Positions 1 to 34,915 of a stretch of DNA of 34,915 bases are shown piece by piece; within the stretch, counting starts at the first letter, position 1, and every line of letters starts with the position of its first letter. Source of the stretch: Rhodanobacteraceae bacterium (GTDB taxonomy: Bacteria > Pseudomonadota > Gammaproteobacteria > Xanthomonadales > Rhodanobacteraceae); NCBI GenBank assembly GCA_021325475.1, contig JAJPHA010000126.1, positions 1 through 34,915 on the forward strand, read 5' to 3'. The notes beneath the pieces were generated by a model, which made no database searches, was not told where the DNA came from, and worked only from the letters and a program-made list of their open reading frames with translations. The position numbers and the translations under genes were made by a program.

Positions 1-11
1 AGAAATGCGAA

Positions 12-42
12 ACCCGCCTGATGCGTGGGCATCGAGGCGGGT
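12..42 (-). terminator. Terminator hairpin at the end of the tail operon
   Basis: ACCCGCCT plus GATGC pairs with GCATC plus AGGCGGGT, giving 13 base pairs with one bulged G (position 34) and the loop GTGG. Read on the minus strand it follows the last tail gene and is followed by TTTCGCATTTCT, a modest T tract. It shares the 11-mer CGAAACCCGCC with the stronger terminator near 28752, so the phage seems to reuse this terminator type. Confidence 0.7.
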
Positions 43-73
43 CTCAGGGGTGAATCGGTGAAACGGCGGTGCT

Positions 74-295
74 TTAGATTTCGATGATCTCCAGCGGCAG
101 GCTGGGCGCGATGCCCTCGATGGCGTCGTCCCGGACGAACACCTTCTGGCCGACGGCCGAATTGCCGCGCGCCCGGATCAGGCCGCCACCGGGCAATGCG
201 ACGGTGACCACGCCGGAACCGATCTCGATCACGGTGCCCGCTTGCAGCGGCGGCTCGGGGATGAGTTGGCGGAACTGCTCATAGAGGTTACGCAT
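74..295 (-). CDS. Small OB-fold-like tail tip/spike protein
   Basis: This 73-residue protein starts at ATG 295 inside the end of the upstream hub-like gene (ATGCGTAA overlap), so the two are translationally coupled. After a short N-terminal helix the sequence alternates beta strands and glycines, with GSGVVTVALPGGG at residues 26-38 and a closing EGIAPSLPLEIIEI. That is the pattern of the small OB-fold domains found next to tail hubs (gpV or Mu gp45 type). I infer a spike or hub-cap role from fold pattern and position; it is the last gene before the terminator. No close family is recognised with certainty. Confidence 0.65.
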   Translation of the reverse strand: MRNLYEQFRQLIPEPPLQAGTVIEIGSGVVTVALPGGGLIRARGNSAVGQKVFVRDDAIEGIAPSLPLEIIEI

Positions 296-2315
296 AGCCT
301 TGCACTCCCAGCGTCTGCCAAACCTCGGGCATTCCTGCCTCGATCTGTGTCGAGCGCACCAGTCCCAGGCGCGTGACGCTTCCATCCTGGTACTCGACGA
401 ATGCACCTGGCTCGATGATCCCGGTCTCGGCGAGCACCGGCAGGCGCAGGCTGACTTCGATCTGGTGCCCGGTGTCGGCGAGCACGGCGATGCCTCGCTG
501 GCGCGCGGCCGCCGCCTCGATGATGAGCGGATCGACCACCATCGGGGCCAGCACATCTCCGGCGGTGCCGGCGCGCGTCACTTGGCCGAGCACGCCGACA
601 TCCTGCCCGGATACGAACACGCGGTTGTACGTGGGCTTCTCGATCCACCGCAGCGACTCGCGCGCCACGGCATCCACCGGCAGCACGAATTCGGGTGTGA
701 CGGTGTTCCAGTCCCAAGGGGCAACCGGATAGCGGTGGCGCACACGGATGCGCTCGTCTGATGGATGCGGAAGCAGATAGCCGCCGGCCGCATTGGCAAT
801 GGCGATCAGCGCCTCGATCCACGTTCCCTGCTGCGCGAACACCCCGGCCGGGACGTTCCAGTCCATGAGGCCCCAATCGACCGTCCAGCCCAATGGAATG
901 CCATTGAGCGTGAGCACGTCGTCCATCAATTGCCGCGCGGTGCGCGCCTCGGCATTCCTGAACGTCATCACCGGCGCGTAGGGCGCGGCCAGCACGGCGT
1001 TGCGTCCGCGCCCCGAGATGCGGATGCTGTCGTCGCCGAACACACGCTCGCGGCCGATGCTCTCGGCCAACACGCGGAAATCCGTGCCGTTGACGCTGGC
1101 GACGAGTTCGACCGGGCCGGTGGCGCTGCCGGGTGCCACCAAGCCTTCAGCCTTGGCGGGCAGTTGCGCCTCGAAGCCCCACGTCCAGGATGCGGCGTCG
1201 AGCGAGAGCGAGAGGTTGAACACCGGCACCGGCAAACCATCGGGCAGCCGGTGCAGGGTCACGTTGTTGATCACGAAGTACACCCTCCGGACGGGGACGA
1301 CCACCGGATCTCCATCCGGAGGCGGCGGGTCGGTGTGGTTTTCACAGACGAACAGCAAGTGGCCGTCCGCTGGGGACAAGGCAGCAAACAGCAGATGCGC
1401 GCTCGGCGTGTAGCAAGGTTGCGGCGCGGGCGGTACGGGAACCACCCAGACGCTGATCCCCGGCGGCGGCGGCACGGCTTCCTGAAACCTGCCGCGCCAA
1501 CCTTTCGGCGCAGGGCTGGCGCTCTGGAAGTCGGTACCTTGATGCTGGGTGAGCAGCCGCGCGACTTGCCAGAAAGCGAATCGACCGGCGCGCTTGGTGC
1601 GATCACCATCCTGATGCCGGAAGCGCGTGGCGTCGCGCAAGCGCACGGCGTTCTGGAACGAGCCCTGTCGGGCCAGTTCGCGATGAATGCCATCCTGGTG
1701 GGCGAACCACGTCGCCTCAATCAGACGCGTGGCCTGCTGCTGGCCCGTGCGGCGCTGCTCCGGCGCGGCCGCCAGGACCGGGGGCAACCGGTGCTCGATG
1801 CCTTGTGGCAAGGCAAGCGTGCGCCGCCAGAACGTCTCCCAGCCAGCGGGCGTCGCGGCCGCATCCTGCTGACCCTGGGTCGAACCGACCTCGGTCTGCC
1901 GCGCCATCTGCCAGTGATGCGTGGTGCGGCCGACCGTGGGCCGCTGCGTGTGCGACGCGTATCTGACCTCGCCGGTGAACACTACGCCGGGCAGGCTCGC
2001 GCCCGCGCCAGTCCCCACGTTCAAGGGCACGCTCGGGCGCAAGACCAGCGAGCGCACCGTCAGGCCCGGCAATTCGGCCAACAGCTCGGCCCGGGCCGGG
2101 GGAATGAACTTGATCGCAATGACCGGCAGCGGCAGCGTGGCCCGTACCGTCACGTCGTCGCGCGGGGCGACGTAGTTGGCCCCGAACACCAAGCTGGCGT
2201 CGGTGGCTGCGGGTTGATCGAACAGCAGATCGACCAGGGGCGGCCCGACCGCCACGCCCGCAGTGGGCACGGGCAACGCGGCGACCAAGGTCACCTCGTT
2301 GGGAACGGCAGGCAC
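288..2315 (-). CDS. Putative tail hub/baseplate protein, 675 aa
   Basis: The gene starts at GTG 2315, preceded by GGGGTAAGCC, two bases after the stop of the upstream gene. The C-terminal half (about residues 360-675) resembles phage tail hub proteins of the gp27/gpP or late-control D type. It has a beta-rich segment with SGRGRNAVL, then QQGTWIEALIAIANAAGG followed by a strand-rich PSDERIRVRHRYPV, and a long beta tail. The N-terminal third carries a Gln/Arg/Trp-rich region (about 130-285) with an imperfect 28-residue duplication: EATWFAHQDG at 200-209 and DATRFRHQDG at 228-237. A proline-rich linker (281-300, 329-334) separates the parts. The small OB-like gene overlaps its end, supporting a tail-tip role. 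Function is inferred; it is clearly a structural gene by context. Confidence 0.65.
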   Translation of the reverse strand: MPAVPNEVTLVAALPVPTAGVAVGPPLVDLLFDQPAATDASLVFGANYVAPRDDVTVRATLPLPVIAIKFIPPARAELLAELPGLTVRSLVLRPSVPLNVGTGAGASLPGVVFTGEVRYASHTQRPTVGRTTHHWQMARQTEVGSTQGQQDAAATPAGWETFWRRTLALPQGIEHRLPPVLAAAPEQRRTGQQQATRLIEATWFAHQDGIHRELARQGSFQNAVRLRDATRFRHQDGDRTKRAGRFAFWQVARLLTQHQGTDFQSASPAPKGWRGRFQEAVPPPPGISVWVVPVPPAPQPCYTPSAHLLFAALSPADGHLLFVCENHTDPPPPDGDPVVVPVRRVYFVINNVTLHRLPDGLPVPVFNLSLSLDAASWTWGFEAQLPAKAEGLVAPGSATGPVELVASVNGTDFRVLAESIGRERVFGDDSIRISGRGRNAVLAAPYAPVMTFRNAEARTARQLMDDVLTLNGIPLGWTVDWGLMDWNVPAGVFAQQGTWIEALIAIANAAGGYLLPHPSDERIRVRHRYPVAPWDWNTVTPEFVLPVDAVARESLRWIEKPTYNRVFVSGQDVGVLGQVTRAGTAGDVLAPMVVDPLIIEAAAARQRGIAVLADTGHQIEVSLRLPVLAETGIIEPGAFVEYQDGSVTRLGLVRSTQIEAGMPEVWQTLGVQGYA

Positions 2316-2318
2316 GGC

Positions 2319-2714
2319 TTACCCCAGGATCGCCGACACCATCCGGGCGTCGCCGCCCAGATAGAGATTGGTGCTGGCCAGCTTCACGTCTCCGCTGCCG
2401 TCGGTGCCACTGCAGTCCAGATCCAGGGCGTTCACCTCGTTGCCGTTCACGAGCCGCGCCCAGCTGGCGATGCCGGTCGCCGTGATCAGTCCGTCTTCCT
2501 GCTGCGTGAGCGTCAGCAGACCACCCGAGATCGCGCCCGCGGGCTTGGTCAGCTTGATCTCAACCAGCATCGCGCTGGTTGGTGTCGCGGACGGCGTTGC
2601 TGGCCGCGTCCCGCCGTAGATGCGCAATCGGGCCGGATTGGGTCCCGCGTCGAGGAAGGCCAGGGTTCCCGCGAGCCGCGCCTCGTTGTGTTCGACGGTG
2701 ATGGCGACGGTCAT
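2319..2714 (-). CDS. Small tail-module protein, unknown function (131 aa)
   Basis: The start is ATG 2714, overlapping the TGA of the preceding gene (ATGA). The 131 residues are beta-rich with no cysteine cluster, signal peptide or membrane segment, for example VAITVEHNEARLAGTLAF at the N-terminus. The pattern suggests a compact beta-sandwich. It sits between a jelly-roll-like protein and the hub-like protein and is expected to be a minor virion or tail-tip component. I do not recognise a family. Confidence 0.6.
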   Translation of the reverse strand: MTVAITVEHNEARLAGTLAFLDAGPNPARLRIYGGTRPATPSATPTSAMLVEIKLTKPAGAISGGLLTLTQQEDGLITATGIASWARLVNGNEVNALDLDCSGTDGSGDVKLASTNLYLGGDARMVSAILG

Positions 2715-3796
2715 GGCATCGGTTCCGGCTTGAGGTTGTCCGCGATCACGGCGCGGTACATCTGCTTGTAGTCGTAGCTGACCACGGTGTATCGCTGCGC
2801 CGGGTCCAGCAGTTCGAATCGGTAGTTGCCGCTGGCGTCGGACCAGGTCTCAGCGACCAGGACGCGGGCGTTCTCGCTGATGAGCTGCACCCGGCGCACC
2901 AGCGGTTGGTCGGGCTGGCCCTTCTCCTTGACCGTCCCGGCGATCACGCCGTGGCCGCTGAAGTGAATGTCCTTGCGCGCGCTGGGAATCGTGCGCAAGC
3001 GCCAGTCGTAGCCGCCACCCCGATCCCACAGGTCGCTCGACGGGCGGTTGCGGCGGATCAGATCGACGTGGGCGTTGACGCCGATGTTGGCGGCGGGATC
3101 GGGCAGCACCGAGGTCGAGCCACCGGCGACCCGCACCAGCTCGTCGTCGGCGTTCACGCCCACGGTCGCGGGAAACGCCGGGAGGCCGGATGGCGTGTCG
3201 CCGGCGATGGCGTGGACGCGCGCCGTGGCTCCGTAGAGGAACACGCCCGGGATCAGCTTGCCCCGGTAGCTCGCATCGCCGACCTGGAACATCAGCACGC
3301 CGCCGGCCTTGAACTGGATCAGCCGTGCCCAAGGCACCCCGTTGGCATCGAACGCGCCGACGATGACTTCGCAGCGCAGGATCATCCGCTGGCCGGCGTT
3401 GAAGGCCGGAGCTGCGTCGGACACTCCGGCGACGGGCTTCGCGCCGTCGTTGATCCCGCCCATCACCGCCGCGCCGTCACCGAAGCCGCTGTTCCAGCGG
3501 GAGACGCTCCACGCACCATCGAGATGCGCGAACCGGTAGCCTTCGGCTCCATTGCCCGTCGTCATCCACAGGCCGATATGCTTGCGGGCGCTCGGGTCGG
3601 TCAGCAACTCGACGTCGGCTTCGAACCAGAAGTCACCGCTGGCAGTCTCGTTGAAACGCAGGATCGACTGCGCGTTCGGGGCCGAGATGTCGATGGCCTG
3701 CTGCGCGCTGTTGTAGCTGGCGGACATGCTGCCGAGCACTGTCGTGTAGCCGTTCGCCGGTGCCGTGGCGAAGCTGTCGTTGAGCGGGTAGCTCAC
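2711..3796 (-). CDS. Tail protein, LamG/jelly-roll-like plus regulatory-like Ig domain
   Basis: GTG at 3796 is the start; a strong Shine-Dalgarno (GGAGGTGATCC) lies directly before it and overlaps the end of the upstream gene. Residues about 1-210 read as a concanavalin/LamG-type beta-sandwich (DFWFEADVELLTD, IGLWMTTGNGAEGYRFAHL), a fold often used for carbohydrate binding at phage tips. The last 80 residues (HGVIAGTVKEKG to DASGNYRFELLDPAQRYTVVSYD) look like a carboxypeptidase-regulatory-like/Ig-type domain. I infer a distal tail or receptor-binding accessory protein. The domain calls come from pattern reading, not a search. Confidence 0.65.
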   Translation of the reverse strand: MSYPLNDSFATAPANGYTTVLGSMSASYNSAQQAIDISAPNAQSILRFNETASGDFWFEADVELLTDPSARKHIGLWMTTGNGAEGYRFAHLDGAWSVSRWNSGFGDGAAVMGGINDGAKPVAGVSDAAPAFNAGQRMILRCEVIVGAFDANGVPWARLIQFKAGGVLMFQVGDASYRGKLIPGVFLYGATARVHAIAGDTPSGLPAFPATVGVNADDELVRVAGGSTSVLPDPAANIGVNAHVDLIRRNRPSSDLWDRGGGYDWRLRTIPSARKDIHFSGHGVIAGTVKEKGQPDQPLVRRVQLISENARVLVAETWSDASGNYRFELLDPAQRYTVVSYDYKQMYRAVIADNLKPEPMP

Positions 3797-3799
3797 GGA

Positions 3800-5065
3800 T
3801 CACCTCCACGGCCCGGTGATGTCGAACGCGATCTGCGCGCCCTCGGTGTCGGAGCTGTACTGCGTCCTGACCAGCAGAAACCGCTTGCCCGCCTGCCCGA
3901 CCACGTTGTCGACGATGGTCTGGTCGCTGTAAGGGCGGTCCTGGGGCATCCACAGCATTCCGGGCATCAGGCCGCGCATATGCCCGTCCTCCTGCCGCAC
4001 GTAGGTCGGCAGCATCCACAGGCTGTAGTCCGCGCCGTTCGGAAACGGCGTCGGGCCGCGCCCGCAGATCTGCTGGCCGTTGTTCGTATTCAGCGACGTC
4101 GTCGCCCAGCGCACCGGGTTGCCAAGCTGGGTGTGATTGCGCAGCAGTACCTTGCCGGTGAAGTCGAGCGAAGAGACCAGGCCATAGCCACTGAACTGTC
4201 CTGGATAGCTCCAGTAATTGCTCATGCCCGAGTAGTTGTCGTCGGCGCATAGCACCGTGGCGTAGTTGTCACCGGGCTTGAAGCTCGTGATGTCGCCGAA
4301 GCAGTAGCAGTTGCGACCGTACCAGTTGTACCCGGCAGCATTGGTGACGAAGAGGTAGAACAGCCGGTCGTCGCCGATCAACACCCAGTTGCGGCCGCCG
4401 CCGCCGCTGTCGCCATTGCTTTCGTACTGATTGCTGCGCGCGTGGTACCACTTGTACCAGCCCCACTGATTGGCGGTGACCTGCTTCCAGTTCTGCGTCG
4501 GATTGTTCGGGTCGTAGGGGGCCTGCGCACCGACGATGGTGTCGAGGTCCGACAAGTCTTCGACGATGCCGACGTTGGCCCATTTCGACCAGCCCGTCGT
4601 GTAGTTCGGCGTCTTGAGGCTGTCGTCGATCAGCAGGATGTTCTGCGGCGAAGCCGGATTCTTGCTGCGGTAGGCGGCCTTGTTCGTGCTGGCGAACGGT
4701 TTCTCCCAGCCCAGCGGCGCGACTTTGGCCGAGAGGCTCGTGGCGGTCGTCGCGGGAGATGCCGGCGTGCCCGTCACCGCGTAGGTGAAGGTGGTCGTGG
4801 TGGTCGCGAGCACGCGGAACAAGCCGTTGTACTCGGGCTGATCGGCCCCGGCGATCAGAACCACCTGATCACGCAGGTAGGCGTGCCCGGCGGTGATGGT
4901 GGCGGTGGCCACGCCATTGGCGAAGGTCAACGAGTCGATGGCTTTCAGGGCGAAGCCGTTGACCAGGCAGGCATCGAGCATCGTCACCAGTTCGCCCCAG
5001 TTGTTGGCGATCTGCGGCGCGCCCGCCATGCCGCTGCTGAAGTATTTGACGGTCAGGTCGGTCAT
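3800..5065 (-). CDS. Putative distal tail/receptor-binding protein (421 aa)
   Basis: The start is ATG 5065 with a CAGGAA-type ribosome site. The N-terminal 25 residues (MTDLTVKYFSSGMAGAP) and the following beta-strand repeats (ATATITAGHAYL, TFTYAVTGTPA) look like a virion anchoring domain. Residues about 200-330 are rich in Trp, Tyr, Gly and Asn (WGWYKWYHARSNQY, GYNWYGRNCYCFGDI), a composition common in carbohydrate-contacting tail proteins. It follows the 1196-residue tail protein and precedes the LamG-like protein, so a tip role is likely. Exact function is unknown. Confidence 0.65.
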   Translation of the reverse strand: MTDLTVKYFSSGMAGAPQIANNWGELVTMLDACLVNGFALKAIDSLTFANGVATATITAGHAYLRDQVVLIAGADQPEYNGLFRVLATTTTTFTYAVTGTPASPATTATSLSAKVAPLGWEKPFASTNKAAYRSKNPASPQNILLIDDSLKTPNYTTGWSKWANVGIVEDLSDLDTIVGAQAPYDPNNPTQNWKQVTANQWGWYKWYHARSNQYESNGDSGGGGRNWVLIGDDRLFYLFVTNAAGYNWYGRNCYCFGDITSFKPGDNYATVLCADDNYSGMSNYWSYPGQFSGYGLVSSLDFTGKVLLRNHTQLGNPVRWATTSLNTNNGQQICGRGPTPFPNGADYSLWMLPTYVRQEDGHMRGLMPGMLWMPQDRPYSDQTIVDNVVGQAGKRFLLVRTQYSSDTEGAQIAFDITGPWR

Positions 5066-5126
5066 AGGAATTCCTGCAGAGAGGTTTCAGAAATCAGGAG
5101 GTGTCACCCACGCCATTCATGTGGCT

Positions 5127-8100
5127 TCAGGGCGTGTCGACATCCCCGCGAATCAGCAGCGTGAAGTTGTCGTCGGGCACGGACTCCGGCCCCTGCTGGA
5201 CGGTGCGCACCACCCAGACCGGGAACTGCGCGCCGATGGTGTTGAAGCGCAGCACGTTGCCGGTGGCCCAGCCGTTGCCCCATCCGAGCGCAGGCAGATG
5301 GAAGTACGGCACGCCGGTAGCCGGGTTGTTGGGGGCGCAGTCGGTACTGGTGTTGCCGGTGGCGATCACGCCGACGTTCTCGCCGATGACATCGAACGAG
5401 GTGCTGTTGGTGAAGCGCACGATCCAGCGTTCGGTCAGCGCGCCCCGATTCGTGACCTGGATCGGGTACTGCGTATTGTTGAAGGTCGCGGTCGCCGAGC
5501 TGCCCGACAACGCGTCCGACCACGCGCCGCTCCAGGTCGCCTGATCGAACACGAGGCTGACGCGGGCGAACAGGTCGCCCGCCACCAGCGCGCTTGAGAC
5601 GAAACTCCCGGACGCGGGATCACCGGGATTGGCGAGGGGATACGCGTGGGTCAGCGGGCGCGTGAAGCTGATCTCGCCGTTGATCTGCACGTCGCGCACC
5701 ACCGCCATGTCCTCGATGCGGTGCTCGACGGTCACGGGCTGGCTGTAGCCGGTCACGTTCGTGAAGGTGACGGTGCCCGCTTCCAAATCGGCGGTATAGC
5801 CGGTGTGGATCACCGAGCCGTCATGGCCGACCACACGCACGCGCGACAGGCGAACCCGCGCACAGTCGATGGTCTGGCCGTTGCTGACCGAGGTGGTGAT
5901 CTTGCCGGTGTGGCCGACGACGGCGAAGCCACCTGGACGGAAGATCGGCACGCGCCCGTCGCTGGGCAGACGCACCGGATCGATGCCGAGCAGGTCGGCA
6001 TCCAGCGGCAGATAGCTGTAGGCCACCGCGCTGTAGCGCACACTGGAGGCGGCCACCGGCTCGGGCCGGAAGATCTTGCCGTCCGTGCCCACGCGGTCGG
6101 CGGCGTACCAGGGCTGGCTCTCGTTGCCGGCCGCCGTGACCATCGTGCCGAATCGCACGCGCACCAGACCGCTCTCGTAGTCCACGCTGCCGCTGATGCC
6201 GGTCGCCTCGATCTTGCCGTCGATGCCCGCCGTCACGTTCTGTGTGCCGCCGACCGCGCGAGCGTACTGGATCGAGAGCGACCCCGGACGCAACGGAGCC
6301 GCGCCGGTGCGGAACACGAACTCGCTGGAGATGTTCTCGCCGACCGTGGTCACGCAACTGGCGCGGGTGATGGCGTTGGCTGTTCCCGCTGTCCACGACG
6401 TGAGGGTGACGTCGCCCGAGAGGTAGTTGATCGCGCCGCGCGTGACCCAGCCGCTGGTCGTGAACTCGCGCAGCGTCCCCTGACCGTTGTCGCCCCAAGG
6501 CTGCGCGCCGCTGATCGTCAGCAGCACCGTGCCGGTCACCACTTGCGCATTCACACCCGGCACCAGCTTGAAGCTGGGCGCGAACTGGAAGGTCTCCGTG
6601 TGGTTGCTGGTGGAACCCGCGCTGTTGTAGCGAAGCTTCACGTAGCCCGACTCGTCGTTCGGATACAGCGACGGCGCGGTGACGTAGCTGATGCCACCGT
6701 AATTCAGACGCCAGCGCCCGGTGCCGGCGATGGCCGCGCCGAGGCTGTAGTTCGGGCGTGGAATCCGGATCGTCACGTCCGGGTTGAAGATCAGCTCACC
6801 GGTCGCGTAGTTGACCGTGCCGATGCTCGCGCCGTTGAGGACGACGTTGCCGCCACCATCGTCGCGGGCGATCTGCGTCGGGTCGCGCCAGATCGAGATG
6901 GCAATCCCCATCTCCTGCAACTGCGCGAAGGTGTACGCGCCCAGCCCCGCCGTGTCGGTCAGCGTGTTCCACTCGACCTCCAGCGAACCCGGTTCGATGG
7001 CACCGAGCGTCGCCGTCACCGGCAACGCCCCCGCACCATTGCGGGATGGGTGCGCGAAGGCATCCTCCTGCTTGGGGCCCGCCACATAGCTCACGGTGAG
7101 CTGCGTGCCGACCGACGGCAGCACGTTGGGCGCGAAGTCGAGCCGGCTCTGCGCGACGATCAGACTGCCGGTGGCCGCCCCGGACAGTACGCCCGAGGTG
7201 GCCGCCGTTGCCGTCTTGGTGCCGCCGTACTCCCAGGACACGGTCAGCGATCCGGGTTGCACCGCCGTCCCTGCGGGCGGGTTCAATGCGAGGCTCTGGG
7301 CGGCCATCAGGGTGGTGGATGGCTGCTGCGTTTCCTGCGTCGGGACGTTCCAGGACAGGACGAGCGAACTGCCCACGTCGGGCAAGGCCCCCAGCGTCAC
7401 GACGAACGCGCCGGTGTTCCGGTTGAAGGTGCCCGCGCCGTAGCTGGCATCCAGCCCCTTGAGCGAGCCGCTTCCGCCATCGGACAGTACGTACCAGCGG
7501 CCCTGGGCCATGTAGCTGATCGACAGCGTGCCGGGCTGCGGCACCGGATTGACCGTGCCGACGTAGGACTGACTGCGCGACTCCGGCGTGACCGGGATCT
7601 CCGAGCTTTGCGGCGCACGCAGAATCTGCGCGGCGGGCGTGTAGGTGACCGCCTTCGTGTTCGACATCGAGCCGGAGTTGATGCTCAGGATGCCGTTGGC
7701 GTAATCGATGGTGCCCATCGTCCCGCTGGCGGTCTTGAGCAGGCCCGCGTCGTCGAAGATCGTGATGCCGTCCGTGACGATGGTCAGCGAGCCCGGCAGG
7801 CAGCCACCTGGCAGGTTGAACTTGATGCTCGTCGTCCACGCGTGGCTGGCCGTGTAGCTGACCGGCACCGCGCCGGGCACCGGCAATCCAGCGGCCGCAT
7901 AGGGCGGCACGAAGGAGATCGGCGTCTCGGTCTGGGCACTGGGCACGAGCTGCGTGTAGATGGACGCGCCCTTGATCGTGAAATCACCGACGGACGCGCC
8001 TTGCGTCAGCGGCACCACGCCGACGTAAGTGCCGGCATCGGCCACGACCGTGTCACGCACCTTCGTACTGTTGCTGGCGCGCGTGAAGGTGCGCGTAGCG

Positions 8101-8717
8101 GGTGAACCAGTGAAGTCGTAGCGCAGCGCGTCGCTGATGTCGACCGTGACAATGCTGGCCTTGTAATCCTTGTCGCCGTCGTAGGTGAAGGTGCGTTCGA
8201 CGACGGAGACGGAAGTGGCCCGGATGTATTGCTCCTTCTGCGTGCCCAGTCCCTCGTTTTCGATCAAGACCAGCGTCTGGCCGACATTGGGGATGGTGTC
8301 GGTGGTGCGCTGGAAGAGCTGGATGACGCGCTGGCCGGCGATGTGGTTCTCGAACAGGTAGCCCGCCCACTCGGGACCCTTGTTGAGGTAGGCCTCGATA
8401 CGGACTTGTGCCTGCTCGCGGGTGTCGAAGGTCTTCTCGGTGGAGAACAGCGTGACGCTGACGCGGGCATCCTGTGGCGGCTCGGCCACGATGACGTTGG
8501 CCCCGAAGTAGGTGTCGGTGTCGTCGGTCTGCACCGAGACGAAGGACTTGCGCAGATTGACCCGGCCACCTGCGCGATCCAGCTCGGAGATATCGGGAAA
8601 GATGGCGTTGGAGACGCCATCGGCGATGGTGATGCCGGTGGGTGCGCCGCCTCCCTCGGGCACGTCCGCCATGACGGCGGACTTCAGCAGTTTCACGTCG
8701 CCGGATTGGATCGGCAT
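5127..8717 (-). CDS. Very large modular tail-tip protein (1196 aa)
   Basis: The protein starts at ATG 8717, with GGAG of the ribosome site overlapping the stop of the preceding gene. It has no signal peptide or membrane segment and is almost entirely beta-rich. A module recurs: a PGSL/PGTL strand start (residues 308, 395, 488, 576, 811) followed 25-60 residues later by a G-x-I/V-D/N-Y-x-x-G turn (GTIDYANG 335, GTVNYATG 633, GAINYLSG 761, GSVDYESG 843; weaker GTFNRNTG at 429). This suggests five to six tandem Ig/fibronectin-like domains. The N-terminal 230 residues differ and may attach to the tail tube end. It occupies the slot where lambda has L/K/I/J but is not recognisably gpJ. Role inferred: central tail-tip or baseplate scaffold. 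Confidence 0.7.
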   Translation of the reverse strand: MPIQSGDVKLLKSAVMADVPEGGGAPTGITIADGVSNAIFPDISELDRAGGRVNLRKSFVSVQTDDTDTYFGANVIVAEPPQDARVSVTLFSTEKTFDTREQAQVRIEAYLNKGPEWAGYLFENHIAGQRVIQLFQRTTDTIPNVGQTLVLIENEGLGTQKEQYIRATSVSVVERTFTYDGDKDYKASIVTVDISDALRYDFTGSPATRTFTRASNSTKVRDTVVADAGTYVGVVPLTQGASVGDFTIKGASIYTQLVPSAQTETPISFVPPYAAAGLPVPGAVPVSYTASHAWTTSIKFNLPGGCLPGSLTIVTDGITIFDDAGLLKTASGTMGTIDYANGILSINSGSMSNTKAVTYTPAAQILRAPQSSEIPVTPESRSQSYVGTVNPVPQPGTLSISYMAQGRWYVLSDGGSGSLKGLDASYGAGTFNRNTGAFVVTLGALPDVGSSLVLSWNVPTQETQQPSTTLMAAQSLALNPPAGTAVQPGSLTVSWEYGGTKTATAATSGVLSGAATGSLIVAQSRLDFAPNVLPSVGTQLTVSYVAGPKQEDAFAHPSRNGAGALPVTATLGAIEPGSLEVEWNTLTDTAGLGAYTFAQLQEMGIAISIWRDPTQIARDDGGGNVVLNGASIGTVNYATGELIFNPDVTIRIPRPNYSLGAAIAGTGRWRLNYGGISYVTAPSLYPNDESGYVKLRYNSAGSTSNHTETFQFAPSFKLVPGVNAQVVTGTVLLTISGAQPWGDNGQGTLREFTTSGWVTRGAINYLSGDVTLTSWTAGTANAITRASCVTTVGENISSEFVFRTGAAPLRPGSLSIQYARAVGGTQNVTAGIDGKIEATGISGSVDYESGLVRVRFGTMVTAAGNESQPWYAADRVGTDGKIFRPEPVAASSVRYSAVAYSYLPLDADLLGIDPVRLPSDGRVPIFRPGGFAVVGHTGKITTSVSNGQTIDCARVRLSRVRVVGHDGSVIHTGYTADLEAGTVTFTNVTGYSQPVTVEHRIEDMAVVRDVQINGEISFTRPLTHAYPLANPGDPASGSFVSSALVAGDLFARVSLVFDQATWSGAWSDALSGSSATATFNNTQYPIQVTNRGALTERWIVRFTNSTSFDVIGENVGVIATGNTSTDCAPNNPATGVPYFHLPALGWGNGWATGNVLRFNTIGAQFPVWVVRTVQQGPESVPDDNFTLLIRGDVDTP

Positions 8718-8718
8718 T

Positions 8719-9126
8719 TCAGATCTCCAGGAATCGAAGGGTCAGGCGGTAGAAGTCGGTGTCGGCGCGGGCCGGGATGCCCAGCACGGGCTCCGCTTCG
8801 ATGGCCGTTTCCGTGTGGCGGAAGGCCACGGTGAACGAGCGGCCATCGGAGAAGGCCAGCGCGAAGCGGCCGGTGGCGTTGCCAACGGGAATCGCTGCCC
8901 ACGCGCGCAACTGCTCGACCGTGGCCCGGGTGACCCAGGCCATGTCGGGCGCGCCCGTCAGGGTGATCGGCCGCCCGGCCTGCCGGGTCGCCGACTGGAT
9001 CAGCAAGGCTCCGGTGATGAGGTAGGACGTGGACGCCACGGTGGGCGTCCAGGCGTGCTCATCGCTCCACAGCAAGTCATCGGGCAATGGCAGAGCCACC
9101 CCGGTTTCGAGGTTCTTCAGTTGCAT
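8719..9126 (-). CDS. Small distal tail protein, 135 aa
   Basis: The start is ATG 9126 with GAAGG a few bases upstream; longer upstream extensions have no matching ribosome site and would run into the tape measure gene. The N-terminus (MQLKNLETGVALPLPDDLLW) and strand-rich C-terminus (ARADTDFYRLTLRFLEI) give a compact mixed alpha/beta protein. Its place directly after the tape measure gene corresponds to lambda gpM or distal tail protein genes. The assignment rests on position only; I do not recognise the family. Confidence 0.6.
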   Translation of the reverse strand: MQLKNLETGVALPLPDDLLWSDEHAWTPTVASTSYLITGALLIQSATRQAGRPITLTGAPDMAWVTRATVEQLRAWAAIPVGNATGRFALAFSDGRSFTVAFRHTETAIEAEPVLGIPARADTDFYRLTLRFLEI

Positions 9127-9136
9127 AGGGAAGCCT

Positions 9137-12100
9137 TCAGGCGGTGCGGGCGCGGGCGGCGTCCAGCAGTTGCAGCAAACGAGACTCGTCACGTGCGTCG
9201 ACGGTGGCGTTGACCTTCTGCTGCCCCGAGGACAGCTCCACACGCACCGTGCGTGTGGGCGTGCTATCGGACAAAGAAGGACGCGGCAGGCTGCTGCCTG
9301 CGGGCTGCACCAGTCCGCCGGAAGCGAACCCTTGGATGCCCGCCAGCGCGCGACCAGCCAGCGCCTGAGCCGGAGCGGACAGGTTGTTGATCGCCTCGAA
9401 GAAGCCAGCGCCGTAGCGAGCCACGGCATTCCTGTTCACGACGAACTCACCCGGGGTCAGCATCGCCGGAACGGTGTCGGACTTCGAGAGTCCACCGCGC
9501 CGGTAGAACTCGCCCTGGTTCTGCTCCATGTAGTCGATCAGCTCGCGCTCCAGGTCTTTGCCCCAGAGCAGCGGCTGGGCCATTGCCTGACGCCAAGTCT
9601 GCTTGATGCGCTCCAGGTTCTGGCGTTCGTTGCCGGTGAGCGTCTTGCGGTCGATGAAGCCCTCCAGCGCGCGCCGATCCTCCTGCGCCTGCTTGCCGTA
9701 GCTCTCCATCGTTTTCCAGCGCATGTCGAGGCTGACCGACGCGCCGTAGTTCCACTCCAGCCAGCGCGTGTACTCGTCCATGCCCTGCAGGCCGAGGTCG
9801 ATCATCTTCAAGGCCTCGACCGCCTCGCGGTTGCGTTTCGGCATGCTGGGCTTGCCGTTCGGATCGGTGCCGGTGGAGCCGGTGCTGCCCAACGAGGCGA
9901 CGCGTCCGCCGACCGCGAAATGGGCGACGCCATTGGCCAGACGCGCCAGCGCGCCGCTGCCGTACTTGCGCACCGCCGCCTTGCGGATGACGAAGGCACC
10001 GGCCTCCAGGGTGCGCGGAACGGTGTCGTGGTGGCCGGAGCCGGGAACCGTGCCGCCGGCCATCCGGGGAAAGGCCGGAGCCACCGCGCCGCCGTCGGCG
10101 AAGCGCCTGACACCACCACTCGCGCCGCCACCGACCAGACCGCCGGTGGCATTCGTTTCCACCTTCGTTACGTAGATCGTGTGCGTGCTCGAGGTGTTGG
10201 CCCCGTTCAGGCTCATGATTTCGGCGCGGGCCGCATCGGCATTGGTGCTGACCTGATGCCGCGACTCAGTCTGGATGCGATCCAGCGCCTTGATCATTCC
10301 CTCGACGTTGGTGATCGCCGCCTGCGCCTTCTCGGTCGCCACCTTCAGTTCGAGCTGCGAGTTCTGGTCGGCGTAGGTCTTGAGCCTGGCCAGCGCGTCC
10401 TTCGCCTTGGACACGTCGGCATCCACCGGCAGGGTCTTGCCTTCCTTGAGCAGTTGCTCGTACTGCTGCAGCTTCTTCTCGGCCTCCTGCAGATCGGCCT
10501 GGATCTTGAGCAGCACCTCCTTCTCGGCGAGCGCCTTGTCCAGATCGGCGATGGCCTTGTCGAAGCGCGCGGTGTCGGCGTCGATGGTGACCTTCAGGCC
10601 GTCCTTCAGCTTGGCGGTGATCTGGTCGATTTGCGACTCGGTCTGCGCGAGCGTGCGGCTGATTTCCTCGCGCGCCGAGAGTGCAGACTGCGCCGCCGTC
10701 TGGTGGGCCTTGGCCTCGGCGTCCAGCGTCTTGTTCAAAATCTCCTCCGACTCGCGGATGCGCTGGATGGCCTGATTGACGCCATCCTTGCCCTGCGCGA
10801 TCTGCGCGTCGGCGTCCTTGGCCTTCTGGGCCAGTTCGGCGCGCAACTGGTCGGCCTGCCGCATCAGGGCTTCGGCCTGCGCGTACTCCTGCTTGCGGTA
10901 GGCCTCGCGCGACTGGGCCTCCAGTTGGGTGACCTGCGACACCGCCTGCTCGGACTGCTTGCGGGCGTCTTCACCGCGCTTGGCCTCGCTGGTTTGGCTG
11001 CTCGCCACCTGCGCGGCCAGATCCATCGCCTTCTGCGCGAGTTGCCGGGCCTGCTCGAACTCGCCATTGGCCAGCGCCTCGCGCGCCTTCTCCTGGTACT
11101 CGGCGATCTGGCGCTTGCGGTCCTCGGTCGCTTCGAATTCCGTCATGCCCTGACGGCGGATGTCGCGGACGCGCTCCTCCGTCGTCATCGAGAGCTGGCG
11201 CTTTTCTTCCTCGATGCGCTTGATCTCGGCCAGATGCCGGTTGGCTTCGGCGTTGAGCGCCTCGATGTGCTGACGGTACTCGGCCAACGCCTGCGTCATC
11301 GTCTGGCGCTTGGTGGCCAGGATTTCGTTCTCGACACGGGTGACGTTGGCCGCGCGTTCGGCTTCGGTCTGCCCGTCGCGGCGCGCCGCTTCGATCTTGG
11401 CCCGGGACTCGTCGTCGATCAGCTTCAACGCGTCCGTCGTGGCCTGCCGCCGCAGCGTGGTCTGCTGGGTCAGCGCATCGGTCAGCAGTTGCGTCGACTT
11501 GGTGATCAGCGCCGCTTCGGACTGCTTGGAGAGTTCCAGCGCGCTCTTCTCCTGCTCGTAGCGCGCCTTCACGGCTTCGACCTGCCGCTGCAGGTTGGCC
11601 TCGACGATGGAGGTCAGCCCCTTGTACGCCTCGGCCATCTTCGCGGTCGCGTCGTTGACCGTCTGATTCGCCTTGCCGACGGCTTGTTCGACTTCGCCGA
11701 GGCGGGACTTCAGTTTCTCCAGCGCCGCGTGCACCGCTTCGATGCCGCGTCCCACCGCTTCCTGTGTGCCCTGGCGCACCGCCTCCAGCCGCTTGGCGAT
11801 CTCCTCAGCGGCGGTTGCGGCGGTGTTCATCGCGCCCTTGGCGGCATCGGCCCCCTTGGAGGCGTCGGCGTACATCTCGGCGAAGATGCGGTTCATCTCC
11901 GCGAGCCGGGCCTGACGCCGCTTGACGGCCTCGGCGATGGTGTCGGAGGTGAAGATGGCGGCGAACACTTCCCAGTGGAAGCGAAGCTGCTCGATGCTCT
12001 TCATCAGCACTTCGACCATGAAGATGCCCGCCTTGCGGACGATCTCGAACTTCTCCGACAGCCACGTCCCGATCTCCCAGCCGACGAGGAAGGCTCCGAG

Positions 12101-13189
12101 CACGGCAAACGCCGTCTTGAGCACACCCACGCTGGCCACGGCGGCGGACACCGACAGATTCGCGGTCGCCCACGCGGCAGAGGTGGCGCTGGCCGCTGCG
12201 ACAGCTGCCGCCCCGGCGGTCTGCCAAGCAGTGATCAGCGCCGGGATGAGGCGGTAGATCAACACCGCGAGCCCGACCTCGGCGATGCGCTTCAACCACT
12301 GCATCACCGTGTCGAGGTTCTGCGCCAGCCACGTCAGCGCTTCGGCCAGCTTCTTGGTGAAGCCGGTCGATTCGTCGAGCTTGTTGATCCATTGCCCGAA
12401 GGCGTTCTTCAGGCGCTCGAACGACTGGCTGACGGTCTGCGGCAGTTGGGCGTACTCGCTGGCCAGCTTGTCCTTCTGCGAGAGCAGCGCATTGACCACC
12501 ACGTCGGCGGTGAGCCGTCCTTCCTCGGCCAGCTTGCGCAGCCGCCCGATGGGCACGTTCAGGCCATCCGCCAGTGCCTGCGCCAAGCGGGGACTGTTCT
12601 CGACGACGGAGTTGAATTCCTCGCCGCGCAGCACGCCGGAAGCGAGCGCCTGCCCGAACTGGAGCAAGGCGGAACGCGATTCCTCGGCGGACGCTCCCGA
12701 CAGGCGCAGCGCCTGCGAGATGCTCTCAGTGATCGTGAGCGCGTCCTTTTGCTCGCCGCCGAGCATCCGCACCGCCTGCTGCAGCTTGCCGTACAGCGTG
12801 GCGGTCTCCTGGATCGGCACGCCGATACGCTGGGCGATGTCGAACAGTTCCTTCTGCGCGACCGCGTACTCGCGCTGGCCAGCGGTCGCCAGCTTCAGGC
12901 GCGCGGACATCATGTTCCAGGCGTCGGCGATCTGGACGATCTCCTGCACCTTGCCCGCCGCCCAGTTGATCGACAGGAAGGCCAGCAACTGCGTCTTGGC
13001 CGTCGCCACCTGATCGCCGAAGGCCGACATACCGGCCTTGACCTCGGCCATCCCGGCGGCCGCCTTCTCACCGGCGCTCTTGGCGGTGGCCGAGAGCTCG
13101 CCGAGGCTGCGCTCGGCGGACGTGATGGCGCGCTTGAGCCCCTCGTCGGCCCCTTCGAGTGCGACGAGGACGGAAATTCGGTTCGCCAT
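9137..13189 (-). CDS. Tape measure protein (1350 aa)
   Basis: This is the longest gene of the tail module and follows the tail chaperone and a minor tail gene, as tape measure genes do. The N-terminus (MANRISVLVALEGADEGLKRAI) is typical. Residues about 300-385 are hydrophobic and Ala/Gly/Val-rich (VGLAVLIYRLIPALI, VLGAFLVGWEIGTWL), the segment thought to enter or pore the inner membrane at DNA injection. Residues about 460-1020 are a long Glu/Lys/Ala/Gln coiled coil. The C-terminus holds two copies of a tape-measure motif: EAGAFVIRKAAVRKYG near 1066 and TPGEFVVNRNAVARYG near 1245. At roughly 0.15 nm per residue the length implies a tail of around 200 nm. Start ATG 13189 follows the previous stop by three bases. 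Confidence 0.93.
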   Translation of the reverse strand: MANRISVLVALEGADEGLKRAITSAERSLGELSATAKSAGEKAAAGMAEVKAGMSAFGDQVATAKTQLLAFLSINWAAGKVQEIVQIADAWNMMSARLKLATAGQREYAVAQKELFDIAQRIGVPIQETATLYGKLQQAVRMLGGEQKDALTITESISQALRLSGASAEESRSALLQFGQALASGVLRGEEFNSVVENSPRLAQALADGLNVPIGRLRKLAEEGRLTADVVVNALLSQKDKLASEYAQLPQTVSQSFERLKNAFGQWINKLDESTGFTKKLAEALTWLAQNLDTVMQWLKRIAEVGLAVLIYRLIPALITAWQTAGAAAVAAASATSAAWATANLSVSAAVASVGVLKTAFAVLGAFLVGWEIGTWLSEKFEIVRKAGIFMVEVLMKSIEQLRFHWEVFAAIFTSDTIAEAVKRRQARLAEMNRIFAEMYADASKGADAAKGAMNTAATAAEEIAKRLEAVRQGTQEAVGRGIEAVHAALEKLKSRLGEVEQAVGKANQTVNDATAKMAEAYKGLTSIVEANLQRQVEAVKARYEQEKSALELSKQSEAALITKSTQLLTDALTQQTTLRRQATTDALKLIDDESRAKIEAARRDGQTEAERAANVTRVENEILATKRQTMTQALAEYRQHIEALNAEANRHLAEIKRIEEEKRQLSMTTEERVRDIRRQGMTEFEATEDRKRQIAEYQEKAREALANGEFEQARQLAQKAMDLAAQVASSQTSEAKRGEDARKQSEQAVSQVTQLEAQSREAYRKQEYAQAEALMRQADQLRAELAQKAKDADAQIAQGKDGVNQAIQRIRESEEILNKTLDAEAKAHQTAAQSALSAREEISRTLAQTESQIDQITAKLKDGLKVTIDADTARFDKAIADLDKALAEKEVLLKIQADLQEAEKKLQQYEQLLKEGKTLPVDADVSKAKDALARLKTYADQNSQLELKVATEKAQAAITNVEGMIKALDRIQTESRHQVSTNADAARAEIMSLNGANTSSTHTIYVTKVETNATGGLVGGGASGGVRRFADGGAVAPAFPRMAGGTVPGSGHHDTVPRTLEAGAFVIRKAAVRKYGSGALARLANGVAHFAVGGRVASLGSTGSTGTDPNGKPSMPKRNREAVEALKMIDLGLQGMDEYTRWLEWNYGASVSLDMRWKTMESYGKQAQEDRRALEGFIDRKTLTGNERQNLERIKQTWRQAMAQPLLWGKDLERELIDYMEQNQGEFYRRGGLSKSDTVPAMLTPGEFVVNRNAVARYGAGFFEAINNLSAPAQALAGRALAGIQGFASGGLVQPAGSSLPRPSLSDSTPTRTVRVELSSGQQKVNATVDARDESRLLQLLDAARARTA

Positions 13190-13192
13190 GAT

Positions 13193-13837
13193 TCAGTCCA
13201 CCGTCCGGATCTGCTTCTCGATGGCCGCCGACAAGCGCGGGATGCGGCCCGCGACCAGACGCTCTACATCGAGGCGCTTACGGAGCACGACCTTGGGCAC
13301 CAGCACGGCAATCGGGATGTCCGCGCCGCGCTTGAGGCGCTTGATGCCCTCGGCCTTGCGATAGCGGCGCTTGAAGCCCGCAAGCGGCCGGTCGTGTTCC
13401 TTGATGTTCTCGGCCATCAGGACGATGTTCCCCTTTGCGTTCTTGATGAAATAGGCATTGCCGCCGCGCATCAGCTCGGCGATCTGGGCCTTGAAGCGTT
13501 TCCTGCCAACCCGCCCGTGCAGCGGGATCAGCATCCGACCGGCGATCAAGCCGCCGCGCTCGTGCATCCCCGACCACGGAATTCGAGAACCCACGTACAG
13601 CGCGGGCAGGCGGTTCGGGTCCTTGTCCAGCACCTTGGCGGTGAAGCCCTTGAGGAAGGATTTCTTGACCACCGCCATCTGGCCCGCGACGTGGCCGCGA
13701 ACGTCCTGCTTGAGCTCGGTCGCCTCGCTCGCAATCGCCCGCGCCACCGCCTTCTTGACCTTGTCGCGGAACTCGCCGCCCCAACGGCGCAGTTGCGCCT
13801 GCGCAGCCTTGCTATCGATGCGGACGGAGATGCGCAT
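13193..13837 (-). CDS. Minor tail protein, gpZ-like (possibly DUF6441)
   Basis: ATG 13837 (MRISVRIDSKAAQAQL) is chosen because the longer upstream reading frame lies inside the chaperone extension and looks like shadow sequence. The 214-residue protein is Arg/Lys-rich with an amphipathic N-terminal helix and a central GSRIPWSGMHERGGLIAGRMLIPL, the sort of sequence seen in lambda Z-type minor tail proteins that complete the tail at the head-proximal end. Its 5' end overlaps the frameshifted chaperone product by 26 bases. It lies directly before the tape measure gene. The family name is a recollection and not verified. Confidence 0.65.
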   Translation of the reverse strand: MRISVRIDSKAAQAQLRRWGGEFRDKVKKAVARAIASEATELKQDVRGHVAGQMAVVKKSFLKGFTAKVLDKDPNRLPALYVGSRIPWSGMHERGGLIAGRMLIPLHGRVGRKRFKAQIAELMRGGNAYFIKNAKGNIVLMAENIKEHDRPLAGFKRRYRKAEGIKRLKRGADIPIAVLVPKVVLRKRLDVERLVAGRIPRLSAAIEKQIRTVD

Positions 13838-14419
13838 GGTCGGTGAGCCGGTCGAGGGTCTGGTCAAGGTGGCGGCCATCGCCGCGCGTGCCAATCGCGA
13901 TGAGCGACAGCAGCCGCGCATCGCGGGCCGCGTCGCTGCGTGCTGTGGCGGCCACGAAGCCGCGCACCTGCGCCAGGGTGTAGTCGAGGATGTCGGGCAG
14001 GCGGTGCCCGTGCTCGATCAGGTGCTGGACAGCGTCGTACCAGCCGCCGCTTTCAGTACCGGCGGTACGTTCGCTGCCGTGAACAGGCCGTCGAGCTTGG
14101 GGATCACCGTCCGGGCAAAAAAATCGGCGTTCACCTCGATCACCTTGGCCGCCAGCAGGATCGCCTCGTCGGCGGCCAGCTCGTCGACCCACGCGCGGGG
14201 TTTGCCGACCGCGATGGCGATGGCCGACAGCAGGTCGTCGCCGCGCTCGCCGAACAGCGCCAGCCAGTCGATCTCGCTGGCCGTGAGCTGCTGCATCACC
14301 GGTGAGATCGCGCGCAGGAAGGCGGGCATCTGCCCGACCTTCAGCGGCTTGATGGCCAGCGCCTCACCGTCGATGATGAGTTCGACCGACTGCGGAATCA
14401 GGGCTTCCAGATCACTCAT
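13812..14419 (-). CDS. Tail assembly chaperone, -1 frameshift product (gpGT analogue)
   Basis: If ribosomes slip by -1 on T TTT TTT (14117-14123), the first 101 residues of the chaperone join a second frame ending at TAG 13812-13814, giving about 202 residues. The second frame is open across the whole junction. It encodes a protein-like segment, WYDAVQHLIEHGHRLPDI followed by DYTLAQVRGFVAATARSDAA, which has no usable start or ribosome site of its own. In lambda the T domain of gpGT recruits the tail tube protein to the tape measure. The arrangement is well established for siphoviruses; use of this exact site is inferred from the heptamer, frame and upstream GAGGTGA. Confidence 0.75.
14018..14419 (-). 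CDS. Tail assembly chaperone, unshifted product (gpG analogue, DUF6631-like)
   Basis: ATG 14419 has a good GGAGG site five bases upstream and is preferred over the in-frame ATG at 14431. The 133-residue acidic, helical protein (MSDLEALIPQSVELIIDGEA) sits between the tail tube and tape measure genes, the invariant place of lambda gpG-type chaperones, which coat the tape measure during tail assembly. Residues 99-101 are encoded by GAT TTT TTT, a slippery run that directs part of translation into the -1 frame (see the fused product). The last 32 residues belong only to the unshifted form. Confidence 0.85.
   Translation of the reverse strand: MSDLEALIPQSVELIIDGEALAIKPLKVGQMPAFLRAISPVMQQLTASEIDWLALFGERGDDLLSAIAIAVGKPRAWVDELAADEAILLAAKVIEVNADFFARTVIPKLDGLFTAANVPPVLKAAAGTTLSST
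14117..14137 (-). promoter_or_regulatory. Programmed -1 frameshift site
   Basis: On the minus strand GAGGTGA (14137-14131), seven bases ACGCCGA, then seven T (14123-14117). The T run is phased as GAT TTT TTT in the zero frame, matching X XXY YYZ. The Shine-Dalgarno-like GAGGTGA is placed as in dnaX-type bacterial frameshift signals. No clear downstream stem-loop was found by eye. Confidence 0.75.
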
Positions 14420-14430
14420 GGTGGCCTCCA

Positions 14431-15183
14431 TCAGAGCTGCACGATGCGGCCGAACTGACCGAGCACGGCGTCATAGGGCTTGGTGGTGTCGGCCAGCAGC
14501 GAGCCTTCCAGCTCGAACTTGTTGTATTCGTCCGAGATGAAGGAGATCTCCTTCAGCGGATCGAAGGCCACGCGATAGAGCTCGACCAGAACCTTGGCGT
14601 TGCCCTGCGCGGTGTTGATGCCTTCCAGCCGCAGATAACGCTCGGGCAGCGCCTGCGTGAAGATGCCGATCTCGGTGGCGACGCCGTAGGCATAGCTGGC
14701 CTTGAACGGCGCGGTGAAGCCGGTGGTATCCAGAAACTGGAGGGCACCGAAGTCGGTGTCGGCGGTGTAGTTCGTGCCCAGGGCCAGGGTGGCAGGTGTG
14801 CCCGCCGAATCCACCACGACGAGGGACGACACCTTGGGATGAGCGAGGAAGTAGCGGTCGCCCGGGACCGGCGTCGCACCACCCACCGGTTCGGCGGTGA
14901 CCGTGCCCGGCGTGCCAACGACGTGGTTGCCGTAGAGGGCCAGCGCCAAGTTTTCCTTGGTGAACTCCTCGATGGTGAGATTCACGGTGGCGGACTTCTG
15001 CTTGACCATCCGGTGATCGAGCGAGCGCTGGCCGGTCTGGCTCTCGTAGTGCTCCAGCACGTCGGTCTTGAGGGAGAGCTTCAGCTCGGCGACGTTGCCG
15101 GGCGAGCGCACTTCGATGGGAAGGCCGTCGATGTCGCGCTTGCCGAGGAAGACGCGGCCTTGAAAACTGGCGTAGGTGCTCAT
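14431..15183 (-). CDS. Major tail tube protein
   Basis: The 250-residue protein begins at ATG 15183, overlapping the previous stop (ATGA). It is beta-rich throughout, starting with MSTYASFQGRVFLGKRDIDG. A middle segment (about 100-150: GDRYFLAHPKVSSLVVVDSA, TLALGTNYTADTDFGALQFL) is a strand-rich insert seen in many tail tube proteins, and the C-terminal half resembles the gpV/tube fold (NAKVLVELYRVAFDPLKEISF). Position between the tail terminator gene and the chaperone fits the tube subunit, the most abundant tail protein. A single tube protein with no sheath gene supports a non-contractile tail. Confidence 0.85.
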   Translation of the reverse strand: MSTYASFQGRVFLGKRDIDGLPIEVRSPGNVAELKLSLKTDVLEHYESQTGQRSLDHRMVKQKSATVNLTIEEFTKENLALALYGNHVVGTPGTVTAEPVGGATPVPGDRYFLAHPKVSSLVVVDSAGTPATLALGTNYTADTDFGALQFLDTTGFTAPFKASYAYGVATEIGIFTQALPERYLRLEGINTAQGNAKVLVELYRVAFDPLKEISFISDEYNKFELEGSLLADTTKPYDAVLGQFGRIVQL

Positions 15184-15389
15184 TGCTTGGGTTCCTTGCG
15201 TTGGAAGGGTTTCGGTTCAGGGGTGGTATCGCGGGCGGTCGCAGGGGCGGCGGGTTCCGGCGTGGCGATGCCGTGCGCGATCAGCCAGTCGGCTGATGTC
15301 GCGTCGACATCGATCCGGTCACCGGGCCCGCAGGGTTTGCCCGCGTGGGTGTGCGGGCGTGTCAGAACGAGTCGGGTCATGGGTGTCAT
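15180..15389 (-). CDS. Small head-tail module protein (DUF7210-like)
   Basis: ATG 15389 overlaps the stop of the upstream gene (ATGA), so it is chosen; an in-frame ATG at 15380 would give 66 residues instead of 69. The core (VLTRPHTHAGKPCGPGDRID and TSADWLIAHGIATPEP) is the short beta/helix unit I associate with DUF7210-type proteins found just before phage tail tube genes, followed by a Pro/Glu/Lys-rich tail. Function is unknown. The family name is a recollection. Confidence 0.6.
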   Translation of the reverse strand: MTPMTRLVLTRPHTHAGKPCGPGDRIDVDATSADWLIAHGIATPEPAAPATARDTTPEPKPFQRKEPKQ

Positions 15390-15832
15390 CCAAGGGTTGA
15401 AAGGTCGTTGGCCAGCGTCCGGTACGTGATGCGGTAGCGCGCCGGGAGCGCCACCGCCACCGCGTCGGCGTCCTCCACCTCCCACTCGCATTCCTGCTCA
15501 CGAATACCGAGCGCCAAGCCGCCGAGATTCCCGTCGGCCATCAAGGCGGCGTGGGCGGCAGTGAGCAGCCGGTCGGCTTCGGTTTCGGGGATGGCAGGAG
15601 GAACGGCCCGGGCCAGCGCCACGACGCGGACGGTCAGTTCGCGCGTGACGCGGTCGTTGGCACGTTCGGTGATGGACTCGGATTCGGGGAACAGCGCCAG
15701 CGCGGGGCATTGCTCCCGGCTGATGGCCACCGTGGGCGAACGGTGCAGCGTGGCCCCGAGTGCCTCTGCATGCGGACGGACAGCCGCCAGCGCCGCGAGC
15801 AGGATCTGTTCGCGGATCGAGTTGCCTGCCAT
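15386..15832 (-). CDS. Tail terminator-like minor tail protein (gpU-like)
   Basis: Start ATG 15832 lies four bases after the stop of the preceding gene; longer forms extend into that gene. The 148 residues begin with MAGNSIREQILLAALAAVRP, a helix typical of gpU-type tail terminators, then strands (ELTVRVVALARAVP) and another helix (ADRLLTAAHAALMADGNLGG), and end in YRITYRTLANDLSTLG. The alpha-beta order and the position between the head-tail joiner and the tube protein match tail terminators, which cap the tail and bind the head. Confidence 0.75.
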   Translation of the reverse strand: MAGNSIREQILLAALAAVRPHAEALGATLHRSPTVAISREQCPALALFPESESITERANDRVTRELTVRVVALARAVPPAIPETEADRLLTAAHAALMADGNLGGLALGIREQECEWEVEDADAVAVALPARYRITYRTLANDLSTLG

Positions 15833-15836
15833 CTCG

Positions 15837-16139
15837 CTACAGCCGGGTGAGCTTGGCGCGGATCTCGGAGCCGTCGCCCACGGCCAGGATGTCACGCACC
15901 AGGAAGGTCACGCCATCGATCTCGACGGGCTCGCGCTGTGCGAGCCCAACGAAGACGGACGCGGGATAGGTCATCACGTACTCGGTGCTGAGGGTCAGGC
16001 CGTCGAGCACCGTGTCGTCCGGTGCGTCGAAGCCGACCGAGTGGTGCTGCGGTGGCGAGCCGTCCGAAGGACGCCAGACGCATTCCTTGAGGAGCCCGGC
16101 GTTGGCGGCCGCCTCGTAGATCTGATCGACGAGGTTCAT
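15837..16139 (-). CDS. Head-tail joining protein (gpFII-like)
   Basis: ATG 16139 overlaps the capsid stop (TGATG). The 100-residue protein starts with a short helix (MNLVDQIYEAAANAGLL) and then becomes a small beta barrel, ending SVFVGLAQREPVEIDGVTF and LVRDILAVGDGSEIRAKLTRL. This resembles lambda FII, which attaches below the connector and provides the tail-binding surface. Position directly after the major capsid gene agrees. The homology is judged by eye. Confidence 0.7.
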   Translation of the reverse strand: MNLVDQIYEAAANAGLLKECVWRPSDGSPPQHHSVGFDAPDDTVLDGLTLSTEYVMTYPASVFVGLAQREPVEIDGVTFLVRDILAVGDGSEIRAKLTRL

Positions 16140-17143
16140 CACGCCACCGTCAGCTTGACCAGCACGCCGGGGCGATGGCACATCGGCAGCGGGTTGGACT
16201 GCGTGTGCAGATCGGTGCCGCGGTCGAACTTGCGCGGTTCCTGCTTGGCGTACAGCGGCTGGCCGACCGTGTTGACGGTCTCGTTGAAATCCGCCGGCGC
16301 GAAGTAGGTGCCGAAGGTGTCGATGGTGCCCAGCGGGAAAGCGTGGGCTTCGCCGGCGGCGATGAAGCGGCGCGGGGTGCCACTGGCATCGGTGGCCTGG
16401 CCCCGGTACTCCTCGAAGGTGATGCCGCCGTAGGTGAAGCCGCGCCGCACGTCGTTGATGAGGATGGCCCCGTTCTGCCAGTTCTCGAACGCCTTCTCGA
16501 CCTTGGCGTGACCGGTGAGCGCGGCGAAGAACTCCGGCGAGCACAGGCAATGGACGCCGTTCATGAACTCGCCTTTGAGGTTCTCCTCGATGGTCGCGAG
16601 CACCGTGGTGCATTTGGCTTTGACGTTGGTGCCCGCCGTGCCCAGCTCGAAGGCTACCGTTTGCTGCGTGATCTCGAAGGCGTCGAACAGGTCGTAAAGC
16701 GTGGAGCCGTCAGCGTCGAGGATCACGCCTTTGAGCGCGCCCATGCGCAGGTGCTCCAGCGTGATCGCATGTTTGTTGCGCATCGTCTCCAGATGGCGTG
16801 CGATCACGCCTGCGACCGTCTCGGTTTCGGTTTCCGAACCGAAGGCGCGGATGCCTTGCACTTCCTCGGGCAGCACCACATCGTCGTGCGGGATGTGCGG
16901 CACGACGAACGAACGCAGCTTGCGCTTGCCGCGCACGCCGACCGTGCCGGGCGAACCCGGCGGCAGCGTGGGCAGCAGGTTGAGCACGCCGTTCATTTCC
17001 TCGACGACGATCTGGCGCTGACGCACCGGCTTCGCCGGCATCAGGTTCAGTTCTTCCAGACGCCCGTAGCGGTTGGGCAGGATGTTGATGGCAGCGGTCA
17101 GCGCGGCCATCGAGAACGCGGGATTGCTGAAGGGGTTGTTCAT
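16139..17143 (-). CDS. Major capsid protein E
   Basis: The 334-residue protein (lambda gpE is 341) starts at ATG 17143. It matches the phage major capsid protein E family by pattern: N-terminal LTAAINILPNRYGRLEELNLM, conserved FVVPHIPHDD, TVAGVIARHLETMRNKHAIT, then a C-terminal domain with GEAHAFPLGTIDTFGTYFAP and PGVLVKLTVA. It has the HK97 fold by family knowledge and forms the icosahedral shell. It follows decoration protein D and the protease/scaffold, the classic lambda order. A Pro/Gly-rich loop (LPTLPPGSPGTVG) near residue 60 corresponds to the E-loop region. Confidence 0.93.
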   Translation of the reverse strand: MNNPFSNPAFSMAALTAAINILPNRYGRLEELNLMPAKPVRQRQIVVEEMNGVLNLLPTLPPGSPGTVGVRGKRKLRSFVVPHIPHDDVVLPEEVQGIRAFGSETETETVAGVIARHLETMRNKHAITLEHLRMGALKGVILDADGSTLYDLFDAFEITQQTVAFELGTAGTNVKAKCTTVLATIEENLKGEFMNGVHCLCSPEFFAALTGHAKVEKAFENWQNGAILINDVRRGFTYGGITFEEYRGQATDASGTPRRFIAAGEAHAFPLGTIDTFGTYFAPADFNETVNTVGQPLYAKQEPRKFDRGTDLHTQSNPLPMCHRPGVLVKLTVA

Positions 17144-17145
17144 GG

Positions 17146-17523
17146 TCAGGCTCCTTGACGGACGAGCACGCCCAGCGCCTTCAGTTGCGCGATGGCGGCG
17201 AGTTTTTCGGCATTGGTGATGGCGTCGGGCCAGGCGAGTGCGTGGTGGGCGACGATGGCGTGGCGCGCGACGACGAGGCCGTCATCGCGGTCGATCAAGG
17301 TGGCGTCGCAGGCTTGCAGCAACACGCCTGCGGCGACCTGCGTGCCGTCCTCGGCGGATGGGTCGATCTGCTTGTACTTGCCAGTGGCAGTGACGATGCC
17401 GACGACCGTGCCCAGCGGCAGGTTCTGGCCGGAAGCGACCGAGACGCGGTCGCGCGAGTAGAGGTTGGGCGCTTCGTACTTGAGCAGGTCGCCCAGATTC
17501 AGCGGTTCGGCGAGAACGGACAT
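17146..17523 (-). CDS. Head decoration protein D
   Basis: The 125-residue protein starts at ATG 17523, just after the protease/scaffold stop. It has the features of lambda gpD/HDPD family proteins: an N-terminal arm, SGQNLPLGTVVGIVTATGKY in the beta tulip, then AAGVLLQACDAT and a conserved ARHAIVAHHALAW before a C-terminal helix that includes an AIAQLKALGVLVR ending. Family members bind as trimers at the three-fold axes of the expanded capsid and stabilise packaged DNA. The gene lies between the scaffold and capsid genes, as in lambda. Confidence 0.88.
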   Translation of the reverse strand: MSVLAEPLNLGDLLKYEAPNLYSRDRVSVASGQNLPLGTVVGIVTATGKYKQIDPSAEDGTQVAAGVLLQACDATLIDRDDGLVVARHAIVAHHALAWPDAITNAEKLAAIAQLKALGVLVRQGA

Positions 17524-17524
17524 T

Positions 17525-17863
17525 TCAGAACTCCTTCTTGGTGGACTGCGCCGCGATCTGCTTGGCGGCGTCGATCAGCGGGTTGCTGGCCGCAGGGCGC
17601 GCGGCATCGGGTGCGATGCGGCTGGTGATTTCGGGACTGGCTTCGGCCTGCGCCGCGAGCAGTTGGCTGCGCACTTTCGCGGGCGAGTCGTTGGCTTCGA
17701 GGAAGCCCGCGATAAGGTCGGTGCGCCCGGCCAAGGTGCAGGTCTGGGCGATTTCGACGGCGTCGGCCACGGTCATTGCCGTGGTGGTGGCCGATTGAGA
17801 AGGACTGCCAGCAGGATCAGCAAGAGGCCGATCAGCAGCAGCGGGGTCGGTTCGATCATTCAT
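17525..17863 (-). CDS. Nested capsid scaffold protein (Nu3-like), internal start
   Basis: ATG 17863 (MNDRTDPAAADRPLAD) lies in frame inside the protease gene and is preceded by GGAG with six bases of spacing, a better ribosome site than most internal ATGs here. Starting there gives a 112-residue acidic, Ala-rich protein equal to the protease tail. In lambda the scaffold Nu3 is made in just this way from the C gene. Separate synthesis is inferred from the ribosome site and position. A second in-frame ATG lies four codons upstream. Confidence 0.6.
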   Translation of the reverse strand: MNDRTDPAAADRPLADPAGSPSQSATTTAMTVADAVEIAQTCTLAGRTDLIAGFLEANDSPAKVRSQLLAAQAEASPEITSRIAPDAARPAASNPLIDAAKQIAAQSTKKEF

Positions 17864-18757
17864 GGAAGACTCCATCTGGTGGTTGCGAAGAAAGCCCGCT
17901 TGGCTGGCCGGAGCCACCTGAGTCGGGAGAGGGGAAAGCGATTGCGTGAGCTGGGCGAGCGCGTCGTCGAAGCCGCCGACCGCATCGGCCAGACCGGCGG
18001 CGACGGCGTTCGAGCCGAAGAACAGGCCCGCTTCGGTGGCGCGAACGGCGTCCGCGTCGAGACCGCGATGGCGCGCGACCGTCTCGACGAACAGGTCGTA
18101 GACGCGATCCACCTCGGCCTTGAGGACGGCGAGGGCCTCGTCGGAGATCGGCTCATGCGGGTTGAGATCGTTCTTGCGCTCGCCCGCGAATACGGCGGTG
18201 TAGCGAACGCCGTCTTTGGCGTCCTTGACGGACTGATCGACGTGCATGGCGATGACGCCAATCGAACCGACGCCGCCGGTGCGCGCGACGAACACGCGGG
18301 TGGCGGCGGACGCCAGCGCGTAGGCCGCCGAGAACGCCATGTCGTTGGCCACGGCCCAGACGGGCTTCACCTGCGACGCCGCGCGGATGCGGTCGGCCAG
18401 ATCGAACACGCCGCCCGACTCGCCACCCGGTGAATCGATGTCGAGCAGGATCGCAGCGACCTCGGGGCTGGCCAGCGCGGCGTCCAGTTGCGCGGCGATG
18501 CCGGTGTAGCTGGCGAGGCCCGATTCGGCCTCGAGCCCCGAGGTTCGGCGCACCAGCGTGCCGTGGATCGGGACGACGGCGACCTTGCCGCTGACCGGCG
18601 TCGGCGCGCGCGCCGCTGGCGTGTAGCCCGCGGGCGCGGCGAGATCGACGAGGCCGATGCGTGCGCCGAGCACGGAGAGGATGACGTCGAGTTTCGGGCG
18701 ATGGATCGCCAGCGGCACGCCAAACAGGCGCGCCGCCAGATGAGGCAGCACGGTCAT
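17525..18757 (-). CDS. Head maturation protease, S49 family, with C-terminal scaffold
   Basis: The 410-residue protein starts at ATG 18757 with AAGGA six bases upstream. Residues about 55-280 are an SppA/S49 (ClpP-fold) domain: LLDIDSPGGESGGVFDLAD, the serine nucleophile in AFSAAYALASAA (Ser143), and a lysine in AGERKNDLNP (Lys195). The 52-residue spacing equals that of the Ser-Lys dyad of Bacillus SppA. The C-terminal 130 residues are Ala/Asp/Glu-rich and low in complexity, typical of a scaffold, as in lambda gpC whose tail is Nu3. The enzyme cleaves scaffold and portal during prohead maturation. A separate internal start for the scaffold is listed separately. Confidence 0.9.
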   Translation of the reverse strand: MTVLPHLAARLFGVPLAIHRPKLDVILSVLGARIGLVDLAAPAGYTPAARAPTPVSGKVAVVPIHGTLVRRTSGLEAESGLASYTGIAAQLDAALASPEVAAILLDIDSPGGESGGVFDLADRIRAASQVKPVWAVANDMAFSAAYALASAATRVFVARTGGVGSIGVIAMHVDQSVKDAKDGVRYTAVFAGERKNDLNPHEPISDEALAVLKAEVDRVYDLFVETVARHRGLDADAVRATEAGLFFGSNAVAAGLADAVGGFDDALAQLTQSLSPLPTQVAPASQAGFLRNHQMESSMNDRTDPAAADRPLADPAGSPSQSATTTAMTVADAVEIAQTCTLAGRTDLIAGFLEANDSPAKVRSQLLAAQAEASPEITSRIAPDAARPAASNPLIDAAKQIAAQSTKKEF

Positions 18758-18779
18758 GGGAATCCTTCTGGAAGAACGG

Positions 18780-20291
18780 TCAGGCGATGGAATCGCCGCC
18801 GGTGGCGTCGGGCGTGACGGCGTTGCGGTTGGGTTCCGCGCTGCCTCCGTCCTTCGACGTATGGCGCGGGTCGGAATCGAAGATCAGGCCGAGGTCGTCG
18901 GCGCGCTGGTTGTCGGCGGCGATCTCGCGGTCGACGTCTTCGGCGTCGTAGCCGTTGGCCGAGATGGCTTCCGAGCGGCTCATCAGGCCCGCGCGGATGG
19001 CGAGCAACATCGCCTTGAACTCCTTCTCGGGATCGACCCACTGCCAGCCCTGCGGAATCCACTTCACTTGCAGGTACTGGCGGCGACGCGCCGGCCCACC
19101 ACGCGCGAAGCCCGGCGCATCGAGCGCACCGGCGAGCACGGCCTGCTTCATCCACGCTGCCCACACTGGGCGGCACATCTGATGCACCAGCACGCCGTGC
19201 TGCACCATCTCGCAGCGACGCCGGAACTCCAGCATCCCGGCACGGATGGACGAGTAGTTCACGCCGGTCAGGTCGCCGGTCAATTGCTCGTAGGTGATGC
19301 CGATGGCGGCGGCGACCGCGCGGAACTGCGTGCGCAGGAACTCGGAGTACGAGCCGCCGACGTCCGCCGGGTCGGAGAACTTGATGTCCTCGCCCGGCTC
19401 CAGGATTTGCAGCGTGCCCGGCTCCAACCCGGCGAGCGCGATGCCGTCGCCATCGGCGGCGCCTTCGCCCATCAGGTTGTCCTCGGGGTTCTGGCGCGTG
19501 ACGAAGCCCGCGAACATCGCGGCGGTCTTCTTGCGCACCAGCTCGGCGTCGTCGTACTGATCGAGCTCGTTGAGCTTGACCAGCGCCCGCGACAACCACG
19601 GCTCGCCCCGGATCTGACCGGGACGCAGCAAGCGGAACAGGTGGATGATTTCCTTCGCATCGATGCGCACCGTGTCCATGCCGCCCTGGCCCGACATCGG
19701 AGCCAAGCGACCGTCTTCGGGGTGCGAGCGGTACAGGTGGTAGGCGACGCGCCGCCCCAGGCTGTCGAACTCGATGCCGGAGCGCACGACGTTGCCCGAT
19801 GGCAAATCGGTGTTCAGATTGATGGGCAGGTGCTCGGGCTCCAGCAACTGGAGCTGCAGCGGCACGACCAGCCCGTCTTCCGGGCGGCGCGGCCGCAATC
19901 GGATCAGGCATTCACCGCCTTCGAGCATCGCGCGGCAGGCCAGCGCCTGGAGACCGTAGAAGTCGGTCTGTCCGGCGGCGTCGGCTTCCTCCGTCCAATC
20001 ACGCCACAGCGCCTGCACATCGGTCTTGAAGCGCTCGTCGCTTGCCAAGCTCTGAGGCTTGATGCCGGTGCCGACCGCGTTGGCTACGAAGGCTTCGATT
20101 CCAGCCTGCGCCCAGGCATTGCGGCGGACGAGGTCACGGCTCTTGCCGCGCAACTCCGCGTTGGTTGCCAGCATCGCCGCGACCGCACCCGGGTTGCCGG
20201 GCATCCACGCCAGCGAGCGGCGGCCACGACCTGCCGCCTCGTGGATGGGCGGCTGACCGAAGATGCTCCGAATCTTGGAATACCAGGCCAT
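18780..20291 (-). CDS. Portal protein, lambda family
   Basis: ATG 20291 overlaps the stop of the gpW-like gene (TGATG). The 503 residues match lambda gpB-type portals in length (533) and motifs: N-terminal RDLVRRNAWAQAGIEAFVANAVGTGIKP, FYGLQALACRAMLEGGECLIRL, the RPGQIRGEPWLSRALVKL segment, and FRAVAAAIGITYEQLTGDLTGVNYSS before the C-terminal wing. Twelve copies form the packaging vertex through which terminase drives DNA. The C-terminus is Asp/Gly/Ser-rich and probably flexible. Confidence 0.93.
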   Translation of the reverse strand: MAWYSKIRSIFGQPPIHEAAGRGRRSLAWMPGNPGAVAAMLATNAELRGKSRDLVRRNAWAQAGIEAFVANAVGTGIKPQSLASDERFKTDVQALWRDWTEEADAAGQTDFYGLQALACRAMLEGGECLIRLRPRRPEDGLVVPLQLQLLEPEHLPINLNTDLPSGNVVRSGIEFDSLGRRVAYHLYRSHPEDGRLAPMSGQGGMDTVRIDAKEIIHLFRLLRPGQIRGEPWLSRALVKLNELDQYDDAELVRKKTAAMFAGFVTRQNPEDNLMGEGAADGDGIALAGLEPGTLQILEPGEDIKFSDPADVGGSYSEFLRTQFRAVAAAIGITYEQLTGDLTGVNYSSIRAGMLEFRRRCEMVQHGVLVHQMCRPVWAAWMKQAVLAGALDAPGFARGGPARRRQYLQVKWIPQGWQWVDPEKEFKAMLLAIRAGLMSRSEAISANGYDAEDVDREIAADNQRADDLGLIFDSDPRHTSKDGGSAEPNRNAVTPDATGGDSIA

Positions 20292-20512
20292 CAGAACCCC
20301 TTCGAGGTCGTGACCCGGATCTGGCGCGGCGCGCCCGGCAACAGGCCGGTTTCGGCCGCCTGCTGCAGCAGTCCGCGCCTGACCTCGCGGATCGCGGCCA
20401 TCAGTTCATCGACCGAGCGGTACTCGACCGTCTTGTCGGCAAAGGAGACGCGGCGTTCGCCCTTGGCGAGCGCACTCTCCAACGCCTGGAGTTGGGCTTC
20501 TGTGTAGGCCAT
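20291..20512 (-). CDS. gpW-like head-tail joining protein
   Basis: The 73-residue protein begins at ATG 20512 and overlaps both neighbours (TGATG on each side). MAYTEAQLQALESALAKGER, then VEYRSVDELMAAIREVRRGL, is the helix-hairpin-helix pattern of the gpW family (lambda gpW is 68 residues). gpW binds below the portal after packaging and seals the head. The order terminase, gpW, portal, protease is the lambda order, apart from two fibre-like genes inserted upstream. Confidence 0.88.
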   Translation of the reverse strand: MAYTEAQLQALESALAKGERRVSFADKTVEYRSVDELMAAIREVRRGLLQQAAETGLLPGAPRQIRVTTSKGF

Positions 20513-20904
20513 CAGCGGTACACCACGAGATTGATTTCGGAGGAGTCGTCGAAGGACGCCTGTGCGGTCGCACAGGAGACGTCGACGTACTGCGCCGTCT
20601 TGAGATCGGAGCTGGCGCGCACGATGGCCACGCGCTGCGTGCCGCTGTTGGTGCTGCTGCGGGCGAGCGCCGTCCAGCAGTAGTTCGCGTCCGGCATCGC
20701 CACGGCGAAATGCACGCGGTAGCGGCCTGCCGCCGTGCGCACCACGCTGGCAACGTTGTGCGCGCTGGCGATCACGACCTGACCATTGACGTAGCCGAAG
20801 CTGACCCACACCCGAGCGAGGCCCGGATGCGTTGCATCGATCTTGGCCTTGACTTCGATGCCGATGCGCGCCGCCAGAGCAGCGATGCTGGACGCCAGAC
20901 TCAT
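20512..20904 (-). CDS. Short fibre-tip-like protein in the head module
   Basis: ATG 20904 overlaps the previous stop (ATGA). The N-terminus MSLASSIAALAARIGIEVK is a short helical motif that also starts the neighbour (MSLATRIESLVIRVAQEF). The remaining 110 residues (ARVWVSFGYVNGQVVIAS, YRVHFAVAMPDANYCWTAL, ASFDDSSEINLVVYR) follow the pattern of C-terminal receptor-binding domains of phage tail fibres, where W-V-x-F, F-x-x-AMPDANY and a final V-V-x-R are common. Its location among head genes suggests a head fibre or decoration. Function is inferred from pattern and position. Confidence 0.65.
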   Translation of the reverse strand: MSLASSIAALAARIGIEVKAKIDATHPGLARVWVSFGYVNGQVVIASAHNVASVVRTAAGRYRVHFAVAMPDANYCWTALARSSTNSGTQRVAIVRASSDLKTAQYVDVSCATAQASFDDSSEINLVVYR

Positions 20905-21395
20905 CAGGCCAGCGCCCCGTCGAAGATCACGACGAAGTCGGTGTCGGTGTTGCCGACATCGGCGGCAGCCACCGCACCGATGTTGGTGCGGGCCTGCAGC
21001 TGCTCGGCCACCGTCAGGGTCTGCGCCGCGTCGAAGCGCAAGCGCAGATTGACTGCGGCCAGGAGCGCGTCCAGTCCGCTGGTGCCGTTCTGCAGCAGCT
21101 GCTGGATCTCGACCAGGGTGTCGTAGGCGGCGTCCGCTCCACCGAGGATGTCGGCCTTGAGCGCATCGAGCAGCGACACGACCTTGTTCGACGAGTAGGT
21201 GGTAGAGGTTTCGATCTGGTTGTCGTCGATGGCCGTCGCGGACAGGACCGCCGCCTTCAACTCGTTGATCGCCGCGACCAGACTCGATTTGTCGGTGGTG
21301 GACAGGCTGGCGAGATTGCCTGCCGTCGCCCGGACGTCGTTGAACTCTTGGGCGACCCGGATGACCAGGCTCTCGATGCGCGTGGCAAGACTCAT
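20904..21395 (-). CDS. Fibre stalk-like protein in the head module
   Basis: ATG 21395 is chosen because a strong GAGGAG lies just upstream; the longer frame to 21443 overlaps the terminase end. The 163 residues are mostly helical heptad-like repeats (ASLSTTDKSSLVAAINELKA is a familiar phage-fibre segment), followed by LDALKADILGG and LQARTNIGAVAAADV, also common in fibre proteins. It shares its N-terminal motif with the next gene. The pair may form a two-protein fibre. A tail or head attachment cannot be told from sequence. Confidence 0.65.
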   Translation of the reverse strand: MSLATRIESLVIRVAQEFNDVRATAGNLASLSTTDKSSLVAAINELKAAVLSATAIDDNQIETSTTYSSNKVVSLLDALKADILGGADAAYDTLVEIQQLLQNGTSGLDALLAAVNLRLRFDAAQTLTVAEQLQARTNIGAVAAADVGNTDTDFVVIFDGALA

Positions 21396-21430
21396 GAAAA
21401 CTCCTCGATGTGTCAGGGCAGCCAGCGGGA

Positions 21431-23395
21431 TCAGCGAAGCCATCGGCTTCGGATGACGCGTCGGCGTGATGGGGTTGCAGAAACAGAGAGGCCACCGCGT
21501 TGGGTGGCCTCGTCTGGGTCAAATGTTTGAATCGGGGGCGGCTCATCCGGTGGCCGCTCCATCCCGAGTTGGCGCTCCAGTTCCCGCCAGTGCCGCTCCT
21601 CGAAGCGATCCAGGCCCGCGCTTGACGCGGCCGCGCGGGCGTACACGTAGCAGTCGAGCGCTTCATTGCGCTCTCGCATCTTTTGCCACTCGCGCACCGG
21701 GAAGCCGTTGCGGTCGCGGCGGGTGATCAGTTGCTCGGCGCAGAGCTGCTGGATGAACTCCGCATCGATTTTGGGCAGGTGGACGAAGCCGGTCGGATAG
21801 ACCGTGGTCACGCCGTCCTCGCTGACGTCCGCGCTCTTGCGCAGGTTGTTGTAGAACTCCAGCTTGGCGATGCCGACCGCCACCGTGAACACCTTGATGC
21901 CCCGGCGCAGCTTCTTGCCGCCCTGCGAGACATCGATGGCCGTCGGCGTGCCGATCAGGGCCGCGCCGCGCGGCACACCCTTGACCGCCATCACGCGCGA
22001 ATCGCGGCAGGCACGCACGAAGGCGTAGGCCTCCTGCGTCGCAAAGCCGGTGTCCAGCGCGAAGCGGGCCAGCGGCATCGCAGCGCCCGAGGCGTGCGTC
22101 CAGTTCTCCGCAATCAACTCGGCGAGGCGCTTCCACACCGCGTCGCGGGCGGTCTCGCCCATCAGCACGCGGTGCTCGACCAACCAGGACTCCTTGCCGC
22201 GCCCAAAGGCCCAGATCGACGCCTCGATGCGATCCTTCTGCACGTCGGCCGCGCCCACCAGGAGCAGTCCTCCCTGCGGCACGGTGCCGATGCGGTAGTC
22301 CTCGCGGCGCTCGACCAGCCGTTGCCAGTCGGGCGCTTCGCCTTCCTCGACCCACGTCTCGCCGAGCTCAGTGTTCTTGAAGGTCTTGATGGCCGCCGCC
22401 GATCCCGACTCCTTGTTGACGGCGCTCTCCCAAGCTGCCGCGATGTCGCGCCAACTGCGCCAGCCAACCGGGCTGTACAGCGACGACAGATGGAAGCCTG
22501 CCGTCTTGCCCGAGCCGTCACTGATCATCGCGCGCCATTCACCGTGCTCCAGCATCCAGGTCTTGTGATGCTCGGCAATCGGCTCGTCGCACGACTCGCA
22601 GACGTAGGCCGCCGTGTCCGGCAGTCCCTTCTCCCAGCGCAGTTGCTCGAAGCGCAGCCACTGGCGGTGGGAGCAATGCGGGCATGGCACGAAGTAGCGC
22701 CGCTGGTCGCTGGCGTCGTACTCGCGCTCGATGGCGCTCGCGCCCGAGATCGTCGGCGTCGACACGATGAAGATCTTGCGGCGCGCGAAGGTGCGGGTGC
22801 GCGCCTCGGCCAGCGAGATCGCATCGCCTTCGCCCTCGACGTCCAGCGGATAGCCATCCACCTCATCGAGGAACAGGTAGCGCACCGGCATCGAGCGCAG
22901 ACCCACGGCGCTGTTGGCTCCAGTCATCACGAGCACGCCGCCCCGGAACTCCTTGGCGAGGATCGTGTTGCCCGAGTCGCGCGAACGCGCCGGCGCGATC
23001 AGTTCCGCCAGCGCCGCCGACTCCTCGATCAGCGGGTCGATCCGCTGCTTGGAGTTGCGCTTGGCCATCTCCACCGTCGGCCAGACCGCCATCATCGGGC
23101 CCGGCGCGTGGTGGATTACGTAGCCGATCCAGTTCGATCCCATCTCGGTCGCGCCGAGCTGCGCAGCCTTCATGAACACCACGCGTTCGACCGGCGAGGT
23201 CGGCGACAGGCAGTCCATGATCGCCTTCAGGTACGGCGTGCGGCTGGTGCGCCAGCGTCCCGGCTCGGCGGACGCCTTGGAGGACAGCATCCGATGCCGA
23301 TCCGACCATTCGGACACCGTGAGCAGAGGATCGGGCGTCAGCCCTTCGCGCCACGCGCGCTCGATCTCGGCTGCGCCTTCATAGTCCATGTCCAT
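21431..23395 (-). CDS. Terminase large subunit, GpA family
   Basis: ATG 23395 (MDMDYEGAAEIERAW) is preferred to the TTG two codons upstream. The ATPase domain has the early-lysine Walker A variant KAAQLGATE (from Lys76, the same number as in lambda gpA) and Walker B LFLDE near 174-178. A four-cysteine zinc motif follows (CPHC at 238-241, CESC at 266-269). The nuclease domain carries the acidic residues in GAADVQKDRIEAS (Asp384), FALDTGF (Asp448) and ALDCYVYARAA (Asp581). It translocates and cuts phage DNA. GpA terminases usually make cohesive ends, so a cos site is expected but was not identified. Two perfect hairpins lie in its last 30 codons. Confidence 0.95.
   Translation of the reverse strand: MDMDYEGAAEIERAWREGLTPDPLLTVSEWSDRHRMLSSKASAEPGRWRTSRTPYLKAIMDCLSPTSPVERVVFMKAAQLGATEMGSNWIGYVIHHAPGPMMAVWPTVEMAKRNSKQRIDPLIEESAALAELIAPARSRDSGNTILAKEFRGGVLVMTGANSAVGLRSMPVRYLFLDEVDGYPLDVEGEGDAISLAEARTRTFARRKIFIVSTPTISGASAIEREYDASDQRRYFVPCPHCSHRQWLRFEQLRWEKGLPDTAAYVCESCDEPIAEHHKTWMLEHGEWRAMISDGSGKTAGFHLSSLYSPVGWRSWRDIAAAWESAVNKESGSAAAIKTFKNTELGETWVEEGEAPDWQRLVERREDYRIGTVPQGGLLLVGAADVQKDRIEASIWAFGRGKESWLVEHRVLMGETARDAVWKRLAELIAENWTHASGAAMPLARFALDTGFATQEAYAFVRACRDSRVMAVKGVPRGAALIGTPTAIDVSQGGKKLRRGIKVFTVAVGIAKLEFYNNLRKSADVSEDGVTTVYPTGFVHLPKIDAEFIQQLCAEQLITRRDRNGFPVREWQKMRERNEALDCYVYARAAASSAGLDRFEERHWRELERQLGMERPPDEPPPIQTFDPDEATQRGGLSVSATPSRRRVIRSRWLR
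21435..21511 (-). terminator. Two tandem hairpins in the 3' end of the terminase gene
   Basis: On the minus strand GAGGCCACC/GGTGGCCTC (positions 21511-21503 and 21496-21488) is a perfect 9-bp stem with loop CAACGC, followed by TCTGTTTCTG. It is followed by CGAAGCC/GGCTTCG (21451-21445 and 21441-21435), a perfect 7-bp stem with a 3-base loop, ending at the stop codon. Neither has a strong T run, so termination is partial at best. They may instead be RNA-processing or stability elements. Confidence 0.4.
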
Positions 23396-23397
23396 CG

Positions 23398-23943
23398 TCA
23401 ATCCACCCGGGGGCGCATCTCGCCCAGTTCCTGCAGGTGCTCACGCACCGCCGCCTCCAGGGCGATGTGCATCGTGTGCGGATCGACACCGAGCTTGGCC
23501 GCCATCTGCGCCGAGATGCGCGCGGGCCAGTTCAACCACGCATCGCGCTCGGCTCGCGCCAGCTTGAAGACGTGGGCGATGGCCTGGTTGCGGTCGACCA
23601 GCTCGCCCTTGAGGCGCGCCAGCCGCACCTTGTTCGTCTGCGCCTTGACCACCTCGTTGACAGTGCGCGCTTGCAGCAGCGACGCACCGCCGGTGGGCAA
23701 GGCGGCCTGACCGTCGCCCACAGGCGCGGCGGCGGCGGTTTCCGGCGGCACGGCGGCCTTGACGGCACGGGCGCGCGTGCCGGTGCGCGGCGCTTCGGTG
23801 TTGCGCGCCCACTCGGCGTCGGCGCGCTGCGGGTCAAGGGTTCCGTCCACCTCCGGCGTAATGCGCCCGGCGGCGATGGCCTTGCGCACTGCCGCGTCGG
23901 AAACGCCACGGTGACGCGCGTAGGCGCGAATCGAGATTCCCAT
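23398..23943 (-). CDS. Terminase small subunit (Nu1-like)
   Basis: ATG 23943 has AAGG upstream; a TTG four codons earlier is a weaker choice. The 181-residue protein opens with a winged-helix/HTH motif, IRAYARHRGVSDAAVRKAI, followed by AGRITPEVDGTLDPQRAD, the standard start of Nu1-type small terminases that bind cos/pac DNA. A Pro/Ala linker (about 55-90) leads to a helical oligomerisation region (TNKVRLARLKGELVDRNQAI) and a C-terminal part that should contact the large subunit. It directly precedes the large subunit gene. Its 5' end faces the plus-strand cassette. Confidence 0.88.
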   Translation of the reverse strand: MGISIRAYARHRGVSDAAVRKAIAAGRITPEVDGTLDPQRADAEWARNTEAPRTGTRARAVKAAVPPETAAAAPVGDGQAALPTGGASLLQARTVNEVVKAQTNKVRLARLKGELVDRNQAIAHVFKLARAERDAWLNWPARISAQMAAKLGVDPHTMHIALEAAVREHLQELGEMRPRVD

Positions 23944-23982
23944 CGGCACCTTCAATCATGTGTTCGTCCTTCGTCGAGAAAG

Positions 23983-24011
23983 AGCTTGGCTTCCATCGGG
24001 AACAGCGCGTT
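23983..24011 (+). repeat. 29-base gene-leader element, copy 1
   Basis: AGCTTGGCTTC, six bases (CATCGG), GAACAGCGCGTT. It ends 39 bases before the ATG of the first cassette gene. TTGGCT and GTTCAT (24009-24014) are 17 bases apart, matching sigma70 -35/-10 spacing. It lies in the divergent gap with the terminase genes. Confidence 0.8.
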
Positions 24012-24050
24012 CATCACGCCACGCCATCAACCACGTCGAAAGGACAAACG

Positions 24051-24317
24051 ATGAACAACCCAGCCCCCGACACCCTTGCAGTCAAGCTCGCCGAAGCCGC
24101 AATGGCGGTCTTGGTGCGCGCCTGCCGCGACGAGGTCGCCTCCGCCAGCAATACCGAACTCGAAGCTGCATGCGCTTCGATGCGCACACGAGCCAAGTTG
24201 GTCGTCAATCAACTGCTGGACGACGCTCGGGACGCACCCTGGATCGCGGAAACCGCGTTCCATGCCGCAGCCCTTGAACTGGCCGAAGCGGGCATCTCAT
24301 CGCTCCGCAGGCGTTGA
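24051..24317 (+). CDS. Cassette gene 1, unknown function (88 aa)
   Basis: ATG 24051 is preceded by AAAGGA; the longer in-frame reading from 23958 runs through the leader element and is not preferred. The 88 residues are mostly helical and Ala-rich (VKLAEAAMAVLVRACRDEVA, ELEAACASMRTRAKLVV) with no signal peptide or membrane segment. It is the first gene of the plus-strand cassette and carries the repeated leader element. No family is recognised. Base composition matches the surrounding phage. Confidence 0.65.
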   Translation: MNNPAPDTLAVKLAEAAMAVLVRACRDEVASASNTELEAACASMRTRAKLVVNQLLDDARDAPWIAETAFHAAALELAEAGISSLRRR

Positions 24318-24326
24318 AGCAGAAAG

Positions 24327-24355
24327 AGCTTGGCTTCACCGGCGAACAGCGCGTT
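24327..24355 (+). repeat. 29-base gene-leader element, copy 2
   Basis: AGCTTGGCTTC, six bases (ACCGGC), GAACAGCGCGTT. It begins ten bases after the stop of cassette gene 1 and ends 38 bases before the ATG of the DUF3489 gene. TTGGCT and GTTCAT are again 17 bases apart. A shared downstream stretch (ATCAACCAC then AAAGGA) also matches copy 1. Confidence 0.8.
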
Positions 24356-24393
24356 CATCACGATCCCAATCAACCACTGCAAAGGAACTGACC

Positions 24394-24912
24394 ATGAGCA
24401 CCATCCAACTGACTCCGGCCCAGCACGCCATCCTCGCCAAGGCCATCCACTCCAGCGACGGCAAGATCGATTGGTTCCCCGACAACGTCAAAGGCGGCGC
24501 GCGCAAGAAAGTGCTGGAGAGCATGTTCAACCGCGCCCTCATCACGCCCGACGGCGAGGGCTGGCGCATTGCCGCCGAGGGTTACGACGCGCTGGGCATG
24601 CCGCGCCCCGGCGTCCAGCAGCCGACGCCCGAGTTCGATGCCGAACTGGAGCAGGACGTCGCTGCCGCCGAAGCCACGTGGAAGCAGGAGGCCAAGACCA
24701 CGCCGCGCACCCGCGAGAACAGCAAGCAGGCCGAGGTCATCCGGATGCTCAAGCGCCCCGAGGGCGCGACCATCGGCCAGATCTGCGATACCACCGGCTG
24801 GCAGGCGCACACGGTGCGCGGCACCTTCGCCGGGGCCTTCAAGAAAAAACTCGGACTCGCCATCGTCTCGGACAAAGCCGAGGGCGGCGAGCGCGTGTAT
24901 CGGATTGCGTGA
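24394..24912 (+). CDS. DUF3489 domain protein
   Basis: ATG 24394 follows AAAGGA by several bases. The 172-residue protein ends in a DUF3489 domain (about residues 105-172): NSKQAEVIRMLKRPEGATIG, ICDTTGWQAHTVRG, FKKKLGL and a final RVYRIA. This reads as a winged-helix fold; family members occur on phages and genomic islands with no proven function. The N-terminal half (LTPAQHAILAKAIHSSDGKI) is a second helical domain that also looks like a winged helix (LITPDGEGWRIAAEGYDAL). DNA binding is plausible. If so, it could act on the repeated leader elements, which is a guess. Confidence 0.82.
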   Translation: MSTIQLTPAQHAILAKAIHSSDGKIDWFPDNVKGGARKKVLESMFNRALITPDGEGWRIAAEGYDALGMPRPGVQQPTPEFDAELEQDVAAAEATWKQEAKTTPRTRENSKQAEVIRMLKRPEGATIGQICDTTGWQAHTVRGTFAGAFKKKLGLAIVSDKAEGGERVYRIA

Positions 24913-24920
24913 TCAGCGCT

Positions 24921-24945
24921 GGGGTGCAGGCCCTGCCTGCCCCCC
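24921..24945 (+). other. Strong hairpin after the DUF3489 gene
   Basis: GGGGTGCAGG and CCTGCCCCCC pair at nine of ten positions around the loop CCCTG, nine bases after the stop codon. It is followed by ACGAAAAATCC, with no T run, so it is not a standard intrinsic terminator in either direction. It may slow polymerase or protect the 3' end. Confidence 0.4.
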
Positions 24946-24976
24946 ACGAAAAATCCATCGCCACCACCCTTGAAAA

Positions 24977-25005
24977 CGCTTGGCTTCCGAGGCGAACAGC
25001 GCGTT
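24977..25005 (+). repeat. 29-base gene-leader element, copy 3
   Basis: CGCTTGGCTTC (first base differs from the other copies), six bases (CGAGGC), GAACAGCGCGTT. It ends 47 bases before the ATG of cassette gene 3. TTGGCT and GTTCAT keep the 17-base spacing. The downstream leader differs from the other copies apart from AAGGAG. Confidence 0.8.
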
Positions 25006-25052
25006 CATGCTGGTGTCGTGATTGACGACGCATCCCAAGGAGAAACAGCCCC

Positions 25053-25412
25053 ATGAGCACCATGACCATCACCCTCGAACGCACCCCTCGCACTCTCCAA
25101 ATCGGCGACAACGCCATCGAGGTCGAGGAGTTGAGCATCCGCCTGCCGTTCGCGCGCAAGCCTGCCGATCTTGGCGAAGTCGGCGGTCAGGGGCAGACCA
25201 AGATCTACATCACCGAGACCAAGGAACTGAGCCCGGCCGAGTTCGACGGCTTTGCCAGCAGCCTGTTGGTATCGCGCGATTGGCTACGCGGCAAAGGCGG
25301 CGGTGCGGGCGACGGCTATCTCTGCGTGGAGGTCAAGGCGCCGGGTCGCCCCTATCTGTACGTCGACCCGGAGGGCGGCGATTACGCCCGCTACGTGGCC
25401 CGCCTCGGGTAA
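25053..25412 (+). CDS. Cassette gene 3, unknown function (119 aa)
   Basis: ATG 25053 has AAGGAG upstream. The 119-residue protein is mixed alpha/beta (MTITLERTPRTLQIGDNAIE, KIYITETKELSPAEFDGFAS) and ends GYLCVEVKAPGRPYLYVDPE before an acidic/aromatic tail. It has no signal peptide, membrane segment or metal motif. No family is recognised. It has its own copy of the leader element upstream and is followed by another. Confidence 0.7.
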   Translation: MSTMTITLERTPRTLQIGDNAIEVEELSIRLPFARKPADLGEVGGQGQTKIYITETKELSPAEFDGFASSLLVSRDWLRGKGGGAGDGYLCVEVKAPGRPYLYVDPEGGDYARYVARLG

Positions 25413-25441
25413 TCGAAAAGATCGAGAAAGAAGCCGGGAAC

Positions 25442-25470
25442 AGCTTGGCTTCTCAATCGAACAGCGCGTT
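25442..25470 (+). repeat. 29-base gene-leader element, copy 4
   Basis: AGCTTGGCTTC, six bases (TCAATC), GAACAGCGCGTT. It ends 39 bases before the ATG of cassette gene 4. The hexamer after the 17-base spacer is GTTACT here instead of GTTCAT. Just upstream, GAAGCC can pair with GGCTTC of the element, a hairpin not conserved in the other copies. Confidence 0.8.
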
Positions 25471-25509
25471 ACTACGGGTGTCGCAACGATCAACCGCAAG
25501 GAGCCCACG

Positions 25510-25878
25510 ATGAACAACACCAACCAGATCCCCGCCACCCGAAACGACGCCTGGGGCTTTTGGGGCACGATGAACGAGAACGCCACAGCAGCCTGGCCGA
25601 CGGCGATGACCGCGATCTCGGATGCCACGCACCAGCCCCTCGACTCAGTCAGGGCCTTCCTCGACAGCCGGCACGGACGTCACTTCGCGGACGATGTCCT
25701 GAACCAGATGCACGCCGGTTGCGCCCTGACGGACGCGATCCACGCCGCCACCGAGCAGTGGATGGGCTGGAAGATCGGACGCCAGACCAGCAAAGACTAC
25801 GGCATCCCGCGCGGCCTGCCTTACCTGACTGGCTTCGTGATTCACTGCGAGATCGTCGAAGAAGAACTCGCCGCCTGA
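25510..25878 (+). CDS. Cassette gene 4, unknown function (122 aa)
   Basis: ATG 25510 follows AAGGAG; the longer in-frame reading passes through the leader element. The protein has a Trp-rich N-terminal part (DAWGFWGTMNENATAAWPTA) followed by helices (LDSVRAFLDSRHGRHFADDV, CALTDAIHAATEQWMGWKIG). It ends GLPYLTGFVIHCEIVEEELA. I believe similar proteins occur on proteobacterial mobile elements, but I know of no function. It is soluble by appearance. It is separated from cassette gene 5 by ten bases, so these two are co-transcribed. Confidence 0.7.
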   Translation: MNNTNQIPATRNDAWGFWGTMNENATAAWPTAMTAISDATHQPLDSVRAFLDSRHGRHFADDVLNQMHAGCALTDAIHAATEQWMGWKIGRQTSKDYGIPRGLPYLTGFVIHCEIVEEELAA

Positions 25879-25888
25879 GGAGAGCGAC

Positions 25889-26095
25889 ATGGCCGCAGCC
25901 ACCACCAACCTGGCCATCGAAGCCAACTACGACGAGTTCGTCGCCGAATTGACCGCGCTCACCCGCAAGTACGGGGTGGCAATCCAGTCAGTCGGCGGCG
26001 TCATCCTTGCCGACCACGTCGACGAGTTCCGCAACGTCACTTACGTTGCCGATATCAGCAGCGGCGACCTCTACCCGAGTTTCCCCAAGTCCTGA
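25889..26095 (+). CDS. Cassette gene 5, unknown function (68 aa)
   Basis: ATG 25889 has GAGGAG upstream and lies ten bases after the preceding stop. The 68-residue protein (YDEFVAELTALTRKYGVAIQ, then VGGVILADHVDEFRNVTYVA) looks like a small alpha-beta domain. It is the only cassette gene without its own leader element. Its last 108 bases overlap the end of the minus-strand methyltransferase gene, so the two are convergent and antisense. No family is recognised. Confidence 0.6.
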   Translation: MAAATTNLAIEANYDEFVAELTALTRKYGVAIQSVGGVILADHVDEFRNVTYVADISSGDLYPSFPKS

Positions 26096-27334
26096 CAGAT
26101 CGTCGAACGCCACCCCATCGGATTTGCGGGTGGCTTGTTGTCCGGTCCAGTCCTGCCAGCGGCGCACGATCACATCGACGTACTTCGGGTCGAGCTCGAT
26201 CAGCCGCGCCAGCCGTCCCGATTTCTCGGCGGCGATCAGCGTCGTGCCGGAGCCGCCGAAGGGATCGAGCACCATGTTGCCGGGGCGGCTCGAATTTCGG
26301 ATCGCGCGCTCGACCAACTCCACCGGTTTCATCGTCGGGTGCAGGTCGTTCTTCTGTGGCTTCTTGATGCTCCACACGTCGCCCTGATCGCGGTCGCCGC
26401 ACCAGTGGCGTTGTGCGCCCTCCGGCCACCCATACAAAATCGGCTCGTACTGCCGCTGGTAGTCGGCGCGGCCCAGAGTGAAGGTGTTCTTGGCCCAGAT
26501 GATGAACGTCGACCACTTGCCACCGGCAGCGCGAAAGGCGGCCTGCAACACATCCAGTTCGCTGGACGACATCGCCACGTAGATGCCACCCCGGCAATGC
26601 GCGATGGTCGGCGTCAGCGCCGCCAGCAGAAAGTCGTAGAAGCCATCGCCCAGGTTGTCGTTCAGGATCGCGCGATCCTTGCCGCGCATCTTGTCCTTCG
26701 CGCTGTTGGCGTAGTTCACGTTGTAGGGCGGATCGGTGAACACCATGTCCACCGGCTCGCCGTCGAGCAAGGTGCGATAGCTGGCGGCCACGGTGGCGTC
26801 GCCGCACAGCAGTCGATGACCGCCGAGTAGCCAGACGTCGCCCGGGCGCGAGACCGGCGTCTCAGAGACCTCGGGCACGGCATCGTCATCGGTTTCGCCT
26901 TCGCCATCCGGTTCATCGCCCGCCAGCAATTCGGCCAACGCATCGGCGTCGAAGCCGGTCAGATCGAGGTCGAAGCCTTCGTCCTGCAAGGCTTCCAGCT
27001 CGATGCGCAGCAGTTCGTCGTCCCACCCGGCGTTCTCGGCGATGCGGTTGTCCGCGATCACCAGCGCGCGGCGCTGCGTCGGCGTTAGATGGTCGAGCAC
27101 GACCACCGGCACCATCTCCAGGCCGAGTTTCCGAGCGGCGGCGAGCCGCCCATGACCGGCGACGATCACGCCGTCGCTGCCAGCGAGGATGGGGTTGGTG
27201 AAGCCGAACTCGGCGATGCTCGCGGCGATCTGCGCCACCTGCGCGTCGCTGTGTGTGCGCGCATTGCGTGCATAGGGCACGAGCTTGGCGGTCGGCCATC
27301 GTTCGATCTTGTCGGCGAGCCACGAGAGCGTCAT
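25988..27334 (-). CDS. ParB-domain DNA adenine methyltransferase fusion
   Basis: ATG 27334 overlaps the stop of the upstream paralogue (ATGA). The 448-residue protein has a ParB/Srx-type N-terminal domain (about 10-95) with KLVPYARNARTHSDAQ, GSDGVIVAGHGRLAAARKLG and ALVIADNRIAENAGW. The C-terminal half is a beta-class methyltransferase: TDPPYNVNY (DPPY at 201-204) precedes the AdoMet motif LDPFGGSGTT (356-365). DPPY with this order points to N6-adenine. There is no linked restriction gene, so it is an orphan, likely anti-restriction or regulatory. About 34 C-terminal residues are read antisense to cassette gene 5 and are probably not ancestral. Confidence 0.88.
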   Translation of the reverse strand: MTLSWLADKIERWPTAKLVPYARNARTHSDAQVAQIAASIAEFGFTNPILAGSDGVIVAGHGRLAAARKLGLEMVPVVVLDHLTPTQRRALVIADNRIAENAGWDDELLRIELEALQDEGFDLDLTGFDADALAELLAGDEPDGEGETDDDAVPEVSETPVSRPGDVWLLGGHRLLCGDATVAASYRTLLDGEPVDMVFTDPPYNVNYANSAKDKMRGKDRAILNDNLGDGFYDFLLAALTPTIAHCRGGIYVAMSSSELDVLQAAFRAAGGKWSTFIIWAKNTFTLGRADYQRQYEPILYGWPEGAQRHWCGDRDQGDVWSIKKPQKNDLHPTMKPVELVERAIRNSSRPGNMVLDPFGGSGTTLIAAEKSGRLARLIELDPKYVDVIVRRWQDWTGQQATRKSDGVAFDDLSGLGETRVEVAAADIGNVSDVAELVDVVGKDDAAD

Positions 27335-28728
27335 GCCACAACCTCCTCGGTACGCTCGCCCTCGACCTCGTCGAAGGTCTGACCCGTGGCCAGCAGCGTG
27401 ACCGCCACCGCCGGGTGGTTCTGCCGGAAGCGCCGGATGGCGACATCGACGTACTCCGGCGCGATCTCGACCGAGCGGCAGACGCGCCCGGTTCGCTGCG
27501 CGGCCAGCATCGTGCTGCCGCTGCCGCAGAACGGCTCGAACACTAGATCGCCCGTGGCGCTGAACGCCTCGATGATGAACTGCGGCAGTGCGACCGGGAA
27601 CACGGCGGGATGGTCGATGCCGTCGCCGATCTTGCCCTTGTGGCGCATCACGCGGATCACCGAATCGGGGATGCGCATGTCCTGCGTCGGCTGGCCCGAG
27701 TGCGTCCAGCCGTTGACCTCGCCGTCCTTGCCGCGCATCGCCGTGGACGAGCCATCGGCGCGCAGGTGCGTTTCCTGTCCGGCGAACTTGCACGGCACGA
27801 TCTTGTTGGGCTTGCGGCTGGCGCGGTTGAAATGGAACACGAACTCGAAGCTGGGCGCGAAGCGACCCTGCCAGTCGCCGGGCATCCCCGGCCCCTGATC
27901 CCAGACATACCAGCCGAAGCGCCGCCAGCCCTTCGTCCGCATCCAGCCGAGCCACGCCTCCCAATACGGGACGAACTCGTTGTCGCGGTGGATCAGGCCG
28001 AGGTTGATCAGCACCTGGCCGTCGCCCGCCATCGGCAACTGAGCGAACACGCCGCGCATCAGCGCGTCCCAATCGGCGATGCCGCCGGTGGTGTAGTCGC
28101 GCTGGTTGCCGTAGGGCGGCGAGGTGAAGCACAGCGCCGCTTGCTCGCCTGCCATCAGTGCGGCGACCACTTCGGCGTCGGCGGCGTCGCCACAGATCAG
28201 GCGATGCGCACCGATGGCCCAGACGTCGCCCGCGCGGGATACCGGCATAGCCGGAGTGTCGGGAACGTCGTCGGCGTCATCCGCCGCTTCGTCGTCCTGC
28301 GCGTCGCCGCCCGATTCCTCTGCGGCTGCTAGTAGATCTTGCAGCTCGGCGTCCTCGAAGCCGGTGAGCGCCAGCTCGTAACCGGCGTCGGACAGCTCGG
28401 CCAGCTCCAGCGCCAGCATTTCCTCGTCCCAGCCCGCGTCCAACGCCAGCCGGTTGTCGGCAATGACATAGGCGCGCTTCTGCGCCGCGCTCAGGTGTGC
28501 CAGTTCGATCACCGGCACTTCGGCCAAGCCGAGCTTGCGTGCGGCGGCCAGACGCCCGTGGCCCGCGATGATGCCGCTGCCGCCGTCGACCAGGATCGGG
28601 TTCGTCCAGCCGTACTCGACGATGCTGGCCGCGATCTTGGCGATCTGCGCCTCGGTGTGCGTGCGCGGGTTGCGGGCGTAGGGGATCAGCGTCTCGACCT
28701 TGCGGTACTCGACGTTCAAAAGATTCAA
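27331..28728 (-). CDS. ParB-domain DNA methyltransferase fusion, SPPY type
   Basis: The likely start is TTG 28728; no in-frame ATG or GTG lies nearby, and a second TTG is at 28719. The 465-residue protein has the same layout as the next gene: a ParB-like domain (TLIPYARNPRTHTEAQ, SGIIAGHGRLAAARKLGL, AYVIADNRLALDAGW), an acidic linker (about 135-160), then a beta-class methyltransferase with TSPPYGN (SPPY at 203-206) and FEPFCGSGS (397-405). SPPY is typical of N4-cytosine enzymes but not proof. Its role is probably protection or marking of phage DNA. A terminator hairpin ends only about 15 bases upstream of the start. Confidence 0.87.
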   Translation of the reverse strand: MNLLNVEYRKVETLIPYARNPRTHTEAQIAKIAASIVEYGWTNPILVDGGSGIIAGHGRLAAARKLGLAEVPVIELAHLSAAQKRAYVIADNRLALDAGWDEEMLALELAELSDAGYELALTGFEDAELQDLLAAAEESGGDAQDDEAADDADDVPDTPAMPVSRAGDVWAIGAHRLICGDAADAEVVAALMAGEQAALCFTSPPYGNQRDYTTGGIADWDALMRGVFAQLPMAGDGQVLINLGLIHRDNEFVPYWEAWLGWMRTKGWRRFGWYVWDQGPGMPGDWQGRFAPSFEFVFHFNRASRKPNKIVPCKFAGQETHLRADGSSTAMRGKDGEVNGWTHSGQPTQDMRIPDSVIRVMRHKGKIGDGIDHPAVFPVALPQFIIEAFSATGDLVFEPFCGSGSTMLAAQRTGRVCRSVEIAPEYVDVAIRRFRQNHPAVAVTLLATGQTFDEVEGERTEEVVA

Positions 28729-28743
28729 GGGTGTGGGTTCCGC

Positions 28744-28783
28744 AAAAACGAAACCCGCCGACGGACCGTGCCGTGGGCGGGTT
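28744..28783 (-). terminator. Intrinsic terminator just before the methyltransferase genes
   Basis: AACCCGCCGACGG and CCGTGGGCGGGTT pair at 12 of 13 positions around the loop ACCGTG (28752-28783). On the minus strand this is followed by TCGTTTTTGCG, with five consecutive T. It is the best terminator in the window. It ends about 15 bases before the TTG start of the methyltransferase, leaving no room for a promoter after it, so it may act as an attenuator. Confidence 0.75.
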
Positions 28784-28793
28784 GGAGTGTGAA

Positions 28794-28846
28794 GTGCGAA
28801 CTGGACGGGGTGCGAACCTGCGAACCGTGCGAACCTCGGTTCGCAC
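28794..28846 (-). repeat. Array of GGTTCGCAC boxes (operator/iteron-like)
   Basis: On the plus strand the boxes are GTGCGAACT (28794), GTGCGAACC (28810), a truncated TGCGAACC (28819) and GTGCGAACC (28827), then the inverse GGTTCGCAC (28838). The last two form a perfect 9-bp dyad with a two-base centre. Spacing of the inner boxes is 8-9 bases. This is typical of a protein-binding array; the binding protein is not known. Confidence 0.7.
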
Positions 28847-29064
28847 TCTGACGCTAGAAAAGCGCCGCGCTCGCGCCCCCCGCATTGCGATTCGGGAAGG
28901 AAGGACCCCTTTTGCCTCGGGCCGCTCGCCGCGCCGTCACCGCTGTCCAGAAGATAGCTGAAATACTACCCCCGACCGGGCTGATTTGTTGCGGGGTCAA
29001 AAACCGCTCACTGCCGCCGATGCCCGCGCATTGCCGACCACCTGCGCCAAATCACGCCAAATCC

Positions 29065-29460
29065 CTACGCAGTGACGACGCCATTGAGCTGGTCGGCGAC
29101 CGTCTGCAAGGCGCGCTGCCAGCGCCGCCAGGCCGTCGTGCGGTCGCAGGCGAAGCGGATGGTGATGTCGCGCCAGCCGTATCGCTTGGCGCGCATCCAC
29201 ACGAGGTGGCGCTGCTCGACCTCCAACCACTGCACCCACTTCATCGTCTCCAGCATCCGGTCGATGGCGTCCGGCGTCGGAGGGAACGGTCGGTACACGT
29301 GCTCGTCGGCGGCGAAGGCCTCCCACTCCTTGCGCACGATGATCGGCCAGGTGTTGAAGTAGCCCTGCACACGCACGGGAGGCAGGCGTCGTCCCGTGCT
29401 GGCCGCTTCCTCGAAGCGCGCGGCCACGTCGTCGATTGTCCAGTTGCGATGGTCAGCCAT
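29065..29460 (-). CDS. HTH protein (DUF6362-like)
   Basis: ATG 29460 (MADHRNWTIDDVAARFEEAA) overlaps the end of the upstream gene; a longer frame upstream is a Ser/Thr-rich shadow. The 131 residues contain RLPPVRVQGYFNTWPIIVR near 25-43, which I recognise from DUF6362-type phage proteins, and a C-terminal helix-turn-helix (about 94-120: RYGWRDITIRFACDRTTAWRR) like sigma region 4. As the last gene of the early operon, a role as transcription regulator for methyltransferase or late genes is plausible. The family name is a recollection. Confidence 0.7.
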   Translation of the reverse strand: MADHRNWTIDDVAARFEEAASTGRRLPPVRVQGYFNTWPIIVRKEWEAFAADEHVYRPFPPTPDAIDRMLETMKWVQWLEVEQRHLVWMRAKRYGWRDITIRFACDRTTAWRRWQRALQTVADQLNGVVTA

Positions 29461-29662
29461 GACGTGCGCCTCCTTGTCCGTAGAGACGTTCGCCGATGCG
29501 ACGGATGAACTCCCGCTCGATGAAGTCGAGGCGTTCGTCGGCGGCGTTGACGACGAGGATGTGCTGGTCGCGCCAGCCACGTTGCTTCATCGCCTCGAGG
29601 TCGGTGGAGTCGGGCTGGAGGCGGCCCAAGGGGCAGCGATAGGTGGGCGTCGGAGTCTTCAT
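29453..29662 (-). CDS. Small early protein, unknown function (69 aa)
   Basis: ATG 29662 lies at the stop of the RuvC-like gene, and GAGGCG upstream serves as ribosome site. The 69 residues have one cysteine (YRCPLGRLQP) and a helical centre (DLEAMKQRGWRDQHILVV, RLDFIEREFIRRIGERLYGQ). Overlap with the next start indicates coupled translation. It lies between the resolvase and the HTH gene. No function is known to me. Confidence 0.65.
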   Translation of the reverse strand: MKTPTPTYRCPLGRLQPDSTDLEAMKQRGWRDQHILVVNAADERLDFIEREFIRRIGERLYGQGGARHG

Positions 29663-29663
29663 C

Positions 29664-30140
29664 TCACGCCTCCCGTTCGAGATCGTGCTGTGCGATGGCC
29701 CAATGCAGCAGCGCCAGCGCGTCGGCTTCGTTGTCGTCGCCGGGCGTGTGGCCGCGCGCGCTCATGGCCGCGATCACCTCGTCCTTGCCCGCGTTGCCCT
29801 TGCCGGTGGCGTGCTTCTTGATCGTGCCGACCGGCACGCCCTGGTAGGGAATCTGGTGGTGCTCGCACCACGCGGTGAGCGTGGCGAGGAAGCCGCCATA
29901 GGCGTGCGCCGCATCGGTCGAGACGTGGCGGCGCACCTCCTCGAAGTGCAGCGCGTCGATTCCGCCGGTCACGGCCTTCAGCTCCGTGAGCCAACGCTTG
30001 AAACGCAAGAAGCGCATCCCGCCGCCTTCGAAGCGTTGCGGCCGGAAGCTCTCGCTGCCGCTGGTGATGTTGCCGTCGCTGCCGCGCAGCGCCCAGCCGG
30101 TGGTGGCGCCCAAGTCGAGGGCGAGGATGGTCGTGATCAT
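29664..30140 (-). CDS. RuvC-like Holliday junction endonuclease
   Basis: ATG 30140 has AAGGA upstream. The 158-residue protein (RuvC is about 170) shows the RuvC/RNase H fold catalytic acids: Asp9 in ILALDLGATTGWAL, Glu67/Glu68 in HFEEV, and a C-terminal pair in GDDNEADALALL (Asp135/Asp136 and Asp140). A Lys-rich GTIKKHATGKGNAGKDE at 105-121 is also standard in phage RuvC homologues. It resolves branched DNA before packaging. It lies next to the origin-like region and downstream of the primase, consistent with recombination-linked replication. Confidence 0.88.
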   Translation of the reverse strand: MITTILALDLGATTGWALRGSDGNITSGSESFRPQRFEGGGMRFLRFKRWLTELKAVTGGIDALHFEEVRRHVSTDAAHAYGGFLATLTAWCEHHQIPYQGVPVGTIKKHATGKGNAGKDEVIAAMSARGHTPGDDNEADALALLHWAIAQHDLEREA

Positions 30141-30163
30141 GGTTGCAGTCCTTGTTCGGTGCG

Positions 30164-30263
30164 GACTGACGGATCAGACGGATCACATCGAAACTCCCCA
30201 TGAGGTGCGTGTGCGCGCACGCGCGCGTAGGAGTTACGACGTAGTCCGTCAAATCCGTCAGTC
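30164..30263. repeat. Nested inverted iterons around an alternating GC tract (origin-like)
   Basis: Left arm: GACTGACGGAT (30164-30174) within two tandem GACGGATCA units (30168-30176, 30177-30185). Right arm: TCCGTCAAA and TCCGTCAGT (30245-30253, 30254-30262), ending ATCCGTCAGTC, the exact inverse of the left 11-mer. Inside is a second pair, AACTCC (30192-30197) and GGAGTT (30230-30235). At the centre 30206-30229 is 24 bases of perfect pyrimidine-purine alternation with the palindrome GTGCGCGCAC. The region lies between the primase-helicase and the resolvase. An origin or operator is likely; promoter elements were not clear. Confidence 0.6.
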
Positions 30264-30282
30264 GGGTGTGTCGGCATGGCGG

Positions 30283-32565
30283 TCAGTTATCGGCATAAGG
30301 GGTGTAAGCGGCCGTGGGCGGATGCTTGAGGCCCACGCCACGGAAGCCGCGCAGGCCCGCCGTGTTGCGCCACTTCTCGACGCCACGGGTGATGAGCAGA
30401 TCGGAGAACCGCTTCTGCGAGCCGATGAACTCGCCGGCGGAGTCGGCCCACTGCTTCCAGTCGTTGAACAGTTCGGCGGTCAGCGACTTCGCGTTGGCCT
30501 CGCGCACGCAGCGTTCGTCGAGCCAGCGGCCCAGCGCGTCCTCGGCCTCGAAATACTCCTCGGTCGCTTCGAGCACCTGTTGCGGCGGATCGAGCCGGCC
30601 CAGACGCTGCCAGTCGAGACAGCCCTGAACCGCCCATGCCAAGATGCCGTCGCGCTCTGCCAAGAGCTTCTGCTGGAGATGCTTGTCGCGGCGCTCAGGC
30701 GGCACGGTGATCGTGAACGGGATCAGATGCAGCCGCCGCTTCATCGCTTCGTCGATGTTGCGGATGGCGGGCTTGTGGTTGCCCGCCACGACCAGCTTGA
30801 ACTGCGGGAAGAACTCGAAGAAGTCCTGCCGCATGAAGCGCGCGGAGATCTTGTCGCCGCCGGTGAGGTTCTTGACCTTCGATTCCGCCCAGCGCCGCCC
30901 TTGCTCCGTCTCGATGGCGGATACGAAGCGCGCGCCGCGCAGGCCCGCCATGTCGGTCGGGTGACGGTCGGTGCGCGTCTCCATGAAGGTGTCCATCGGC
31001 GCGTTGGTTGCGTAATCGCCGAGGATCGTGGCCAGCGTGTTGACGAACACTGACTTGCCGTTCGCGCCCGTGCCGTACAGGAAGAACAGCGCGTGCTCCT
31101 GCGTCGAGCCGGTGAGCGTGTAGCCCGCCATCCGTTGCAGGTAGGCTTGCAGCTCGGCGTCGCCGCCGGTGATCTCGACGAGGAACTGCCGCCAGATCGG
31201 GCAGTCGCCACCCGGCGTGGCCGTGGTGATCTTGGTCATCCGGTCGGCGCGGTCGTGCGCACGCTGCCGGCCGGTCTTGAGATCGACCACGCCGCCGGGC
31301 GTGTTGAGCAGCCACGGATCGGCGTCCCATTCGGCGGTGGTGGCCGCGTGCCTGCGATCCGCACGCGCCAGCCGCTCTACGCCGCCGACCGTGCCCGAGC
31401 TGGCCAGCTTGGCGGCGATCTTCGGGTTGTCGGCGTGGACGGCTGCGTGACGGCAGACGCTGCGGATCAGGTCGGTGGCCGCGAGCGTGTCCTCGGTGCG
31501 CCAGCGATGCCCATCCCACACCAGCCAGCGGCCCCACGCGGCGACGTAGCGCCAGTCGCGGTGGTAGCGCCGGGTGAAGGCCAGCGCCAGCGCGTCCTCC
31601 GTGCCCCACACCGATTCGTCGGTGCTGACGACCGGCTCGGCGTCGTCGGCGACGTCGTGCATCTGGAGACGCGGGCCGTGGGTGAGGAAGGCCGCGACGT
31701 CGAAGCCTTCCGCCACGGCGTCCGCCGCGTCCCAGCCGTCCGTCGCTTCCTCGGGCGGATACAGGACGTGGCAGGTCTTCGCGCCCGCCGACAGGATGGC
31801 CTGTGCCGCTTGCGTCGCGTACTCCCAACCCGGCTTGTCGCGGTCGGGCCAGATCAGCACGGCCTTGCCCGCCAGCGGCGACCAGTCGGTTTTCTCGACC
31901 GGCGCGTTCGCACCGTGCATCGCCGTGGTGGCGACGATGCCTGCGTCGATCAGCGCCTGCGCGCATTTCTCGCCCTCGACCAGCACCACCAGCGATGCGC
32001 TGGTCATTCCCGGCTGGTTGTAGAGCGGGCGCGGATCGGGCGGAGCCATCTTGCGACGGCGCGCGTCCCACGGGCGGAACTCCTTCTTGCGGCCGGGCGG
32101 GTCGTAGCGGTAGACGACTGCGATCAGCTTGCCGAAAGCGTCGAGGTAGTCCCACTTCGCGGTGGCCGGGCCGAGGTCGTCGACGGGCGCTTCCTTCTTC
32201 GATTTGCGCGCCGGTGTCGCCGGAGCGCGTCCGAGCAATTCGGTCGCCGCGTCGAGCACGCGCGGGAAATCGGCGTGGGCATCGATGCCGAGGTGCGCGG
32301 CGATCAGCGTGAAGATGTCGCCGCCGTCGCCCGTGGCTCGATCCGTCCACAAGCCCGCCTTGTCGCCGTCGAGCACGATCTCCAGGCTGTCGCCCGGGCT
32401 GCCGAGTACGTCGCCGGTGAGGAACTTGCCGCCGCGCTTTCTGCCTGCGGGGAACAGCGCGGCCAGCACTGAATCCAGCCGCACGAGCAGTTCGGCGCGG
32501 ATCGCTTCGCGCTCGGCGTCGAGGTCACGAGGAGCAGGGGGTTGCGTGTCGTTGAAATCAAGCAT
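30283..32565 (-). CDS. Primase-helicase, Toprim + D5/P4-type SF3 helicase
   Basis: ATG 32565 overlaps the HTH gene end (ATGCTTGA). The 760 residues carry a Toprim region with VVLVEGEKCAQAL (Glu198) and WPDRDKPGWEYA (Asp241/Asp243), then a D5_N-like region (about 320-470), then an SF3 helicase ATPase: Walker A GTGANGKS at 498-505, Walker B-like ARFVSAIETE (545-554), sensor VVAGNHKP (Asn596) and a basic MKRRLHLIPF (608-617). A short winged-helix-like C-terminal region (about 690-740) may bind DNA. No N-terminal zinc ribbon is evident. It should load at the origin, unwind and prime phage DNA. Confidence 0.92.
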   Translation of the reverse strand: MLDFNDTQPPAPRDLDAEREAIRAELLVRLDSVLAALFPAGRKRGGKFLTGDVLGSPGDSLEIVLDGDKAGLWTDRATGDGGDIFTLIAAHLGIDAHADFPRVLDAATELLGRAPATPARKSKKEAPVDDLGPATAKWDYLDAFGKLIAVVYRYDPPGRKKEFRPWDARRRKMAPPDPRPLYNQPGMTSASLVVLVEGEKCAQALIDAGIVATTAMHGANAPVEKTDWSPLAGKAVLIWPDRDKPGWEYATQAAQAILSAGAKTCHVLYPPEEATDGWDAADAVAEGFDVAAFLTHGPRLQMHDVADDAEPVVSTDESVWGTEDALALAFTRRYHRDWRYVAAWGRWLVWDGHRWRTEDTLAATDLIRSVCRHAAVHADNPKIAAKLASSGTVGGVERLARADRRHAATTAEWDADPWLLNTPGGVVDLKTGRQRAHDRADRMTKITTATPGGDCPIWRQFLVEITGGDAELQAYLQRMAGYTLTGSTQEHALFFLYGTGANGKSVFVNTLATILGDYATNAPMDTFMETRTDRHPTDMAGLRGARFVSAIETEQGRRWAESKVKNLTGGDKISARFMRQDFFEFFPQFKLVVAGNHKPAIRNIDEAMKRRLHLIPFTITVPPERRDKHLQQKLLAERDGILAWAVQGCLDWQRLGRLDPPQQVLEATEEYFEAEDALGRWLDERCVREANAKSLTAELFNDWKQWADSAGEFIGSQKRFSDLLITRGVEKWRNTAGLRGFRGVGLKHPPTAAYTPYADN

Positions 32566-32785
32566 CCGCAGCCTCCTCGCCGGAGGACTGCTGCGCGATG
32601 ATCCAGGCTTCCAGTTCGTTGGGCTTGAAGCGAACGAGCTTGCCGACGCGGTAGTGCGGAATGCGGCGTGCCTTTCGTTCCTTGGCCTGCGAGAGCCAGT
32701 ACGACGGCAGGTTGAACATCAGCGCGGCCTGGCGCACGTCGATCAGTTGCTCGCCGAGCACCTGATTCAAGGGTGTGTTGTTCAT
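32558..32785 (-). CDS. Excisionase-like helix-turn-helix protein
   Basis: ATG 32785 with GGAGG upstream overlaps the nuclease stop (ATGA). The 75-residue protein has a MerR/excisionase-type winged helix: QLIDVRQAALMFNLPSYWLS (13-32), a basic wing QAKERKARRIPHYRVGKLVR (33-52), then FKPNELEAWI. Such proteins act as excisionases, directionality factors or replication regulators. Its place directly before the primase argues for a replication or early regulator and not an excisionase, but this is inference. Confidence 0.78.
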   Translation of the reverse strand: MNNTPLNQVLGEQLIDVRQAALMFNLPSYWLSQAKERKARRIPHYRVGKLVRFKPNELEAWIIAQQSSGEEAADA

Positions 32786-33519
32786 GTCGGCGTCCTCCAG
32801 CAGCGGTCCTGCCACGCGCACATGCGGCATTCGAAATGGGTGGGATCGTTGAAACCGCGGGGCAGCAGTTCGCCGGCCTCGGTCGCGGTGATGACCTTGA
32901 TCGCGCGGTCGGTCATGCGCTGTGCGAGCGCGGCGTCGAAGGGCACCAACTCGACGTAGATCTCCATCGAGTCGGCGTTGATCGCGGTGAACAGCGCCGG
33001 GTGTTCATGCAGTTGCAGGTGAGCCTGATACAGCGCGACCTGCGCCGCGTACACCGGCTTGGCGACCGCGAGGCCTTTCGATTCCAGCTCGCGCCAGGAC
33101 TTCGCACCGAGACACTTGTTCTCCCAGAGCGCGGGGTAGCGGAAGCCCTCCGGCCCGCCGATGATCACGCCATCGACGTGTCCGCGCAGCCGACCCTGCG
33201 CGTCGGAGAAGCCGAACTGCTCACCGTCGGACTTGCGCGTGCGCAGGTCGAAGCCCGCATCGCGTAGCCACGCGACCATGCAGTCCTCCATGACGTGGCC
33301 GCGCTCGAAGATCCGCAGCATCCGGCCTTCGGTGTCTCGCCCGTGATCGACCGGAGCCTTGGCGTACTCGAACTGCAAGGCGCGCTCGCAGGCCACGCCC
33401 AGACGCGATGCGCCGAGATAGTCGCGCGCGGGCTGCTGCGCGCGGACGCGCTGCATGCCGAGATCGACCAGTGCCGTGATTTGGCCGGACAGGCTGGACG
33501 AGGAGTTGAAGTCCATCAT
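32782..33519 (-). CDS. RecB/Cas4-like PD-(D/E)XK nuclease with Fe-S cysteines
   Basis: ATG 33519 overlaps the previous stop (ATGA) and has GGGAGG upstream; the longer frame to 33759 is a shadow. The 245-residue protein has GHVDGVI (Asp116) and ALWENKC (Glu133, Lys135), the PD-(D/E)XK catalytic set. Cysteines at 44 (GVACERAL) and 231, 234 and 240 (ECRMCAWQDRCW) match the one-plus-three pattern that holds a 4Fe-4S cluster in Cas4 and AddB. It is likely an exonuclease making single-stranded ends for phage recombination. No cas1, cas2 or CRISPR array is present. Confidence 0.85.
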   Translation of the reverse strand: MMDFNSSSSLSGQITALVDLGMQRVRAQQPARDYLGASRLGVACERALQFEYAKAPVDHGRDTEGRMLRIFERGHVMEDCMVAWLRDAGFDLRTRKSDGEQFGFSDAQGRLRGHVDGVIIGGPEGFRYPALWENKCLGAKSWRELESKGLAVAKPVYAAQVALYQAHLQLHEHPALFTAINADSMEIYVELVPFDAALAQRMTDRAIKVITATEAGELLPRGFNDPTHFECRMCAWQDRCWRTPT

Positions 33520-33992
33520 GGCTTCGCCTCCCAGAACTTGTCGTCCTCCAGATCGGCGAAGGGATTGGCCATCGGGTCCGGCGTCGGAGCCATACCGCGC
33601 ACGGGCGGGAACTTGGTCGCCTCGTGGTGCTCGACCATCGCCTCCGTGTAGCAGGTGACGATGGCGTCGATGACGGAGAGCGCCTCGGCCTCCGCGTAGT
33701 CGCCCAGGGGCTTGCCGAAGCCGATCTCGCCCGCTGCCTCGCCGAAGGCCTTCAGGCACTTCTTCATCGCGGCCAGTTCGACATCAGACGGATCGATCAT
33801 GGCGACCTCCGTCTTGCCGATGCGGCCTTCCTTCACGCGCATCCAGTTGCCGTAGAGCATGTGGAAGGCGTCCTGACAGCGGCGCGAGCAGAACACCCAG
33901 TCCAGCACGTAGCGGCGCGGATCGGCGGTCTTGAACCGGCCATCGGTGTGGCCGTAGCCGCGCGCCTGTCGTTTGCAGACCCAGCATTTCAT
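33516..33992 (-). CDS. Zinc-motif early protein (DUF6511-like)
   Basis: The 158-residue protein starts at ATG 33992 and overlaps the nuclease gene. It opens with a four-cysteine motif, CWVC (3-6) and CSRRC (35-39), probably binding zinc and similar to FCS-type treble-clef fingers. A helical region follows (AMKKCLKAFGEAAGEIGFGK, LSVIDAIVTCYTEAMVEHHE), and a Pro/Asp-rich tail. I associate the middle segment with DUF6511 from memory. It lies between DUF669 and the nuclease, so a role in phage DNA metabolism is likely. The precise function is unknown. Confidence 0.68.
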   Translation of the reverse strand: MKCWVCKRQARGYGHTDGRFKTADPRRYVLDWVFCSRRCQDAFHMLYGNWMRVKEGRIGKTEVAMIDPSDVELAAMKKCLKAFGEAAGEIGFGKPLGDYAEAEALSVIDAIVTCYTEAMVEHHEATKFPPVRGMAPTPDPMANPFADLEDDKFWEAKP

Positions 33993-34001
33993 CGGCCTCC
34001 C

Positions 34002-34637
34002 TCATTGCGCCCAAGCGGGCTTGCCGGTCACCGGCGCGCGCTGCGGCGCGGCGGGTGCGGCATACGGGGCCGATGCGCTCACGGTGGCCGGAGCGCCCGA
34101 GGTGCCGCCGCCGGTCTTGGCCTTGGGCGGCACGCCCATGAGCTTGGCGTACTCGGGGTGGTCGGGTTCGACCGCGAGCTTGACGACGTTGCGATCCAGA
34201 CCCTTGGCGTCCTTCTCGACGTCCACGCGGGCGAGGAACTCGATGCCATCCAGCTCGTGGAAGCCCTGGATGCGGCGCGCGGCGGCGGCTTGCGGACTGT
34301 TGTCCTGCGGATGGACGTTGCGCGCGCTGTTGAGCGCGGCGCGGATGAAGCTGCGTCCCATCTGGCCCCAGGTCGGGCCCTTCTTCGAGTGCAGGCCGAT
34401 GTTCGACCACATCTTGCGTTTGGCATGCTCACCGCCGGTGACGACGAACTCGGCGGCGAGATAGATCGCGCCGGTCTCGAAGGATTCGGTGGCGTAGCCG
34501 CCGCCCCAGCCTTGTGCCGGATCGTCGTGACCACCGGGCTTGATGGTCATGCGCACCGGCACCAGCGTGCCCTTGGGGATGAGGTCGAAGCCCTGTTGCT
34601 GTTCGGCGTCGTTGAAGTCGTTCCAGTTGCTGGTCAT
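34002..34637 (-). CDS. DUF669 protein, putative ssDNA-binding/recombination partner
   Basis: ATG 34637 is chosen because AGGAG lies at 34651-34647; the longer frame lacks this. The 211-residue protein begins NDFNDAEQQQGFDLIPKGTL and continues with TMKPGG-like and AAEFVVTGGEHAKRKMWSNI segments typical of DUF669, a family encoded beside AAA_24/Sak4 ATPases. The core looks like an OB-type beta barrel. The C-terminal 50 residues are Ala/Pro/Gly-rich and flexible, as in SSB-like proteins. Single-strand binding is inferred from neighbours and shape. Confidence 0.78.
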   Translation of the reverse strand: MTSNWNDFNDAEQQQGFDLIPKGTLVPVRMTIKPGGHDDPAQGWGGGYATESFETGAIYLAAEFVVTGGEHAKRKMWSNIGLHSKKGPTWGQMGRSFIRAALNSARNVHPQDNSPQAAAARRIQGFHELDGIEFLARVDVEKDAKGLDRNVVKLAVEPDHPEYAKLMGVPPKAKTGGGTSGAPATVSASAPYAAPAAPQRAPVTGKPAWAQ

Positions 34638-34642
34638 AGCGA

Positions 34643-34915
34643 TTACTCCTGAGATTCGTGGGATGCGGGAATGGCGGAATGGGCGGCGCTGGAAGGCACG
34701 GCTGCGCCCGCGCACTTGGCGATCAGTGCGCTCAAGTCCGGCGGTTCGAGCAGGTCGAGACGACCGCTGCGGTCTTTGGCCGGGAAGCCGTAGGGATTGA
34801 CGGTGTGGGTGACGAAGGCGCGGTAGGCGCTGCCGTCCTCGGCCTTGATCTCGGCCAGCGTCACGACCTCGTCGACGATGCCGGGCAGTTCGAGGCTGGT
34901 CTTGCTGCCCTCGAT
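34643..34915 (-). CDS. AAA_24/Sak4-like ATPase, C-terminal part (cut by window end)
   Basis: Only the last 90 residues are in the window; the reading frame is open to the edge, so the GTG at 34864 is not the start. The sequence KTSLELPGIVDEVVTLAEI, then YRAFVTHTVNPYGFPAKDRS and LDLLEPPDLSALIAK, matches the end of phage AAA_24/RecA-like ATPases that neighbour DUF669. The Walker motifs lie outside. Members such as Sak4 promote single-strand annealing. The stop codon overlaps the ribosome site of the DUF669 gene. Confidence 0.75.
   Translation of the reverse strand: MEGSKTSLELPGIVDEVVTLAEIKAEDGSAYRAFVTHTVNPYGFPAKDRSGRLDLLEPPDLSALIAKCAGAAVPSSAAHSAIPASHESQE

Follow-up and report, generated by a model that had tools for sequence, protein, structure and literature searches.

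In the cluster K mycobacteriophages, the SAS, a 13-base word, and the ESAS, imperfect 17-base inverted repeats with a variable spacer, both lie near start codons (PMC3203893, PMC12699233). The element described below shares with these repeats a position just upstream of many small phage genes, a single orientation with few exceptions, a proposed role in expression, and a consensus that shifts, in their case between subclusters; unlike them, it is one asymmetric unit of 31 bases with mostly fixed spacing, lying 25–44 bases from the start codon. The stoperators of L5-type cluster A phages have a 13-base consensus with 26 sites in the TipsytheTRex genome, silence transcription, and are recognised by a monomeric protein that has two DNA-binding domains (PMC9283540). 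In both cases the site is dispersed and asymmetric, with one orientation to transcription and its most variable bases mid-site, whereas the present element occurs in 1–9 copies per contig, has a promoter-like geometry, and has a reader, DUF3489, that is only a candidate. A third comparison is provided by activator-dependent phage promoters of the lambda CII type, where CII reads TTGC-N6-TTGC around the -35 box; as there, integration and accessory genes could be activated together by a single phage protein acting on poor -10 and -35 boxes, although the aligned element shows no TTGC-N6-TTGC. The element is similar in kind to SAS/ESAS and L5-type stoperators, and different in sequence and geometry. 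No description of it came up in the literature collection searched, and the listed papers containing the 10-mer all looked unrelated by title and start of abstract.

The window, the whole stretch of 34,915 nucleotides of a Rhodanobacteraceae bacterium that was analysed, had been described in an earlier note as carrying four copies of a 29-base element ahead of four unrelated small genes. Scanning with AGCTTGGCTTC-N6-GAACAGCGCGTT at up to three mismatches returned exactly four copies, all on the + strand (Table 1), three without mismatch and copy 3 with one, at its first base; the same pattern had 0 matches across 100 dinucleotide-preserving shuffles of the window, confirming that the copies are real and not chance. 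The downstream genes are indeed unrelated, their four proteins matching different families or none, and the pattern ends 39, 38, 47 and 39 bases before the respective ATG, within the 38–47 bases given earlier. At up to two mismatches, the SAS word GGGATAGGAGCCC was found 0 times in the window, and no ESAS-type 17-base inverted repeats were seen by eye in the aligned element.

The element genes sit together as a run of small + strand genes, flanked on one side by the terminase genes and on the other by a gene for a ParB-like DNA methyltransferase, these neighbours being on the - strand; P0005 is probably co-transcribed with P0004. An alternative earlier start of P0001, an in-frame ATG, gives a 119-aa frame (23958–24317) running through element copy 1. 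A DUF6362 protein (29065–29580, - strand) has a weak regulator match and is present in the other prophages compared, with none found within the 24-kb stretch of phage AcaML1; it is possibly a late-gene regulator. A phage sigma factor was considered as reader of the element and discarded, with none found when 19 proteins of the window were scanned against Pfam and PHROGs.

Table 1. Element copies and neighbouring genes in the window.
Feature	Position	Strand	Basis
Element copy 1 (29-mer + CAT), before P0001	23983..24014	+	pattern scan; two-block form 23984–24014
Element copy 2, before the DUF3489 gene (P0002)	24327..24358	+	pattern scan
Element copy 3 (deviating first base), before P0003	24977..25008	+	pattern scan
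Element copy 4 (ends GTTACT), before P0004	25442..25473	+	pattern scan
P0001, 88 aa, phrog_36268	24051..24317	+	PHROGs match
P0002, 172 aa, DUF3489 protein, candidate regulator	24394..24912	+	Pfam; two winged-helix-like domains in model
P0003, 119 aa, weak phrog_21303 match	25053..25412	+	PHROGs
P0004, 122 aa, phrog_8020	25510..25878	+	PHROGs
P0005, 68 aa, without own element	25889..26095	+	reading frame
Terminase small subunit, divergent neighbour	23398..23955	-	phrog_57
Terminase large subunit gpA	21431..23401	-	PF05876, PF20454
ParB-like/N6_N4 DNA methyltransferase frame, convergent neighbour	25988..28132	-	Pfam (frame from 26055), PHROGs

Alignment of 772 distinct instances (at most 5 mismatches, identical flanks removed, start codons predicted by script) resolves the core into two blocks, CTTGGCTT and CAGCGCGT(T)MMT, flanking ten looser bases, a conservation that is partly built in because instances were selected by the mismatch limit. 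Rather than 29 bases, the conserved unit has 31, its final T (GTTCAT or GTTACT) occurring in 768/772; 729 of the 772 instances end 25–44 bases upstream of the predicted start codon, and the leader is T-poor, becoming A/G-rich ahead of that codon. Among 209 distinct gene-anchored instances, bases 2–9 (CTTGGCTT) are 98.6–100% fixed and bases 20–27 (CAGCGCGT) 96.7–100%, with base 28 at 87.6%, T31 at 99.5%, and bases 29–30 mainly CA or AC. Bases 11–16 are free, as the earlier note had it, although the bases bordering them are looser than supposed: C10 and GAA17-19 are conserved at about 80–93% in the gene-anchored instances and 71–81% after cluster weighting, and, since this conservation is incomplete, the pattern is better described as two blocks about ten bases apart. 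With 22 downstream gene clusters weighted equally (those with at least two members among the 33 given by looser clustering), bases 2–9 remain at ≥98%, bases 20–27 at ≥96% and T28 at 91%; stricter clustering gives 38 clusters, including fragments of larger families, and both weightings use only instances with a start codon 22–48 bases away.

Loci picked by their P0004 or P0002 proteins rather than by the element held 304, 79, 43, 17, 7 and 7 places with 0, 1, 2, 3, 4 and 5 mismatches (overlapping loci of one contig being counted twice); every place with 0–6 mismatches lay on the strand of the gene, and the reversed control gave no match in these loci up to 5 mismatches. A diverged element near GCTTGCTATTC-N6-GGTAGAGCGTTCAT was observed in the same place upstream of P0004 relatives in four loci (L293, L304, L315, L319), where the remaining copies have AGAGCG in common instead of AGCGCG. 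A near-match, CCTTGGCTTTGTTCGCGAACAGCGCCTTCAT, recurs in L539, L546, L555–L557 and L566 (one base off in L555) and in 5/6 cases precedes a 301–305-aa frame (MAPRLLTSPQAAERLG), apparently an unrelated context.

The four copies of the window are a small part of the occurrence of the element. Nine places with at most three mismatches are found in the source genome, the four of the window, four on contig C37 and one on C32. The C37 matches (L440–L443; elements at 12113, 12474, 35150 and 50455) lie in another prophage region that belongs to the same family, with its own DUF3489 and core phage genes as in the window. Exact scans returned at least 120 stretches of viral contigs and at least 114 stretches of species genomes; among the matches listed, most titles were beta- and gammaproteobacterial, with Nitrospira, Geobacter and a few other bins also present; the species genomes listed include Stenotrophomonas acidaminiphila JCM 13310 and Comamonas granuli NBRC 101663. 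Hundreds of copies occur in prophage-like contigs. The two-block pattern with at most one mismatch was found in 17/369 genomes of the class of the window, against one match of the reversed control (in G358); eight of the 17 have three or more copies, the other nine a single match. Two single matches precede DUF2924 (G136, G200), one lies beside terminase remnants (G262), one has no recognisable neighbours in 40 kb (G007), and those in G036, G123 and G145 may be chance. The matches of G279 and G292 lie within the same coding frame, which we take to be ClpX-like. Random occurrence inside coding regions of other genomes, which the earlier note named as a refutation, is argued against by the many prophage occurrences at a fixed start-codon offset and on the strand of the gene, although a few class-wide matches do fall within coding frames.

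The geometry of the element is promoter-like. TTGGCT and GTTMMT lie 17 bases apart in the aligned instances, as claimed for the window copies and within the 16–18 spacing of sigma70-type promoters, and the claim of extra conserved bases inside the spacer was borne out across the instances. Beyond the element, at bases that played no part in selecting instances, positions +6 to +9 after the last T read Y 100%, R 80%, Y 93% and C 80% across the 22 equally weighted clusters, and Y 98, R 83, Y 96 and C 80% across the 38 stricter ones; the R of this Y-R-Y-C signature stands seven bases after the last T, in the register of a sigma70-type promoter. A purine occupies the predicted start in 3/4 window copies (copy 2 has C), and some DUF2924 copies are likewise without one. 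The -10 box itself is poor: an A is expected at -11 in the sigma70 -10 box, whereas the second -10 position of the element (T27) is T in 768/772 instances, and, owing to this box, a sigma70 consensus scan of window positions 23800–26200 found 0 promoters. From the poor -10 box we infer dependence on an activator, and the element is read, with a probability of roughly 0.56, as a shared, activator-dependent promoter of a temperate-phage family, a promoter-like switch that would turn the genes of a prophage regulon on together.

According to this promoter reading, host RNA polymerase with a sigma70-type factor would engage TTGGCT as the -35 and GTTMMT as the -10 box and would start transcription at the purine seven bases past the last T, leaving a 5' leader of about 19–38 bases that includes a ribosome-binding site. 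A phage protein switching all copies together, presumably by activation, would have its footprint in the poor -10 box and in the additional conserved bases (a C before the -35, CAGCGC before the -10), and would control both the terminase-side small genes and the DUF2924-recombinase operon, which run counter to the late and replication genes. DUF3489 is the best candidate for this protein, its two winged-helix-like domains being potentially able to bind and read the two blocks.

The extent of the putative regulon was examined in 31 distinct contigs of at least 35 kb, all such contigs among the 120 viral stretches listed, each contig carrying 1–9 elements with at most two mismatches; the reversed control gave a single match in each of G379, G381 and G395. 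Of the 31 contigs, 22 contain DUF2924, and in 20 of these 22 an element precedes it, on the same strand and 57–81 bases before the profile match (distances read off tables); in the remaining two (G379, G381) the gene sits at the contig end. The order in the G358 prophage is late genes and terminase (-), three element genes (+), methyltransferase to primase (-), XRE/ImmA-type genes (+), and then element, DUF2924 and recombinase (+), where the XRE, ImmA and serine recombinase genes are presumed from their sequence. There as in the window, the element genes are oriented opposite to the lytic genes. The shared regulon proposed by the earlier note appears to hold in that one element precedes unrelated small genes, and would be wider than proposed, the element also preceding DUF2924 at the other end of the prophage.

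Outside the class and within the same phylum, a counterpart, CTGGATAA-N10-CAATGNCCTNAT, was found with at most two mismatches at 29 places in 10/12 genomes, presumably alphaproteobacteria, 28 of them adjoining DUF2924. Many DUF2924 genes outside the class have an upstream frame, the tail of which holds counterparts (CTGGATAA..CAATGCCCTTAT, CTACACAA..CAGAGCG; L466–L495). These lineage-specific counterparts suggest that the element may originally have served as leader of the DUF2924 operon before spreading to other phage genes.

P0002 matches the DUF3489 profile (PF11994) at 109.6 bits, against a curated cut-off of 29.5, and a fold assignment is mentioned for this family in PMC4520260. DUF3489 is present in 31/31 of the long element-bearing viral contigs versus 0/14 control genomes, and exceeds the cut-off in 9/369 class genomes, including all eight with three or more elements. 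One genome (G050) has DUF3489 and lacks the element; four (G200, G136, G262, G007) have the element and lack DUF3489, their fetched regions looking like remnants or a short contig. An element with at most three mismatches lies within 110 bases upstream of 80/80 kept DUF3489 loci, and one with at most four mismatches in 69/77 uncut P0004 loci, the other eight having only a diverged form in the same place, with a longer spacer in L311. Among isolated phages, AcaML1 alone gave a strong match to P0004, and the 24-kb stretch of it that was analysed contains three elements together with a DUF3489 relative. The AlphaFold model of DUF3489 (mean pLDDT 78.3, pTM 0.41, 36 sequences) suggests, as judged from the helices and strands, two winged-helix-like domains, and does not fix how they are placed relative to each other; the best Foldseek matches are mostly ArsR- and MarR-type regulators, none reaching an E value of 0.001.

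Variation in the element has also been compared with variation in DUF3489. Across the 94 loci that, once repeats had been merged, retained at least two elements, copies within one phage have 22 non-consensus bases in common, versus a mean of 2.7 and a maximum of 11 in 2000 shuffles. The helix and box table covers 139 of the 285 loci scanned, restricted to loci in which the helix was readable and two or more copies were present, with duplicates removed: seven loci have mostly variant -10 boxes and 7/7 of these have an altered DUF3489 helix, versus 0/113 among canonical-helix loci; 19 altered-helix loci, including the strongly altered L101, retain canonical boxes, and L541 has a mixture of element variants. 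This suggests a link between helix and element, a lead that rests on about two lineages. Co-evolution through G26C was set aside, being suggestive in G125 and not clean in L541, with several scan matches in another gene context. DUF3489, itself within the predicted regulon, is tentatively put forward, at somewhat less than even odds, as the best candidate reader of the element; it may also be nothing more than one of the core genes of these phages. More doubtful is the fuller proposal that DUF3489 represents a novel type of phage transcription activator: acting as a monomer, it would use its two winged-helix domains to read both blocks of a long, asymmetric promoter that lacks a usable -10 box, and would recruit host RNA polymerase to all copies at once.

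Among the alternatives, the one that fares best, although it is unlikely, is a stoperator-like silencer, in which the element would be a dispersed operator, and a phage repressor bound there (DUF3489, perhaps, or the repressor of lysogeny) would prevent transcription from starting or from extending into each gene. The asymmetry of the element, its one orientation to the gene, the short gaps before genes and the genome-wide repeats recall the L5-type operators of a two-domain monomer, and DUF3489 has two predicted winged-helix-like domains; however, the fixed start-codon offset and initiator signature suit a promoter, and the G358 copies precede genes that run against the lytic operons. For the XRE-type gene of G358, one other prophage alone gave a match in the comparison made, while the element is almost invariant (neither the window nor the AcaML1 stretch extends to this region).

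A little less probable again is a constitutive or host-regulated promoter, read by a host sigma or transcription factor and requiring no phage regulator. The sigma70 register and the lone DUF2924 elements in genomes without DUF3489 are consistent with this, whereas the near-invariance of the element in unlike hosts, the variants common to the copies of one phage and the lack of a sigma70 consensus match argue against it.

An improbable third alternative is an RNA-level leader, with the element acting in the mRNA as a translation operator or attenuator, as could be expected from the fixed distance to the start codon and from the element of the G358 DUF2924 operon, which lies inside the end of the upstream reading frame. 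In 1007/1029 cells a three-pair stem (6-23, 7-22, 8-21) could form, a count that is uninformative because the stem hardly varies. The four leaders as a set fold no better than shuffles (z 0.02, 0.41, -1.25, 1.34), and hairpin pairs change one-sidedly: A18/A19 are changed in 103 distinct 31-mers, in 100 of which T8/T9 remain T, and C29 changes to A in 67 distinct 31-mers, G17 to T in 0. The Rfam search of the window gave no match, and a structured RNA was rejected on these grounds, with no compensatory changes in the two hairpins considered; the GAAC/GTTC hairpin raised earlier is accordingly not supported.

Less probable than an RNA leader is a coding function, in which the element would encode LGFxxEQRV(H/T), with two free codons, as a leader peptide or protein tail. 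The frame fits the six variable bases, stops around the free bases occurring in 11/750 instances versus 65 and 33 in the other two + frames; it is open upstream for a median of 47 codons versus 21 and 19, contains a start in 65% versus 45% and 40%, and its stop overlaps the start codon as ATGA in 216/750. In G358 the 72-aa gene before DUF2924 also runs through the element in this frame, and at that place genomes outside the class carry a counterpart specific to their lineage. Against this, in 155/761 instances a stop interrupts the frame within the 10 codons upstream and is not followed by a start codon, and, with many copies lacking any start, a translated leader cannot be general; in addition, the third positions of CTT, GGC and CAG are nearly fixed (771, 770 and 767 of 772), and downstream starts are about equally spread over the three frames (279/226/245). 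A minus-strand reading, MNALFxxEAK, was discarded, with stops around the free bases in 136, 17 and 229 of 750 in the three minus frames, and with the CA/AC swap removing its ATG.

A recombination site, with genes moving as cassettes, has next to no probability: the 11 + 6 + 11 arrangement resembles Xer dif sites, two arms flanking six free bases with one site per gene in the array, but the window lacks a site after the last gene, neither the fixed start-codon offset nor the lone DUF2924 copies need one, the looser GAA beside the spacer is unlike paired arms, and A18/A19 vary where T8/T9 do not. Xer dif/pdif sites have paired arms with an inner palindrome around a 6-base spacer and flank each module, an architecture to which the element does not conform.

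The activator-dependent promoter, if correctly read, offers one searchable DNA signature for a common, little-described prophage family, of a kind easily missed because each phage holds few copies. Co-expression seems likely for some twenty or more families of small proteins, mostly without an assigned function, a concrete candidate regulator is offered, and the accessory genes are linked with the integration module. Were the fuller proposal for DUF3489 true, this protein would run a phage-wide programme, comprising the accessory genes and the DUF2924-recombinase integration operon, across many bacterial families.
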